Assembly (NCBI RefSeq): GCF_032163395.1
Contig: NZ_CP119968.1
Coordinates: forward strand, 2,320,001-2,384,000
Source of the DNA: Gloeocapsopsis dulcis
GTDB taxonomy: Bacteria; Cyanobacteriota; Cyanobacteriia; Cyanobacteriales; Chroococcidiopsidaceae
DNA length: 64,000 nucleotides
Reading direction: 5' to 3'
The position numbers were made by a program, and so were the translations under genes. Below are positions 1-64,000 of the stretch, one piece after another. The notes below the pieces were generated by a model. That model was not told the DNA's origin and made no database searches. It saw only the letters and a list, made by a program, of their open reading frames with translations. Numbering within the stretch: position 1 is the stretch's first letter; every line of letters begins with the position of its first letter.

Positions 1-1037
1 ATTTGGGGACCTTAGCTGGTGGTCTGGGCTGTTTCCCTCTTGACGATGAAGCTTATCCCCCACCGTCTCACTAGCTGCTCGGAGTCTGGTATTCAGAGTT
101 TGCCTCGATTTGGTACCGCTCTCGCAGCCCGCACCGAAACAGTGCTTTACCCCCAGACTTTCATCACAGCCGCTGCGCCTCAACACATTTCGGGGAGAAC
201 CAGCTAGCTCCGGGTTCGATTGGCATTTCACCCCTAACCACACCTCATCCGCCGATTTTTCAACATCGGTCGGTGCGGACCTCCACTTGGTGTTACCCAA
301 GCTTCATCCTGGACATGGTTAGATCACCCGGGTTCGGGTCTATAACCTGTGACAATACATTCGCCCTCTTCAGACTCGCTTTCGCTTTGGCTTCGGCGTT
401 TCACCTTAACCTGCCACACGTTATAACTCGCCGGCTCATTCTTCAACAGGCACGCGGTCAGACGTTGAATCGTCCTTCCACTGCTTGCAGGCTGACGGTT
501 TCATGTTCTATTTCACTCCCCTCCCGGGGTTCTTTTCACCTTTCCCTCGCGGTACTGTTTCGCTATCGGTCACACAGTAGTATTTAGCCTTACGAGGTGG
601 TCCTCGCTGATTCACACGGGATTTCTCGTGCCCCGTGCTACTCGGGATTCAGCTAGTATCTTTGCATTTTCGACTACAGGACTTTCACCTTCTCTGGTGC
701 AGTATTCGACTGCTTCGTCTAACACTCTGATTCCATATCGCTGTCCCACTACCCCAGAAGAAAAATCTTCTGGTTTAGGCTTATCCCCGTTCGCTCACCA
801 CTACTTAGGGAATCGAGTTTTCTTTCTCTTCCTCCAGCTACTAAGATGTTTCAGTTCGCTGGGTTCGCTCTTTCCGACCTATATATTCAGTCGGCAGTAC
901 TTAGGGTTGCCCCATTCGGACATCTCCGGCTCTATGCTTGCTTCCAGCTCCCCGGAGTATTTCGTCGGTTGCTACGTCCTTCTTCGCCTCTGTGTGCCTA
1001 GGTATCCACCATCAGCCCTAATTAGCTTGACCACTTT
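1..1037 (-). rRNA. rrl: 23S ribosomal RNA, 5' part (partial)
   Basis: The minus strand holds the 5' third of the large-subunit rRNA, running off the left edge of the window. The 5' end is placed near 1037, where the reverse complement reads GTCAAGCTAATTAGGGCTGA and continues into the conserved 23S start region (GGATACCTAGGC). It lies downstream of 16S and tRNA-Ile in the same operon. All ORFs in this stretch are incidental. The exact 5' end is approximate. Confidence 0.95.
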
Positions 1038-3013
<1,976 letters not shown>

Positions 3014-3194
3014 TATCAACAGAGTTTTGTCCTCGACTGCTACTTTATCTTTCGCAATCTGGACTCTTTTTTTATTAAGAGTTATCTTGACGAAGACTTG
3101 ATGTGCTTTCTTTGGCTTTCAAACTATATTCTTTTCTTGGTTCAGTTGCCTTCCGGAGGCGCTTTCCGCTTGCCTTCCCTTCTGGCGCTTTACT

Positions 3195-3224
3195 AATATA
3201 TCTAACCTCATCTGATATTGTCAA
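3195..3224 (-). promoter_or_regulatory. Predicted rRNA operon promoter
   Basis: On the minus strand, TTGACA (3219-3224) is followed after 18 bp by TATATT (3195-3200), a near-consensus sigma-70-type promoter. It reads towards the 16S gene with a leader of about 180 nt. The remainder of 3014-3322 shows no gene. Predicted from sequence only. Confidence 0.7.
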
Positions 3225-3322
3225 GGGGTTTGAGAAAAAAAATGGAAAAATCTTGAAAAGCTTACTAGACAATAGTTGTAGGCTATATTGCTAGAGAAAA
3301 AGCAGAAATGGAGCTATCAATT

Positions 3323-4189
3323 ATGAAAAATTTTGCTGTCCTACCACCTCTGTTAGTTCTTGATCCAATGCTTCGTGCTTGGTTAATTGAGGATGTTGGG
3401 CGAGGCGATCGCACAACTCAAGGTTTATTGTCAGTAGAAAGTTCTTGGGTAACAGCACAATGGGTAGCAAAAGCCCCTGGAGTCATTGCAGGATTGCCGA
3501 TCGCAGCAAGAGTGTTTCAGCTTTTGTCTGAGAAAACTAGTGTCATAACTACTATTAATGAAGGGCAGTGTTGTCAGCCAGGACAAGTGGTAGCAAAAAT
3601 AGAGGGTCCGCTAGAGACAATGCTTACAGGGGAACGAGTAGCTTTGAATCTAGCGATGCGTTTAAGTGGGATTGCGACTTTGACGCGAAAGTATGTAGAA
3701 AAACTTGCTGAACTTCCTACCCAGTTGGTTGATACCCGCAAAACGACACCAGGATTGAGATTACTTGAAAAGTATGCAACTCAAGTGGGTGGTGCGAAAA
3801 ACCACCGTATGGGTTTAGATGACGCAGTGATGATTAAAGATAATCATATTGCTGCTGCTGGAGGAATCGGAAAAGCGATTACCCGCATTCGCGCTCAAAT
3901 TCCTTATCCTTTAACCGTAGAAGTTGAGACAGAAACCATTGAACAAGTACAAGAAGCTTTACAGCATCAAGCAGACATTATTATGTTGGACAATATGTCT
4001 GTAGAATTGATGCAACAAGCAGTTAAGCTGATTCGTCGGTATAATAATCGAATCAAAATAGAAGCTTCAGGCAATATAACACTAGAGACGATTTATCAAG
4101 TAGCAGCTACTGGAGTTGATTACATTTCCACGAGTGCTCCAGTAACTCAGTCCATGTGGCTTGATTTAAGTATGAAAATTAAAGGTTAG
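3323..4189 (+). CDS. nadC: Nicotinate-nucleotide pyrophosphorylase (carboxylating)
   Basis: Converts quinolinate and PRPP into nicotinate mononucleotide, CO2 and pyrophosphate in de novo NAD synthesis; cytosolic. About 288 residues, full length for the family. Visible signatures are the N-terminal EDVGRGDRTTQGLL, the central DTRKTTPGLRLLEKYA, the active-site stretch GGAKNHRMGLDDAVMIKDNH and the late EASGNITLETI. An earlier ATG at 3308 is possible, but the ATG at 3323 has GGAG nine bases upstream and gives the shorter N-terminus expected for the family. It is divergent from the rRNA operon and followed by argS in the same direction after 59 bp. Confidence 0.93.
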   Translation: MKNFAVLPPLLVLDPMLRAWLIEDVGRGDRTTQGLLSVESSWVTAQWVAKAPGVIAGLPIAARVFQLLSEKTSVITTINEGQCCQPGQVVAKIEGPLETMLTGERVALNLAMRLSGIATLTRKYVEKLAELPTQLVDTRKTTPGLRLLEKYATQVGGAKNHRMGLDDAVMIKDNHIAAAGGIGKAITRIRAQIPYPLTVEVETETIEQVQEALQHQADIIMLDNMSVELMQQAVKLIRRYNNRIKIEASGNITLETIYQVAATGVDYISTSAPVTQSMWLDLSMKIKG

Positions 4190-4248
4190 GGTTGTAGTAT
4201 AAAACTTCTTGAGTGCTGTGATATTTCTTCTTCTCAACCCTTAACTTT

Positions 4249-6006
4249 ATGAGTGCGACGCTGGATCAACTAAAACATCGATTTACACAAGCCTTAGTTG
4301 CTGCTTTTGGCAATGATTATGCTGAAGTAGACCCCATCCTTGTATCTGCGAGTAATCCCAAGTTTGGTGATTATCAATCTAATATTGCTCTTTCTTTAAG
4401 TAAGCAGTTAAAACAGCCAGCACGAGCGATCGCCGAACAAATTGCAGACAAGTTGAATGTAGCTGACATTTGTGAACCACCAAGTGTTGCAGGTCCTGGG
4501 TTTATCAATTTGTTGTTAAAGACTGAATATCTAGAAACACAATTGCGTTCGATTCAGACAGATCCCAGATTAGGCGTTGCATTGGCAAAAACTCCCAAAA
4601 GGGTAGTTGTTGATTTCTCTAGTCCGAATATTGCGAAGGAAATGCATGTAGGACACTTGCGTTCTACGATTATTGGGGATTGCATTGCACGGATTCTAGA
4701 ATTTCGCGGATATGATGTTTTACGGCTCAATCATGTCGGAGATTGGGGTACGCAGTTCGGAATGTTAATTGCTTACTTGCGTGAAGCTTACCCTGATGCA
4801 TTGACTACGGCTAATGCACTAGAACTCGGAGATTTAGTAACTTTTTACCGTAAAGCTAAGCAACGGTTTGATGAAGATGAGACATTTAGAGAGACAGCAC
4901 GACAAGAAGTTGTAAAACTGCAAGCGGGAGTAGAAGATACTCAAAAGGCTTGGCAACTGCTATGCGAACAGTCACGACATGAATTTCAAGTCATCTATGA
5001 TTTACTCGACATTCATTTAGTAGAGCGCGGAGAATCTTTTTATAATCCATTGCTTCCAGCAGTTGTAGAAGACTTAGACCGTCAAGGTTTGCTTGTAGAG
5101 GATGCAGGTGCAAAATGTGTTTTTCTGGAAGGCTTTACTAACAAAGAAGGAGAACCACTGCCGCTGATTGTGCAAAAATCTGATGGTGGCTACAACTATG
5201 CTACGACGGATCTAGCTGCACTACGTTACCGAATCAAACAAGATCAGGCAGAGCGATTAATTTATGTAACAGATGCGGGACAAGCTAATCACTTTGCACA
5301 AGTATTTCAAGTAGCAAGACGGGCAGGTTGGATTCCAGAAGATGTAGAAATTGTTCATGTTCCTTTTGGTTTAGTTTTAGGGGAAGATGGCAAGAAACTC
5401 AAAACGCGCTCTGGAGAGACTGTTCGATTGCGAGATTTACTCGATGAAGCAATCGCGCGATTGCGTGCTGATCTAGAATCTCGGTTACAAGCAGAAGATC
5501 GGAGCGAAACAGAAGAATTCAAAGCTAAAGTGGCTCAAACCGTTGGTATTAGTGCGGTTAAATATGCCGATTTGAGTCAAAACCGGACAAGCAATTATAT
5601 CTTCAGCTATGATAAAATGCTTGCTTTGCAAGGTAACACTGCACCTTATATGCTGTATGCCTATGTGCGAATTCAAGGAATTAGTCGTAAGGGACAAATA
5701 AACTTTGAACAACTAGGTTCAGCAGCACAATTTTTCTTACACCAACCAGCAGAATTCACGTTGGCAAAACACTTACTGCAACTTAATGAGATTCTTAGTG
5801 ATGTTGAGCAAGATTTAATGCCAAATCGTTTGTGTCAGTATTTGTTTGAACTAAGTCAGAAATTCAATCAGTTTTACGATCAGTGTCCAGTTTTACAAGC
5901 AGAGGAACCGACACGGACATCTCGGCTACTAATGTGCAATCTAACCGCGAGAACGCTGCAACTTGGTTTATCCTTACTTGGTATACCTGTTATTGAAAGA
6001 ATGTAG
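4249..6006 (+). CDS. argS: Arginyl-tRNA synthetase
   Basis: Class I aminoacyl-tRNA synthetase that charges tRNA-Arg; cytosolic. 585 residues, full length. The N-terminal additional domain (about 1-110) is followed by the catalytic fold with the HIGH-type motif in [16 protein letters not shown] and the region [11 protein letters not shown] in place of a strict KMSKS, as is usual for ArgRS. The C-terminal all-helical anticodon-binding domain ends with [14 protein letters not shown]. Its stop codon directly abuts the stop codon of the convergent cysteine desulfurase gene, with no spacer, so no separate terminator fits between them. Confidence 0.96.
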
Positions 6007-7170
6007 TTAGAAACTTGCACAAGTCAACTCAGGTATTAATCGATGTAAAACTTGCTTAAGTACCATCGCCGTCCAATCGACATCTGCTGCTGTAGTGTCT
6101 CTTCCTAGAGTTAGGCGGAGTGCACCTAACGCTTGCTGAGGTGTATAACCCATCGCGGATAATGTTGGACTTGGAGAAAGCTTACCGCTATGACAAGCTG
6201 AACCGGAACTGATGGCAATTCCTGCCAAATTCAGTTGGCGGACAATTGTTTTACCAGTAATACTTTTATCGATATGTGTGAGGCAAAAACTCATATGATG
6301 TGGAAGGCGAGAAGTGCGATCGCCTGTGGGAATCAAGTAAGGTGTGTCGCTGAGTAAATCAAAAAGGCGATCGCGCAGTTGAATTAAACGTGGCGTCTCT
6401 CCAGTCATTTCTTGCGCAGCGAGTTCAGCAGCTACACCAAATCCCGCAATCATCGGTACGGCTTCTGTACCAGAACGTCGGCGTGATTCTTGCCCACCAC
6501 CACCAAGTAATGCTACTAATTCAATTCCAGGACGTACGTAAAGCGCACCCGCACCTTGAGGACCATAAATTTTGTGACTAGAAATCGAAAGTAAGTCAAT
6601 AGGAAGTTGCTGGACATTAATTGGTAATCTTCCAGCAACTTGCACTGCATCGGTGTGAAATAAAGCACCATGCAAACGCGTAATTTTACATAAAATCTCA
6701 ATTGGTTGTAATGTTCCTACTTCGCTTTGCCCATAGATAATCGAGACTAATACTGTATTGCTGCGTAATGCAGCTTTTAATTCTAGTGGGTTCACTCTTC
6801 CTTGCGCGTCTACTGGTAAGCGAGTTACTTGCCAACCCCATTGTTCTAGTAGTTTAACTGGTTCAGCGATTGCAGGATGTTCTACTTGAGAAATAATAAT
6901 GTGTTGTGGTTGCGAGTACTGACGCGCAATTCCCATAATTGCTAAGTTATCTGCTTCAGTACCGCCAGAAGTAAAAACAATTGACTCGGTGGATGCATTA
7001 ATTAGGCTAGCAACCTGCATTCGGGCTTGTTCCACTACCGTTGCTGCACGCCCACCCCACTCATGCAAGCTAGAGGGATTACCCCAATGTTGTGTAAAAA
7101 CTTCCTGCATGGCGGCGATCGCTTCGGGGCGTGGAGGTGTTGTGGCACTGTAATCCAGATAAATTTGCAT
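6007..7170 (-). CDS. Cysteine desulfurase (NifS/IscS-type, class V aminotransferase fold)
   Basis: PLP enzyme that removes sulfur from cysteine for Fe-S cluster, thiamine or tRNA-thiolation pathways. 387 residues. It starts with the canonical MQIYLDYSATTPPRPEA; the PLP lysine is in SSHKIYGPQGAGAL and the catalytic cysteine in ISSGSACHSGKLSP, placing it in the NifS/IscS group I rather than SufS. No nif or isc partners flank it, so the precise acceptor is unknown. It is divergent from the phospholipase-D-like gene and convergent with argS. Gene-level naming (iscS versus nifS) is not justified. Confidence 0.92.
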   Translation of the reverse strand: MQIYLDYSATTPPRPEAIAAMQEVFTQHWGNPSSLHEWGGRAATVVEQARMQVASLINASTESIVFTSGGTEADNLAIMGIARQYSQPQHIIISQVEHPAIAEPVKLLEQWGWQVTRLPVDAQGRVNPLELKAALRSNTVLVSIIYGQSEVGTLQPIEILCKITRLHGALFHTDAVQVAGRLPINVQQLPIDLLSISSHKIYGPQGAGALYVRPGIELVALLGGGGQESRRRSGTEAVPMIAGFGVAAELAAQEMTGETPRLIQLRDRLFDLLSDTPYLIPTGDRTSRLPHHMSFCLTHIDKSITGKTIVRQLNLAGIAISSGSACHSGKLSPSPTLSAMGYTPQQALGALRLTLGRDTTAADVDWTAMVLKQVLHRLIPELTCASF

Positions 7171-7301
7171 GACGTCGGACTCTAAATCATTCAGCGATCG
7201 GCTAGCTGAGGTTGCTTTTTTCAGGATATCGCTTGAGTGGTTGTGCGATCATACATTGTTGCTGGGAAAACTTGATTTAGCAGCAATTCATAAATCATTC
7301 C

Positions 7302-8942
7302 GTGCGTCTACTATCTATTACTGCCAGCCGCCTATTAATTTTACTGTCACTGAGTTTAACTTCGTGTCAATCGGTACAGTTACAACAAAAACCAAAACTA
7401 CCACAAGACCCTTTCGTTGAAGCATACTTTAATCATACAGAAACAGCAGAGTATCAAGAACCTTATCGCCAGCAAAAACGACAGGGTGATGATTTAGAGC
7501 AAAAAATTGTTGATGCGATCGCTTCCGCCCAATCTACTGTTGATGTTGCAATTCAAGAACTACGTCTACCTAAAATTGCGCAAGCCTTGGTAGAACGACA
7601 AAACGCTGGAGTACAAGTCAGAGTTATTTTGGAAAATAACTATAGCCGCCCGTGGAGTAGTCTTACTGCTGCAGAAGTCGAGAAATTACCACAGCGGGAA
7701 CGCGATCGCTACCAAGAATTTCGGGCATTAGTAGATCGCAATCAAGATGGCAAAATGACTCCTGATGAAATTAGTCAAGGTGATGCTTTAGTCATACTCA
7801 ATCAAGCGCGAGTTCTTTGGATTGATGATACTGCGGATGGTTCAGCAGGTAGTGGCTTGATGCATCACAAATTTGTCATTGTTGACCAACGGACTGTAAT
7901 TGTAACATCAGCAAACTTTACCACAAGTGATGTTCATGGTGATTTTGGTTCTCCTAGTAGTGTTGGTAATGCGAATAATCTTTTGAAAATTGATAGTCCA
8001 GAATTAGCCCAGATATTTACTGAAGAATTTAGTCTAATGTGGGGTGATGGTTCTGGCGGTCAACTCGATAGCAAATTTGGTTTAAAAAAACCATTGCGAT
8101 CGCCGCAGTATGTTCAAGTTGGCAATAGTCATATTTCAGTGCAATTTTCTCCAACTTCGCCTACTGTTCCCTGGCAATACAGCACTAATGGTTTAATTGG
8201 TCAAGTACTCAATACTGCTACAAGTTCTGTAGATTTAGCTTTGTTTGTTTTTTCAGAACAAAGGTTAGCGAATATTCTGGAGACTTCACATCAACGAAAT
8301 GTCCAAATTCGAGCATTGATCGATCCAAGTTTTGCTTTCCGCACTTATAGTGAAGCGTTAGACATGATGGGAGTGGCACTGAGTGATAACTGTAAGTATG
8401 AAAAAAACAATCATCCTTGGCAAAAGGCGATCGCTACTGTTGGTACACCGCAACTACCACAAGGTGATTCCTTACACCATAAGTTTGGTGTCGTAGACAA
8501 ACGAATTGTGATTACAGGTTCGCACAACTGGTCAGCCGCAGCAAATGCCAAAAATGATGAAACGTTATTAATCCTACAAAACTCGACGGTTGCAGCGCAT
8601 TACATACAAGAATTTGAGCGACTCTATACAACTGCCCAACTAGGTGTCCCAGCCAGTGTTCAAAAGAAAATGAAGGCACAACAGCAACAGTGTAAGCAGT
8701 TTCAAAATTCTCCTAGGGTTGATACCAGTGCAAATGCAGATAATGTAGCTGTTGCTAAAATTAATCTCAACACTGCTAACTTAGAAGAAATAACTGCCTT
8801 ACCTGGTATTGGTAAGAAACTAGCACAACGAATTATCACCGCACGTCAGGAAAAACCTTTCACCTCCCTGACAGATTTAGAACGCGTATCAGGAATTGGT
8901 ACGAATATAGTGACTAAGTTAAGCGATCGCGTGACTTGGTAA
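7302..8942 (+). CDS. Phospholipase-D-like lipoprotein with EF-hand loop and helix-hairpin-helix tail
   Basis: 546 residues. The N-terminus is a lipoprotein signal peptide ending LTSC, with Cys22 as the lipidation site. Two HKD half-sites are intact: H188-x-K190-x4-D195 and H392-x-K394-x4-D399, the arrangement of a two-motif PLD-family nuclease or phosphodiesterase. Between the first domain core and HKD1 sits a perfect EF-hand calcium loop, DRNQDGKMTPDE (145-156). The C-terminal 60 residues (from KINLNTANLEE) are a ComEA-like helix-hairpin-helix DNA-binding unit with LPGIGKKLAQRI. Together these suggest a membrane-anchored, extracytoplasmic, possibly calcium-dependent nuclease linked to DNA handling; this is inference. 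The start is GTG, the only one giving the signal peptide. Confidence 0.85.
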   Translation: MRLLSITASRLLILLSLSLTSCQSVQLQQKPKLPQDPFVEAYFNHTETAEYQEPYRQQKRQGDDLEQKIVDAIASAQSTVDVAIQELRLPKIAQALVERQNAGVQVRVILENNYSRPWSSLTAAEVEKLPQRERDRYQEFRALVDRNQDGKMTPDEISQGDALVILNQARVLWIDDTADGSAGSGLMHHKFVIVDQRTVIVTSANFTTSDVHGDFGSPSSVGNANNLLKIDSPELAQIFTEEFSLMWGDGSGGQLDSKFGLKKPLRSPQYVQVGNSHISVQFSPTSPTVPWQYSTNGLIGQVLNTATSSVDLALFVFSEQRLANILETSHQRNVQIRALIDPSFAFRTYSEALDMMGVALSDNCKYEKNNHPWQKAIATVGTPQLPQGDSLHHKFGVVDKRIVITGSHNWSAAANAKNDETLLILQNSTVAAHYIQEFERLYTTAQLGVPASVQKKMKAQQQQCKQFQNSPRVDTSANADNVAVAKINLNTANLEEITALPGIGKKLAQRIITARQEKPFTSLTDLERVSGIGTNIVTKLSDRVTW

Positions 8943-8992
8943 TTAGCTTGTTATCCTGAAAGAAGCTCTGCTGCTTATGCTTGACTAGAATT

Positions 8993-10177
8993 ATGACCCA
9001 GCAACCTGCACGCATTTGTATTCTCGGTGGTGGTTTTGGTGGTCTTTATACTGCCCTAAGATTGTCAGAATTACCGTGGGAGTCACAAAAACCAGAAATT
9101 GTACTTGTCGATCAAAGCGATCGCTTTTTATTCTCACCATTGCTTTACGAACTCCTTACGGGTGAACTACAAACTTGGGAAATAGCACCACCATTCTCAG
9201 AAATCCTTGCTAGCACAGGTGTACGCTTTTATCAAGGAACCGTTACAGGAATTAATATTGACGAACAGCGAGTTCATTTGCAAGAAGGTTCAGAAATTCC
9301 CTACGATCGCTTAGTCCTTGCATTAGGTGGTGAAACTCCACTTGATATAGTTCCTGGAGCAACATCATATGCTTTCCCATTCCGCACGATTGATGATGCG
9401 TATCATTTAGAAGCGCGACTGCGACTGCTTGAAGAATCACCCGTCGATAAAATCCGCGTGGCGATTGTGGGAGGAGGTTACAGCGGTGTTGAGTTGGCGT
9501 GTAAATTGGCAGATCGCTTGCAGAATCGCGCCCGTATTCGCTTGATTGAAATGACGGATCAGATTTTGCGGACATCACCAGAACACAATCGTGTCGCCGC
9601 TAGTAAAGCTTTAGAGACGCAGGGTGTTTGGATTGATTTGGAAACAAGAGTGCAAGAAATTGAACCACAAGCGATCGCACTTGAATACAAAAATCAAGTT
9701 GATACAATTCCTGTAGACATCGTCATTTGGACAGTAGGAACGCGGGTTGCGCCTGTTGTGCGATCGCTTCCACTCAAGCAACAGCGCGGTCAATTAACAA
9801 TAACATCTACTTTACAAGTTGTAGATCATCCTGAAATCTTTGCCTTGGGCGATCTAGCTGACTGCCGTGATGCGGAAGGGCAACAAGTACCCTCAACAGC
9901 TCAAGCTGCGTTTCAACAAGCGGACTATGTAGGCTGGAACGTTTGGGCTTCACTAACAGAACGTCCTTTACTTCCTTTTCGCTATCAACATTTAGGCGAA
10001 ATGATGACGCTAGGAACAGACAACGCCACATTTACAGGTTTAGGAATCAAGCTCGATGGTCCGTTAGCTTATGTAGCACGACGCCTAGCATATCTTTATC
10101 GTATGCCTACATTAGGTCACAAACTCAAAGTAGGGATTAATTGGATAACTAGCCCGTTTACCGAATTAGTTCAATAG
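8993..10177 (+). CDS. Type II NAD(P)H dehydrogenase (NDH-2-like FAD oxidoreductase)
   Basis: Single-subunit flavoprotein that passes electrons from NAD(P)H to quinone at the membrane without proton pumping. 394 residues from the ATG at 8993; a longer TTG-initiated form at 8981 is unlikely. The FAD-binding motif is ICILGGGFGGLYTAL near the start, the second Rossmann motif is VAIVGGGYSGVELACKL near residue 155, and the FAD ribityl site is EIFALGDLADC. The C-terminal 60 residues are basic and amphipathic, fitting peripheral membrane attachment. Cyanobacteria usually carry several such paralogues, so no gene letter is assigned. Confidence 0.88.
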   Translation: MTQQPARICILGGGFGGLYTALRLSELPWESQKPEIVLVDQSDRFLFSPLLYELLTGELQTWEIAPPFSEILASTGVRFYQGTVTGINIDEQRVHLQEGSEIPYDRLVLALGGETPLDIVPGATSYAFPFRTIDDAYHLEARLRLLEESPVDKIRVAIVGGGYSGVELACKLADRLQNRARIRLIEMTDQILRTSPEHNRVAASKALETQGVWIDLETRVQEIEPQAIALEYKNQVDTIPVDIVIWTVGTRVAPVVRSLPLKQQRGQLTITSTLQVVDHPEIFALGDLADCRDAEGQQVPSTAQAAFQQADYVGWNVWASLTERPLLPFRYQHLGEMMTLGTDNATFTGLGIKLDGPLAYVARRLAYLYRMPTLGHKLKVGINWITSPFTELVQ

Positions 10178-10267
10178 TTTCAACGGTAACGATTACCAGA
10201 GTATGATTAGAGGCAAACGATCTCTACTTGAATTTTGCGATCGCCGGAGGCTAGCAGCTAACAACAG

Positions 10268-10954
10268 ATGATGCAAAAACCAAAAATCATTTTTCTTGAT
10301 GCAGTTGGTACGCTTTTCGGAGTTAAAGGTAGCGTCGGTCAAGCTTATAGTGAGGTAGCACAAAAATTTGGGATTTACATCTCAGCTAAAACATTAAATC
10401 AAGCATTTCTACAAAGTTTCCAAGCGGCTCCACCACCAGTCTTTCCAGAAATGGAACCGGATGAGATTACGGCGTGTGAGTTTCATTGGTGGAAATCAGT
10501 TGCACAGCAAACCTTCCAGCAGGTAGGCGTTCTCAATCAGTTTGCTGACTTTTCTGCTTTCTTTACAGAATTGTATCGGTATTTTGCAACTGCTGAACCT
10601 TGGTATGTGTATCCTGATGTTGCTCCTGCCTTGGACCGTTGGCAACAGATGGAAATTGAGCTGGGAATAGTATCAAATTTTGATTCTCGACTCTACTTAG
10701 TTCTAGCAGAGCTTGATCTAGAAAAGTTCTTTACTTCTATTACTATTTCTACTGAAGCAGGTGCAGCAAAGCCTGATCAGGAAATTTTTATGACAGCACT
10801 CGCGAAACATAACTGCAGTCCTGAGTTAGCTTGGCATATTGGTGACAGTTGGAACGAAGACTACCACGGAGCAACTGCAGCTGGAATTAGAGCATTTATT
10901 GTTGACCGTAACGTAGTCGTCCCTGAAAAATCCAGAGGTCAAGCGGTAGATTGA
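10268..10954 (+). CDS. HAD-superfamily hydrolase-like protein with IS-altered C-terminus
   Basis: Haloacid-dehalogenase fold protein of the REG-2-like/subfamily IA type. Motif I is FLDAVGTLF, in which the usual second aspartate of DxD is valine, so phosphatase chemistry may be altered. Motif II is IVSNFDSR, the motif III lysine lies in AGAAKPDQEIF, and motif IV is HIGDSWNEDYHG. The native protein was 216 residues: joining the sequence across the IS restores ...DRNV followed by a TAG at 12327. The insertion moved that stop and adds 12 IS-encoded residues ending GQAVD with a TGA at 10952. The fold should be unaffected. Confidence 0.85.
   Translation: MMQKPKIIFLDAVGTLFGVKGSVGQAYSEVAQKFGIYISAKTLNQAFLQSFQAAPPPVFPEMEPDEITACEFHWWKSVAQQTFQQVGVLNQFADFSAFFTELYRYFATAEPWYVYPDVAPALDRWQQMEIELGIVSNFDSRLYLVLAELDLEKFFTSITISTEAGAAKPDQEIFMTALAKHNCSPELAWHIGDSWNEDYHGATAAGIRAFIVDRNVVVPEKSRGQAVD
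10909..10915. repeat. Left target-site duplication of the IS element
   Basis: TAACGTA here is repeated directly at 12320-12326, immediately outside the inverted ends GTCGTCCCTGA. Because the element ends could also include TA, the duplication may instead be ACG with ends TAGTCGTCCC. Either reading restores the same pre-insertion sequence. Confidence 0.8.
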
Positions 10955-12319
10955 GCAGTATTGGGAGGTGTGGAAGACAAGAAGTGACAGAGTTTTCGCA
11001 GATTGAAGCCACAACCGACTAGCAAAGCATTGATCTGGTTGCCCCTTTGAGCTTGCAAGTAGTTATGTCCAAGCGCATGGTCAGACTTGCTGTGCCCAAT
11101 GACAGGTTCAATAGCACTGCGACGCCTGAGCAGACGCTTGAGCGAACCTGTGCGCTTACGCTTGTCACAAATGAGGACTTGCACATCATTGGGATGATGG
11201 TCTTGCCCTCGAAACCCCTGGTCTACCAGAACCTTTTGCGGTTGAACACCACTCAAGCGTTGTACTTGAGCTACAGCAGGTTTGAGCGTAGTGCCATCAT
11301 AAGGGTTGCCATGATGCGCCTCAATGCCCACAATCCAATTGCTAGCAGTGGTCGTCACGACTGCTACTTTACAACCAAACTCGTAGCGCCTGTGTGCCTT
11401 TGCTTGAGCGATACACTCCACTTCCGGTGCATGGATGCTGTAGCCTTTGTTGGTGTCTTGTTTTTGCTGTCGATGAATCTGTTTGGCACGCTCCAGCAGG
11501 GTCTGTAATGCTTGTGGAATGGGTGTCAGTTGGCGCTCAATATCACGAATCACTCGTCCTAAAAAGGTGCGGATTTTGGTTTGCTTGTGTGCTCGTTGTC
11601 CTTGACGAACGGCAGCATAGCGGCTCTGTTTGAATAGCGCTTGCTTGCCCAAACGCACGTAAGTCTGCCGCAGTTTGATGGCATGGCTTTTAGCGGCTCG
11701 AACTAGCGCACGTCGAGCTTTGTCATCAAGCTTGGCATCGGTGGGAAAGGCAACTGCCTTTGGTTGAACAGTGGTATCGACTGTGACACACTTCAGTTCA
11801 TTTTTGCTGAATGCTTGATATTGCCTTGCCGTTCTCAATACTTGCTTGAGGAGTTTCTCGACTCCATTAGTTCCCACTCGTTTACGCCATTTCACCAAAC
11901 TGCTCGGATGACAGGGGAGTTTATGTTGAAAGAATTGTTCTCCACACAAGTATTGCCAGTCAGGATTTTCTGTCCACTTCTCCACCACTGATTCATCACT
12001 CTCGTCGTACATGGCTTTGAGGTAGTGCAATCCCACCATCAATCGACTAGCTAAGGCAGGACCTCCTGCTTCAGTTGTGGCACTGCTAAACTCCCTCTCA
12101 AAGTAATCCCAATCGATTGCGCTTGCCAGTTTGACTAGGGGATGGTCAGTTTTCAACAAAGGGGCAAGGGGTGTTTCTGAGGAAGAGGAATGGGGCTGAG
12201 ATGACCTCATGATTTCACCAGCTTTTGCAGCTTTGAGTCAGATTTCTGGCAATTCTATCATGCCCTCTATCGGCTGTAATGCTTATCCTATCTAGCTTCT
12301 TGAATTTCTCAGGGACGAC
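10916..12319 (-). mobile_element. IS5-family-type insertion sequence, 1.4 kb
   Basis: 1404-bp element with imperfect terminal inverted repeats: the left end GTCGTCCCTGAAAAATCCAG and the right end (reverse complement) GTCGTCCCTGAGAAATTCAA agree at 17 of 20 positions. A single transposase gene fills it on the minus strand. Direct repeats flank it (10909-10915 and 12320-12326). It sits one codon before the original stop of the HAD gene. The intact ORF, clear ends and perfect duplication point to a recent insertion. The subgroup within IS5 is not certain. Confidence 0.9.
10939..12210 (-). CDS. Transposase (IS5 family, DUF772-type N-terminus)
   Basis: 423-residue DDE transposase. The N-terminal domain (FEREFSSATTEAGG, then LMVGLHYLKAMYDESDE and the WRKRVG segment) is typical of IS5-group enzymes. 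Candidate catalytic acids are Asp in CVTVDTTVQPKAV, Asp in KVLVDQGFRGQDHH and Glu in SAIEPVIGHSKSDH. The reading frame is uninterrupted, so the element may be active. Its last 16 bases overlap tail-to-tail the extended HAD reading frame. Starts with ATG; no frameshifted second ORF is present. Confidence 0.92.
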   Translation of the reverse strand: MRSSQPHSSSSETPLAPLLKTDHPLVKLASAIDWDYFEREFSSATTEAGGPALASRLMVGLHYLKAMYDESDESVVEKWTENPDWQYLCGEQFFQHKLPCHPSSLVKWRKRVGTNGVEKLLKQVLRTARQYQAFSKNELKCVTVDTTVQPKAVAFPTDAKLDDKARRALVRAAKSHAIKLRQTYVRLGKQALFKQSRYAAVRQGQRAHKQTKIRTFLGRVIRDIERQLTPIPQALQTLLERAKQIHRQQKQDTNKGYSIHAPEVECIAQAKAHRRYEFGCKVAVVTTTASNWIVGIEAHHGNPYDGTTLKPAVAQVQRLSGVQPQKVLVDQGFRGQDHHPNDVQVLICDKRKRTGSLKRLLRRRSAIEPVIGHSKSDHALGHNYLQAQRGNQINALLVGCGFNLRKLCHFLSSTPPNTAQSTA

Positions 12320-12326
12320 TAACGTA
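12320..12326. repeat. Right target-site duplication of the IS element
   Basis: TAACGTA, an exact direct copy of 10909-10915. The next three bases (12327-12329, TAG) are the original stop codon of the HAD gene. Confidence 0.8.
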
Positions 12327-12347
12327 TAGTCTTGTGCATTGTTACAC

Positions 12348-12378
12348 TAAAACCTAGCTAATGTTGATCTAGCTAGGT
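12348..12378 (-). terminator. Predicted intrinsic terminator of the DUF4278 gene
   Basis: A nine-base stem, ACCTAGCTA (12352-12360) and TAGCTAGGT (12370-12378), encloses a nine-base loop. Read on the minus strand it is followed by TTTTAG, giving a short U tract just downstream of the DUF4278 stop codon. Confidence 0.6.
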
Positions 12379-12402
12379 CTTAAGCAAAATAAGCTGATTA
12401 TT

Positions 12403-12831
12403 TTAATTGTGTGCAATGAGCTGATTTGCTTCTATCTCTAGCATTTGAACTAATTTTTGATCGCCTCTGGCTCGTGCTACTTGCAGTCGGTGTTCCAAAT
12501 TTTGACGAATATTAGCCGTGTGAGTAAGGTTTAACTGCGCTAAAACTTTTTGACGGTTGCTAATCGTTGACTTTTGCTCTGGTGTTGACTTAGCTACCGT
12601 TTTACCTTCGTACTGTCGGCGTAAAATATTTGCTTCCACATCTATTGGATGCCCAGAGGAGTAGCTAACTCCGCGATACTTTAGTCCAACTACAGGTTGA
12701 GGTGTTGGAATATGTCTTGGGTAATGATGTTTCCAACTGGTACCCCGATACTGTCCGCCGACTTCACCTTCTATCACTTCGGTAGCAGGTGCGCATGATT
12801 CGTAGTCAATTCCTCGATATTTAAATTTCAT
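12403..12831 (-). CDS. DUF4278 domain protein
   Basis: 142 residues. Two copies of the short DUF4278 motif are visible: MKFKYRGIDYES at the N-terminus and VGLKYRGVSYSSG near residue 48, with a related QYRGTSW between them. The C-terminal part is a charged helix (NIRQNLEHRLQVARARGDQK). This family is common and largely confined to cyanobacteria and has no established function. No partner genes flank it: the IS lies downstream and a gene remnant upstream. Confidence 0.75.
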   Translation of the reverse strand: MKFKYRGIDYESCAPATEVIEGEVGGQYRGTSWKHHYPRHIPTPQPVVGLKYRGVSYSSGHPIDVEANILRRQYEGKTVAKSTPEQKSTISNRQKVLAQLNLTHTANIRQNLEHRLQVARARGDQKLVQMLEIEANQLIAHN

Positions 12832-13084
12832 CTCCCTAGCCTTTTCAATAAATTGCTTGAGTTTAAGTTTTGATTATGTAAGGCGCGTTCCTTCGGGAGT
12901 AATCCCTACTTCCGTCTCTACAAAACATCTAACTTAAGACAGATTTTGTAAAAAAGTAGAGATGAACGTTTTGCTTTCTGTATCTTATTTTACTGTTTTA
13001 TCATCAAAAACGTCAAGTTTAACAAACTTAATATTTAAAGATAAATATGTTCCATAAATTACTTATAAAAATCTTTCTCCGGAT

Positions 13085-13306
13085 TTAAAACTTTAAAATT
13101 TCTTTTGAGTATTTTACTGGTAAGTATTTGAGTAGCGAAAACGAAGAATACCCTATGCCAAAATCATCAATGGTAAATTGGCAGCCCATTTGCTTAAGCG
13201 TATTCATAAATTTACGGGCTTGAGAAAAATCAGCAATCCCAGATGTTTTAGTAATCTCTAGTATCAAAAATACAGGATTTACACCTACTGATATTAAATA
13301 TTTCAA
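13085..13306 (-). pseudogene. EAL-domain (c-di-GMP phosphodiesterase) remnant
   Basis: The 73-residue reading frame matches the middle of an EAL domain: FLILEITKTSGIADFSQA, then GCQFTIDDFGIGYSSFSLLK and YLPV, which correspond to the conserved E-T and DDFG metal/active-site motifs. The following KIDG-type segment has decayed to KYSKEILKF and the frame stops. The N-terminal EAL signature, any GGDEF domain and the C-terminus are missing. The surrounding DNA (12832-13562) is AT-rich with no other recognisable gene. It is a decayed fragment, not a functional enzyme. Confidence 0.75.
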
Positions 13307-13562
13307 TTTAGCGTTTTCTCGTTTCGCTATAAAATTTTTGCACTGCTATCCTCCTGAAAGAATATATAGAAAAAATGGTAAATTTCAGACTTTTTATTAT
13401 CAAATTTCAAGACTAATAGCAGCAGTGTGTGTGTATTGTACTAGCACTAATAAGAAGTTGAGTGATATTTGGTATAAGTTGCTCAAAATTAGCATGGTTT
13501 ATAAATTAGCCAAGAAAGTGCAGAATATAGAAAGAAATACGCTTAGGTAACACTGTAGAACT

Positions 13563-13778
13563 ATGGCTGTCAAAAAGGGAGACTTAGTCCGTGCCGTTCG
13601 GGAAAAGTTAGAAAGCACTTTAGAAGCTCAAGCTAGCGACGCACGTTTTCCTTCATACATCTTTGAAACTAAAGGAGAAATTTTGGACATTAAAGGAGAT
13701 TATGCACTCGTAGTATTTGGGCAAGTTCCTACTCCTAACATATGGTTGCGAGTAGATCAGTTAGAGCCATTTAAGTAA
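13563..13778 (+). CDS. ndhO: NAD(P)H-quinone oxidoreductase (NDH-1) subunit O
   Basis: Small 71-residue subunit specific to the photosynthetic NDH-1 complex of cyanobacteria and chloroplasts, which takes electrons from ferredoxin for cyclic electron flow and respiration at the thylakoid membrane. The sequence shows the family pattern: [19 protein letters not shown], then [31 protein letters not shown] and [11 protein letters not shown]. Length is normal. It stands alone, as is usual for ndhO, upstream of mdh in the same direction. Confidence 0.9.
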
Positions 13779-13944
13779 ATGGCTGTCGATTGTTATTGAT
13801 TTATTTTGTGTCTTGGTAGCAAGCAATGGGAAATTGTTTTCTACAATAATAATAGTCATCGATCAATGACAGGGTCTTATGAGACTAATAGCTGATGGCA
13901 AGGCAACACTACATATGTTCCAGTCCACATAAACACGTAAGTAA

Positions 13945-13964
13945 CGCTTTACCTGCGGTAAACG
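13945..13964 (+). promoter_or_regulatory. Hairpin in the mdh 5' leader
   Basis: TTTACC (13948-13953) and GGTAAA (13957-13962) form a tight stem with a TGC loop, extended by CG/CG with one bulged C. It ends 12 bases before the mdh start codon and so could mask the ribosome-binding region. Function is inferred only. Confidence 0.35.
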
Positions 13965-13975
13965 CATCTTAAACT

Positions 13976-14953
13976 ATGCCTATTGCCTCTACTTCTTCTC
14001 AGTTAGTGAGTTCTTCTCCCCGCGTTACGATTGTGGGTGCCGGTAAAGTTGGTAGTACGTTAGCTCAACAAATTGGTGAGAAAAATCTTGCTGATGTAGT
14101 GTTATTAGATGAAGTAGAGGGTTTACCTCAAGGTTTAGCGCTTGATTTAATGGAAGCGAAAGGAATATCACAACATAGTCGTCAGTTTATTGGCACAACA
14201 AACTATACTGATACTGCTGGTTCGGATATCGTAGTCATTACAGCAGGGCAACCACGCAAACCAGGGATGAGTCGAGATGCGTTACTGAAAACAAACGCCA
14301 AAATCGTCGTTGAGACAGCGACAAATGCGATCGCCTATTCTCCTGATGCCATCTTAATTGTGGTGACTAATCCCTTAGATGTGATGACGTCTCTTGCTTG
14401 GCAAGCTACTCAACTCCCTACTCAACGCGTGCTAGGTATGGCTGGAGTTTTAGATTCAGCGCGGTTCCAAGCTTTTGTGGCTATGGAGTTAGGTATTAGT
14501 ATTGCGGATGTAAGAGCAATAGTGCTAGGTAGTCATGGCGATTTAATGGTACCTTTGCCCCGCTACTCTACAGTTAATGGTGTTCCAATTACAGAGTTGA
14601 TCGACACTACAACGATTGAGCGCTTGGTAGAAAGAACTCGCAAGGGAGGCGCAGAAATCGTTGAGTTGATGCAAACAGGTAGTGCTTATTTTGCCCCTGC
14701 GGCTTCTACACTCTTAATGGTTGAAGCTATTTTACTTAACCAATTCCGCTTATTACCTGTAGCAGCTTACCTTCAAGGCGAATATGGCTTACATGACATC
14801 TTTATTGGTGTGCCTACGTTGCTTGGGGCTGGTGGTGTCGAGAAGATATTAGAACTACAACTAACAGATACAGAGATTGCTGCATTACACTTAGCAGCAC
14901 AAGAAGTTCGACAAAATATTGAGCAAGCGCGATCGCTTGTCAAGATCAGTTAA
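13976..14953 (+). CDS. mdh: Malate dehydrogenase (LDH-like type)
   Basis: NAD-dependent interconversion of malate and oxaloacetate; cytosolic. 325 residues. The Rossmann motif is VTIVGAGKVGSTLAQQI, with Asp in VVLLDEVEG as the NAD-selecting acid. Substrate-binding arginines lie in QPRKPGMSRDALL, the conserved LGMAGVLDSARF follows, and the catalytic histidine is in VLGSHGDLMVPLPRY. It belongs to the lactate-dehydrogenase-like malate dehydrogenase group used by cyanobacteria. Monocistronic in this window. Confidence 0.92.
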   Translation: MPIASTSSQLVSSSPRVTIVGAGKVGSTLAQQIGEKNLADVVLLDEVEGLPQGLALDLMEAKGISQHSRQFIGTTNYTDTAGSDIVVITAGQPRKPGMSRDALLKTNAKIVVETATNAIAYSPDAILIVVTNPLDVMTSLAWQATQLPTQRVLGMAGVLDSARFQAFVAMELGISIADVRAIVLGSHGDLMVPLPRYSTVNGVPITELIDTTTIERLVERTRKGGAEIVELMQTGSAYFAPAASTLLMVEAILLNQFRLLPVAAYLQGEYGLHDIFIGVPTLLGAGGVEKILELQLTDTEIAALHLAAQEVRQNIEQARSLVKIS

Positions 14954-15348
14954 GGATACAAAGTATTTTGCTTCTCAAAAAGACATGCTTAATTTCACTG
15001 AATATTTAAGTATGTCTACGGTGGAGCGGCTGTTTCATTATCAATATACTGAAATAAGCAGTAATTCGTTGGTAGTAATATTTTGCTATAAAAGTTTAGA
15101 TTTACTCCTACGCAGATTAAAGGATAAAAATTTTACTTTTTAAGTACTTTTTAAGTACTACTGAAAAACTCCTTACCGAGTTTCCCTACTTTTCCTTATT
15201 TAGTAACTGCAAGTCTCAGTAGTAATCTGACAATACCTAGCAAAATCTTTACTGAATTTTCATTCCTGCTCTTTGATAAAGCCTTAGTTTCTTTACTCAA
15301 AATCAGGCATGCTCTAATTGCTGGTACTTACCTTTTTTGAAAGTACTT
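14954..15348. other. Intergenic region without recognisable gene
   Basis: AT-rich stretch between mdh and a small membrane-protein ORF. I see no conserved gene, tRNA or clear terminator. Confidence 0.5.
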
Positions 15349-15519
15349 ATGAATACCATTTTCTTGCTCTATTTAGTTACTGCTTATATTTTTTCAGGAT
15401 TTGTCTGCTGGCTAGCTATACTGAAAAACTGTAACCGACGCTTTTCACCTCCGCGCTGGCAATGTCCTTTAATAGTAACCTTGTGGCCAATTTGGATCGT
15501 GCTTGAACTCAGAAACTAG
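15349..15519 (+). CDS. Small membrane protein (hypothetical)
   Basis: 56-residue ORF from the ATG at 15349; an in-frame TTG at 15337 would add four residues. It is strongly hydrophobic: an N-terminal segment FLLYLVTAYIFSGFVCWLAI, a polar basic turn (NCNRRFSPPRW) and a second hydrophobic stretch PLIVTLWPIWIVLEL. The pattern of two helices with a PPRW-type linker resembles unnamed small cyanobacterial membrane proteins, but I do not recognise a family. No clear ribosome-binding site is visible. It could be a chance ORF. Confidence 0.45.
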   Translation: MNTIFLLYLVTAYIFSGFVCWLAILKNCNRRFSPPRWQCPLIVTLWPIWIVLELRN

Positions 15520-15553
15520 CTCACTTAATATTTGCTTAGAATTAAAGAATGCT

Positions 15554-16405
15554 TTATTGCTGACAGTTGGGGCAAAAGTGAGAAGAACGTCCTGTTAATC
15601 TAATCCGTTGAATTGGTGTTTGACAGATGCGACAGGGTTGTCCGGTACGGTTATAAACCCAAGCAATACCGCTATACTTACCATTAATGCCTTGAACATT
15701 CAAAAAGGTACTAAAAGTCGTACCACCTGCTGCAAGACTTGTTTCTAGTACTTGAATAATGGCACGGTGCAACAATTCTATCTGAGGTAAACGCAATTCG
15801 CTACAAAGGGTTGTTGGTCGCAGCTTGCTGAGAAATAATGCTTCATCAGCATAGATGTTGCCTAGTCCAGCAACAATTGTTTGATCTAAAAGCGCAGTTT
15901 TAATTGCACGGTGGCGCTTTTTGAGTTTTTGTGCTAAATACTTGATAGAAAACTGAAGAGAAAACGGATCTAATCCAAGTCTGGCTATACCTGTCATAAT
16001 ACTTTCAGGTGGAGTTCCTGGTGGTACCCACCACATTTGACCAAAAGTTCGTTGGTCAACAAAACGCAACTCTAGCCCGTGAGCAAAAAAGAGTCTTATA
16101 CGGGTGTGCTTGTGTAAATCTTCGTGTTGATTTAACCACAACAACTGACCAGTCATGCGTAGATGTACACCTAACCAACCAGATGTCGCTTTTGTAGAAT
16201 ATTCGACTAGTTCAGCTAATAAGTACTTACCATAACGATGCCATTGAGCGATCGCACATCCTCGAGTACCGGTAAGAAAGTCTGCCGCAGAAATGGGGTG
16301 GGCAATTGTGCGTTCTAGTAACACATCCCCACCCATAATTTCCTGGTTTAGGGTCATTTGATTGAGACCCCGTCGCACAGTCTCTACTTCTGGTAATTCC
16401 GGCAC
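15554..16405 (-). CDS. mutM: Formamidopyrimidine-DNA glycosylase
   Basis: Base-excision repair enzyme that removes 8-oxoguanine and ring-opened purines, with AP-lyase activity. 283 residues. The catalytic N-terminus PELPEVETVRRGL carries Pro and Glu after the initiator; the DNA-binding helix region includes AGLGNIYADEALF, and a C-terminal zinc finger CRICQ...FCPNCQQ closes the protein. The start is GTG. It follows psaE by 3 nt on the same strand, so the two are probably cotranscribed. Pairing of a photosystem I gene with an oxidative-damage repair gene is a recurring cyanobacterial arrangement. Confidence 0.95.
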   Translation of the reverse strand: MPELPEVETVRRGLNQMTLNQEIMGGDVLLERTIAHPISAADFLTGTRGCAIAQWHRYGKYLLAELVEYSTKATSGWLGVHLRMTGQLLWLNQHEDLHKHTRIRLFFAHGLELRFVDQRTFGQMWWVPPGTPPESIMTGIARLGLDPFSLQFSIKYLAQKLKKRHRAIKTALLDQTIVAGLGNIYADEALFLSKLRPTTLCSELRLPQIELLHRAIIQVLETSLAAGGTTFSTFLNVQGINGKYSGIAWVYNRTGQPCRICQTPIQRIRLTGRSSHFCPNCQQ

Positions 16406-16408
16406 AAT

Positions 16409-16789
16409 TTAACGCGAATCAGTTCCCTGGTTAGCATCACCTACTACAGTAGAACTGCCTTCTCCAGACTCTGGGGCAGCAGTCGTTTTACCTTCAGGTT
16501 TTAGCGGAGTTCCCTGACCAGTTGTACGGGTGCGTTCATCAATAGTGGTTTGTTTACCACCAGAAGTAGCGGGAGTTGATTTTTTCGCTTTGGACACGGG
16601 TTTTTCAATCTCTACCACTTCTGTTTCAGAAAAGTTGTTGGTGTTAACACCAGCGTAGTTGACTTTATCAAAGCGGACAATCACTGGGTAGCGAATGCCA
16701 CTTTTGTCAACAGAGGCAACAACTCCTGTATCTTGAAACCAGAAGGATTCCTTGCGGAGGATTCGCACTTTTGAACCACGTTCAACCAT
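16409..16789 (-). CDS. psaE: Photosystem I reaction centre subunit IV, with C-terminal extension
   Basis: Peripheral stromal-side subunit of photosystem I that supports ferredoxin docking and cyclic electron flow. Residues 1-65 are a complete PsaE SH3-like fold: [17 protein letters not shown], then [29 protein letters not shown] and EVVEIE. Typical cyanobacterial PsaE ends near residue 70-75. Here about 55 extra residues follow, rich in Lys, Thr, Gly, Ser and Pro (residues 66-126), of low complexity and probably disordered. First gene of a probable psaE-mutM transcript. Confidence 0.95.
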
Positions 16790-16996
16790 TTGTACTTTTC
16801 CTTTTAATTATCAATTGCCACTGATACGGCTAATAGATTTCACTCTACAACCTGTTGTCAGCAATAAAGTCGAGTATTAAGTTATTTGTCTGACTAAGGC
16901 TATCAACTACTTTTCAGCGTACTACTCAGCAGTATCTTACTGTACTTTTCAGGCTTTAAGTTTTATTAATTTGTTATAAGTCGAGCTACTCACCAA

Positions 16997-17662
16997 TCAG
17001 TGTTGTCTTTTGGATGTTTGATTATCTGATGACTCAATCCAACGTACGGCAATAAAATGTGCGGTTTGACCCCAAACATCGCGCGTCATTTTAATATTCT
17101 CCACTGCTAAATTAAAAGGAATTGCGGTTGTGAGGTAACGTTGAGCTAACATCCCGACATCTGGTGCCAAATAAGCAGCTGTGGTTGCAGCTAAACCTAA
17201 ACCAAAAAATTGCTCAATCGGTCCACGTGGTAAAAGTAGATGAAATCCTACAGTTAGTCCTGCTGCTAGTAAAAATCCTACAGAAATATTAGTGCCACAA
17301 CGTGGATGTATAGCTAATCTCCATTCTCCTTCGATTAGTCTCTGTAGTGCTATTTTGACGGCGCTATGCAAAGTAGCTTGATTTATATGACCATAAAGAT
17401 AAAATCCTTGCTCAGTAGATAAGCCTCCCAACAATTGGTCTGTTGAGTTTTGAGCAGTATTATTTAGTTCGCTTAGTACCCATACAGTAGCGTGTTCCAG
17501 GGCATGAACTTGCCGCAGCATCAAAATATCTTTTATTCCTGGGATAAAAGCTAGCTGTTTAACAATTTCTGTATCTTGGTTTTTTGTAGGCTGGATCAGG
17601 CTATCAAAATCAAAAAAGGTGAAGATAGACTGAGAAGACTTTGCATCAGTGAAAGTATTCAT
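16997..17662 (-). CDS. Membrane protein, DUF6391-like
   Basis: 221 residues. The conserved part begins with MLRQVHALEHATVWVLSE, followed by GGLSTEQGFYLYG and AIHPRCGTNISVGFLL. Two hydrophobic helices follow (SVGFLLAAGLTVGFHLLL and FFGLGLAATTAAYLAPDVG), and the C-terminus is soluble. The HALEH and HPRCGTN motifs hint at metal or ligand binding but no function is known to me. The family occurs across cyanobacteria. Alone on its strand between psaE and pedR. Confidence 0.65.
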   Translation of the reverse strand: MNTFTDAKSSQSIFTFFDFDSLIQPTKNQDTEIVKQLAFIPGIKDILMLRQVHALEHATVWVLSELNNTAQNSTDQLLGGLSTEQGFYLYGHINQATLHSAVKIALQRLIEGEWRLAIHPRCGTNISVGFLLAAGLTVGFHLLLPRGPIEQFFGLGLAATTAAYLAPDVGMLAQRYLTTAIPFNLAVENIKMTRDVWGQTAHFIAVRWIESSDNQTSKRQH

Positions 17663-17853
17663 GGCAGCATTTCTCCAGAAGCTGCTAGGTAAAGAATTGC
17701 TGTAGCATTTTTATAGGTTCTAGCTGCGTGCCGATTAAAACAGCAGTAGAGTGTAGTTATGTTTACATTAGATGCGCATTGTTTTCTAGCTCATTGAGAT
17801 TTCCTACTAACTTGAGAAAGCTCTAAATACTATATTCACTGTACAAAATTTTA

Positions 17854-18129
17854 CTAAGAAACTGTGCCATCACTATGATTCGGTAAAATACAGCAATTTA
17901 CATCATTCAAGCAGACTTTTCCCCACTGCAAAGCCCACCTTACTAAGGCAACACGGTTTTCTGTCGCTGTTTTAGTCAGAATGTTACTAACGTGATTATC
18001 AACAGTACGCTTACTAATATCTAATTTTTCTGCTATCTCTTGGTTTGTTAAGCCAGCAGCTACTAGATCAATAATTTGTAATTCTCGTTCGGATAGGGAA
18101 ACAGGGGTTTGAGATTCGCCACTAGCCAT
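17854..18129 (-). CDS. pedR: LuxR-type small regulator, PedR-like
   Basis: 91-residue protein that is almost entirely a LuxR/GerE helix-turn-helix: LSERELQIIDLVAAGLTNQ, EIAEKLDISKRTVDNHVSN, then ENRVALVRWALQWGK. There is no receiver domain. The size and the C-terminal cysteine cluster (Cys73, Cys79, Cys80 in KVCLNDVNCC) match PedR of Synechocystis, a regulator whose activity depends on photosynthetic electron transport through thioredoxin and conserved Cys80. The match of length and cysteine position is from memory; orthology is likely but not proven. Confidence 0.75.
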   Translation of the reverse strand: MASGESQTPVSLSERELQIIDLVAAGLTNQEIAEKLDISKRTVDNHVSNILTKTATENRVALVRWALQWGKVCLNDVNCCILPNHSDGTVS

Positions 18130-18620
18130 ACTAGCAATTTGTCCTTAGTATATCTACTTACTCTCCTTCTTCAATTCTAAAGGATTCTTTAGATGGTGGC
18201 TTCTTTAGCCATTGGATCATTTGTCTTTTTTTGTCTAAATAACAAAGCCAGCTGAAATCGACCTCTCTCAGCATGAAGTAAATTTCTCTACAAAAGCTAA
18301 TATAATTAAGAATTTAAGTAAAAATACTTATAAATATCAGAAAAACTTTAGATCAGAAACCTTAAAACTAGTGAAGAAAAAATAGCTATCAAAGAGATAG
18401 CTTGCTAGATAAAAATAAACAACATTTTCAAAAGAGTTAAATTAAAATTTCTACTTCTACTTAAATACAAGCCATTTGCTGAAGAAAATTTAGGCGATCG
18501 CAAAAATAAATATTGCGGTATGGGCACTGTTTGTCAAAGTGCAATTTTTATTATGTTTAAATTGAAATGGGTAATACAAGAAGACTTAAGTAACTTTGGT
18601 AGGCTGTAGTGTACGTAATT
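18130..18620. other. Intergenic region without recognisable gene
   Basis: AT-rich, 490 bp, with one HIP1-like site near 18493. It should hold the divergent promoters of pedR and the first retropepsin gene. No conserved RNA or ORF was recognised. Confidence 0.5.
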
Positions 18621-19502
18621 ATGCTTAAATTTTATCCAACTCCAGCAACATTGATTATTTCAAGTACACTTGCGATCGCTAGCATTGCTTGCAGCAGTAA
18701 ACCAAACATTAATTCCCTAAATAGAACACATCCATCCACAACACCTGTGCCTAGTGCAGCCTTAATCAAACCCTCTACAGTTCAGAAGGTGCCACTAGTT
18801 ACGCCAGAAGTGCAATCTAATCAATTTGATTTGGCACTAGATAAAGCAGCAGCAGCATATAGCATCAGCCAATCTGCGCAATCAGCAGATGATTGGAGTT
18901 TAGTGGTTAGTAAATGGCAGGAAGCGCTAACTTTAATGCAGACAGTACCTGCAGACAGTCGTTATCGAGCGATTGCCCAAAAAAAGATTGCGGAATATCA
19001 ACAAAATATTAGTCATGCTCAGCAGCAGATAAAAATTAGCTCCAATGCTGTGCCTCAATTAGAAAGCTTACCTGTTAACCTTCCAGAGCCTCAAGTCATT
19101 GAAAATACACCATCAGTACAACAAACTCAAATCGTTATTAGAGTTCCAGTTCAACGCCGAGAAAGTGGTACGCCAGTAATAAATGTTACCTTCAATGGCA
19201 CAAAACGCTTTGAAATGATTGTTGATACAGGGGCAAGCAGCACGGTTATTACTCAAGAGACGGCAACCCAGTTAGGAATAATACCAGTAACGACTGCAAA
19301 AGCAAATACTGCTAGTGATAGAGGTGTGGAATTTCCCATAGGATACATTGATTCTATAGAAGTTGGAGGAATAATTGCTAACAATTTACCAGTGGCGATC
19401 GCACCGTCATTACAACTAGAAACTGGTCTACTAGGGCACGATTTCTTTAACAATTACGACATCACATTTAAACGCGATGTGATTGAATTTCGCCTGCGTT
19501 AG
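18621..19502 (+). CDS. Retropepsin-like aspartyl protease, lipoprotein
   Basis: 293 residues from the ATG at 18621 (a GTG lies four codons upstream). A lipoprotein signal ends IASIACSS. A proline/threonine-rich linker and a helical region (about 65-145) lead to a C-terminal single-lobed aspartic protease: [20 protein letters not shown] with the catalytic DTGAS, flap-like region GYIDSIEVGG, and hydrophobic-Gly LLGHDFFNNYDITF. Such proteins act as dimers like retroviral proteases. Their substrates in cyanobacteria are unknown to me. It forms a tandem pair with the next gene. Confidence 0.8.
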   Translation: MLKFYPTPATLIISSTLAIASIACSSKPNINSLNRTHPSTTPVPSAALIKPSTVQKVPLVTPEVQSNQFDLALDKAAAAYSISQSAQSADDWSLVVSKWQEALTLMQTVPADSRYRAIAQKKIAEYQQNISHAQQQIKISSNAVPQLESLPVNLPEPQVIENTPSVQQTQIVIRVPVQRRESGTPVINVTFNGTKRFEMIVDTGASSTVITQETATQLGIIPVTTAKANTASDRGVEFPIGYIDSIEVGGIIANNLPVAIAPSLQLETGLLGHDFFNNYDITFKRDVIEFRLR

Positions 19503-19595
19503 CTGACTATTATGTGAAGGTAAAAAATCAGATCTTGAGTTTTATAAAAAAGACATCTACTTATTAATTAATCAAACCTGGTTTTAGAAAAACTG

Positions 19596-20132
19596 ATGCA
19601 GCAAATTATTTTATTTTTTATCAAAACTATCGTGACATTTGCTGGAATCAACTTTGTTTTGCCGCCAGCAATCGCTCAGGAGGCAGAAAACTGTTACATG
19701 ATCGATTCAGCGGGCACAGTTGTTAACCTGAGCAACCTTTGTCCAGAATACCAGCGATCGCAGTCGAAAACACCACAAATATTTACTGCTAGAATCAAAC
19801 ACCGCTATGGTGGGATACCAGTTATTGATGTGACGTTCAACGGTCAGCAGCAATTTGAAATGATTGTAGATACAGGAGCGACACAAACGTCAATCACCCC
19901 AGCTATGGCAAATCAACTAGGGTTAGTACCTGTGGGTAGCCAAATTGTCCAAGTTGCCAGTGGAGAAGCTATTAAATTGCCAACAGGACGTGTTTCCTCA
20001 ATTGAAGTTAGTGGTGCTATCCTTGGAGATTCCCAAGTACTGATTGCGCCACTACCACTATTAGGGCAAAACTTTTTTAGCCGCTACGACGTAACAATCA
20101 GGCAAAATGTCGTTGAGTTTCATGTTCGTTGA
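19596..20132 (+). CDS. Retropepsin-like aspartyl protease, secreted
   Basis: 178 residues. A signal peptide ends AIAQEAEN; after a short linker the protease domain repeats the neighbour's pattern: [20 protein letters not shown] (catalytic DTGAT), [15 protein letters not shown] and [20 protein letters not shown]. The domain is clearly paralogous to that of the preceding gene, with the linker and N-terminus lost or replaced, which suggests tandem duplication. The last 13 bases overlap the end of convergent trpD. Confidence 0.8.
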
Positions 20133-21199
20133 AGAAACTCGACTAATTGCTCTAACTTAGTCCAAGCTGCCCCACTACGAAGAATATCCTTCGCAAGCAT
20201 AATTCCGGTCGTCAGATCTTCTGAAGGAATAAGTCCTGCTACCTGTAAGGCTAATGCAGCATTGAGGGCAACTACATCTTGTTGGGGTACTGTTCCTCTA
20301 CCCTGCAAAACCGCCTGCAGAATTTCTGCGTTTTCTTGCACATCACCTCCACGAATTGCTGTTGTGGGAGCAGGAGTTAAGCCCAGTTGCACAGGATCAA
20401 TCGTTATTGAATAAACTTTACCTTGAGACAGGATGGCTAAATCGGTGAGATCAGCTAAGCCTGCTTCATCCAGTTTTTCACGTCCATGAAGTGCGATCGC
20501 TCTTTGCGCGCCTAATTGACACAATGCTTGCGCAACAGTTTGGAGAATTGTGGCATCAAATACTCCAATAACTTGCCCTGTAGGACGCAACGGATTAATC
20601 AGAGGTCCTAATAGATTAAACACAGTTCGTACCTTAAGCGTTTGCCGCAGCGGTGCTACAACCTTCATGGCAGGATGCCAACCACGCGCAAATAAAAATG
20701 TAATTCCAACTTCCTGAAGTGCAGCTTGAACTTGTTGTGCGGATGCATTTAAATCAACACCCAAGGCTTCTAAGACATCAGCAGAACCGACAAGACTCGA
20801 AGCAGAACGATTGCCGTGTTTCGCAACACGAACTCCAGCGGCAGCTGCCACAAAGGCAACTGCAGTTGAGATATTGAATGTAGCAGCACCATCACCGCCA
20901 GTACCACACGTATCAATCACTGGCTGATCGTGAATCATTTGAGTTTGGCATTGAGACTGAACGAGTAGAACCTCAGCCATTCCTGCAAGTTCTTCTGGCG
21001 ATACGCCTTTTGCTTGAATTGCGGCTAAGATGGCACCTGATAGAACAGGTGGAATTGTTTCATTCAGCCATCCTTGCATCAATTGCGCGGCTTGTTCCCG
21101 AGATAGCGACTGGCGATCTAAGAGTTGTTGTAATAACTCGCTATCCCAGTTTGGAGTAAGCTCTGAGGTGGCAGTTGCTAATGATGGAGAATAGGTCAT
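20120..21199 (-). CDS. trpD: Anthranilate phosphoribosyltransferase
   Basis: Second step of tryptophan synthesis: transfers phosphoribosyl from PRPP to anthranilate. 359 residues. The PRPP site is [18 protein letters not shown], followed by [20 protein letters not shown] and the [15 protein letters not shown] segment, all canonical. No other trp gene adjoins it, as is normal for cyanobacteria where trp genes are scattered. Starts with ATG; the tail overlaps the convergent retropepsin gene by 13 bp. Confidence 0.95.
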
Positions 21200-21253
21200 A
21201 GATTAAGTTAAACGATTTAGCACTGAATGAGATACAAAGTAACTAAATTGCTA

Positions 21254-22000
21254 CTATTCAGCAGCTACAGGAAAAAAGCGCTTATCCTCAGATGAGTATT
21301 GCCAAGCAATTCCTTCTGGATCGCGGCTGCGACTCCATTCAGAAAAATCTGGATTTGAGCGATGCTTGTAAACTGTACTGGAATTTACTGCTAATCGCTT
21401 GGCAAGTTCAGATTGCAAAAGTGAGTCTGGCGCTAAGTGTTCTTGAGTATGAGTTGGCTCAAAGCTATGATCTGCCTCACCAAGGGGCATTTGTTCAGCT
21501 TGGCTTTGGAGATGTGTTAGTTGCTCTAAGTTTTTTGTTGATTCAGGCAAATCCTCAACTTCAATTTTTTGCTCAGATTCTGGGTTTGGTAAGGTAAAAG
21601 GCAGTTCGCTGTCATCAAAAATACTCCCTAGAGTTTTAGCTGTGACAAAGAAATAACCACTATTTCCATCCTCTGGTTCAAGAACCCGTGCTCCAAATTC
21701 TGCTGCTTTGTAGTCGAGGTAGCGTTTTGCCTTTGCTGCGGGAAGGTTTGCCCGCATTGCCAAATCAAGAGGTGTAATTCGTCCTTGATTTTCTTGAATT
21801 AATTTGTGGAAAGTAGGGTTCAGGGTTTGACTCCACTTTTGCCATCGGTAGCGTTGGAAAATATTCAATAGCAAAGTAAAACCAGCAATTGCCAGTAGCA
21901 ATCGCCAGGTGGAAAAGAGAAAAGTAATCGCAAGCGCGACCGGCAATATGAGAATTAGAAAGCTATCAGCGCTGTCGTTTGATTTTACTGTCATGCCCAT
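21254..22000 (-). CDS. Membrane-anchored hypothetical protein
   Basis: 248 residues, function not recognised. Residues about 14-47 form one or two hydrophobic helices (FLILILPVALAITFLFSTW, LLLAIAGFTLLLNIF). A winged-helix-like region follows (ITPLDLAMRANLPAAKAKRY), then an acidic low-complexity linker. The C-terminus has another helix-turn-helix-like segment (SELAKRLAVNSSTVYKHRS) ending in DPEGIAWQYSSEDKRF, a pattern also found in small cyanobacterial proteins with a helix-turn-helix. It may couple a membrane anchor to DNA or protein recognition; this is speculation. Confidence 0.6.
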   Translation of the reverse strand: MGMTVKSNDSADSFLILILPVALAITFLFSTWRLLLAIAGFTLLLNIFQRYRWQKWSQTLNPTFHKLIQENQGRITPLDLAMRANLPAAKAKRYLDYKAAEFGARVLEPEDGNSGYFFVTAKTLGSIFDDSELPFTLPNPESEQKIEVEDLPESTKNLEQLTHLQSQAEQMPLGEADHSFEPTHTQEHLAPDSLLQSELAKRLAVNSSTVYKHRSNPDFSEWSRSRDPEGIAWQYSSEDKRFFPVAAE

Positions 22001-22084
22001 TTTTGCAAATCAATTTGCTGGCAAACAATCTTAATCTTGGCAAAAATTGCGCCCAATTTTACCAATGACTTTATAAAAAACAAA

Positions 22085-22984
22085 CTATTCGAGCAATTTT
22101 TTTCTAGCACGGTTTGCCCTGGCTTCTACACTTGCCATCACTTCGTCTCTTTTTTCTAGCATCTCGCCAGGATAATTTTCTAAAACCCTTGTAGAAAGAG
22201 AGATTCGGCTTTGAGTTTCATCTACATCAACCACGATCGCATGAATTTCTTGACCAACTTGGAAAAGTAAAGGCAAAGATTCCACATAGTTTTGGCTAAT
22301 TTGCTTGATATGCAGCAAACCATTAATATTGTTTAAGTCAACAAAGACCCCAAACGGTTTAATGGCAGTAATTTTGCCTGTAACGAGCTGTCCTGGTTCA
22401 AACTGAGTGATTGCTTGCGATCGCGTTGCTAAACGTTGCGAAAGAACTAGCTTGTTATTACTAGGATTGATCTCTAGCAAACTCGCAGTGAGATTTTGCC
22501 CTACAAGATTTTCTAAGTTTTCTCGTTCGAGTAAGTGCGATCGCGGAATAAATCCGCGCAAGCCATGTACATCTACTGTGACGCCACCTTTATTGACTCC
22601 ATTAACTCGCACTTCTAAACTTTTACCGTCTTCTTGCATTTCTTGTAGCTGTTCCCACAGTTGTTTGATTTGCAGTTGACGGCGAGATAGGGTCACTTGT
22701 CCATCAGCGTTTTGCTCGCGAATGATCAGAAATTCTTGTTCTTCCTGCAAAGGTAAAACAGTAGAGAGATCGGTTACTGAGTGCAAGCCTACTTCAGTCA
22801 AAGGGATAAAAGCTGCCGATTTTCCACCGATGTCTACGAAAGCACCATCACTTTCATATTGAAATACCTTACCTCGCACGACTTGTCCTTTGCGAAACTG
22901 AAAGTCTTGTTGATCCAAAGCTTTGGCAAAATCATCCATAGAAAAGGATGAACTAGTAGCAGAAGGTTTAAATTCGGATGTCAT
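22085..22984 (-). CDS. 30S ribosomal protein S1-like protein (three S1 domains)
   Basis: 299 residues with three S1/OB-fold RNA-binding repeats: about 30-100 (KGQVVRGKVFQYESDGAFV), 115-180 (LEVRVNGVNKGGVTVDVHG) and 195-270 (GQLVTGKITAIKPFGVFVDL). Short S1 proteins of this size are typical in cyanobacteria, which often have two paralogues; this length resembles the smaller type (Rps1b-like). It likely binds mRNA on the ribosome. The gene stands alone between a hypothetical and a hydrolase gene. Confidence 0.85.
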   Translation of the reverse strand: MTSEFKPSATSSSFSMDDFAKALDQQDFQFRKGQVVRGKVFQYESDGAFVDIGGKSAAFIPLTEVGLHSVTDLSTVLPLQEEQEFLIIREQNADGQVTLSRRQLQIKQLWEQLQEMQEDGKSLEVRVNGVNKGGVTVDVHGLRGFIPRSHLLERENLENLVGQNLTASLLEINPSNNKLVLSQRLATRSQAITQFEPGQLVTGKITAIKPFGVFVDLNNINGLLHIKQISQNYVESLPLLFQVGQEIHAIVVDVDETQSRISLSTRVLENYPGEMLEKRDEVMASVEARANRARKKLLE

Positions 22985-23085
22985 GAGATATGAGTACTAA
23001 TTCACAAAAATAAACGCAAACAAGTCGCTTATATATCGTATGTCCTGAAAATCTGGAGGAGCAAATAATTATAGTTCTTTCAGCT

Positions 23086-23835
23086 TCAGACTTCCTTAAG
23101 ATGCTGTTGAAATAATTGCTTGACATGTTCCCAAGCATCAGCAGCAGCTTCTGGATGATAGCTAGCACGGCGATCGCAGAAAAAACCGTGATCGGCTTGC
23201 GCGTAGCGAAAGATTTTATGCGAAACTTGATATTTTTTTAATTCTGCCTCAATTTGATCGACATCTGTTTGAGGAATACTTGCGTCTTCCATGCCAAAGA
23301 AAGCATAAATCGTACCGCTGATTTCAGGAGTACGTGTCACTGTGGGAGATCCACCACCAAGAGTTTGACTTGTAATTCCCGCCCCGTAAAAAGATGCAGT
23401 TGCTTGGATATCTTGGAGAGTAGCAGCTAAGTAGGCAACATGACCACCGAAGCAAAAGCCAATACATCCAAAGCCATCTTTTCTCACTTGTGGTTGATCT
23501 TTGAGATAGTCAATTGCCGCTTGAATATCACTTAAGAGTTCGGTAGCTTTAGTTTGTTGTTTGTATTTTCTGCCAAGTTCGAGATCTTGTGGTGAATATC
23601 CCACTTCAAAATTAGGCGCAACGCGGTGAAAAATTGCAGGAGCGATCGCGGCATATCCTTCTTTAGCAATTCTTTCTGTGACATCGCGGATATGTTCGTT
23701 AACACCAAAAATTTCCTGAATCACAATAATGCCAGGGTAACCACCTTCACCAACGGGCATTGCCAAATAAGCTGGAATTTGCAGCTCAGTATTAGGAATG
23801 TTTACATGAGAAGTCTGAATTTCTACCATAGCCAT
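23086..23835 (-). CDS. Dienelactone hydrolase family protein
   Basis: Alpha/beta hydrolase of the DLH family, about 249 residues from the ATG at 23835 (ATG at 23829 is equally possible; a TTG at 23880 is less likely). The catalytic cysteine nucleophile sits in GCIGFCFGGHVAYLA, the acid is in AFFGMEDASIP, and the histidine is in YAQADHGFFCD. The conserved IVIQEIFGVNEHIRDVTERI lies near the N-terminus. The natural substrate is unknown; the family hydrolyses lactones and related esters. Confidence 0.88.
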   Translation of the reverse strand: MAMVEIQTSHVNIPNTELQIPAYLAMPVGEGGYPGIIVIQEIFGVNEHIRDVTERIAKEGYAAIAPAIFHRVAPNFEVGYSPQDLELGRKYKQQTKATELLSDIQAAIDYLKDQPQVRKDGFGCIGFCFGGHVAYLAATLQDIQATASFYGAGITSQTLGGGSPTVTRTPEISGTIYAFFGMEDASIPQTDVDQIEAELKKYQVSHKIFRYAQADHGFFCDRRASYHPEAAADAWEHVKQLFQQHLKEV

Positions 23836-24160
23836 GCTCAATGTTAGCTGTCTCGTGGGATGCTGAGACAAATATGTCAATAAATTAATGCTATCGAGTT
23901 ATCGAATGATGGTGCAGCAAACTCAAAGTCTAAAGAAATTTTGCCAATTGTTGAGAACTTATGCAGATTTGCTAAGAACCTAAGGAATACAGTAAAGATT
24001 TTAAGCACAGTTAACTCTTAACACAACAAATATGCATCGCTGGCTGCAAGTATTATCTGTTTTTTCGTCTTTTAGTCTTTTCATAGTCAATCTGTAGAAA
24101 ACCGTTGCATGATTAAATGCATTCGTTGGTTTTTGCGGCAGATTGTCTTTTGGAGGAACA
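23836..24160. other. Intergenic region between divergent genes
   Basis: About 325 bp between a hydrolase gene on the minus strand and the GntR regulator on the plus strand. It should hold both promoters; nothing more specific was recognised. Confidence 0.45.
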
Positions 24161-25144
24161 ATGGTTCAGTTTCATATTCAACCAGATAGTGAAATTCCAG
24201 CTTCAACTCAGTTACTCAACCAAATTTGGTACGCGATTACTTCTCGACAGTTTCCCCCAGGGCATAGGCTACCAAGTACACGCGCCCTGGCGATGCAAAC
24301 AGGGTTGCACCGGAACACGATTAGCAAAGTTTACCGCCACCTAGAGGACGACGGACTTGTCGAAAGTCGCGCTGGTTCTGGTATTTACGTCCGCGCTCAG
24401 GTATCAATGCGTAACCCAGCACCAATTCCGATTTTGGAAAAATATCCTCAAGCAGAAAAGATTGTCCAAAATAGTCTTGATGAGCTACTGAAAATTGGTT
24501 GTTCGTTAAATCAAGCAAGGGAACTATTTCAAGCAGAAATCGATTGGCGGTTGCGTTCTAGTGCCAGAGTCTTAGTGACAGTACCAGCAGATGATATTGG
24601 TGCGGGTAAGTTGATGGTTGACGAACTAGAGCAATCTCTAAAAAGACCTGTACAATTAGTCCCGTTAGAAGAACTTGCACAAGTACTAGAGCAAACTCCT
24701 GCTGGAACCGTGGTAACGACTCGGTACTTTATTGCTAGAGCCGAAGCGATCGCTACGCCTAAATCTGTGCGTGTTATCCCTATTGATATCTATGACTATG
24801 CTAAAGAAATCCAATTACTGAAAAAACTACCTAAAGGTACTAATCTGGGTATGGTTAGCCTTAGTTCCGGTATCCTTCGAGCAGCTGAAGTGATTGCCTA
24901 TAGTCTTAGAGGCGATGAACTGCTAGTGATGAGTGCGCAATTAGGAGATAACTACAAACTCAGTGCAATTGTTAAAAGTGCTCAAGTAATTATCAGTTTT
25001 GATCAAACAAGTTTTCCTGCAATCAAAGCATCTGTGCAAGCGGCTAGAGAAGACATTATTCGTCCTCCACAACTCATTTGTAGTGAAAATTATATCAGTG
25101 AAAAATCTATCGATTTTCTGAAACGAGAACTTGGCTTGGGCTAG
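24161..25144 (+). CDS. GntR-family transcriptional regulator
   Basis: 327 residues from the ATG at 24161, chosen because GGAGG stands five bases upstream; the frame also opens at a TTG at 24143. The N-terminal winged helix is standard GntR: ASTQLLNQIWYAITSRQFPP, LPSTRALAMQTGLHRNTIS and LEDDGLVESRAGSGIYV. The C-terminal 230 residues are not an aminotransferase, FCD or UTRA domain that I can recognise. Cyanobacterial regulators of this build include Sll1961 of Synechocystis, linked to photosystem stoichiometry; orthology is only a possibility. Confidence 0.8.
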   Translation: MVQFHIQPDSEIPASTQLLNQIWYAITSRQFPPGHRLPSTRALAMQTGLHRNTISKVYRHLEDDGLVESRAGSGIYVRAQVSMRNPAPIPILEKYPQAEKIVQNSLDELLKIGCSLNQARELFQAEIDWRLRSSARVLVTVPADDIGAGKLMVDELEQSLKRPVQLVPLEELAQVLEQTPAGTVVTTRYFIARAEAIATPKSVRVIPIDIYDYAKEIQLLKKLPKGTNLGMVSLSSGILRAAEVIAYSLRGDELLVMSAQLGDNYKLSAIVKSAQVIISFDQTSFPAIKASVQAAREDIIRPPQLICSENYISEKSIDFLKRELGLG

Positions 25145-25172
25145 ATCTACATGTAAAAGTTAAGTAGGTGAT

Positions 25173-25817
25173 TTAACGCAATAGATTAGGTGCTGCTTCT
25201 CTTAACAGAAACACGATTCCATCAGCGACAAACTGAACTGCGATCGCCAAGATAAAAAATCCTAGCACTCGATTTAAGGCTCCCAGCCCATTTTTTCCTA
25301 ACACCCCAACTAAAGGTTCTCCTAAAGCTAAGCATAGATATATCGTCACTCCGAGCAAGACAATTCCGAGTAAACAACCTACATCATCAATCCATCTGCT
25401 GTTACTTGCAGCAAAACCAATCACGACACCAATTGCACCAGGTCCACTAATCATAGGAATCGCCATCGGTGTAAAAGAAATATCTTCTTTATCTATCGCT
25501 TCGTCACTTTCTGGGCGTGTGAGTCGTTGACGTGCCGTAACCATTTCCCAAGCCGTATGGGCAATCAGTAAACCACCTGCAATTCGTAACACTCCTAGTG
25601 AAATACCAAAAAAGCTGAGTATTTCTCTTCCTGCCAGCAAAAAAACTCCCAACACCAAGACAACATTAATTGCTGTCTGACGTGCTTGGCGTAGACGATA
25701 AAGCTTTGTATTTACCGCTGTCAAACCATAAAAAATTGGTATTGCACCTACTGGATTGGTAACAGGAAACAAAGTTAGGAAAGTTCCGATCGCAACGGAG
25801 GTTAGCTGTTGCCACAT
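25173..25817 (-). CDS. MarC-family integral membrane protein
   Basis: 214 residues from the ATG at 25817, which has AAGGAAC just upstream; an in-frame TTG lies five codons earlier. Six hydrophobic segments are apparent. Family landmarks are FLTLFPVTNPVGAIPIFYGL near the start and TPMAIPMISGPGAIGVVIGF in the middle, matching the repeated NP and GPG motifs of MarC/NAAT proteins. Transport function is unproven for most members. The hydrolase gene upstream ends 11 bp before this start, so the two may be cotranscribed. Confidence 0.88.
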   Translation of the reverse strand: MWQQLTSVAIGTFLTLFPVTNPVGAIPIFYGLTAVNTKLYRLRQARQTAINVVLVLGVFLLAGREILSFFGISLGVLRIAGGLLIAHTAWEMVTARQRLTRPESDEAIDKEDISFTPMAIPMISGPGAIGVVIGFAASNSRWIDDVGCLLGIVLLGVTIYLCLALGEPLVGVLGKNGLGALNRVLGFFILAIAVQFVADGIVFLLREAAPNLLR

Positions 25818-25828
25818 GCTGTGTTCCT

Positions 25829-26749
25829 TCAACCAGCTGTTTTTACGGGCTGCTCAACTTGCAAGAATACACGAACCTTTTGCAAATAAGTTTCTGCATC
25901 TTCTAACATAGGAAAATGAGCAGTTTTAGGAATCATGGCATATTCTACCAACGGGTTTAATTCTGCGGCTTGACGACCCATTTGTGCCGGAATAATTTTG
26001 TCATACTCTCCAGCTACCAATAGGGTTGGTACTGCAATTTGCGCAAACTCTTGAGGCATCATTTCAGATGCTTGTTTACTCACTGAAGTAAAAATTGTCC
26101 CTAAAGCTGCTTGATAATCGGCAACAAGAAAATCTTGTAAAAAAGCTTTGCGTTCAGCCGCAGGTATCGGACGATGCAAAAACCGAGCAATAAACATCCG
26201 ATCTACTAAAGGTATTTGGCTAAGCCACTTTGGACGAAATTTAACAACATAGCCACCAAATTTGTGAAAAGCAGTAAATGCTTTCTCGTCGTATTCAAAA
26301 ATTCCGCTACAAGTAAGAATGGCTCGATACACCCGTTGCGGGTAGCGGTTGAGAAATAAAGTGGCAATAGATGCTCCCATTGAGTGAGCATTAAGATACA
26401 CTTGTTGAATTTGTAGCTGATCTAGCAGTACTGCCAAGTCTTCTGCGTATTCTTCTAACTCGTAAGTTAATTCTCGTACAGCTGTCAATTTTTCTTGGAG
26501 AAGTTCTGAATCAGCAACGGCAATACTTGTAGATGTTAAGGGAGATTTACCTAGAGATCTACCAAACCCTCGCAAATCGTAAAGCAAACAATCGAAGCTA
26601 TCCGCCAGAGCATGAGCTACACTTTGCCAATATCGCGCTGAACCAGCCCAACCGTGGATGAATACCATCACAGGTTTAGTTCGTGATTCTGTTGGTCTCC
26701 GAATCCACTCGTAGTAATGTTCAACGCCATGAATACCAATGTAAGGCAT
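25829..26749 (-). CDS. Alpha/beta hydrolase
   Basis: 306 residues. The oxyanion region is MVFIHGWAGSARYW, the nucleophile elbow is LNAHSMGASIATLF with Ser in a His-Ser-Met-Gly context, the acid is in LLVAGEYDKIIPA and the catalytic His in IPKTAHFPMLED. Esterase, lipase or related activity is likely; the substrate is unknown. It is upstream of marC on the same strand with an 11-bp gap. Confidence 0.85.
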   Translation of the reverse strand: MPYIGIHGVEHYYEWIRRPTESRTKPVMVFIHGWAGSARYWQSVAHALADSFDCLLYDLRGFGRSLGKSPLTSTSIAVADSELLQEKLTAVRELTYELEEYAEDLAVLLDQLQIQQVYLNAHSMGASIATLFLNRYPQRVYRAILTCSGIFEYDEKAFTAFHKFGGYVVKFRPKWLSQIPLVDRMFIARFLHRPIPAAERKAFLQDFLVADYQAALGTIFTSVSKQASEMMPQEFAQIAVPTLLVAGEYDKIIPAQMGRQAAELNPLVEYAMIPKTAHFPMLEDAETYLQKVRVFLQVEQPVKTAG

Positions 26750-26886
26750 TTTTCCCAGACTTTTGCAAAAATAATTTCCTAAGTTGAAGTCCAGCCAAAG
26801 GTAATAGTAAATGAACTGACACCTTTAACCTTTCACTTTTAACCTACGACTGATTGGCAACTTTTGCAAAATGTCTAATTCGATGT

Positions 26887-28224
26887 CTAAGCTGATTCTG
26901 GTTTAGGAAGCGATGAAGGATGCACTAATAGTTCTGCTGTCGAGCGTTTTTCGACCATTTCTGGAGTCACAGTACAGCGAGTGACATCTTTGCGTGAGGG
27001 CAACTCGTACATGACGTCTAACATCAATTCTTCCACAATTCCCCGTAGTGCCCTTGCACCAGTTTTGCGACGATAAGCTTCTTGTGCGATCGCCCGTAGG
27101 GCATCCGGTTTAAACTCAAGTTGAACATTGTCCATCTTAAGTAGTTTTTGATACTGCTTAACTAATGCGCTACGTGGCTGAGTCAAAATTGCCATCAAAG
27201 CTTCTTCATCTAGCGGATCGAGTACGGCTACCACAGGTACTCTGCCAATAAACTCAGGAATCATGCCAAACTTGACAAGGTCATCGGGTTCTAAATGCTT
27301 CAGTACATCTGCAGTTCGCTGATCTCGCGATGAGCCTTCTCCAGGCTGAATAAAGCCCATTGATTTTTTACCAGTACGCTGTTCTACAACTTTTTCTAAG
27401 CCTACGAATGCGCCACCGCAAATAAATAAAATATTACTTGTGTCTATTTGAATACAATCTTGATATGGATGCTTGCGTCCTCCTTGGGGCGGTACATTTG
27501 CCAGCGTTCCTTCTAACATTTTGAGTAATGCTTGCTGCACGCCTTCACCGGAAACATCTCGTGTAATCGAGGGATTTTCACTCTTGCGGGCAATTTTATC
27601 AATTTCGTCAATGTAAATAATGCCCCGCTGTGCCTCTTCTACATCCAAGTCGGCTACCTGCAGAAGCCGTAGTAGAATATTTTCGACATCTTCCCCAACA
27701 TAGCCTGCTTCTGTAAGTGTTGTCGCATCAGCTACAGCAAAAGGTACCTCTAAGATCTTTGCCAAAGTTTGTGCCAGAAGCGTTTTGCCACAACCTGTAG
27801 GACCAATTAAGAGAATATTTGACTTTTGTAGCTCTACAATCTCTTCTGAAGCCTTACTACTGTTTTTGGCTTGGACTACGCTCAACCGTTTATAGTGGTT
27901 ATATACCGCAACTGACAAAACCTTTTTTGCCTCATCTTGACCAATAACGTGGTCATCGAGATGTTTTTTAATTTCTCGCGGTTTAGGCATTTGGCTAAAC
28001 GAGAAATTACTCGAACGGTTACGCCGCTTGGGCGGAGCTTCTACTCGATTTGCTTGCTGTGGTGCAGTTTCTTTTGAATCGAGTAATTCCTCGTCTAATA
28101 TTTCGTTACATAAGTCAACACACTCGTCACATATATAGACTCCCGGTCCAGCAATTAGCTTGCGCACCTGCTCTTGAGATTTGCCGCAGAATGAACATTT
28201 TAAATGGGAGTCGTACTTGGACAT
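26887..28224 (-). CDS. clpX: ATP-dependent Clp protease ATP-binding subunit ClpX
   Basis: AAA+ unfoldase that recognises substrates and feeds them to ClpP. 445 residues. The N-terminal zinc-binding domain has [11 protein letters not shown] and ICDECVDLC; Walker A is [17 protein letters not shown], Walker [12 protein letters not shown], and the arginine-finger/sensor region is [15 protein letters not shown]. The ClpP-binding IGF-type loop is represented by KSMGFIQPG only loosely. The start lies 9 bp after the clpP stop codon; together with tig these form the classic tig-clpP-clpX order. Confidence 0.97.
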
Positions 28225-28233
28225 ACCTGCCTC

Positions 28234-28926
28234 TTAGTTTACTGTGCTTACTGGTTCGTTGGCTTTGGGGAGATTTTGTTTAGAGATAACTTGGTCGATT
28301 AAACCATAGTTTCTTGCTTCTTCCGCAGACATAAAGAAATCTCTTTCGGTATCAGCTTCAATTCGCTCTAGTGGTTTACCTGTGTGATACGCCAATATCT
28401 CATTGAGCTTCCGCTTGAGGTATAAAATCTCTTTTGCTTGAATTTCGATGTCTACTGCTTGACCCTGGGCACCCCCAAGTGGTTGATGAATCATAATCCG
28501 TGAATTAGGTAATGACATCCGCTTACCGTGGGCGCCTGCTGCTAGGAGAAAAGCACCCATACTCGCAGCTAGTCCAAAGCAGATCGTAGCAACATCACAG
28601 CGAATTTGCTGCATGGTGTCATAAATTGCCATACCCGCTGTAACCGATCCCCCTGGTGAGTTGATGTAGAGCTGAATATCCTTTTCTGGATCTTCTGCAT
28701 CTAAAAATAATAACTGTGCAACAATCGAGTCGGCTACAGTGTCATCCACCTGTGTTCCCAAAAAGATAATGCGCTCTCTGAGTAATCGCGAGTAGATATC
28801 AAATGCCCGCTCTCCCATACCCGATTGTTCTACAACCATAGGGACAATGTTGCTGGCACCAAGTGAGTTGATTTCTAAGTAGTGTGAACTGGTAATCGGG
28901 TGATTTGATGTTTGAGATACGAGCAT
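28234..28926 (-). CDS. clpP: ATP-dependent Clp protease proteolytic subunit
   Basis: Serine peptidase ring subunit working with ClpX. 230 residues from the ATG at 28926; an ATG at 28965 would add 13 residues of no known role. The catalytic Ser is in [13 protein letters not shown], His in [13 protein letters not shown] and Asp in [30 protein letters not shown] near the N-terminus is the usual ClpP entry sequence. Cyanobacteria have several ClpP paralogues; the one linked to tig and clpX is often called ClpP2. Confidence 0.96.
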
Positions 28927-29245
28927 ATCACAGTGTCTCAGAATGATACTGAATGTGTAGTGCATTTAAATAATTTACAGATGTAAACTGTTAATGTTAC
29001 TGGATGCACCATCTGTGAACTATTATGCCTTATCTATCAAGGAATCAACTGTGAGATATATTCTTAACTTAAAGAAACAATTTTCTCATAGTAAAGTACA
29101 TTGTTTTTATCGGTGTATTTTTAAGATAGCAGCAAGAGCATCTTTACGGTTATAGGCAGGGCAATTTTGCCCATTAATTTTGTTACCTAAACATTACCAA
29201 TGCTAATTGCTGCTGTTTGAGCAGACATTCATGCAGTTGCTGCAA
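28927..29245. other. tig-clpP intergenic region
   Basis: About 319 bp between the trigger-factor stop and the clpP start on the minus strand. This is long for an operon spacer, so clpP-clpX may have its own promoter here. No clear terminator hairpin was seen. Confidence 0.4.
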
Positions 29246-30658
29246 TTATGACATTGTCTCAACTTCAGATAGCGAGGAATCATCTGGAGCAGGGTCAGAC
29301 GGTGTGGATTCTACTTCTATTGAATCTTCAGGCACATCTAACGAGCCTTCAGGTAATAATTCCACACTACTACGTTCTTCTAACCAACTCATAATTTTTT
29401 CTTTTAGTAAGTCCTCTTCCACGACTTCTCGTAATCTATTTAAGTCAATGTCATCGTTTGAGTATTCCGACAAAATTTCTTTTGCTTTTGCCTCTACTTC
29501 CGGTTTTTCTACTTTGATTGACTCGCGTTGAGCTATCTCCTGAAGGGCTAACGTGCTCCTAAGGCGCTCAATAGCTTCTGGGCGGGAATTCTCTCTTAGT
29601 TTGGCAACACTCTCTTGCGTAAACAGTTTTTTAACGTCAATTCCTTGTTGACTCAACTGTACTGCTGCTTGAGTAAGCATGTTATTAACTTCTTGTTCTA
29701 TAAGCGTTTCAGGTAAGTCTACTTCTAGATACTTAACTAGCTCATTCGTTAGCGCCTGCTCTTTGTTTGCTTTGGTTTGACGCTCAGCCTCTGCTTTAAA
29801 TCGCTCTTCCAAAGAACTACGTAACTCTGCCAGAGTTTGAAACTCGCTCACTGCTTGAGCAAAATCATCATTCAGCTCTGGAAGTTCTTTTTCTTTAATC
29901 TCTTTTAACGTTACTGTAAAGTCAGCTGCACGCCCTGCAACCTCTTGTTGAGGATAGTCTTCAGGAAACTGTGCAGTAACTTCTTTGGTTTCTCCAGGTT
30001 GCATCCCGACGATGCCATCAATAAAACCAGGGATGAACCGCTCTTGTTGAAGTTCTAATTGAAAATCATCAGCCGACGCACCAGCAATTTCTTGTGGTTC
30101 TTGTTCCTCTTCTTGAGCTAAATAGCCTTTAAAGTCAACTATAGCAACATCCCCAAGTTGTGCTGCTCGTCCCTCTACCGGAATCAGAGTTGCCATTTCA
30201 TTGCGCTGTTCTGTTAGTAAATTATCAACTTTTTCGGGGTTATATTTGACTTCCTCAACCTTGACGTGTAAATCAGTGTATTGAGTCAGATTTACTTCTG
30301 GTTGGACGTCAACTGCTGCAGAAAATTGCAAGGCTTGTCCAGGTTCGTATTGGGCGATCAACTCTTCAAACGAGGAGCGTAGCTGCGGTTGACCAATGGC
30401 CTGAATGTCTTCTTGCTTGATTGCTGCAGTAATTCCTGTTTGAATGAGTTCTTCTAAGGCTGCTGCCTTGACTTGTACTGAACCTAATCGCTGAAGTAAG
30501 ATTTGGCGTGGTACTTTTCCTTTGCGAAACCCAGGAACATTCATCGTGCGCGTAAGTTTTTGAATGACCTGGTCATAGGTCTGTTGAGACTTTTCGGCTG
30601 GAATTTCTATAGCCAAACCAATTTGACTAGCGGGAAGTTTTTCCTGGGTGACTTTCAT
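29246..30658 (-). CDS. tig: Trigger factor
   Basis: Ribosome-bound chaperone and peptidyl-prolyl isomerase. 470 residues. The ribosome-binding signature is MNVPGFRKGKVPRQIL near residue 38; the FKBP-type PPIase domain spans about 165-250 (VAIVDFKGYL... GMQPGETKEV), and the C-terminal helical arms follow. The last 35 residues are acidic and rich in Ser, Pro and Asp, probably a disordered tail. Upstream of clpP and clpX on the same strand. Confidence 0.95.
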   Translation of the reverse strand: MKVTQEKLPASQIGLAIEIPAEKSQQTYDQVIQKLTRTMNVPGFRKGKVPRQILLQRLGSVQVKAAALEELIQTGITAAIKQEDIQAIGQPQLRSSFEELIAQYEPGQALQFSAAVDVQPEVNLTQYTDLHVKVEEVKYNPEKVDNLLTEQRNEMATLIPVEGRAAQLGDVAIVDFKGYLAQEEEQEPQEIAGASADDFQLELQQERFIPGFIDGIVGMQPGETKEVTAQFPEDYPQQEVAGRAADFTVTLKEIKEKELPELNDDFAQAVSEFQTLAELRSSLEERFKAEAERQTKANKEQALTNELVKYLEVDLPETLIEQEVNNMLTQAAVQLSQQGIDVKKLFTQESVAKLRENSRPEAIERLRSTLALQEIAQRESIKVEKPEVEAKAKEILSEYSNDDIDLNRLREVVEEDLLKEKIMSWLEERSSVELLPEGSLDVPEDSIEVESTPSDPAPDDSSLSEVETMS

Positions 30659-31304
30659 GTTGCGCTTTTATTTCCGAACAATTTGACTACTCAAGCAATA
30701 CTGGACTAGTTGCTACTTAGGATTCGCTCTTGAGCATTAAACTATTCTATCTTTAAGCTTAGTCTCTGCCAGATAGTGCCAGAACATAAATTTGTGAGCG
30801 ATCGCATTACTTTGTATCCAAATAAAAAAATACTTCGCCCACTTGTCTTTACTAAGTTCTGTAGTGTGATATTCTGGTTGGCACTTTGGAATAGTCATAC
30901 TCGTTGTGTAAGCAGGACATGACTAAGCCAGCTTTATTCGGGCAGGTTTGAGGTTAAATTGCCTCGGGATCTGACATTGGTCACTTAATTTTTGCGTATT
31001 TTGATTAGACCTATCTAAGAGTGAAACTATTACTATTGCTAATCACTGCAACAGTACAGGTGCTATCTAGATTGTTAAAATTAGTTTAAAATGAGAAGGT
31101 ATGCTATCTAACTCTGCGTAATTAATCCAGAGATAATTAATAAGTGTTTGATTATTAAGAATTATATTATTGTTAGTTGGAAAAGTTTAGTAGTTGTTAT
31201 CAAACCAGATAGAAAACTGAGCAGATAAATTTAATATTAGAAAAAGTGTTTAGTATTTACAACAAAGATAAGTTAAGTAAATAATTTTACTGGAGGAGGA
31301 AAGT
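30659..31304. other. tig-asd divergent intergenic region with structured-RNA-like segment
   Basis: 646 bp without a convincing protein gene. It must hold the promoters of tig and asd. Between 30876 and 30990 there are nested complementary segments described under the ncRNA candidate. A 22-codon GTG ORF near 31021 is hydrophobic but has no support. Confidence 0.5.
30876..30990 (+). ncRNA. Candidate structured RNA (unassigned)
   Basis: Nested pairs are visible: GGTTGGC (30876-30882) with GCCAGCT (30927-30933), enclosing AGTCAT (30893-30898) with ATGACT (30919-30924). A second hairpin pairs CAGGTTTGAGG (30943-30953) with CCTCGGGATCTG. A short TGAC-ATTG-GTCA hairpin (30972-30983) is followed by CTTAATTTTTG. 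The strand could be either. No known family (6S, SRP, tmRNA, RNase P) was recognised, and chance pairing is possible. Confidence 0.25.
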
Positions 31305-32369
31305 TTGACAAAAACATATCGTGTTGCAATTTTAGGCGCGACAGGTGCTGTTGGAGCAGAATTACTAGATTTACTGGCAAGTAGAAATTTTCCAGTAGCT
31401 GACTTGAAACTGCTAGCATCATCTCGCAGTGCAGGCAGGAGTTTACAATTTCAGGGAGAAAAAATTGAAGTAGAATCAGTGAACGATCGCTCATTCAGTA
31501 ATATAGACATTGTTTTGGCTTCGGCTGGAGGTTCTATCTCAAAAGCTTGGGCAGCGAAAGCTGTGGCAGATGGTGCGGTTGTCATTGACAATTCCAGTGC
31601 TTTTCGTATGGAGCCGCACGTTCCTCTAGTAGTTCCTGAAGTAAATCCGCAAGCTGCTGCTAGCCACCAAGGTATTATTGCTAATCCCAACTGTACAACT
31701 ATTTTAATGTCAGTTGCAGTTTGGCCGTTACATCAAGTCAAGCGAGTACAGCGCATCGTCGTTGCTACATATCAATCAGCAAGTGGGGCTGGCGCTAGAG
31801 CGATGGAGGAAGTAAAAATCCAAGCCCAGGCAATACTGAATGGTGAAACACCAACAGCAGAAATTTTGCCCTATCCATTAGCTTTTAACCTGTTTCCTCA
31901 CAACTCTCCTCTCAATGAACTGGGATACTGCGAGGAAGAGATGAAAATGGTCAACGAGACTCGAAAGATTTTCAACGATCAAAGTATTCGAGTCACAGCA
32001 ACTTGTGTTCGGGTTCCCGTCTTACGCGCGCACTCAGAAGCGATTAACCTAGAGTTTGAGACACCAATGAGTGTTCAGGAAGCAAAGGAAATTCTGAACA
32101 AAGCGCCTGGCGTGCAAATTGTGGAAGACTGGAAAGCAAACCATTTTCCGATGCCAATTGAAGCAACAGGGCGCGATCCAGTTTTAGTAGGTCGTATCCG
32201 CCAAGATATTTCACACTCTCATAGTTTAGAGCTATGGCTTTGTGGAGATCAGATACGCAAAGGAGCGGCACTCAATGCGGTACAAATTGCCGAACTGTTG
32301 ATTGAAAAGGATTGGCTACAACCACCAACTTCTGGATACCAACAACCAGTGACCATAGTTAAGAGCTAA
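31305..32369 (+). CDS. asd: Aspartate-semialdehyde dehydrogenase
   Basis: Reduces aspartyl phosphate to the semialdehyde, the branch to lysine/diaminopimelate, threonine and methionine. 354 residues. NADP-binding start is VAILGATGAVGAELLDLL, the catalytic cysteine is in IIANPNCTTILMSVAV, and the conserved YQSASGAGARAMEE follows. The start is TTG: a strong GGAGGAGG ends six bases upstream and no ATG is nearby. First gene of asd-dapA-rnj, an order conserved in cyanobacteria and also seen in Gram-positive bacteria. Confidence 0.95.
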   Translation: MTKTYRVAILGATGAVGAELLDLLASRNFPVADLKLLASSRSAGRSLQFQGEKIEVESVNDRSFSNIDIVLASAGGSISKAWAAKAVADGAVVIDNSSAFRMEPHVPLVVPEVNPQAAASHQGIIANPNCTTILMSVAVWPLHQVKRVQRIVVATYQSASGAGARAMEEVKIQAQAILNGETPTAEILPYPLAFNLFPHNSPLNELGYCEEEMKMVNETRKIFNDQSIRVTATCVRVPVLRAHSEAINLEFETPMSVQEAKEILNKAPGVQIVEDWKANHFPMPIEATGRDPVLVGRIRQDISHSHSLELWLCGDQIRKGAALNAVQIAELLIEKDWLQPPTSGYQQPVTIVKS

Positions 32370-32417
32370 CACACTGTCATAAGAATGGACTGCGACTAAG
32401 AAATGAGGAGTTAAAGG

Positions 32418-33311
32418 GTGATAGACTTTGGACGCGTTATGACGGCTATGGTTACGCCATTTAAGGAAGATGGCAACGTGAATTATGCCGTAGCAGAGGA
32501 ATTAGCAGTGTATCTGGCGGAAAATGGCACAGATACCCTAGTTGTCTGTGGTACTACTGGAGAATCACCCACTCTCTCCTGGGACGAGGAATATGAATTG
32601 TTTCAAGTCATTCTTAAAGCAGTAGCAGGAAAAGCTTGGGTTATGGCGGGGACAGGCTCTAACTCAACCAAAGAAGCGATCGCAGCGACAGAAAAAGCCG
32701 CTAAAATAGGAGTACATGGATCTTTACAAATTGTTCCTTACTACAACAAACCACCACAAGCAGGTATTTGTCAGCATCTCAAGGCAATTGCGCAAGCTTG
32801 TCCTGACCTGCCGTTTATCTTATACAATGTGCCTGGACGCACTGGGCAAAACTTACAACCAGAAACAGTGGCTCGTTTGGCAGAGGTCGAGAATATAGTA
32901 GGGATCAAAGAATCAAGTGGTAATCTAGACCAAGCTAGTGAAATTCGCCGATTAACTCCAAGTGAATTTAAACTGTACTCGGGTGACGACTCTTTGACAT
33001 TACCTTTGTTATCAGTCGGTGGTAGTGGAGTTGTTAGTGTTGCTAGTCATTTAGTAGGTATACAACTCCAAAAAATGATTCAAGCTTTTACCACGGGGCA
33101 AATTCAAACAGCAACTCAAATTCATTTGAAACTTTTTCCATTATTTAAAGCTCTATTTACTACGACTAATCCAATTCCTATAAAAACAGCACTCAAACTT
33201 CAAGGGTGGGAAGTTGGCTCAACACGCTTACCCTTATATGAAGAAGTAGATGAAGTGAGTCAAAAGCTAGAAAAAATATTAATAGAAATAGGTTTGCGCT
33301 CTAATTTTTAA
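32418..33311 (+). CDS. dapA: 4-hydroxy-tetrahydrodipicolinate synthase
   Basis: Condenses pyruvate with aspartate semialdehyde, the committed step to diaminopimelate and lysine. 297 residues. The Schiff-base lysine lies in [12 protein letters not shown], the catalytic tyrosine in [13 protein letters not shown], and [14 protein letters not shown] binds the substrate carboxylate. The start is GTG, with GAGG upstream, giving [15 protein letters not shown]. It directly uses the product of the upstream asd gene; 48 bp separate the two. Confidence 0.96.
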
Positions 33312-33473
33312 AAGATAAATGTAAGAATAATCAAATACTAAATTTTACTCAAAAAAGCTGTACTAGAGTCTAAACAATATAGCTTTAGTGTACTTTTTAA
33401 CTATCTTATTAAAACTTAAACAGTAGCTAGCTTATCGCTTTTGTAGAGAAACTTACACTTGAAACTAGAAAGT

Positions 33474-35237
33474 ATGAAAAACAACGAGTCAACATCAACA
33501 GTAAAAATTATTCCCCTTGGTGGTTTACATGAAATTGGAAAAAATACATGCGTTTTTGAGTACAAAGACGAAATTATTTTGTTAGACGCAGGACTAGCAT
33601 TCCCTACCGATAAAATGCATGGCGTAAATATTGTTTTACCAGACATGACGTATTTACGCGAAAATCGCCACAAAATTAAGGGAATGATTGTTACCCACGG
33701 TCATGAAGATCATATAGGGGGCATTGCTTTTCACCTTAAGCAATTTGAGATTCCCGTAATTTATGGTCCTCGGTTAGCGATGACAATGCTAGAAGGTAAG
33801 CTAGAAGAAGCAGGAGTACGCGATCGCACAGAATTAAAAAGCGTTCGTCCCCGCGATCTCGTGCGGCTAGGTTCGTCGTTTTTAGTCGAGTTTATTCGTA
33901 ATACCCACTCTATTGCTGATAGCTTTACGGTCGCAATTCATACTCCAGAAGGTGTGATTATTCATACTGGAGACTTCAAAATTGACCATACTCCAGTAGA
34001 TGGCGAATTTTTTGATTTACATCGTCTTGCAGAACATGGAGAAAAAGGAGTTCTTTGTTTAATCAGTGACTCGACTAACTCAGAAGTCCCAGGACACACA
34101 CCTTCAGAACGCTCCGTTTATCCTAATTTAGACCGCATTTTTAGCCAAGCTTCTGGGCGACTACTAGTCACAACCTTTGCCTCTTCAGTACATCGCATCA
34201 ATATGATTTTAGAGCTGGCGAAGAAGCAAAATCGCTCTGTCTCTGTAGTTGGACGGTCAATGCTTAACGTTATTGCCCATGCTCGTAACCTAGGCTACAT
34301 CAAGTGTGCAGACGATCTTTTGCAGCCACTACACGTGGCGCGATCGCTACCCGATGATAAGGTTCTGATTTTAACTACTGGTTCTCAAGGAGAGCCAATG
34401 TCTGCCTTAACTCGAATCTCTAAAGGCGAGCATTCTCAACTACGTATTCGTGAGGGAGACACTGTAGTGTTCTCAGCTAACCCAATTCCAGGAAACACAA
34501 TTGCTGTTGTTAACACCATCGATCGACTGATGATGCAGGGAGCAAAAGTCGTTTATGGTAAAGAAAAAGGAATCCATGTTTCTGGTCACGGCTGTCAGGA
34601 AGATCAAAAGCTAATGCTAGCGTTGACAAAACCCAAGTTTTTCCTCCCAGTGCATGGTGAGTATCGCATGTTAGTGAAGCATGCGGAAACTGCACAAAGT
34701 ATGGGGGTTCCTACAGAAAATATGGTCATCATCCAAAATGGCGATGTTGTTGAAGTCTCAAAGGAATCGATTCAGATTACAGGTAAAGTGCCTTCAGGAA
34801 TTGAATTAGTAGATACTTCTGGCTCAGGAATGGTCAGTGGTAAGGTTCTCAAAGAACGTCAGCAGCTTGCCGAAGAAGGCATTGTGACTGTTGCAGCAGC
34901 AGTAGACTGGAATGGTAAGTTGATGATCAGACCAGAAATTCACTTACGAGGTGTAGTTGTCTCAATTGAGCGATCGCTACTGCAAAAATGGGTACAAGAG
35001 CGAATTGAGGATTTCTTGCACTATCGCTGGTCAGATTTTGTCCAATCTTCTAGTGAAGAACCTGAAGTAGATTGGGTTGGACTTCAAGGTCAACTTGAAC
35101 GCGAACTTTACCGAGAAATTCGGCGGGAACTTCAGTGTCAACCGTCTGTTACCTTGCTACTACAATCTTCTGAAGAACCTACAAAAGTTACTGATGGTAG
35201 ACGCCGTCGGCGTACCACTGCCCAAGTTGCTTCATAG
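33474..35237 (+). CDS. rnj: Ribonuclease J
   Basis: Metallo-beta-lactamase/beta-CASP nuclease acting in mRNA decay and rRNA maturation. 587 residues from the ATG at 33474; a TTG at 33459 adds five residues. The metal site is VTHGHEDHIGG (HxHxDH), with further ligands in RNTHSIADS, IHTGDFKIDH and VSGHGCQEDQ (the last in the beta-CASP part). FLPVHGEYRMLVKHAE is the late conserved histidine motif. The C-terminus ends in a short basic tail (RRRRRTT) after an acidic stretch. Third gene after asd and dapA. Confidence 0.95.
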   Translation: MKNNESTSTVKIIPLGGLHEIGKNTCVFEYKDEIILLDAGLAFPTDKMHGVNIVLPDMTYLRENRHKIKGMIVTHGHEDHIGGIAFHLKQFEIPVIYGPRLAMTMLEGKLEEAGVRDRTELKSVRPRDLVRLGSSFLVEFIRNTHSIADSFTVAIHTPEGVIIHTGDFKIDHTPVDGEFFDLHRLAEHGEKGVLCLISDSTNSEVPGHTPSERSVYPNLDRIFSQASGRLLVTTFASSVHRINMILELAKKQNRSVSVVGRSMLNVIAHARNLGYIKCADDLLQPLHVARSLPDDKVLILTTGSQGEPMSALTRISKGEHSQLRIREGDTVVFSANPIPGNTIAVVNTIDRLMMQGAKVVYGKEKGIHVSGHGCQEDQKLMLALTKPKFFLPVHGEYRMLVKHAETAQSMGVPTENMVIIQNGDVVEVSKESIQITGKVPSGIELVDTSGSGMVSGKVLKERQQLAEEGIVTVAAAVDWNGKLMIRPEIHLRGVVVSIERSLLQKWVQERIEDFLHYRWSDFVQSSSEEPEVDWVGLQGQLERELYREIRRELQCQPSVTLLLQSSEEPTKVTDGRRRRRTTAQVAS

Positions 35238-35249
35238 TAAGATTAAGAT

Positions 35250-35271
35250 GCCCTCCGACTAAAGTCGGGGC
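35250..35271. repeat. Short dispersed palindrome (CCGACTAAAGTCGG type)
   Basis: CCGACTAAAGTCGG at 35255-35268, within GCCCTCCGACTAAAGTCGGG, forms a compact hairpin 18 bases after the rnj stop codon. Similar AGTCGG palindromes are widely dispersed in cyanobacterial genomes. It may aid transcript 3' end formation, although no U tract follows. Confidence 0.5.
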
Positions 35272-35744
35272 TACTCCAGCAAAGTGTACCTTTATATTCA
35301 TTCGCACTTGCATTTATACAGGGGTCTGTTACACAAGCTCTGACCTCTGCTATACGTGCTTAATATTATGATTGTGTGAATTTACTGAAAGTAAATTTTA
35401 CCATTAGGCAAAATTCAGTAATGTTTCTCATTCTGTTTTGAAATAAATTGGTGAAGATGATAGCAGTTGTCAGTTACACTACTTAAAAAAAATATTCCTT
35501 AAGTAGGAGTACATTATTATTTTACAATTCCTCTTTTTGGTCTATGGATATTTCATAATTGGTCTGAACTGCTGAGAAATTAACTTAGGATCTACTTAGT
35601 CTTTACTCTTACTTCATTAAATTTTTAAATAAAGCAAGTTATAAACAAGATAAGCCTAGTAGCCTTACTTACAAGCAAAATTTCTAGTTAATCTAAGTCT
35701 CGTAGAGAAACGTTTCTCAATCAATTACGTCAATAAACATAAGA

Positions 35745-35764
35745 CTGCTCTTAATCTAGAGCAG
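35745..35764. other. Hairpin upstream of the Mo-nitrogenase C-terminal-like gene
   Basis: Perfect seven-base stem CTGCTCT/AGAGCAG with loop TAATCT, about 80 bases before the start codon at 35847. It could be a leader element or operator; nothing else supports either. Confidence 0.3.
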
Positions 35765-35846
35765 CATGATTCCGATATGACCAATTAACGCCTTGTAGAT
35801 CCACTTTAGGAGTTCAAATTGCCTCGCTGTTTTTGAGGAGTGAACA

Positions 35847-36218
35847 ATGAATGTATCGCAATACACAACAAAATTTTTACTGACTAGCTGGGTGGGAATT
35901 GATCAAGCAATTGCTTCAGATAAGAATATTAAATTACTGCCTCAGCTTGAGAACAAAACTAAGCTTGATATGCTGCAACCGTTACGTCAATGGGTTAACA
36001 AGATCGATATCGGCGATCGCATTTTTGCCCATCGCTTGTGTAAACTAATTCCTGCACAATGTCCTTTTGAGCGCGAATTAAAACTTTTTGGGCGCACACT
36101 CTATATTCCGCCGATGTGTAAGCTCAATCCACTTTACGAAGAAGTTGTTAGTTTACGCTTTCGTGCATTGTGTTACTTAGCTGACGAGTGTGGTGAAGAT
36201 ATTACATCCTACTGCTAA
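35847..36218 (+). CDS. Mo-dependent nitrogenase C-terminal domain-like protein
   Basis: 123 residues. The core from LQPLRQWVNKIDIGDRIFAH through LCKLIPAQCPFER, then LYIPPMCKLNPLYEEVVSLR and ALCYLADECGED, is the domain family named after a C-terminal segment in molybdenum nitrogenase proteins. It is widespread as a stand-alone protein in cyanobacteria, including non-fixers, so it is no evidence for nitrogen fixation. Four conserved cysteines are visible (KLCKLIPAQC order reversed as LCK and AQC, then MCK and DEC). Function is unknown. A GAGGAG precedes the ATG. Confidence 0.75.
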   Translation: MNVSQYTTKFLLTSWVGIDQAIASDKNIKLLPQLENKTKLDMLQPLRQWVNKIDIGDRIFAHRLCKLIPAQCPFERELKLFGRTLYIPPMCKLNPLYEEVVSLRFRALCYLADECGEDITSYC

Positions 36219-36347
36219 GTTCAGCGTTGTCGCAAATCCAGATCAGTCCTTGTGATATTTGATTTGATGGCTGCAATCCTGAAGTCCCACTGTTTGAATA
36301 CTAGCATCCTTTAGCTATCCAGCTTCCAAAATTAAATTATGAGTAGG

Positions 36348-36384
36348 ACTCACTGGTGTTGGTTTCTTCCAGTGAGTTTTTTTA
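36348..36384 (+). terminator. Intrinsic terminator
   Basis: A perfect nine-base stem ACTCACTGG (36348-36356) and CCAGTGAGT (36369-36377) with a 12-base loop is followed directly by TTTTTT. It ends the transcript of the gene at 35847. Confidence 0.85.
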
Positions 36385-36493
36385 TAGGTTGAACTAGTTA
36401 GGCTGCATTGATTCAATCAACAAAGACAATGCGATCGCAACAAAACATTGTGGCACGATGGATACTGCCCTCATAACTTAGGAATATTTAAGA

Positions 36494-37516
36494 ATGACTA
36501 GTTTACCTCCATCGAGTAGGCTGCAATTTACTTCTGACCTAAATATTTGCCGTATTCTGAATGGGATGTGGCAAGTTTCTGGTGCGCATGGGCGTATTAC
36601 GCCAAAAGTGGCTATCCAAAATATGTTTGACTATAAAGATGCAGGCTTCACAACTTGGGATTTAGCCGATCATTATGGTCCTGCAGAAGATTTTATTGGT
36701 GAATTTCGGCGACAACTAGTAGCTAAGTACGGAAAAGCTGCGTTATCTGAAATACAAGCTTTTACTAAATGGGTGCCAAGACCTGGCAAAATGACAAAAA
36801 AAATAGTTGCAGATAACATCGATATTTCTCGTCGCCGGATGGATACAGAAACCCTTGATCTCCTTCAATTTCACTGGTGGGAATACCGCGACTTAAATTA
36901 TTTAGAAGCACTGAAATACATGACAGATCTTAAAGAAGAGGGCAAAATTAGGCATTTAGCTCTAACTAATTTTGATACAGAGCACCTAAATATTATCCTT
37001 CAAAACGGTATCAACATTAGGTCTAATCAAGTGCAATACTCTTTAATTGATCGTCGTCCTCAAGTGCACATGAGTTCGTTTTGCCAGGAGCATAACCTAC
37101 AGCTATTTACTTATGGCTCTTTATGTGGTGGGTTTTTATCAGAAAAATACTTAGGCAAGTCAGAACCACGAGGAGGTGAACTTGGCACTGTTAGTTTGCG
37201 AAAGTATAAAAACATGATAGATGCTTGGGGTGGGTGGCAACTGTTTCAAGAGTTGCTAGCAGTGTTGAAGTTAATTGCAGAGAAACACCACGTCAGCATC
37301 GCAAATATTGCAGTTCGCTATGTTTTAGAACAACCAGCTGTAGCTGGCGTGATTATTGGCGCACGGCTCAGTATCTCCCAACATATTGAAGATAATGCTT
37401 CGGTTTTCAACTTTGGGCTAGATTCAGCAGATTATCAGCAAATCAACACAATTCTGAATCAGTCACAAAATCTGTATCAACTCATCGGTGATTGTGGCGA
37501 TGAGTACCGCCGTTAA
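36494..37516 (+). CDS. Aldo/keto reductase
   Basis: NADPH-dependent oxidoreductase with TIM-barrel fold, 340 residues. Catalytic-tetrad regions visible are DLADHYGPAEDFIGE (Asp and Tyr), AFTKWVPRPGK (Lys) and LLQFHWWEYRD (His). IRHLALTNFDTEHL and IRSNQVQYSLIDRRP are the following strands, and GVIIGARLSISQHIEDN is the C-terminal cofactor loop. The substrate is unknown; the family covers diverse sugars and aldehydes. Confidence 0.9.
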   Translation: MTSLPPSSRLQFTSDLNICRILNGMWQVSGAHGRITPKVAIQNMFDYKDAGFTTWDLADHYGPAEDFIGEFRRQLVAKYGKAALSEIQAFTKWVPRPGKMTKKIVADNIDISRRRMDTETLDLLQFHWWEYRDLNYLEALKYMTDLKEEGKIRHLALTNFDTEHLNIILQNGINIRSNQVQYSLIDRRPQVHMSSFCQEHNLQLFTYGSLCGGFLSEKYLGKSEPRGGELGTVSLRKYKNMIDAWGGWQLFQELLAVLKLIAEKHHVSIANIAVRYVLEQPAVAGVIIGARLSISQHIEDNASVFNFGLDSADYQQINTILNQSQNLYQLIGDCGDEYRR

Positions 37517-37712
37517 AGGATTACATTATTACAACAGAACCATGTTCTATCGCATTTAAGATGAATTTCATCTGACATAAGACAGATTTTTGCAAAAAAA
37601 TAGGACAAAAATCTGAAATAATCAGTTATATTTGACGACAAAATTTAACATTCAAGGCAAGACTAAGTTATAGGCTTGTCTAGTCAGGTGTTTACTAAGG
37701 AGAAGTGCGGTT

Positions 37713-38585
37713 ATGATGTGGTTTCACCATCAGCCCTCAAAGAAAACTCAACCTAACTGTGACAACTGGGCAAAGTATCACAAAATTGCTGCGAATGTAA
37801 GCAAAATGACGTTATCTGTATTGTTAGGACTGGGATGCGAGCTTTTAGTAACTCATACAGCAGCAGCACAGAATGCAACACAACCCAGCCAAGTTCAAGC
37901 AAAACCAGCTCGCATGAATCTTGCTGTAAACAGGCAACCACAGGAAACTTACGAAAGCTTAATGGATCGAGCAGAAACGGTTGCCATAACTGCGGTAAAA
38001 GAGCGTTTTAGCCAAGATAGCCATGCGCCAGCAGTATCTGTGATGATTGTGGCTCATAGTTATGGGGCGATCGCTCCAGTTTTATCATTGGAAATTAGCC
38101 GTAACCAATGGCGATACAGTAAAGGCAGTAAAGCGCAAACCAAAGACCAAATGAAATACTTCTCAACAGCACGAATGCTGTTGGGATTTGATGGCGTTGC
38201 GAACAGTAGCTCAAATCAGCCACAATCTTCTGAAGCAACTCCTGAGATGACACCAGAAATGGAACAAATTGATCGATTCATCCGAGAATCTGATGCTAAA
38301 TCAGAGGTTCCGCCGGAGGAAATGCTTAATGGGGAAGTGCCGGAAGTACCAGCAGTCGTACCTGTAGAGACACCTACGCCTGAGTTACCGACAATCATAC
38401 CTGGTGAAGCTTCTGTTCCTGAACAAAATAGTACATTGTCTGGTGATAGTGTTATTCCTAGTCCAGTAATACCTACAACAGTGCCTGAAAATGGCTCAAT
38501 TTCTGTACCAACAGATGGGGCTTTACCAGAAAATACTATTCCTAGTATTAGTGACATCGTTCCAGAAAATAATCAAGAAAACTAA
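37713..38585 (+). CDS. Secreted or membrane-anchored hypothetical protein with Pro/Glu-rich tail
   Basis: 290 residues, family not recognised. A late signal/anchor segment (MTLSVLLGLGCELLVTHTAA, near residues 30-50) is followed by AAAQN, resembling a signal cleavage site. Residues 75-150 form a compact domain (YESLMDRAETVAITAVKERF, APAVSVMIVAHSYGAIAPVL, MKYFSTARMLLGF). The C-terminal 120 residues are acidic and rich in Pro, Val, Thr and Ser (repeats of the VPE/IPS type), probably extended. AGGAG lies upstream of the ATG. Confidence 0.6.
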   Translation: MMWFHHQPSKKTQPNCDNWAKYHKIAANVSKMTLSVLLGLGCELLVTHTAAAQNATQPSQVQAKPARMNLAVNRQPQETYESLMDRAETVAITAVKERFSQDSHAPAVSVMIVAHSYGAIAPVLSLEISRNQWRYSKGSKAQTKDQMKYFSTARMLLGFDGVANSSSNQPQSSEATPEMTPEMEQIDRFIRESDAKSEVPPEEMLNGEVPEVPAVVPVETPTPELPTIIPGEASVPEQNSTLSGDSVIPSPVIPTTVPENGSISVPTDGALPENTIPSISDIVPENNQEN

Positions 38586-38747
38586 TATTTTGGATAGAAC
38601 CCCTGCCAATTTAATCTCAAGAGAACAGTAAGCATACTAGTTGACGGTAGTTAAGGAGAATCACATCAGGGTTGCACACTTACTAGAGTGAATTGGTAAT
38701 GATGCTCTAGAATAGAAAGGTTGTAAAGAATTGCAGTGTAGCTTGTT

Positions 38748-38924
38748 ATGGCGGTTCCTAAGAAGAAAACATCTAAATCAAAGCGCGACCAAAGAAGAGC
38801 CACTTGGAGGCGTAAAGCAGCAGTGGAAGCTCAAAAAGCTCTTTCCTTGGGCAAATCAATTTTGACTGGGCGCTCTACTTTTGTCTATCCGTCTAAGGAA
38901 GAAGAAGCTGAAGAAGAGGAATAA
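38748..38924 (+). CDS. rpmF: 50S ribosomal protein L32
   Basis: 58-residue protein starting [20 protein letters not shown], the L32 signature, followed by [19 protein letters not shown] and ending in an acidic tail of Glu residues. It lacks the zinc-binding cysteines found in some L32 proteins, as usual in cyanobacteria. Component of the large ribosomal subunit. It is easily missed because of its size. Confidence 0.93.
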
Positions 38925-39048
38925 ATTGTGGGTTGTCAGGCTTAAGATATTACAAGCTCTAGTTTGAGGTTTTCCCTAGCCATCTCAAAGAGTTTTATCT
39001 CAAAATGGAGTTAGATCTATCCCATAGCAAAGTAATCTACCCAAGCAA

Positions 39049-39651
39049 ATGCTAGGAAAATTTTTTCAAAAGCCAGGAGACGAACAAAGCGAACGCGTTC
39101 CTCCTGGTCAGTATCTAACAAAAGGGTTTCCAGTACTCACCTACGGTCAAACTCCAAAAATCGATACAGAAGAATGGCAGTTTCGGGTGTGGGGCTTGGC
39201 AAAGCCAGCAACATTTACCTTGTCAGATTTTATGGCATTGCCACAACATGAATTTACAGCGGACTTTCACTGTGTTACGCGCTGGTCTAAGCTTGATGTG
39301 AAATGGACTGGAGTAAAAGTAGTAGATTTCATGAAACTGATAGAAGTAGATTCTAGTGCTGTTCATGTGATGGAACACTGCTATGGCGGTTATACAACCA
39401 ATATTCCCCTAGATGACTTTGTTCGAGAAGAAAACTTTTTTGCTCACACCCTGTTTGGCGAACCGCTACCCGCTGAACACGGTGGTCCGTTGCGGCTTGT
39501 GGTTCCTCATCTATATGCTTGGAAGAGCGCAAAGTGGATTAACGGTCTAGAGTTTCTCGACCATGAAGAGTCAGGCTTTTGGGAACGAAATGGATATCAT
39601 CGACGTGGCGAACCTTGGGCAGAAGAACGCTATAGTGGCTTCTTTGGATAA
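39049..39651 (+). CDS. Sulfite oxidase-like molybdopterin-binding oxidoreductase
   Basis: 200 residues, a stand-alone molybdopterin domain of the sulfite oxidase/MsrP-like fold. The Mo-ligating cysteine is in ADFHCVTRWSKLDVKWTG, and the cofactor-binding region includes HGGPLRLVVPHLYAWKSAKW. No signal peptide or Tat motif is visible and there is no dimerisation domain, so it is probably a soluble cytosolic member. The physiological substrate is unknown. No molybdenum-cofactor gene lies nearby. Confidence 0.85.
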   Translation: MLGKFFQKPGDEQSERVPPGQYLTKGFPVLTYGQTPKIDTEEWQFRVWGLAKPATFTLSDFMALPQHEFTADFHCVTRWSKLDVKWTGVKVVDFMKLIEVDSSAVHVMEHCYGGYTTNIPLDDFVREENFFAHTLFGEPLPAEHGGPLRLVVPHLYAWKSAKWINGLEFLDHEESGFWERNGYHRRGEPWAEERYSGFFG

Positions 39652-39728
39652 TTAATCGCGTTGTAGACGAAACGATCGCTTTTGTTTCACTCAAGCAGCA
39701 AAGCGATCGCTGCTCATAGTGACACAGT

Positions 39729-41105
39729 TTAACCAATTAGTCGTTTGATCAAGCCTAATTTACCTGCATACGGTGCATACCGCCACTTTGGATCGAAAAG
39801 AAAAGATTTTTTTAAGACACTTTTGTGATGCGAAAATGTATCAAAACTAGCCTTACCGTGGTACTTACCGACTCCACTATTACCAACTCCGCCGAAAGGC
39901 AAGGATGAAACTGCAACGTGCATAACGGTATCATTAATACATACTCCACCGGAGGAAGTTTCTTTTAAAACTCGCTGTTGGATGTTCTGATCGCGAGAGA
40001 ACAAATAGAGTGCTAAAGGTTTAGGTTTTTCGTTGATGAGGGCGATCGCTTCGCTCAAATCGTTGTATTCTATAATGGGTAAAATTGGACCAAAGATTTC
40101 TTCTTGCATCACTGGCATATCTAGTGAAATCTTATCTAAAAGCGTCGGTGCAATATAATAATTACTTTGATTAGTTTTTCCTCCAGTAACAATTTCTCCA
40201 TCTTGAAGTAACTTTGCTAAACGAGTAAATTGTTTTTGATTGATAATTCTGGCATAGTCGGGACTTTGTTCAGGCTCTTCCCCATAAAATTCCTGAATAG
40301 TTTTTTGCAAACTATTTAATATTTGTGGTTTAATTTTGCTATTAACTAAAAGATAATCAGGCGCAATACACGTTTGTCCAGCATTGATGAACTTACCCCA
40401 GACAATTCTATTTGCTGTATGCTCAATATTAATATCAGTATCCACAATACAAGGACTTTTACCGCCTAATTCTAGCGTGATAGGGGTTAGATGTTTTGCT
40501 GCTGCTTCCATCACTACTCTTCCGACAGATGTGCCGCCAGTAAAAAAGATATGATCAAATTTCTCAGCAAGTAGCTGTTTACTAACATCAATCCCTCCTT
40601 CTACTACTGCAATGTAAGCAGGATCAAAATACTTTTGGATAATTTGTGAAACGACTTTTGAAGTGTTTGGTGCAATTTCTGAAGGTTTAAGAATAGCACA
40701 GTTTCCAGCCGCGATCGCACCGATCAAAGGAGCAATTAATAACTGAAATGGATAGTTCCACGGACCAATAATTAAGACAACTCCTAACGGTTCTGAACAA
40801 ACGTATCCATGACTAGGAAGTTGTTCTAACGGAAGTTTAACTTTTTTGGGTCTTACCCACGATCTAATATGCTTTAGTGCATAATCAACTTCTCTCACAA
40901 TGCTAATTTCTGTAGCATATGTTTCTAATTCTGGTTTACACAAGTCTTTTTTAAGAGCATCTACAATGCTTGCAGCATTTTCTTGAATAGCTCTTTTTAA
41001 AATGTTTAATTGCTCAACCCGAAATTCAATTTCTTTTGTATAGCCAGAATTAAAATAAATACGCTGTTTGCAAATGATATCATTGATAGTCAGTCCAGCA
41101 AGCAT
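39729..41105 (-). CDS. Aldehyde dehydrogenase (class 3/fatty-aldehyde type)
   Basis: NAD(P)-dependent oxidation of aldehydes to acids. 458 residues, the short class without the N-terminal extension. The active-site cysteine is in FINAGQTCIAPDYLLV, the general base glutamate in ITLELGGKSPCIV, and the cofactor segment is FFTGGTSVGRVVMEAA. A similar-sized cyanobacterial enzyme acts on fatty aldehydes and apocarotenals (for example Slr0091 of Synechocystis); this role is inferred from length and class only. Confidence 0.92.
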   Translation of the reverse strand: MLAGLTINDIICKQRIYFNSGYTKEIEFRVEQLNILKRAIQENAASIVDALKKDLCKPELETYATEISIVREVDYALKHIRSWVRPKKVKLPLEQLPSHGYVCSEPLGVVLIIGPWNYPFQLLIAPLIGAIAAGNCAILKPSEIAPNTSKVVSQIIQKYFDPAYIAVVEGGIDVSKQLLAEKFDHIFFTGGTSVGRVVMEAAAKHLTPITLELGGKSPCIVDTDINIEHTANRIVWGKFINAGQTCIAPDYLLVNSKIKPQILNSLQKTIQEFYGEEPEQSPDYARIINQKQFTRLAKLLQDGEIVTGGKTNQSNYYIAPTLLDKISLDMPVMQEEIFGPILPIIEYNDLSEAIALINEKPKPLALYLFSRDQNIQQRVLKETSSGGVCINDTVMHVAVSSLPFGGVGNSGVGKYHGKASFDTFSHHKSVLKKSFLFDPKWRYAPYAGKLGLIKRLIG

Positions 41106-41430
41106 ATTTGATCCCTATAAGTAAATTTACTCTTAGTTGTATATAACAACAAGTAGTATTTTTCGTAATTTATTCATATCATACTAAATGCTAAAGTTCT
41201 GAATATTACAAGACTCAATTTGATATCATTTTGCCGCGGTAAGGCTAGTATGCTTACAGTGAAAGTAATTCAACTATAGCTATGCTGTTAAGCTAATAAG
41301 TAGCCGTATATGTTACTACCAGTTGCAACGTAGACTGATGGCTACACCCCAAAACAATAATTTAAGTCACTTTTTACATAAGTCCTGAATTAAACTAAAT
41401 AATCTGGAACACAAGTTAAAGGAGCAAAAA
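41106..41430. other. Divergent intergenic region
   Basis: 325 bp between the aldehyde dehydrogenase and gatA genes, which diverge. It should hold both promoters. The only clear element is AAAGGAG (about 41418-41424) before the gatA start. Confidence 0.45.
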
Positions 41431-42885
41431 ATGGCATCCATCCGCGAGTTGCACCAACAACTGGTGAGCAAAGAACGCTCTGCGGTTGAAATTACTCAAG
41501 AAGCCTTGCAGCGTATTGTAGCCTTAGAGCCGAAATTACATAGCTTCTTATCAGTGACAGCAGATACGGCGTTAGCACAGGCACAAGTAGTAGATGCCAA
41601 AATCGCCGCAGGAGAAGAAATTGGGTTACTCACAGGAATTCCGATTGGCATCAAAGACAATATGTGTACCAAGGGAATTCGGACAACGTGTGCTTCTAAA
41701 ATCTTGGAAAACTTTGTACCACCGTACGAATCAACCGTGACGCAAAAGCTGGTAGATGCAGGCACTGTTATGGTGGGCAAAACGAATTTAGATGAATTTG
41801 CGATGGGCAGTTCCACCGAGAACTCAGCATTTCAAGTTACTGCAAATCCGTGGGATCTTGAACGAGTCCCTGGTGGTTCTTCTGGTGGTTCAGCGGCGGC
41901 GGTAGCAGCACAAGAATGTGTCGTTGCATTGGGTTCTGATACCGGAGGTTCGATTCGTCAACCAGCATCATTTTGCGGTGTTGTTGGAATGAAACCTACT
42001 TATGGGCTAGTGTCACGTTATGGTTTAGTAGCGTTTGCTTCATCGTTGGATCAAATTGGACCATTTGGACGCACTGTAGAAGATGCAGCAATCCTACTTG
42101 GTGCGATCGCCGGATACGATTGCAAAGATTCCACGAGTCTCAAAGTCGAAGTTCCAGACTATACACAAGCCTTAAAACCCGACGTTAAAAATCTCCGCAT
42201 TGGTATTATCACAGAAACCTTTGGTGAGGGATTAGATCCTGCTGTCGAACAAGCTGTCACAAAAGCGATTGAACAACTGAAGGATTTAGGAGCAGAAGTT
42301 CAAGAAATTTCCTGTCCGCGCTTTCGTTATGGGTTACCTACTTACTACATTATTGCGCCCTCGGAAGCTTCAGCGAACTTAGCGCGTTACGACGGTGTAA
42401 AATATGGCTTGCGCACATCAGATGCCGAAAATCTCCTCTCCATGTATAATCGCACTCGTGCTGCTGGTTTTGGGACCGAAGTCAAACGGCGGATTATGGT
42501 AGGAACTTACACGCTGTCTGCAGGCTATTACGATGCGTATTATTTAAAGGCGCAAAAAGTCCGCACACTCATTAAGCAAGACTTTGAAAATGCGTTTGCC
42601 AATGTCGATGTTTTAGTTTGTCCAACAGTACCAACAACAGCATTTAAGGCGGGAGAAAAGACAGACGATCCCCTAAGTATGTATTTAACTGATTTGATGA
42701 CAATCACCGTCAATCTTGCAGGCTTACCAGGAATAAGTATTCCCTGTGGTTTTGACGATCGCGGTTTACCAATTGGATTGCAGTTGATTGGAAACGTACT
42801 GCGCGAAGATCTGCTATTTCAAGTTGCATATGCCTATGAACAAGCTACTGAGTGGCATAAACATACTCCCAAGGTGTTGATATAG
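41431..42885 (+). CDS. gatA: Glutamyl-tRNA(Gln)/aspartyl-tRNA(Asn) amidotransferase subunit A
   Basis: Amidase subunit of GatCAB, which converts Glu-tRNA(Gln) to Gln-tRNA(Gln) using glutamine-derived ammonia. 484 residues. The Ser-cisSer-Lys triad is visible: Lys in [14 protein letters not shown], the Ser cluster in [15 protein letters not shown], and the nucleophile Ser in [23 protein letters not shown] precedes the ATG. gatB and gatC are not in this window. Confidence 0.97.
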
Positions 42886-42975
42886 CGATCGCCACAGTCA
42901 GTGTCAGTATAGTGATGCACAGCAGTGAGTTTTTATCATAACTTTGTGCATCCGTACACGAGTAGAAGAATATCC

Positions 42976-43857
42976 ATGCTCAACAAATTATCTTTGAGGT
43001 GGCTGGTAAGTGCTGGGTTAATTGCTGCACTTTTTTATATCGGGTTAAGCGTATATCTCTTTTTTCAGCAAACCCGCTTTATATTTTTTCCTTCACCTAT
43101 CATTCAAACGACACCAGAGTTTTTTAATCTTCGCTATCGAGAAGTATGGCTATCTGTTAGCACAACCGCAGGGCAAGTAGAACGCATTCATGGCTGGTGG
43201 ATTCCTGCGACTCAATCCAATGGACAAGTATTGCTCTATTTACACGGTAATGGGATTAACATTGGTGCGAATGTTGCTCACGCCTATCGATTTCACCAGA
43301 TGGGTTTTTCAGTACTCCTGATTGATTATCGTGGCTACGGGCGCAGTGATGGGGCTTTTCCCTCTGAAGCGAGTGTTTACCAAGATGCTGCGGTGGCGTG
43401 GGATTATCTTGTAACCCAGCAACAAATTGATCCAAGTCAAATTTTTATTTATGGACATTCTTTAGGTGGTGCGATCGCTATTAATTTAGCACTACAACAA
43501 CCCAATGCGGCAGGATTAATTGTCGAAAGCTCATTTACTTCAATTCGTGCCATGATCGATTTTCAGCGTGCCTACCGCATATTTCCCATTGATTTGATTT
43601 TACGTCAGCGCTTCGACTCGATTAGTAAAGTACCCACTTTACAGACTCCTGTTTTATTTCTTCATGGTACTGCCGATTGGCAAGTTCCTGCGCAGATGAG
43701 CGAACAACTCTACGCTGCTGTACCGGAACCAAAGCAATTGATCTTAATTCCTGGTGCGGGACATAATAATGTCGCCGAAGTTGCAGATTCTAAGTACTTT
43801 CAAGTGGTGCAAAACTTTGTTCGACAAGTCTCAACTCAACAAGTGGCGGAACATTAG
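42976..43857 (+). CDS. Alpha/beta hydrolase, membrane-anchored
   Basis: 293 residues from the ATG at 42976; a GTG at 42925 would add 17 residues ahead of the hydrophobic segment. Residues about 8-32 are a transmembrane helix (WLVSAGLIAALFYIGLSVYL). The catalytic domain shows LLYLHGNGINIGAN (oxyanion hole), FIYGHSLGGAIAINLA (Ser nucleophile), LFLHGTADWQVPA (acid) and PGAGHNNVAEV (His). It resembles BEM46/Abhd13-type hydrolases. Substrate unknown. Confidence 0.85.
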   Translation: MLNKLSLRWLVSAGLIAALFYIGLSVYLFFQQTRFIFFPSPIIQTTPEFFNLRYREVWLSVSTTAGQVERIHGWWIPATQSNGQVLLYLHGNGINIGANVAHAYRFHQMGFSVLLIDYRGYGRSDGAFPSEASVYQDAAVAWDYLVTQQQIDPSQIFIYGHSLGGAIAINLALQQPNAAGLIVESSFTSIRAMIDFQRAYRIFPIDLILRQRFDSISKVPTLQTPVLFLHGTADWQVPAQMSEQLYAAVPEPKQLILIPGAGHNNVAEVADSKYFQVVQNFVRQVSTQQVAEH

Positions 43858-43875
43858 AACCCGTGGAGTTAAAAG

Positions 43876-44071
43876 ATGCAACTACAACTAAATCAGCTAG
43901 ATGTTAAGCCAGGGCAAAGAGTACTACTACTTGCAACATCAGTATGTCGCAACGCATCAAAGTCAGATTTTCCCTAACTTACCAATTGTAGAAGTCATTC
44001 CCCAATACATTGCCCAGAGCAAGGTGCAGGGAAGAAACGCCGCAGTTAAGGCTTTTCGGGCTTGGGTATAA
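43876..44071 (+). pseudogene. Uma2-family (DUF820) nuclease remnant, internally deleted
   Basis: The first codons encode MQLQLNQLDVKPGQRVLL, matching the start of Uma2 proteins. After a frame change near 43925 the DNA encodes YLQHQYVATHQSQIFPNLPI and VIPQYIAQSKVQGRN, then AVKAFRAWV and a stop at 44069, which is the Uma2 C-terminus. The central catalytic part (about 130 residues of the PD-(D/E)XK-like domain) is missing. A remnant, wedged between a hydrolase and peptidase E. Confidence 0.75.
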
Positions 44072-44103
44072 CAGTTGTCATTTCAGTGAGGCGATCGCGC
44101 ATT

Positions 44104-44808
44104 ATGTCATGCCGACAAATTATTGCAATGGGCGGTGGTGGTTTCTCGATGGAACCAGAGAACCTCCTATTGGATCAATACATCCTTGGTTTAGTTAACA
44201 AAGAAAAACCAAAAGTCTGCTTCGTCCCTACCGCGAGTGGTGATGCAGAAGATTACATTGCCAGATTTTACGCTTCCTATTCAACACTACCATCCACACC
44301 TTCACATCTATCACTATTTAAACCACCACCCGCCGACCTGAGAACTTTAGTATTGGAACAAGACATTATTTATGTAGGGGGAGGAAGTACCAAAAATTTG
44401 CTTGCGCTTTGGAAAGAATGGGGACTCGACATAATCCTGAAAGAAGCGTGGGAAAGTGGTGTTATCCTTGCTGGCTTAAGTGCGGGTTCGATTTGCTGGT
44501 TTGAGCAAGGAGTCACCGATTCGCTTCCTGGAGAATTAACAGTATTACCTTGTCTTGGCTTGCTTCAGGGTAGCAATTGCCCTCATTATGATGGAGAATT
44601 AGAAAGAAGACCTGCTTACCATCGTTTACTATCAGCAGGACACATCAGTGATGGATATGCCGCAGATGATGGCGTAGCACTGCATTTTATTAACAATAGG
44701 CTAGAGCAAATTGTCAGTTCTCGTCCAAATGCAAAAGCTTACAGATTGCAAAAGATGGCAGAAGGAATTCAAGAAAGTCCCTTAGAAACAGTATATTTGG
44801 GCACGTAG
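44104..44808 (+). CDS. Peptidase E-like serine peptidase (S51)
   Basis: 234 residues from the ATG at 44104; an in-frame TTG at 44062 lies inside the upstream remnant. The fold is class-I-glutamine-amidotransferase-like: IIAMGGGGFSMEP at the start, DIIYVGGGSTKNLLALWKEW, nucleophile serine in LAGLSAGSICWFEQG, and histidine candidates in SNCPHYDGE. The family cleaves Asp-X dipeptides or, in the related cyanophycinase group, beta-aspartyl peptides. This one is closer to peptidase E by length. The native substrate is unknown. Confidence 0.85.
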   Translation: MSCRQIIAMGGGGFSMEPENLLLDQYILGLVNKEKPKVCFVPTASGDAEDYIARFYASYSTLPSTPSHLSLFKPPPADLRTLVLEQDIIYVGGGSTKNLLALWKEWGLDIILKEAWESGVILAGLSAGSICWFEQGVTDSLPGELTVLPCLGLLQGSNCPHYDGELERRPAYHRLLSAGHISDGYAADDGVALHFINNRLEQIVSSRPNAKAYRLQKMAEGIQESPLETVYLGT

Positions 44809-44837
44809 TAATTCAAAGTAAAGAATACGTTTAGTTT

Positions 44838-45053
44838 ATGCCCAACAAGATCAGGGAACTGAAAAGCTTATTATCTAAAGCAGGGTTTATTTGCCTTTCT
44901 GGTAAGGGTAGCCATACTAAGTGGTTTCATCCACTTCTACCTGGGAAACTAACATTGTCCGGTAAAGATGGAGATGATGCCAAGCCATATCAGGAAAAGG
45001 ATGTCAATGGTGCTATTCAGAAGATAAAGAAAATTGAGGAAGAACAAGAATGA
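44838..45053 (+). CDS. hicA: HicA-like toxin (mRNA interferase)
   Basis: 71 residues of the double-stranded-RNA-binding-like HicA fold: IRELKSLLSKAGFICLSGKG, then SHTKWFHPLLPGKLTLSG, with the catalytic histidine expected in GSHTKW. Its 3' end overlaps the next gene by 4 nt (ATGA), a typical toxin-antitoxin arrangement. HicA toxins degrade mRNA and block translation until bound by HicB. Confidence 0.82.
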   Translation: MPNKIRELKSLLSKAGFICLSGKGSHTKWFHPLLPGKLTLSGKDGDDAKPYQEKDVNGAIQKIKKIEEEQE

Positions 45054-45274
45054 ACTACCATTATTCTGTTGTTATTCAATGGTCGGATGAAGACCAGTGT
45101 TATGTTGTAAGTCTTCCTGAGTGGGGAGAATTCTGTCACACTCACGGAGATACCTACGAAGAAGCGCTACAAAATGCTCAAGAGGTTTTAGAACTTTTAG
45201 TAGAATCGGCGGTTGAAGATGGTGAAACTTTACCAGAACCTTTGACCGTAGGAAAATCATTTCAGGTGGCTTAA
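45050..45274 (+). CDS. hicB: HicB-like antitoxin (short form)
   Basis: 74 residues. It matches the partial RNase-H-fold of HicB: YHYSVVIQWSDEDQCYVVSL, then PEWGEFCHTHGDTYEEALQN and AQEVLELLVESA. The usual C-terminal helix-turn-helix or ribbon-helix-helix DNA-binding domain is absent, so it probably neutralises HicA but may not autoregulate. It overlaps hicA by 4 nt and ends 45 bp before dnaE-N, on the same strand. Confidence 0.82.
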   Translation: MNYHYSVVIQWSDEDQCYVVSLPEWGEFCHTHGDTYEEALQNAQEVLELLVESAVEDGETLPEPLTVGKSFQVA

Positions 45275-45319
45275 GCAATAATCGTTAAGCTCTATACTAC
45301 TAATCTTATTACAAAATTT

Positions 45320-47953
45320 ATGTCTTTCGTAGGTCTACATATTCATAGTGATTACAGCTTACTCGATGGTGCGAGTCAAATACCAGCACTTATTGATCGA
45401 GCTAATGAGTTAGGAATGAAAGCGATCGCACTTACCGATCACGGTGTTATGTATGGTGCAATCGAACTTATTAAAATTTGCCGCAATAAAAATGTCAAGC
45501 CAATTATTGGCAACGAAATGTATGTCATTAATGGAGATATTGAGGAAAAAAAACGTCGCCCTCGCTATCACCAAGTCGTTTTAGCTAAAAATACAAAAGG
45601 TTACAAAAATCTTGTTAAATTAACGACAATTTCTCACCTCAAAGGCATTCAAGGCAAAGGAATTTTTTCGCGTCCTTGTGTGAATAAAGAATTATTAAAA
45701 GAATACCATGAGGGATTAATCGTTACTAGTGCTTGCTTAGGTGGAGAAGTACCACAAGCAATTCTGCGGGGTAGATTAGATATTGCGCGGAAAGTGGCAC
45801 AAGAATATAAAGATATATTTGGTGATGATTATTATTTAGAAATTCAAGATCACGGTTCGCAAGAAGACCGAATTGTTAATATTGAAATTATTAAAATTGC
45901 ACGAGAATTAGATATTAAATTTATTGCGACAAACGATTCGCATTATATCTCTTGCTTCGACGTAGAAGCACACGATGCTTTATTGTGCATTCAAACAGGA
46001 AAACTCATTGCAGAAGATAAACGGATGCGATACAGCGGGACAGAGTATCTCAAATCTGCGGAAGAGATGAGTCAACTGTTTCGCGATCATTTACCTGATG
46101 ATATGATTCAAGAAGCGATCGCCACCACGGTAGAAATTGCTGATAAAGTTGAACCTTACCATATCATGGGTGAACCGCGAATTCCTAACTATCCGGTTCC
46201 CGCAGGACATACCGCCGATACTTTTCTAGAAGAAGTCGTATGGGAGGGAATGCTAGAACGCTTTAATCGCCGATCGCACAGTGAAATTGACCCAACATAC
46301 AAAGAAAGGCTGGATTATGAATTAAAGATGATCCAGCAAATGGGCTTTTCCACTTATTTTTTAGTTGTTTGGGACTATATTAAATACGCTAGAGATCATC
46401 AAATTCCTGTTGGTCCTGGGCGGGGTTCAGCTGCTGGTTCTTTAGTTGCTTATGCTTTAAGAATTACAAATATTGACCCTGTGCATCATGGATTGTTATT
46501 TGAGCGTTTTTTAAATCCTGAACGCAAATCAATGCCTGATATTGATACAGATTTCTGTATCGAAAGACGCGATGAAGTTATTGATTATGTAACGCGAAAA
46601 TACGGAACAGATCGAGTTGCCCAAATTATTACCTTCAACCGTCTTACTTCCAAAGCAGTTTTAAAAGACGTGGCGCGGGTATTAGATATTCCCTATGGTG
46701 AAGCTGACCGCATGGCAAAGCTCATTCCTGTTGTGCGGGGTAAACCAACCAAGCTTTCAGTGATGATTTCTGATGCAACCCCAGCACCAGAGTTTAAAGA
46801 AAAATATGAAAATGATCCAAAAGTCCGTCACTGGATTGATATGGCAATTCGGATTGAAGGAACCAACAAAACTTTTGGCGTTCATGCTGCGGGAGTTGTC
46901 ATTTCTTCTGAACCTTTAGACGAGATTGTTCCGTTACAAAAGAATAATGATGGTTCAGTTATTACCCAGTATTTTATGGAAGATTTGGAATCACTGGGAT
47001 TGCTAAAAATGGACTTTTTAGGATTAAAAAATTTAACTCTTATTCAAAAAACAATTGAGTTAATTAAACAAAACCAAAATATCGAGATTGACCCTGACTA
47101 TCTGCCCCTGGAAGAAAGGAAAGTCCAAAAAATCTTAGCCAAGGGTGAAGTCAAAAAAATGCCACAAGAAGTGCAAAAAACTTACAAAGTTCTCGAAGAA
47201 GGAGAACTTGAAGGAATTTTCCAACTAGAATCTTCAGGAATGCGGCAAATTGTTCGCGATTTGAAGCCTTCGTGTATTGAAGATATTTCTTCAATTTTGG
47301 CATTGTATCGTCCTGGTCCCCTCGATGCTGGACTCATTCCTAAGTTTATTAACCGCAAACACGGTCGCGAAGAATTAGACTACATCCATCCGCTATTAGA
47401 GCCAATTTTAAATGAAACTTATGCTGTCTTAGTGTATCAAGAGCAAATCATGAAAATGGCTCAAGATTTAGCAGGATATTCTTTAGGGCAAGCAGATCTT
47501 TTACGGCGAGCAATGGGTAAAAAGAAAGTTTCCGAGATGCAAAAACATCGGGAAGCTTTTGTTGATGGCGCGGCTAAAAACGGTGTTAGAAAACAAGTAG
47601 CTGAAGAGTTATTTGACCAAATGGTCAAGTTCGCTGAGTATTGCTTAAGCTATGATACTGAGATACTAACTGTTGAATGTGGGTCAATACCTATTGGCAA
47701 AATAGTTGAAGAAAAAATTGAATGTACAGTTTATAGTATTGATAGTAATGACTATGTATATATACAACCAGTTGCTCAATGGCATAATCGAGGTCAACAA
47801 GAAATTTTTGAATATTGCTTAGAAAATGGCTTAGTTATTCGAGCAACGAAAGAACATAAGTTTATGACTACTAACGGTCAAATGCTACCAATTGATGAGA
47901 TATTTGAAAAAGGACTTGAATTAAAGCAAATACAGTCCACAAATGGACAATAA
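45320..47953 (+). CDS. dnaE: DNA polymerase III alpha subunit, N-terminal part fused to N-intein
   Basis: N-terminal portion of the replicative polymerase. Residues 1-774 are extein: PHP domain ([29 protein letters not shown]), then the polymerase core with [17 protein letters not shown] and catalytic acids in [16 protein letters not shown]. Residue 775 is Cys1 of the intein and 103 intein residues follow to the stop. The extein length of 774 equals that recalled for Synechocystis DnaE-N. The full enzyme forms only after protein trans-splicing with the product of 48727-50067. The stop codon overlaps the homing-endonuclease start by 11 nt. Confidence 0.97.
47642..47950 (+). other. DnaE split intein, N-terminal fragment
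   Basis: 103 residues starting [20 protein letters not shown], closely like the Npu DnaE N-intein (about 102 residues). Block A has catalytic Cys1; block B is [14 protein letters not shown] with the TxxH-type Thr and His. The junction is FAEY/CLSY, the known cyanobacterial DnaE insertion site. It ends naturally at the usual split point with KQIQSTNGQ. Confidence 0.97.
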
Positions 47954-48734
47954 AATGTTTACGAAATATAATCAATTAACCATGCGACAAAAGCAGCAAA
48001 TTATTGATGCTTTTGAGTTTGGAATAGAGTGCCAAGTCATTCCTCAATATATTGGTGTTAGTGGTAGAGCAGTAGCTAGAGTTCTTAGTGAAGCTGGTAT
48101 TAATACTAAACGTAGAAATCGCTATACTTTAAATGAAAACTATTTTGATGAAATTGACTCTCAAGTTAAAGCATATTTATTAGGTTTGATAGCTGCTGAT
48201 GGTTGTGTTACTCAAATAAACTACATTGCTTTTGAATCTATAGATAAGGAACTGACAGAATTACTTAGTATCGAATTGCAATACTCTGGAAAAATTAGAA
48301 TTATTAAGCCTCAAGGTTATGCGCCCCATTATCGAATTAATTTTTCATCCCGAAGCTTAGCTAGTGCTTTACGTAGCTACGGAGTAGTAACCGGAAGAAT
48401 GTTTTCCGGTAGCTATTATTCTCCTAACTCAGAGTATTTAGCTTCATACGTGTTAGGCTACTTTGACGGTGATGGTTGTGCTTATGTAAATAAAGGTAGA
48501 AGTGGCGGACTGATATGTATTGTGGGTTCTTATGAATTTACTTACGAACTCATAAAGTGCTTAGGGATGGGGTCTGTAGAAGAACATAGCTTAAAAAAGG
48601 CTTATTACTGGAGAATTTTTAGTCGTAAAAATATAGAGGCTTTTTATAATTTGGTGTATCAGCAATCACAAGTAGGACTACAACGTAAAAAGAAGAAAAT
48701 TGAAGAAATATTAGGGAGCTACAGACGTGATTAA
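47943..48734 (+). CDS. Free-standing LAGLIDADG homing endonuclease inside the split dnaE intein
   Basis: 263 residues (256 or so if ATG 47955 is used). Residues 14-52 look like a helix-turn-helix ([32 protein letters not shown]). Two LAGLIDADG motifs follow: LLGLIAADG (79-87) and VLGYFDGDG (170-178), 91 residues apart, each with its metal-binding acidic residue (Asp86, Asp177) intact. The C-terminus is basic. The ORF is in the +1 frame relative to dnaE-N and starts within its last codons; its end overlaps dnaE-C by 8 nt. It occupies exactly the place where contiguous inteins hold an endonuclease domain. Activity is inferred. Confidence 0.92.
48713..48718 (+). promoter_or_regulatory. Ribosome-binding site of dnaE-C
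   Basis: AGGGAG, eight bases before the GTG at 48727, inside the endonuclease gene. The dnaE-C frame is closed by TAG at 48712-48714, so initiation must occur here. This argues for independent translation of the C-part rather than read-through. Confidence 0.75.
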
Positions 48735-48834
48735 AATAGTCAGCCGTAAGTCACTAGGAAGCCAACCTGTTTATGATATCGGGGTAGAAAGCGACCATAA
48801 CTTTATATTGGCAAATGGAGTAGTAGCTTCTAAT
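48727..48834 (+). other. DnaE split intein, C-terminal fragment
   Basis: 36 residues, from [20 protein letters not shown] to HNFILANGVVASN, the same length as the Npu DnaE C-intein. The block F histidine and terminal Asn needed for cyclisation are present, and the +1 extein residue is Cys (CFN). Confidence 0.96.
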
Positions 48835-50067
48835 TGTTTTAACAAATCCCATTCGACTGCTTATGGTTATGTTACCTATCAGACAGCATACTTAAAAGCG
48901 AATTACCCTGTAGAATACATGGCAGCACTGCTGACAGCGAACAGTGGTGATACAGATAAGCTCCAAAAATATCTTTCTACGTGTCTGAATATGAATATTC
49001 AGATTGAACCACCAGATATTAATCGCTCTGGGGTAGATTTTACACCAGTAGCAGGCAAAATTTTGTTTGGCTTATCAGCGGTAAGAAATGTTGGACAAGG
49101 AGCGATCGCGTGGATTCTAGCAGCCCGCAACGAGGGAGGTGAATTTCAATCCCTTGCCGATTTGTGCGATCGCGTCGATTTACGTGCAGTGAATCGCCGT
49201 ACCTTAGAAGCCTTAATTCATTGTGGTGCTTTTGATAAACTCGAAGCTAATCGCCAGCAACTGATTCAAGACCTTGAGTTAATTATCGATTGGGCACAAT
49301 CGCGTGCGAAAGATCGTGCTAGTGGTCAAGTTAATTTATTTGATTGGAGTGGGATAGCTAATAATGACAATAATACTAGTTATGAACTAGCACCTAAAGC
49401 TCCCTCTGTTGCAGACTACCCACCTATGGAGAAACTACGTTGGGAAAAAGAATTACTTGGTTTTTACGTTTCCGATCATCCCTTAAAGTCTCTGCGTTCT
49501 CAGACACAAATTTTGTCGCCGGTTAACCTATCACAGTTGGGCGATCAAAAAGATAATACTTTGGTGTGTGCTGTGGTAATGGTAACTAATGTGAAACCAG
49601 TGGTCACTAAAAAAGGCGATCGCATGGCAATTTTACAAATAGAAGATTTAACCGGACAAACCGAAGCGGTCGTGTTTCCGAAAGCTTATGAACGTATTGG
49701 CACATCACTTGTTACTGATGCCAGAATGGTTATCTGGGGTAAAATAGACCGCCGTGACGACCAACTCCAGCTCATTGTAGAAGATGCTGAACCAATTGAG
49801 TCTGTGCAGCTAGTTATGGTGGAACTCGATCCTCAGCAAGCTGCAACCCTTGACTATCAACACCGCTTGAAAACTATTTTACAGGAACAGTTGGGTGAGA
49901 AAGATAAGGCAAAAATTCCTGTACTGGCGCTTGTAAAATCAGGCGATCGCAATCAATTAGTTCGCTTCGGGCGGCAGTTTTGGGTACAAAATAGCCAAAC
50001 AACAGTAGAAATGCTCAAAACTGCCAGCTTTTCTGCTTACACCCAACCCATTGCTAGTCAATTTTAA
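48727..50067 (+). CDS. dnaE: DNA polymerase III alpha subunit, C-terminal part preceded by C-intein
   Basis: 446 residues: 36 of C-intein and 410 of C-extein. The extein resumes with CFNKSHSTAYGYVTYQTAYL, the polymerase region directly following the N-extein, and includes a helix-hairpin-helix (NVGQGAIAWILAARN), the fingers/beta-binding region and an OB fold (AVVMVTNVKPVVTKKGDRMA, EAVVFPKAYERIG). The start is GTG with AGGGAG upstream. It is directly downstream of, and overlapping, the endonuclease gene rather than at a remote locus. Confidence 0.96.
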   Translation: MIKIVSRKSLGSQPVYDIGVESDHNFILANGVVASNCFNKSHSTAYGYVTYQTAYLKANYPVEYMAALLTANSGDTDKLQKYLSTCLNMNIQIEPPDINRSGVDFTPVAGKILFGLSAVRNVGQGAIAWILAARNEGGEFQSLADLCDRVDLRAVNRRTLEALIHCGAFDKLEANRQQLIQDLELIIDWAQSRAKDRASGQVNLFDWSGIANNDNNTSYELAPKAPSVADYPPMEKLRWEKELLGFYVSDHPLKSLRSQTQILSPVNLSQLGDQKDNTLVCAVVMVTNVKPVVTKKGDRMAILQIEDLTGQTEAVVFPKAYERIGTSLVTDARMVIWGKIDRRDDQLQLIVEDAEPIESVQLVMVELDPQQAATLDYQHRLKTILQEQLGEKDKAKIPVLALVKSGDRNQLVRFGRQFWVQNSQTTVEMLKTASFSAYTQPIASQF

Positions 50068-50698
50068 TGCTGTATAACTAAACTGCTTTTCTCGGCAATA
50101 TAGTAAGGTCATTATACCAACTCTGCTCACTGTACTGTAAGTCTGCGTAGCGTTTCCTGATCCCTGACTGCTATTATTTCTGGACAAATATAAATTTTTA
50201 ATTAAGCTATTCTAGCTTTACGATATATTCATTACAAAAAATCATAGGTTTGTCAGTAATTGTACTGACAAAATTTAAACTAAAGTATGATGATACTAGG
50301 CGTTGACCTCCAAGAGCATAAAGATTCGATAAAGATTTATGTGAAACCGCAAGGCATTATGCAGACTCTGTGAAGATTTGGTAAAGATTCCTGCAATAGT
50401 ACGTGGTACGCTTTCTGTTTTGGGGAGTATCCGCGTAAAAATACTACATATGTCCTATCGGATTATGTGAAATTCAGCATGATTATGTTCATCTGAAGGT
50501 TGCATAAACATACTATTAGGCTTTGCAGACTAACAAATTAATTCACGATGAGACATTAACTCCTAATATCTGAACTATTCTTACTTTTTTTAGAAGCGTA
50601 AGTATGGCTTACTTACTTCTGTGTACTGTCCCAATTCAATATTGCTGTATCATCAGCGTCTGGCAGTACTAGTTATGTCAAACAATTAAGGATTTCTA
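50068..50698. other. Intergenic region upstream of the malectin/Kelch cluster
   Basis: 631 bp without a convincing gene. It contains the tandem operator-like repeats at 50321-50389. AAGGAT precedes the start at 50699. A 28-codon ORF near 50287 covers part of the repeats and has no support. Confidence 0.5.
50321..50389. promoter_or_regulatory. Two AAGATT-NNN-TAAAGATT direct repeats, possible operator
   Basis: AAGATTCGATAAAGATT (50321-50337) and AAGATTTGGTAAAGATT (50373-50389) differ at three positions. In each copy the AAGATT half-sites are 11 bp apart; the copies are 52 bp apart. Eleven-bp-spaced direct repeats are the usual target form of OmpR/PhoB-type response regulators. The regulator is unknown. 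Confidence 0.4.
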
Positions 50699-53506
50699 AT
50701 GCTAAACCTTGATTTTTCTTTCGCGATTCCTAACACAGTTGTAGATAAAGATGGTCAAGGCACCGGATTTACATCGGTAGAGCCTAACAATAGTGGGGAT
50801 CAATATCAACCAAGTCAAATTGATCTCGACACAACCGCTAAAAAGCTTACTCTAACTGCAACACAGGGTAGTAGTGCTTGGGCAAATAATTCACTGAAAA
50901 ACGCACTACAGCGCGGGATTGATGACACAAAACCGTTCACAATCAGCACGCGGTTACAAGGATCGTCCACTAAATTTACAACTGCCTTTCAACAAGGTGG
51001 CATTTTTTTTGGTTCGGATCAAGATAATTACGTCAAGCTTGTCTTAATTAATACTGGTGGTTCAAATGGCTTGAGGCTTCAGTTTTTCAAAGAAGAAAAT
51101 GGAGTAGGCTCAAGCATTGGAGAAATCACTAATCTTAATTGGGGCAATATTAATACGCTAGATCTGTATCTCACAGGAGATCCTAATTCAAGAACATTTA
51201 AGGCAGCTTACCGGGTTAACTCAAATACGGCACCAGCTACTGTCGTCAATCAGCCTGCCACAATCAAGGCAAATACACCTTTTTTTATTGCCAATTCTGG
51301 TAACACTAGTGCTGGTATCTTAGCTTCTACAAGCAATGCGCCCAATGTCGCGGTTGCGTTTGATCAGTTTGGCATTGCTCAAGAGATCAAAATCAACTTT
51401 CAACCTAATAACGCGAATCTACCATCAGGTTATGTCAAAGACAATGGAGCAGGATTCAATAACGTTCGTGGCTATGGTTGGGTTAGAAGTGGAACAAGCA
51501 CACCTTTAAACATTGGGCAACTTGCCCGCGATCGCAATCTACCTGGAGTAGATCAACGCCTTGATACCTTACTGCATATGCAGTATCCTAATAACCCTGC
51601 AGCAGCTTGGGAAATGGCAGTGCCGAATGGGCTGTATAGCGTGAGCGTCAGCGTTGGTGATGGACCAAACGCCAATGGAGTTTATGACAGCAAGCATACG
51701 ATTCGCGTTGAAGGTGTGACTGCAATTGATAAATTCCAGAGCACTGGGCTGCAAGAATACAAGTTAGAAACCGTCAGAGTTAATGTCAACGATGGTAGGT
51801 TGACAATCGATGCGATCGGTGGAACCAACACCAAAATTAACTTCATCGAAATCTTTAACATCACGCCAGGAAAACACCCTAACGTTACAGGATTTGCAGT
51901 TGATCGCGATGCACAAGGTAGAGCATATCTCAACACATCGATTAATGTGGATGTGGCGCTGGCACGTGCAGGTATAGGTGTTGAGGCTAATAGCTTAAGT
52001 ACATCAACTGTCAAACTATATCGTACAAAAGACGGTCAACAAGTTGCTGGGCTTGTGGGAACGAGTGGTGGTAATGATGTTATTGTCTACCAACCTAATC
52101 AGAATTTAACCCCCAATACTAACTACACCTTCGTTGTTACGAACAACGTCAAAGATGAGTCGGGTACAAGCTTCAACACGAGTAGCTTCACATTTAATAC
52201 GGGAAATGCGATTACCAATCCAACTGACACCCGAGTCAACTTTACAAAACAATCTGTATACCAAGGTGCTCCACTGGCAAGTTTAACTGTTGGTCCTGAT
52301 GGCAAATTATACGCTGCTGGACTCGATGGCAAAATCCGCCGTTGGAACATTAATGCAGGTTCGGGTCAGTTATCTAATTTACAAACTTTTGCTCCAGCGA
52401 AGCTAGATGGTCGAGCAATTGTTGGGATTGCCTTCGACCCCAACAACTCCAATAACCTGTGGATTTCGCATAACGACCCACTTTTCCCTCAACCAGCAAA
52501 AGACTTTACAGGGGCAATCTCCAAGCTGGTTCTCAACTCCAATTCAAACTCTTTCAATGCTAATGTCCAAGACTACGTTGTAGGTTTACCTCGCTCAGCT
52601 AAAGATCACCTCAGCAACAGTCTAGCGTTTGGTGCAGACGGTAAGCTTTACATGACCCAAGGTAGTAACAGTGCATTAGGTGCGCCAGATACGGCTTGGG
52701 CAAATCGACCTGAACGATTACTCACTGCTGCAGTTTTGCAAATTGATCCCTACAGAAATGCACCTACTGGTGGCTTCAATGTCCAAACCGAAAACCACGG
52801 TGGTAAGCCAGGGAACTACAATCCCTTTGCCATTAATGCACCAGTCAAAATTTATGCCACTGGTCTGCGTAATGCATATGACTTAGTTTGGCATAGCAAC
52901 GGTAGCTTATACGTGCCGACAAATGGTAGTGGGGCTAATGGTAATACTCCAGATAACCCGAACACTCGAGTAAATGAAGCATTGCAAGGAGTTGCTGCTC
53001 AAAATGACTACTTATACAGAGTAGTCCAGGGCGGTTACTACGGTCATCCGAATCCCAAACGTGGAGAGTACATTCTCAATGGTGGTAATCCCACAAATGG
53101 CGTCGATCCAGCTGAGGTAGTTAGAGTCGTCGATCCTGAAACCAAGGTTGTCTATGCCGGTTATCCTGTCGGTGTCCAGCCAGATCCCAACTATCGAGGC
53201 TTTGCTTACGATTTCGGACGCAACAAATCACCCAATGGTGTTATCGAATATCAGAGTAATACTTTTGGAGGTGCTTTGAAAAACAAGCTACTCGTCACAC
53301 AGTACAGCGGCGGCAAAGATATTTTGGCACTAGAACCAGGTGCAAACGGCAACGTTCCTAGGGGAAATGTGACTCGCATTACATCTGGGTTAAACGATCC
53401 CTTGGATTTGATAGAAGATACAAGAACAAATGCTGGCAACTTGTATGTTGCAGAACTCATTAGGGGCGGTGTTGCAGGACAGATTTCACTGTTGAAGGTA
53501 AGTTAG
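50699..53506 (+). CDS. Modular extracellular protein: LamG-like, malectin-like, Ig-like and sugar-dehydrogenase propeller
   Basis: 935 residues. Order: LamG-like domain (1-235; LDFSFAIPNTVVDKDGQGTG, QQGGIFFGSDQDNYVKL), a carbohydrate-binding-like jelly roll (236-395; VRGYGWVRSGTSTPLN, YSVSVSVGDGPNANGVYD), an Ig-like domain (395-505) and a beta-propeller related to soluble aldose/PQQ sugar dehydrogenases (515-935; LSNSLAFGADGKLYMTQGSN, YATGLRNAYDLVWHSNGS). No N-terminal signal peptide is present, which fits type I secretion. The role is probably in extracellular polysaccharide binding or oxidation; this is inferred. AAGGAT precedes the ATG. Confidence 0.8.
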   Translation: MLNLDFSFAIPNTVVDKDGQGTGFTSVEPNNSGDQYQPSQIDLDTTAKKLTLTATQGSSAWANNSLKNALQRGIDDTKPFTISTRLQGSSTKFTTAFQQGGIFFGSDQDNYVKLVLINTGGSNGLRLQFFKEENGVGSSIGEITNLNWGNINTLDLYLTGDPNSRTFKAAYRVNSNTAPATVVNQPATIKANTPFFIANSGNTSAGILASTSNAPNVAVAFDQFGIAQEIKINFQPNNANLPSGYVKDNGAGFNNVRGYGWVRSGTSTPLNIGQLARDRNLPGVDQRLDTLLHMQYPNNPAAAWEMAVPNGLYSVSVSVGDGPNANGVYDSKHTIRVEGVTAIDKFQSTGLQEYKLETVRVNVNDGRLTIDAIGGTNTKINFIEIFNITPGKHPNVTGFAVDRDAQGRAYLNTSINVDVALARAGIGVEANSLSTSTVKLYRTKDGQQVAGLVGTSGGNDVIVYQPNQNLTPNTNYTFVVTNNVKDESGTSFNTSSFTFNTGNAITNPTDTRVNFTKQSVYQGAPLASLTVGPDGKLYAAGLDGKIRRWNINAGSGQLSNLQTFAPAKLDGRAIVGIAFDPNNSNNLWISHNDPLFPQPAKDFTGAISKLVLNSNSNSFNANVQDYVVGLPRSAKDHLSNSLAFGADGKLYMTQGSNSALGAPDTAWANRPERLLTAAVLQIDPYRNAPTGGFNVQTENHGGKPGNYNPFAINAPVKIYATGLRNAYDLVWHSNGSLYVPTNGSGANGNTPDNPNTRVNEALQGVAAQNDYLYRVVQGGYYGHPNPKRGEYILNGGNPTNGVDPAEVVRVVDPETKVVYAGYPVGVQPDPNYRGFAYDFGRNKSPNGVIEYQSNTFGGALKNKLLVTQYSGGKDILALEPGANGNVPRGNVTRITSGLNDPLDLIEDTRTNAGNLYVAELIRGGVAGQISLLKVS

Positions 53507-53548
53507 CAAAACAAGCGAACGTCAAAGGAGTATCTACATGCCTGCTGA

Positions 53549-53812
53549 TTTAAGCTTAGATTTTTCAACACCAGTACCAGAAACAGTAGCAGACAAAAAC
53601 GGACTAGGAACAGGGTTTAGCTCAGTACAAGCAAACAGCACAGGTGATGCCTATGTATGACCTAAGTCTGCTCAATCTCGATACCGCCAGCAGTAGCTTA
53701 GTGCTAACCGCAACCCAAGGCAGCAATGCCGCAGCAAACAACCTGAAAAACGCCCTGCAAGTAGCAGTAGACACCATAACCCAACCATTTCGCATCAGTA
53801 CGCGCATCAAAG
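53549..53812 (+). repeat. Near-identical repeat A, copy 1
   Basis: 264 bp nearly identical to 54765-55024 (260 bp); the length difference is the 4-bp duplication. It encodes the first half of the LamG-like domain. Confidence 0.9.
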
Positions 53813-54141
53813 TATGGGACCCTGCTAATCCTAGCGAGTGGAGAGAAGTTGCTAGTTTACCCAAAGCGCGATCGCATATTTCCACTGCCACATTTGTGAT
53901 GAATGGCAAGATTATTGTGGCTGGTGGTGAAACTGCTCACGAAAAATTTATGGCAGATGTCACAGCATACGATCCTCTGTCAAATTCTTGGCAAGAATTG
54001 ACACCTTTACCACAAGCACGGCTGGCAGGTGTTGCTGCTAGTTTTGGCAACAAAATTCTCTTTACAGGCGGTCATCCAGCTTTTAGCGCTACATCTTTCC
54101 AAGGCTCACCTGTCATTCAGAATCGGCAACAAAATGCTCTT

Positions 54142-54648
54142 TATCGGATAAATGTAGGTAGTAGCACACCATACACCGATAGTCAAGGCAATGTCTGGTC
54201 AGGCGATAGTGGACTATTTAACCCCCAAAGCGCGATCGCACTCAATGGTGGTCCAGTCAATCCAACTCCAGCGATCGCCAACACACAAGACGACACACTC
54301 TATCAAAGTTTTCGCGGCAAAGTAGGAGACAATAACACCCCCATCTCATCGCGGGTGTTGTCGTTGAACTTACCTATTAGTACGCCACAAAGTGTGGATG
54401 TCAAGTTGCATTTTGCTGAATTGTACTATGGCGCACCAGGACGAGCAGCAGGGGGTGCAGGCAAACGAGTTTTTGATGTGATTGCGGAGGGTCAAACAGT
54501 CCTGAATAATTTTGACATTTTTGCGGCGAGCGGTGGCGCGCTCCAGGCAGTTATGGTGCCGATTCATGGCATTCAAGTCAATGATGGAACGCTGAATTTG
54601 CAATTTAAAGCTGAACAAGACTTTGCCTCAATTGCCGCTATTGAGGTT
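54142..54648 (+). repeat. Near-identical repeat B, copy 1
   Basis: 507 bp aligned without gaps to 56389-56895; only a handful of substitutions are seen (for example ACACAAGAC versus ACGGTAGAC). It encodes the malectin-like domain. Confidence 0.9.
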
Positions 54649-54753
54649 TTAAGTGCAGCTAGTTAGCAGAGTTTTTGTGATACGATTTTTGCCGCCTGTT
54701 AGTTGATCTTTCATGAAGCTATCAGGTAGCATAAGTGACCGGAGGAGTATTTC

Positions 54754-56910
54754 GTGCCTACGTATTTAAGCTTAGATTTTTCAACACCAGTACCAGGAAC
54801 AGTAGCAGACAAAAACGGACTAGGAACAGGGTTTAGCTCAGTACAAGCAAACAGCACAGGTGATGCCTATGACCTAAGTCTGCTCAATCTCGATACCGCC
54901 AGCAGTAGCTTAGTGCTAACCGCAACCCAAGGCAGCAATGCCGCAGCAAACAACCTGAAAAACGCCCTGCAAGTAGCAGTAGACACCATAACCCAACCAT
55001 TTCGCATCAGTACGCGCATCAAAGGACCAGTGACAAACCTCAATGCAGCGTACAAGCAAGGTGGCATCTTTGTCGGAGCAGATCAAGACAACTATGCCAA
55101 GTTAGTTGTCGTCAACGATGGCAAAGACTTGAAGCTACAGTTCTACAAAGAACAAAATGGCATCGGAAGCAGTATTGGTGAAATCAAAGGCTTGAATTGG
55201 GCAGGCATCAATACTCTAGACTTATACCTGACAGGCGACGCGCAATCTAACACACTCAATGCTGCTTATCGGGTGAACTCGAACACAGCACTGCCTAGTG
55301 CACTACAGCAGGTGCAAATTGGTGCGGGTGCAGCGTCATTTTTTGCCAATAGTGCCACATCCCGTGCCGGCATCCTAGCATTTACGGGTCAGTCGAAAAA
55401 AGTGGATGTCAAATTTGACTATTTTGGGGTTAATTCTCTTGGTAGTGCCAACCCTGACTTTAATCAAATTAACTGGAGTAATGTTAAACCATCACCACTT
55501 GGTCGCACTGAGTCTTCAGGTATTGTAGCCAACGATAAGCTATATATATTTGGCGGATATATTGATAACACTTACACTCCGACCAAGCAATCGCACGTTT
55601 ATAATCCTGAAATAAATACGTGGCAACGAATAGCAGATTTGCCCACAGCGATTAGTCATGCAGGGATTGCTGTTGCAGGAAACAATATTTATCTGGCTGG
55701 TGGCTACCCAGGGAAAGAACCAAAAGGACAAACCTTTGCAACAAATGAAGTGTGGCGGTATAACACTGTCCAAAACAAATGGTTTGCAATGCCATCTTTA
55801 CCTGCAGCTAGAGGATCTGGTGAGTTAGCAGTTCTTAATGGCAGACTGCACTTCTTTGGCGGTGTGAATGCCAGCAGAATTGACCAAGGTAGTCACTGGG
55901 TTTTACCCCTCAATGGTGGTCAATGGACTAGCCTAGCTCCATTACCTAATCCTCGTAGCCACATGGCAGATGCGGTAGTTGGTGGAAAACTCTATGCTAT
56001 TGGCGGTCAAGTTGGCAAAGAACACGAGGGTGCTCAAGCTACTGTGAATGTCTATCATCCAGCAACGAATACTTGGAAGTCAGCAAAAAGCTTACCTCAA
56101 GCGCTATCACATATTTCTGCTTCCACGTTTGTGATGGATGGCAAAATTATTGTGGCAGGAGGGATGCTTGCTAATGGTACTGATATCAGTGAAGTAAAAG
56201 CTTACGACCCACTAGCTAATTCTTGGTCTACATTATCGCCTATTCTTGGATCAAGATCTTCAGGAGTTGCTGGGCGAATTGGCAACAACATATTTTTTGC
56301 TACTGGTGCTTCCCCAGGGTTCTCTGCAACTACATTCAAAGGAGTACCAGTCAAAAACCAAGTTGTAACGAATAATGCACAAGCACTATATCGGATAAAT
56401 GTAGGTAGTAGCACACCATACACCGATAGTCAAGGCAATGTCTGGTCAGGCGATAGTGGACTATTTAACCCCCAAAGCGCGATCGCACTCAATGGTGGTC
56501 CAGTCAATCCAACTCCAGCGATCGCTAACACGGTAGACGACACACTCTATCAAAGCTTTCGCGGCAAAGTAGGAGACAATAACACCCCCATCTCATCGCG
56601 GGTGTTGTCGTTGAACTTACCTATTAGTACGCCACAAAGTGTGGATGTCAAGTTGCATTTTGCTGAATTGTACTATGGCGCACCAGGACGAGCAGCAGGG
56701 GGTGCAGGCAAACGAGTTTTTGATGTGATTGCGGAGGGTCAAACAGTCCTGAATAATTTTGACATTTTTGCGGCGAGCGGTGGCGCGCTCCAGGCAGTTG
56801 TGGTGCCGATTCATGGCATTCAAGTCAATAATGGAACGCTGAATTTGCAATTTAAAGCTGAACAAGACTTTGCCTCAATTGCCGCTATTGAGGTTCTTGC
56901 AGCAACCTAA
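54754..56910 (+). CDS. Modular extracellular protein: LamG-like, Kelch propeller, malectin-like
   Basis: 718 residues. LamG-like domain (1-225; LSLDFSTPVPGTVADKNGLG, KQGGIFVGADQDNYAKL), Kelch repeats (about 235-540; KLYIFGGYIDNT, NIYLAGGYPGKE, RLHFFGGVNAS, KLYAIGGQVGKE, KIIVAGGMLANG) and a malectin-like C-terminal domain (545-718; YRINVGSSTPYTDSQGNVW, FAELYYGAPGRAAGG). Such modules bind carbohydrate. No signal peptide, so type I export is likely. The start is GTG with GGAGGAG upstream. It is the intact partner of the broken gene at 53538. Confidence 0.82.
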   Translation: MPTYLSLDFSTPVPGTVADKNGLGTGFSSVQANSTGDAYDLSLLNLDTASSSLVLTATQGSNAAANNLKNALQVAVDTITQPFRISTRIKGPVTNLNAAYKQGGIFVGADQDNYAKLVVVNDGKDLKLQFYKEQNGIGSSIGEIKGLNWAGINTLDLYLTGDAQSNTLNAAYRVNSNTALPSALQQVQIGAGAASFFANSATSRAGILAFTGQSKKVDVKFDYFGVNSLGSANPDFNQINWSNVKPSPLGRTESSGIVANDKLYIFGGYIDNTYTPTKQSHVYNPEINTWQRIADLPTAISHAGIAVAGNNIYLAGGYPGKEPKGQTFATNEVWRYNTVQNKWFAMPSLPAARGSGELAVLNGRLHFFGGVNASRIDQGSHWVLPLNGGQWTSLAPLPNPRSHMADAVVGGKLYAIGGQVGKEHEGAQATVNVYHPATNTWKSAKSLPQALSHISASTFVMDGKIIVAGGMLANGTDISEVKAYDPLANSWSTLSPILGSRSSGVAGRIGNNIFFATGASPGFSATTFKGVPVKNQVVTNNAQALYRINVGSSTPYTDSQGNVWSGDSGLFNPQSAIALNGGPVNPTPAIANTVDDTLYQSFRGKVGDNNTPISSRVLSLNLPISTPQSVDVKLHFAELYYGAPGRAAGGAGKRVFDVIAEGQTVLNNFDIFAASGGALQAVVVPIHGIQVNNGTLNLQFKAEQDFASIAAIEVLAAT
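54765..55024 (+). repeat. Near-identical repeat A, copy 2
   Basis: 260 bp matching 53549-53812 except for the 4-bp duplication and isolated substitutions. This copy keeps the reading frame. Confidence 0.9.
56389..56895 (+). repeat. Near-identical repeat B, copy 2
   Basis: 507 bp matching 54142-54648. Together with repeat A it shows that the two neighbouring genes arose by recent duplication or were homogenised by gene conversion. Confidence 0.9.
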
Positions 56911-56955
56911 GTCAGAGCTTTCTTTTGTTTTGGTACATCTATAGTCGAGTATGTA

Positions 56956-59466
56956 ATGGCGACTGATCTCCTGAGTTCCAACCCAACCACTAACCTAAAT
57001 ACCAATAATCAAAACACTGGCTACAGCAGTCTGCAAGCGAGTACGCTAGATCCCTACGGCTTTAACAGCTTCAACCAAAGTGCTGTTGGTGGTAGTAGTA
57101 GCCTGCAAGTTCTTACCCCAGATGCCAATATTGTCTCAAACCGGATGGTATTTGGTACTGTTGCCGGAGAAGTAAGAACACCAAAAACACTGACACTGAG
57201 TAATACAGGAAGTACTCCACTGACAGTTACGCTCAACCTTGGCGATTCACAAGAAAAGAGCAATGCTGTCAGGCTAGTAGATCATCAACGGGCTAGTGAT
57301 TTTCAAATTCTTGATGCTCCTACAGGACAACCATTTACACTTGGAGCTAACGAAACCCGTAATATTCAGATGCAGTTTGCTCCACAGCGCACAGCACGAG
57401 TCAGTACTACCCCAATTACCCATACTTTCCAGGGTGAAAACTATGCGTCGCTGACAATTAATACCAATGGTCAACCAGCAAAAACAGTAAATCTTGCGGG
57501 GCTTAACACAGCTAACTACGAAGCTAATCGAGAACCTTCGCTCGCAGAAATCACTCGTATTTTCGGGTGGACTACAAATATAGGTACCGAAAACATCATT
57601 TTAGGTGGTCAAAAAAGTCTACTTGGTGATGAAGTTTTCTCTCCCTACTGGGTACGGGCTGATAACACCCAACCAGTTCAATTGTGGCCCATAGCTATTT
57701 ACAGTGGTCCTACAGATGGTCCTCACGATCCAATCAGATTTGAGGCAAAACCTGGTAGCGGTGGTAGAAGCAGTTTTATTTATCAACACGCAGGTCGGCT
57801 CCAAGCTGATAACGTACTTGGGAGTAACGATCTGAGTGGTGGTGAAAACCAAAAGCTGCTCCCCAAAGTTCTATCTGGCGGGGTAAACACAACTCCTGGC
57901 ATTGGTAATGTTAGCTTTACTCCAAATAGTCCCTTTGCCCTCAATCGCAGCTTGAATTCGGCAACCACGCAGGGTGCTTGGACAGATTACACGCAAAACC
58001 TTCCCGATCAAACACATAACTGGCGAATCTATCCAGTTCGCGATGCTCAAGGTACGCTGATTCCACACACTTGGCTAGCCGCTTCCGATCCTGGCAATAG
58101 CCTGAGCGGTACAGGCAAAAACTTTGACTACAATGATGACGTTTACTTAATGGTAAACGCTAGACCCGAAAACTCAGCACTAGATCCATCAGTGGGTGGT
58201 AGATTCCCTGGTTCGCCAGACTTGCAGTTTTACTTTGGTAAAACTTATGAGAATGTCTTTCCGAACGGTTTGAAAGACAAAAATGGCAACAATATTGGCT
58301 TTACAAGTACGCAACTGAACAAACATGACACTTTTACGTCAATCGGTTCCTACAATCCAAACTTGCTTAACCTTGATACAAGTGGTCCAGGAACGCTGAA
58401 AATTACGACAACTGGCGGTAGCAATGGTAGCAAAGATAATACACTGATAAACGGCTTGCAAACGATCTTTGATGGTAGAGCCAGCAAATCAGTGATTAGT
58501 TCTAAACTATTGGGTCCATTTAATAATATTCAGGCAGGATACCAGCAAGCGGGCATTATGTTAGGTCCCGATCAAGACAACTATATCAAAGTAGTTGCGA
58601 TCGCCAGTAATAACAATCAACTAGGAATCCAGTTTTACCAAGAAAACAATGGAGTAGGGCAGACAATAGGTACAGCAGCAATTCCTAATCGTGGAAGTTT
58701 GCAGTCTTTAGAACTGAAGTTGTTTACTAATCCTCAAACTGGAACGGTTCGCGCTGGCTATAGTGTTGGCAACAACAATAATGTCATTCTCTTGCCTGGC
58801 GTAGTATCGCTCAAAGGTGGTCAAATTGGTAGCTATTTTGCTGCTCAAAGTAAAGCTGGACTGATTGCTACCAATAAAGGATCAATACCATTTACAGCTA
58901 CTTTCGATAACTTCTTGATTTCATCGAACGAAACAACAGCACAACGGCAAGCTTTACATCGGATCAATGTCGGTACCAGTTCCTCCTATACCAGTCCTAA
59001 TGGGTTTGTGTGGAATCAAGATACAAACTTGTTCAATCCATCAAACGCAGTTCCAGAAAGTACACTCGGCACTCCTGACATTAAAAATACAGCAATTGAC
59101 CCAGTGTATCGCTCGTATCGAGCCAAAATTGGTGACGGTTCTGTGCCGTTATCTTCTCGCTTGCTATCCTTTGCACTACCTGTTCAAGCAGGCAACGTCG
59201 ATCTACGACTGCACTTCTCTGAAAACTATTGGGGTGCGCCAAATCGCGGTCCTGGTGGTGTCGGTAAGCGCGTATTTGATGTCATTGTTGAGAATCAAAC
59301 TGTTCTACACAACTTTGATATTACAGCGGCATCTGGTGGTGCTTTAACTGCTGTCAGAGTACCTATTGAAGGAATACAAGTTAATGATGGACAGTTAAAT
59401 ATTCAACTCAAAGCAAAATCTGACTTTGGTGCTATTTCTGCAATCGAAGTTTTTCGTTCGGCTTAA
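56956..59466 (+). CDS. Modular extracellular protein: ASH-like, LamG-like and malectin-like domains
   Basis: 836 residues. An N-terminal Ig/ASH-like domain (50-180; MVFGTVAGEVRTPKTLTLSN, RNIQMQFAPQ), a central region (200-410) with SGTGKNFDYNDDVYLMVN typical of cyanobacterial secreted proteins, a LamG-like domain (420-650; NGLKDKNGNNIGFTS, QQAGIMLGPDQDNYIKV) and a malectin-like domain (665-836; HRINVGTSSSYTSPNGFVW, FSENYWGAPNRGPGGVGKRV). Aspartate-rich segments could bind calcium. No signal peptide. It shares LamG and malectin modules with its three upstream neighbours. Confidence 0.8.
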   Translation: MATDLLSSNPTTNLNTNNQNTGYSSLQASTLDPYGFNSFNQSAVGGSSSLQVLTPDANIVSNRMVFGTVAGEVRTPKTLTLSNTGSTPLTVTLNLGDSQEKSNAVRLVDHQRASDFQILDAPTGQPFTLGANETRNIQMQFAPQRTARVSTTPITHTFQGENYASLTINTNGQPAKTVNLAGLNTANYEANREPSLAEITRIFGWTTNIGTENIILGGQKSLLGDEVFSPYWVRADNTQPVQLWPIAIYSGPTDGPHDPIRFEAKPGSGGRSSFIYQHAGRLQADNVLGSNDLSGGENQKLLPKVLSGGVNTTPGIGNVSFTPNSPFALNRSLNSATTQGAWTDYTQNLPDQTHNWRIYPVRDAQGTLIPHTWLAASDPGNSLSGTGKNFDYNDDVYLMVNARPENSALDPSVGGRFPGSPDLQFYFGKTYENVFPNGLKDKNGNNIGFTSTQLNKHDTFTSIGSYNPNLLNLDTSGPGTLKITTTGGSNGSKDNTLINGLQTIFDGRASKSVISSKLLGPFNNIQAGYQQAGIMLGPDQDNYIKVVAIASNNNQLGIQFYQENNGVGQTIGTAAIPNRGSLQSLELKLFTNPQTGTVRAGYSVGNNNNVILLPGVVSLKGGQIGSYFAAQSKAGLIATNKGSIPFTATFDNFLISSNETTAQRQALHRINVGTSSSYTSPNGFVWNQDTNLFNPSNAVPESTLGTPDIKNTAIDPVYRSYRAKIGDGSVPLSSRLLSFALPVQAGNVDLRLHFSENYWGAPNRGPGGVGKRVFDVIVENQTVLHNFDITAASGGALTAVRVPIEGIQVNDGQLNIQLKAKSDFGAISAIEVFRSA

Positions 59467-59524
59467 TTTCACTAGGGCAGAGGAGTAAAATACTTGCTTC
59501 ATATCCCTATTGAGATAGTAATGC

Positions 59525-59557
59525 AAATCCCCCTCTAGAGTTTCTAAAGGGGGATTT
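59525..59557. terminator. Bidirectional terminator
   Basis: AAATCCCCCT (59525-59534) and AGGGGGATTT (59548-59557) form a ten-base stem; an inner TAGA/TCTA pair extends it. It lies between the convergent ends of the malectin gene (59466) and the ABC transporter gene (59574), and T-rich tracts on both sides suit both directions. Confidence 0.8.
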
Positions 59558-59573
59558 ATTCTTGTAATTCGGC

Positions 59574-62111
59574 TCAGATATTTTGTTGACGTTGGTATAG
59601 TGACCAGTACAATCCTTTCTTCTGCATTAATTCAGTATGTGTCCCTTGCTCCATTAGTACGCCTCTTTCTAATACCAAGATCAAATCAGCTTTTTTAAGC
59701 GGTTCAAAGCGGTGGGCAATCATAAAGATAGTCCGATTCTTTGCTAGACTTTGAATATTTTGTAAAACTTGCTGTTCGGTTTCACTATCTAACGCAGTAG
59801 TCGCTTCATCTAAAATCATGAGCGGGGCTTGCGATAAAAATAACCGCGCTAAAGCAATTCGTTGTCGTTGTCCTCCAGAAAGTCCTGTACCGCGTTCGCC
59901 AATTGAGGTTTCGTATCCTTGCGATAATTCACTGACAAAATCGTGTGCGACTGCCATCCGTGCTGCTTTTACGACTTCTTCCGCAGTAATCTCAGGATTA
60001 CCTAAAGTAATATTCTCCAAAATCGTGCCATTAAACAAAAAGTCTTCTTGGAGAACTACACTGATTTGTTGACGTAAAGAAGCAATATCAGCACTTTTGA
60101 TATCAAAGCCGTCAATCAGGATGCGACCAGATTCGGGAAGATAAAGTCGCTGTAATAATTTAGAGAGGGTGCTTTTGCCTGAACCACTACGCCCGACGAT
60201 ACCAACAAACATTCCTGGCTGAACATTAAATGAAATTCCGCGCAAAATTGGTTCTTGATTGGGGCGGTAACGGAAAAACACTTGGTCAAAAGTAACTTGT
60301 CCTTGCAGTGCTGGTAAAACTAAGCCAGAACCAGGTTCAGCTTCTGGGGCAACATTCAGGACATCTCCCAAGCGATCCACTGAAAGAAGCACTTGCTGTA
60401 AGTTTTGCCACAGTTGTACCAAGCGTAATAATGGACCTGTGACTCTGGCAGATAGCATCTGAAATGCTACCAATTGTCCTACGGTAAGTTGCTGGTTTAT
60501 GGCTAATTTTGCCCCAAACCACAGAATAAGGAGATAGGAAAAACTTGTGAGAAATGTGCCGATATTACCGGTGATTTTGGAAGCAGTTGAGGCTTTGAAG
60601 TTAGTCCGAATATAGCGGGCAAAAAGTCCTTCCCAACGTTCGCGGGAAGTTCGTTCTGCGCCATGTGCTTTTACTGAATGAATTCCTGTAATCGTTTCAA
60701 CTAAAAAAGATTGGCTATCAGCACTTTGATTGAAGGCTTCATCAAGCCACTTCCGGAGAATGGGAGTAGATAGCAAAATCAATAGAGCGAAAAGGGGAAT
60801 CACTGCCAACGCTACCCAGGTGAGTGGAACACTGTAGTAAAACATCAGTGCTAAGTACATCACCACAAATAAGCTATCAAGAACCACTGTTAAAGTCGTA
60901 CCCGTGAGAAACTCGCGAATATTTTGGAGTTCTTGCACTCGGGCTGCAGTATCTCCCACTCTTCGAGATTCAAAATACGCCAGCGGTAAGCGCATCAAAT
61001 GACGAAAGACTTGAGCCGATAAGCTTAAATCCAGTCGGCGTGCAGTGTGAGTAAAGATAAAGATCCGTAAAATACCTAAAATTGCCTCAAATAATGCGAT
61101 CGCTAATAGGGCGATCGCCATGACATCTAAGGTAGATAGGCTTTCTTGCACCAAAACTTTATCAATAATCACCTGGGTGATCACTGGGGTGGCTAAGCCA
61201 AAGAGTTGTAATGTAAATGAAGCTAAAAGGACTTCTCCTAATAACTTGCGATAGCGCCACACCGCAGGCAAAAACCAACTAAGGTTGAACTTATCGCGTT
61301 TTTGAATCAGTTCAATTTGCCAAAGTTGCCCGTTCCATGAGGTTTCTACTATTTCTCGCGGAACGCTTTCACATGTCTGACTAGGATTGAGCGGATTGGC
61401 AATAATCAGGCGATCGCCTTTGACACCATAGACTACGACCCATGATTCTTGTTGCCAGTGCAGCAATGCCGGAAAAGATAATTTGCGTAAGTCACTCCAA
61501 TTTACTTGGATTTTTTGTAATTGCAATCCTACTTTTTCTGCTGCTTCAACAACATATTTAGGGCTTTGTCCTCGTACTTGCCGTTGTACCCATTCCAACT
61601 GCGCAGGGTTTTGCAGGTGTTGTGTCACCATTGTGAGACAAGCAGCAGCGGTATTTAAACTCGAAATGAAAGGATAACCTAATATCGGCTGGGGTTGCGG
61701 TTCTTGCTGAGGTTGATAGCGCGATCGTGCTTCTGCCCAAAATTGTTGCACATGGGGAGATGAAACTGTTGTCCAAAAATCTGCCTTCCATTGTAAAACA
61801 ACAACATCTCGACTTGATGCTCTCGCTTTCCATGCTCCTGAAAGCTCTAATAAATCACCTACCCAGTCCCCTCGTTGCAGAATAACCGATTCTCCTTGTT
61901 CAGGAACAAGGCGCACCTTGCCAGAAAGAATCAGAATTTGACTTCCAGAACCTCTAATTTTGTTTTCACCATCGGTAGACCAAATAATTTCACCAAGGAT
62001 GTAGCTACGTGTTTCAGCTTGGTGTTGAAACTGAACCTGTTCTTCAGAGCTTAAATATGATAAGGGAGCTTTATCCCACATCAAGTTTTTAATCTCATTT
62101 GTCGTAATCAT
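59574..62111 (-). CDS. Type I secretion ABC transporter with N-terminal cNMP-like and degenerate C39 domains
   Basis: 845 residues from the ATG at 62111, which has GAGG nearby; a TTG at 62186 would add 25 residues. Order: Crp-like sensory domain (15-120; ILGEIIWSTDG, GDWVGDLLELSG), C39-like domain (145-270), six-helix membrane domain (300-560) and ATPase (600-840; VGRSGSGKSTL, LSGGQRQRIALARL, LMILDEATTALDS). In the C39 part, the usual DCGAAC becomes NTAAAC: the catalytic Cys is Thr154. So it probably only docks substrates, like HlyB. It likely exports the adjacent modular proteins. No HlyD partner is in this window. Confidence 0.88.
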   Translation of the reverse strand: MITTNEIKNLMWDKAPLSYLSSEEQVQFQHQAETRSYILGEIIWSTDGENKIRGSGSQILILSGKVRLVPEQGESVILQRGDWVGDLLELSGAWKARASSRDVVVLQWKADFWTTVSSPHVQQFWAEARSRYQPQQEPQPQPILGYPFISSLNTAAACLTMVTQHLQNPAQLEWVQRQVRGQSPKYVVEAAEKVGLQLQKIQVNWSDLRKLSFPALLHWQQESWVVVYGVKGDRLIIANPLNPSQTCESVPREIVETSWNGQLWQIELIQKRDKFNLSWFLPAVWRYRKLLGEVLLASFTLQLFGLATPVITQVIIDKVLVQESLSTLDVMAIALLAIALFEAILGILRIFIFTHTARRLDLSLSAQVFRHLMRLPLAYFESRRVGDTAARVQELQNIREFLTGTTLTVVLDSLFVVMYLALMFYYSVPLTWVALAVIPLFALLILLSTPILRKWLDEAFNQSADSQSFLVETITGIHSVKAHGAERTSRERWEGLFARYIRTNFKASTASKITGNIGTFLTSFSYLLILWFGAKLAINQQLTVGQLVAFQMLSARVTGPLLRLVQLWQNLQQVLLSVDRLGDVLNVAPEAEPGSGLVLPALQGQVTFDQVFFRYRPNQEPILRGISFNVQPGMFVGIVGRSGSGKSTLSKLLQRLYLPESGRILIDGFDIKSADIASLRQQISVVLQEDFLFNGTILENITLGNPEITAEEVVKAARMAVAHDFVSELSQGYETSIGERGTGLSGGQRQRIALARLFLSQAPLMILDEATTALDSETEQQVLQNIQSLAKNRTIFMIAHRFEPLKKADLILVLERGVLMEQGTHTELMQKKGLYWSLYQRQQNI

Positions 62112-62388
62112 AGAAACCTCACGGGAGCTTGGGAACCCTGCGATCTCAGTCGAGGAGGGACACCTTGATACAATTAACCTTGGCAAACTGTATTGAACAG
62201 ATTATGGAGCTACTGAATCACAAATCTTTGCTAATTTTTAAATAAATTGCAACTATGACCGCAAATTAAGTGTTCATAATTTTCAACTGAGCTTACATAT
62301 TATTTTTAGCTGTTAGTAGCACTACAAATATCATATTCAAAATAATAATTTTGCCCCCACAGTCAGTAATAAGTTTATAAACTTCTCA

Positions 62389-63147
62389 TTATGAATTAAC
62401 TTGAAGCTGAATGTTGAGCTTTTGCATTTTTTCGCCTAGCCATTGCTCAAAAATTTGATTTTCTAGTTCCTGCTTAACTGCTCCTTCCAAAGTCGCAGAA
62501 ATAAATTGATCAACTCGAAATAGACAATACCAGTCATCAATTTCTATTGGGCCTACAACTTCACCAGGATTAACCAATTCAATCAAAGCCCGAAGTGCAT
62601 CAGGTAACTGACCTCGACTAATCGGTCCCATCATGCCATTGACAATGCGGTCGTCGGTGACTGAATATTCTTGAGCAAGCTGCTCAAACCTAGCCCCTTC
62701 TAAAATCTGGCTTTTTAACTCTTCCGCTAACTCTTGCTCCTTTACCACAATTCGAGAGAGTACTACACGATCCAAAAAAATCTTTTGCTCGATAAAATAC
62801 TCTTGAATTCTGGATTCAGTGATGTTATTTCTCAATTTATCTAATTTGAAGTTAAATACAACTTGTTGGTGGAAAGTTGGATAGTCTAAACCATTATTGA
62901 TCAGCCACTCTTGAAAATTATTTGGATCTGTTAGTTGTTGTTGTAGGCGAAAGTCAATTATTGCTTGCTCAATAACTCCTGGATTAATTTCAAGATCCTT
63001 GCGTGTTTGTAATTCTGTTTCTAAGATTCTTTGTTTGAGAATTTCAAGGATAAAAGGTTGAAGTTTTCCAGAGGTTTGCAAATACTTAAGTGCTTGTGAA
63101 AGGGTAATTGGTTGTTCGTCAACTACTAAAAATGATGTAGATTCCAT
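62389..63147 (-). CDS. Parvulin-type peptidyl-prolyl isomerase (PpiC/SurA-like)
   Basis: 252 residues without a signal peptide. An N-terminal SurA-like helical region (1-110; PITLSQALKYLQTSGKLQPF) is followed by a parvulin domain (about 125-215; VVLSRIVVKEQELAEELKSQ, EQLAQEYSVTDD, MMGPISRGQLPDALR, GPIEIDDWYCLFRV). Cytosolic isomerases of this build are often beside HlyB-type transporters in cyanobacteria and may keep substrates export-competent; this is inferred from position. It lies upstream of the transporter on the same strand. Confidence 0.85.
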   Translation of the reverse strand: MESTSFLVVDEQPITLSQALKYLQTSGKLQPFILEILKQRILETELQTRKDLEINPGVIEQAIIDFRLQQQLTDPNNFQEWLINNGLDYPTFHQQVVFNFKLDKLRNNITESRIQEYFIEQKIFLDRVVLSRIVVKEQELAEELKSQILEGARFEQLAQEYSVTDDRIVNGMMGPISRGQLPDALRALIELVNPGEVVGPIEIDDWYCLFRVDQFISATLEGAVKQELENQIFEQWLGEKMQKLNIQLQVNS

Positions 63148-64000
63148 GTGTTACTTATACTAAATAGTGTCTCGATATCTTCTATGTAAGGTTGAGTTCT
63201 TGCCCTTATTAAAATGTAAGAAGTAGCATGAATTACTTGTTTTTGCGTATATTAATCTAGTTTCTCATATGATAGAGCTGTTTCTAATTTTTGAATTAAA
63301 TTTTACATTGATATTAATAGACTGAAAACCTTCTGATTTTGTTGCTGTTTGCTTTATGTGTACTTCAGTATGCATGGACTCATTTTGTTATTAGAATTCG
63401 GTGTAACAATGTATTTATAGGAATTATAGGGATTGTATTATCAGTAACATATTCCAGCAGCATGAAAAAGTTACAGATACATAGGCGAAACTAGGAAGTT
63501 TAAGTATATTTTATAACTTAGTCATCGAAATGACAGGGCAAATAGAGATTTTTTAAGAACATTTTTGCTTGTTGTGTTGTATTGCCATGTCTCACAAAGT
63601 AAGGATAAGTCTTGCTCCAGTGCGTAAACACCAACTAACAGCTTTGATAATTTTTCTAAGCAGGCTAAGTATAATTACTGAATTTGCTTACTTGTTCTCA
63701 GTTGCCTAGAGTACCCAAACTAAAGAACCGATAAAACCCAATTTCTGTTAAGCTTGTCGTATTTATTTGGATTTACTTTATAAGACAGTCTCTAAGATAA
63801 GAAAAATTTATTACTTGTCGAATAATAGTTATTTTTTTTACATCAATTTTATCGACAAACAGAGAAAGACTAACACTATATCATTATGAACTACCTGACA
63901 GTTAAGAATTATAGAGTACGTATAACATTTACTCTTTGCCGATGACGAGTTAAAACACTTCTGATAGCAACTTTTTAATGCCCCCTGCTCAGATAATGTG
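63148..64000. other. Intergenic region without recognisable gene
   Basis: 853 bp, AT-rich, reaching the right edge. It should hold the promoter of the isomerase gene. No ORF, tRNA, repeat array or terminator was recognised. Confidence 0.5.

What the first reader, a model, noticed from the sequence alone, without database searches (positions are those of the whole stretch)
45320..50067. Adjacent split dnaE halves with a separate homing endonuclease ORF at the intein split point
Seen: DnaE-N plus N-intein, a double-LAGLIDADG ORF, and C-intein plus DnaE-C lie consecutively in three different frames (11-nt and 8-nt overlaps). Known: in cyanobacteria with split DnaE (for example Synechocystis, Nostoc) the halves are at distant loci and no endonuclease is associated; fractured genes with split inteins and free endonucleases were described mainly from phage and metagenomes. 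Inference: this is a preserved intermediate in the origin of the DnaE split intein, in which the endonuclease domain became its own cistron before the halves were separated by rearrangement, or a still mobile unit. I do not know of a described cyanobacterial case.
Basis: partly seen in the sequence, partly recalled or inferred. Interest (0 to 1): 0.95.

Follow-up and report, generated by a model that had tools for sequence, protein, structure and literature searches.

The report
Mobile split intein in cyanobacterial dnaE
A cyanobacterium's replicative DNA polymerase gene is cut into two protein halves by a 1.2-kb insert carrying a self-joining protein element and its own DNA-cutting enzyme; the insert appears to move between species, which may explain how the well-known split DnaE inteins arose.

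Summary
In an otherwise collinear dnaE, a 1193-bp cassette (47642-48834) encodes, as three consecutive cistrons, the canonical DnaE N-intein, a double-LAGLIDADG endonuclease (HEN) and the canonical C-intein. Two congeneric genomes have an uninterrupted dnaE at the same locus (98% / 94-95% protein identity): a clean insertion difference, not an assembly error. The triad recurs in 24 distinct cyanobacterial loci (window included), usually with an 8-nt HEN/C-intein overlap and a Shine-Dalgarno-like box before the C-intein start. Among 386 phylum genomes, 104 carry the C-intein but only 5 a near-complete HEN.

Occupied and empty sites alternate between close relatives; cassette and host trees conflict; HEN is under purifying selection (one clade tested). 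I read it as a mobile split intein: homing turns a one-gene polymerase into a trans-spliced one. Empty, triad, dispersed (with HEN scar) and fused mini-intein states occur within one small Planktothrix-like clade, supporting triad-to-dispersed decay. The nearest non-cyanobacterial HENs found lie in group I introns within a few nucleotides of the same dnaE site.

No activity was tested; key older papers could not be read.

The parts
45320..47641 (+). DnaE-N extein (774 aa), ends ...FAEY
47642..47953 (+). N-intein, 103 aa (CLSYDTE...STNGQ) plus stop TAA
47955..48734 (+). LAGLIDADG homing endonuclease cistron from the start shared with homologues (259 aa); an upstream ATG at 47943 gives 263 aa; acidic residues D86, D175 and D177 (263-aa numbering) of the two LAGLIDADG motifs are invariant in the 14-row alignment
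48715..48718 (+). GGAG, Shine-Dalgarno-like box inside the last HEN codons, 12 nt before the C-intein start
48727..48734 (+). 8-nt overlap of C-intein start and HEN stop (GTGATTAA)
48727..48834 (+). C-intein, 36 aa ([11 protein letters not shown]...VVASN)
48835..50067 (+). DnaE-C extein (410 aa), begins CFNKSH
47642..48834 (+). whole cassette, 1193 bp (not a multiple of 3), absent from the same locus in G017 and G415

Best explanation
The insert is a mobile split intein built as three cistrons: N-intein (fused to DnaE-N), a free-standing LAGLIDADG homing endonuclease, and C-intein (fused to DnaE-C). The two DnaE halves are translated separately, the C half from its own start with a Shine-Dalgarno-like box inside the end of the HEN gene, and are joined by protein trans-splicing to the 1184-residue polymerase. 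The HEN recognises the uninterrupted dnaE site (FAEY/CFNKSH) in intein-less cells and cuts it; repair from an occupied copy inserts the whole cassette, so homing turns a one-gene essential polymerase into a two-polypeptide one. Afterwards the cassette decays by HEN breakage, replacement of the HEN by other genes, separation of the halves by rearrangement (the classical split DnaE), or deletion of the HEN to a fused mini-intein. Shown: anatomy, conservation, empty sites, tree conflict, purifying selection on the HEN in one clade, one HEN scar at a dispersed half, one fused copy. Inferred: a shared transcript, trans-splicing in this host, DNA cleavage, homing, and the direction of change in each lineage.
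For: Empty site: G017 and G415 (same genus) have one 1193-aa dnaE frame, 98% (N) and 95/94% (C) identical; DNA alignments run through both flanks (41.4-53.4 kb in G017, with small gaps) and lack the cassette. Recurrence: HEN in 20 cyanobacterial loci of genome contigs plus the window, G416, G020 and G317 = 24 distinct triads; the intein halves flank the HEN wherever the contig reaches. Overlap of exactly 8 nt in 16 of the 20 loci that show the C-intein; the other 4 have a broken HEN. GGAG, AGGA or GAGG at -12 to -14 in 20 of 20, and GGAG in the 2 more read (a third, G317, was not caught by that pattern). Selection: summed dN/summed dS 0.156 for HEN, 0.176 N-intein, 0.063 DnaE-N extein over 21 pairs of 7 genomes. 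HEN frame uninterrupted in 18 of 24. Composition: N-intein 31.4% and HEN 34.4% GC against 38.6% and 42.5% in the flanking dnaE parts. Patchiness: at least 20 presence changes on an extein tree of 76 chosen rows. Conflict: cassette data reject {G317, L010, L016}, p-AU 0.0028; extein data reject {G317, Okeania}, p-AU 8.6e-7. Decay states: HEN scar in G286, fused mini-intein in G192. One polymerase-domain match in the genome.
Against: No cutting, homing or splicing was tested. No co-conversion tract is visible beside the window's insertion, nor a clear one beside G416 or M. vaginatus HSN003. The cassette data do not reject a clade of the three family-mates (window, Chlorogloea, G416; p-AU 0.50), so descent within the family with many losses is possible. 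In the Microcoleus clade HEN, N-intein and extein have equal mean dS (0.301, 0.302, 0.305), that is, long vertical inheritance. Extein and HEN identities correlate (Spearman 0.49, 66 pairs of 12 representatives). No cyanobacterial cassette was seen in the phage or plasmid records (HEN matches under 60% identity only), so no vector is known. The 76 tree rows and the AU groups were chosen by me after seeing results; with shuffled labels 73 of 1000 give 20 or fewer changes (mean 23.5), that is, presence clusters little on the tree in this biased sample. 5 of 24 HENs are interrupted or altered.
Confidence: 0.8

Rival explanations
1. Ancient vertical triad: the cassette was in an early cyanobacterial ancestor, was inherited by descent, and was lost precisely many times by recombination with empty alleles; the window is a survivor, not a recent arrival (closest to the reader's 'preserved intermediate').
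For: Intein-bearing rows are spread over the whole tree; the family clade of three cassettes is not rejected (p-AU 0.50); equal dS in the Microcoleus clade; HEN and extein identities correlate.
Against: One gain needs 25 losses on the midpoint-rooted 76-row tree against 20 changes in all; each loss must be exact; cassette and extein trees conflict significantly; the window's sister genomes and the three sampled genomes of the next genus are empty.
Confidence: 0.15
2. The HEN has no homing role: a stray endonuclease gene settled between two already adjacent halves and is kept because its 3' end carries the ribosome-binding site of dnaE-C.
For: The start region of the C half lies inside the HEN frame; triads with a broken HEN persist (5 of 24 interrupted or altered).
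Against: HEN dN/dS 0.156 over the whole protein in one clade and invariant LAGLIDADG acidic residues in the 14 aligned rows; its nearest outside relatives found sit at the same dnaE codons; adjacent halves without HEN (G247, G067) still have an ATG or GTG start for the C half, so the HEN is not needed for it.
Confidence: 0.1
3. One continuous large intein made by programmed frameshifting or hidden by sequencing errors.
For: Three overlapping or abutting frames in one direction.
Against: Same architecture in 24 loci; at the N-intein/HEN junction the frame offset takes two different values among homologues, so there is no fixed shift; the C-intein has its own start codon and Shine-Dalgarno-like box.
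Confidence: 0.02
4. A group I intron, with the intein-like sequences coincidental.
For: Relatives of the HEN do sit in group I introns in dnaE.
Against: No Rfam match at E up to 1 in window 47500-48950; both intein halves are canonical.
Confidence: 0.01

Closest known systems
Naturally split DnaE intein of cyanobacteria (Ssp, Npu DnaE; PRK09532/PRK07373 halves)
   Same: Same insertion site, same break point, same N (about 102 aa) and C (36 aa) pieces, matching solved structures.
   Different: [quoted passage not shown] here they are adjacent, with a HEN cistron between and empty alleles in sister species.
Fractured genes with split inteins and free-standing endonucleases (Dassa et al. 2009; only the title seen in a reference list; content recalled)
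   Same: Two gene halves with split intein parts around a separate endonuclease gene.
   Different: As recalled, those are phage/metagenomic genes with another (Vsr-like) endonuclease family; here it is a chromosomal polymerase gene, a LAGLIDADG enzyme, and there are empty, scarred and fused states in close relatives.
Large cis inteins with LAGLIDADG endonuclease (PI-SceI type)
   Same: LAGLIDADG enzyme at the linker position between the splicing halves; PI-SceI matched only weakly (E 0.23).
   Different: There the endonuclease is in frame within one polypeptide; here it is a separate cistron and splicing must be in trans.
Group I intron LAGLIDADG endonucleases in dnaE (L022 Clostridiales, L138 Brevibacillus plasmid, L095 viral contig)
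   Same: Homologous HEN (35%, 32% and 28% identity) at practically the same dnaE codons.
   Different: Carried by a self-splicing RNA, inserted 4 nt downstream of the intein point in L022 and L138, not by an intein.

Membership tests
Naturally split DnaE intein | N- and C-intein on separate polypeptides at the FAEY/CFNKSH site | tested here: met
   (separate reading frames; polypeptides themselves not seen)
Naturally split DnaE intein | Splicing residues (Cys1, TxxH, C-terminal Asn, Cys+1) | tested here: met
   CLSYDTE, ATKEH and VASN/CFN read; alignment to solved DnaE inteins; the roles of these residues are recalled
Naturally split DnaE intein | Trans-splicing activity | not testable with these tools
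   inferred from the residues and from being the only polymerase-domain match
Naturally split DnaE intein | Halves at distant loci, no endonuclease (usual, not strictly defining) | tested here: not met
   adjacent with HEN between; 12 of 104 sampled genomes are linked within 8.2 kb
LAGLIDADG homing endonuclease | Two LAGLIDADG motifs with acidic catalytic residues | tested here: met
   Pfam LAGLIDADG_3, 2 stretches, E 8e-12; D86, D175, D177 invariant; profile matches 2dch (E 1.6e-8) and I-AniI (E 0.003)
LAGLIDADG homing endonuclease | Site-specific cutting of the empty target | not testable with these tools
   inferred
Fractured gene with free-standing endonuclease (Dassa type, recalled) | Gene split with intein halves around a separate endonuclease gene | tested here: met
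Fractured gene with free-standing endonuclease (Dassa type, recalled) | Vsr-like endonuclease family | tested here: not met
   only LAGLIDADG families matched in Pfam; the family of the Dassa enzymes is recalled
Large cis intein | Endonuclease in frame with both splicing halves | tested here: not met
   three frames, two stops
Group I intron | Group I ribozyme core | tested here: not met
   no match at E up to 1

The most novel reading that the evidence does not exclude
The split form itself is the infectious form: a three-cistron split intein homes into intein-less dnaE genes across cyanobacteria, and the classical dispersed split DnaE (Ssp, Npu) is the decayed, fixed end state of repeated invasions rather than of one ancient chromosomal break. 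Its endonuclease shares a target with group I introns, so one endonuclease lineage has used two unrelated self-splicing vehicles at the same dnaE codons.
Probability: 0.5. Interest if true: 0.88.

Novelty: new variant of a known kind. Interest (0 to 1): 0.78.

Why it matters
The DnaE split intein is a standard tool for protein trans-splicing (recalled), yet its origin is told as neutral steps to an evolutionarily stable arrangement, or as a break in a mini-intein (passages of PMC3403396 and PMC7765530). A family of adjacent triads, with empty, scarred, dispersed and fused alleles among close relatives, makes that origin testable step by step. It also suggests that a selfish element can convert an essential one-gene enzyme into an obligate two-gene one by homing, and it lists more than 20 matched N/C-intein pairs (whether each is already in a database was not checked) plus a natural fused mini-intein.

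Tried and rejected
Sequencing error or frameshifting: rejected. Group I intron in the window: rejected. Co-conversion tract: looked for, none clear. HEN remnants in the gaps of G247, G067, G240 and G080: no convincing match (best E-values 0.072, 0.17, 0.026, 0.27); the gap gene of G067 is Uma2, that of G247 has no Pfam match. The output was cut: G009 was not seen, nor parts of G080 and G038. Cassette on phages or plasmids: only HEN relatives under 60% identity. One clade of all dispersed pairs in the intein tree is only weakly rejected (p-AU 0.034). Rfam at gathering threshold found nothing in L022, L138, L056 or L044; laxer filters found the intron in L022 (76.5 bits, gathering 50) and, below the curated score, in L138 (34.9 bits). 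HEN structure prediction was never obtained. One search stopped with a script error after 5 of 7 empty loci. In one search the upstream comparison of G192 is meaningless because another intein lies there.

Rows dropped: L003 (partial N) and L017 (no C half) from the trees; G020 from the cassette tree (partial extein). dN/dS used 7 of the 24 HENs (21 pairs) plus the pair L012-L013 (dN 0.094, dS 1.09); the others are broken, too divergent, or (L003) not entered. Duplicate loci L034, L035, L056, L032, L047 and L036 are counted once; the 24 retained are distinct, the closest two 96% identical over their best stretch.

Not in print: searches gave no report of the triad in cyanobacteria; of the listed papers I read passages of six, the rest as listings only. 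Caspi 2003 and Dassa 2009 are not held; Liu and Yang 2003 (recalled) was not looked up. A prior mention there cannot be excluded.
Full report
What is there. Window 45320-50067 holds dnaE in three cistrons on the + strand: DnaE-N with a 103-aa N-intein (stop at 47951-47953), a double-LAGLIDADG endonuclease (HEN; from 47943 or, more likely, 47955, to 48734), and a GTG-started 36-aa C-intein joined to DnaE-C (48727-50067). The intein pieces are the canonical split DnaE intein pieces. The genome (5.62 Mb, 99.97% complete) gave one match to the DnaE polymerase domain.

It is an insertion. Two genomes of the same genus, G017 and G415, have one dnaE frame of 1193 aa, 98% identical to DnaE-N and 95/94% to DnaE-C. 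At DNA level the flanks are collinear, with small gaps elsewhere, and 47642-48834 (1193 bp) is missing, at TAT/TGT, between FAEY and CFNKSH. Of the 19 genomes of the window's family (G000 plus 18), only G000, G416 and G427 match the intein parts; all three have the HEN, in G427 in pieces at two contig ends.

It recurs. The single scan of genome contigs gave 29 loci, 20 of them cyanobacterial at 58-73% HEN identity. With the window, G416, G020 and G317 there are 24 distinct triads after removing duplicates. In L017 the contig ends before the C half; in L019 a 2.5-kb insertion splits the HEN. The C-intein start overlaps the HEN stop by exactly 8 nt in 16 of the 20 loci that show the C-intein; the other four have a broken HEN. 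A GGAG, AGGA or GAGG lies 12-14 nt before the C-intein start in 20 of 20, and GGAG also in G416 and G020 (G317 was not caught by the pattern used). These rows are related and the box lies in HEN codons, so they are not independent. The candidate HEN starts lie at +2, 0, +3, -10, -16/-22 or -24 relative to the N-intein stop, in two different frame offsets, which speaks against programmed frameshifting. The HEN frame is uninterrupted in 18 of 24; L015 has an early stop, L019 an insertion with transposase-like frames, L021 a frameshift, L014 and G317 altered or shortened ends, and L020 runs off its contig.

Selection and composition. In seven genomes of the Microcoleus clade (21 pairs) summed dN over summed dS is 0.156 for the HEN, 0.176 for the N-intein and 0.063 for the DnaE-N extein; mean dS is equal (0.301, 0.302, 0.305), so there the cassette has been inherited with the host gene while the HEN stayed under purifying selection. 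In the window the N-intein (31.4% GC) and HEN (34.4%) are poorer in GC than DnaE-N (38.6%) and DnaE-C (42.5%).

Distribution. In 386 genomes drawn evenly from the phylum, a HEN match was found in 6: five near-complete (window included) and one remnant. The C-intein was found in 104 of the same 386 by my count of the listed rows (lower-scoring rows were not printed). The N half was located in 103 of these 104 (G138 gave none). N then C on the same strand within 8.2 kb, match to match: 12 (5 with HEN; 7 without: G247 0.84 kb, G067 0.87 kb, G240 1.7 kb, G080 2.2 kb, G009 6.2 kb, G038 and G329 8.2 kb). One (G192) is fused. Three (G132, G213, G278) have C about 13 kb upstream of N. The other 88 are further apart, on other contigs, or (G138) lack a found N half.

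States in one small clade. The rows L009 (named Planktothrix sp. UBA8402), G192, G286 and G293 form one clade (SH-aLRT 100; the last three share a genus code) and show four states: intact triad; one 1596-aa frame in which N-intein and C-intein are directly fused without HEN, a cis mini-intein; halves about 1.6 Mb apart with a HEN C-terminal scar (33 residues, 85% identical to the L009 HEN) directly before the C-intein; and no intein. The scar shows that at least this dispersed pair came from a triad.

Trees. On an extein tree of 76 rows chosen by me, presence changes at least 20 times; one gain would need 25 losses (midpoint root); shuffled labels give 23.5 changes on average and 73 of 1000 reach 20 or fewer. 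Close pairs that differ: window against G017/G415, G416 against G421/G425, Microcoleus vaginatus HSN003 against G033, Chlorogloea against G045. In the intein tree (47 rows) triads and dispersed pairs are mixed; one clade of all dispersed pairs is rejected only weakly (p-AU 0.034). Cassette data (intein + HEN, 21 triads) reject the host grouping {G317, L010, L016} (p-AU 0.0028) and that of these with the window's family (0.00045); extein data reject {G317, Okeania} (8.6e-7) and {Chlorogloea, Chamaesiphon} (0.0004). The groups were named after seeing the trees. Against transfer: a clade of window, G416 and Chlorogloea cassettes is not rejected (p-AU 0.50), and extein and HEN identities correlate (Spearman 0.49, 66 pairs of 12 representatives). 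Overall: transfer between lineages plus long vertical stretches.

Origin of the endonuclease. Outside cyanobacteria the closest HENs found are L022 (uncultured Clostridiales, 35%) and one on a Brevibacillus halotolerans plasmid (L138, 32%). Both lie in dnaE inside a group I intron (RF00028: 76.5 bits, E 2.5e-19; 34.9 bits, E 7e-7, the latter below the curated cut-off). With splice points placed by me at U/G, the usual group I rule (recalled), joining the flanks restores ...FASYAFNKSH... and ...FGEYAFNKSH..., with the introns at GCN-T/TC, 4 nt downstream of the cyanobacterial intein point. A viral contig, L095, also has a group I intron (55.9 bits) with a HEN of this family where the DnaE match breaks at the same place (N match to 772, C match from 35); other viral dnaE-like genes carry related HENs at other sites. 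The simplest inference is one endonuclease lineage specific for this dnaE sequence that has used both an intron and a split intein as vehicle; which came first is open. The scans were pattern-based or capped, so closer relatives may exist. Matches in phage records are 26-29% identical in the rows listed (20 of 135 records).

How it most likely works. Trans-splicing of the two halves makes DnaE; the HEN cuts empty dnaE and repair copies the cassette. Because each half has its own start, the element works as a split intein from the moment it lands. Later the HEN decays, other genes take its place, halves separate, or a deletion fuses them. Steps shown and inferred are marked in the explanation section.

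Compared with what is known. It is a naturally split DnaE intein by its splicing parts. As an arrangement it resembles the 'fractured genes' with split inteins and free endonucleases (recalled; only the title was seen), with a different endonuclease family. [quoted passage not shown] PMC9403480 reports the split intein in all Thermosynechococcus strains compared except one basal MAG (passage), which fits patchiness. None of the passages read describes the triad. Caspi 2003 and Dassa 2009 could not be read, so priority is open. I call it a new variant of a known kind.

Noticed in passing
window 44838-45274: A HicA toxin / HicB-like antitoxin pair lies directly upstream of dnaE on the same strand (Pfam).
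   Followed up: no
window 50699-53506: 935-aa protein downstream of dnaE with a glucose/sorbosone dehydrogenase domain and a bacterial Ig-like domain.
   Followed up: no
G227:C24:20434-23748 and G376:C1:3675437-3677972: Extra partial N-intein-like copies lie near dnaE-N (three further fragments in G227, one in G376); possible decay or duplication of the N-intein.
   Followed up: no
L011, L014, L015, L021, L139, L147: DnaE-N matches are interrupted at other sites (around residues 704-706 or 727), and in L139 and L147 a second C-intein-like stretch lies there: further inteins in the same gene.
   Followed up: partly
L019:6496-9003: The Microcoleus vaginatus HEN is interrupted by about 2.5 kb with transposase-like frames (function read by eye, no family search), while the C-intein start remains intact.
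   Followed up: partly
L061, L120, L122: Viral dnaE-like genes interrupted at other positions by related LAGLIDADG endonucleases.
   Followed up: partly
G424:C40:164505-169304: A 1609-aa dnaE frame in the window's family has an insert near DnaE-N residue 370, possibly another intein.
   Followed up: no
G138: C half found but no N half at E 0.001 in a genome listed as 99% complete.
   Followed up: no
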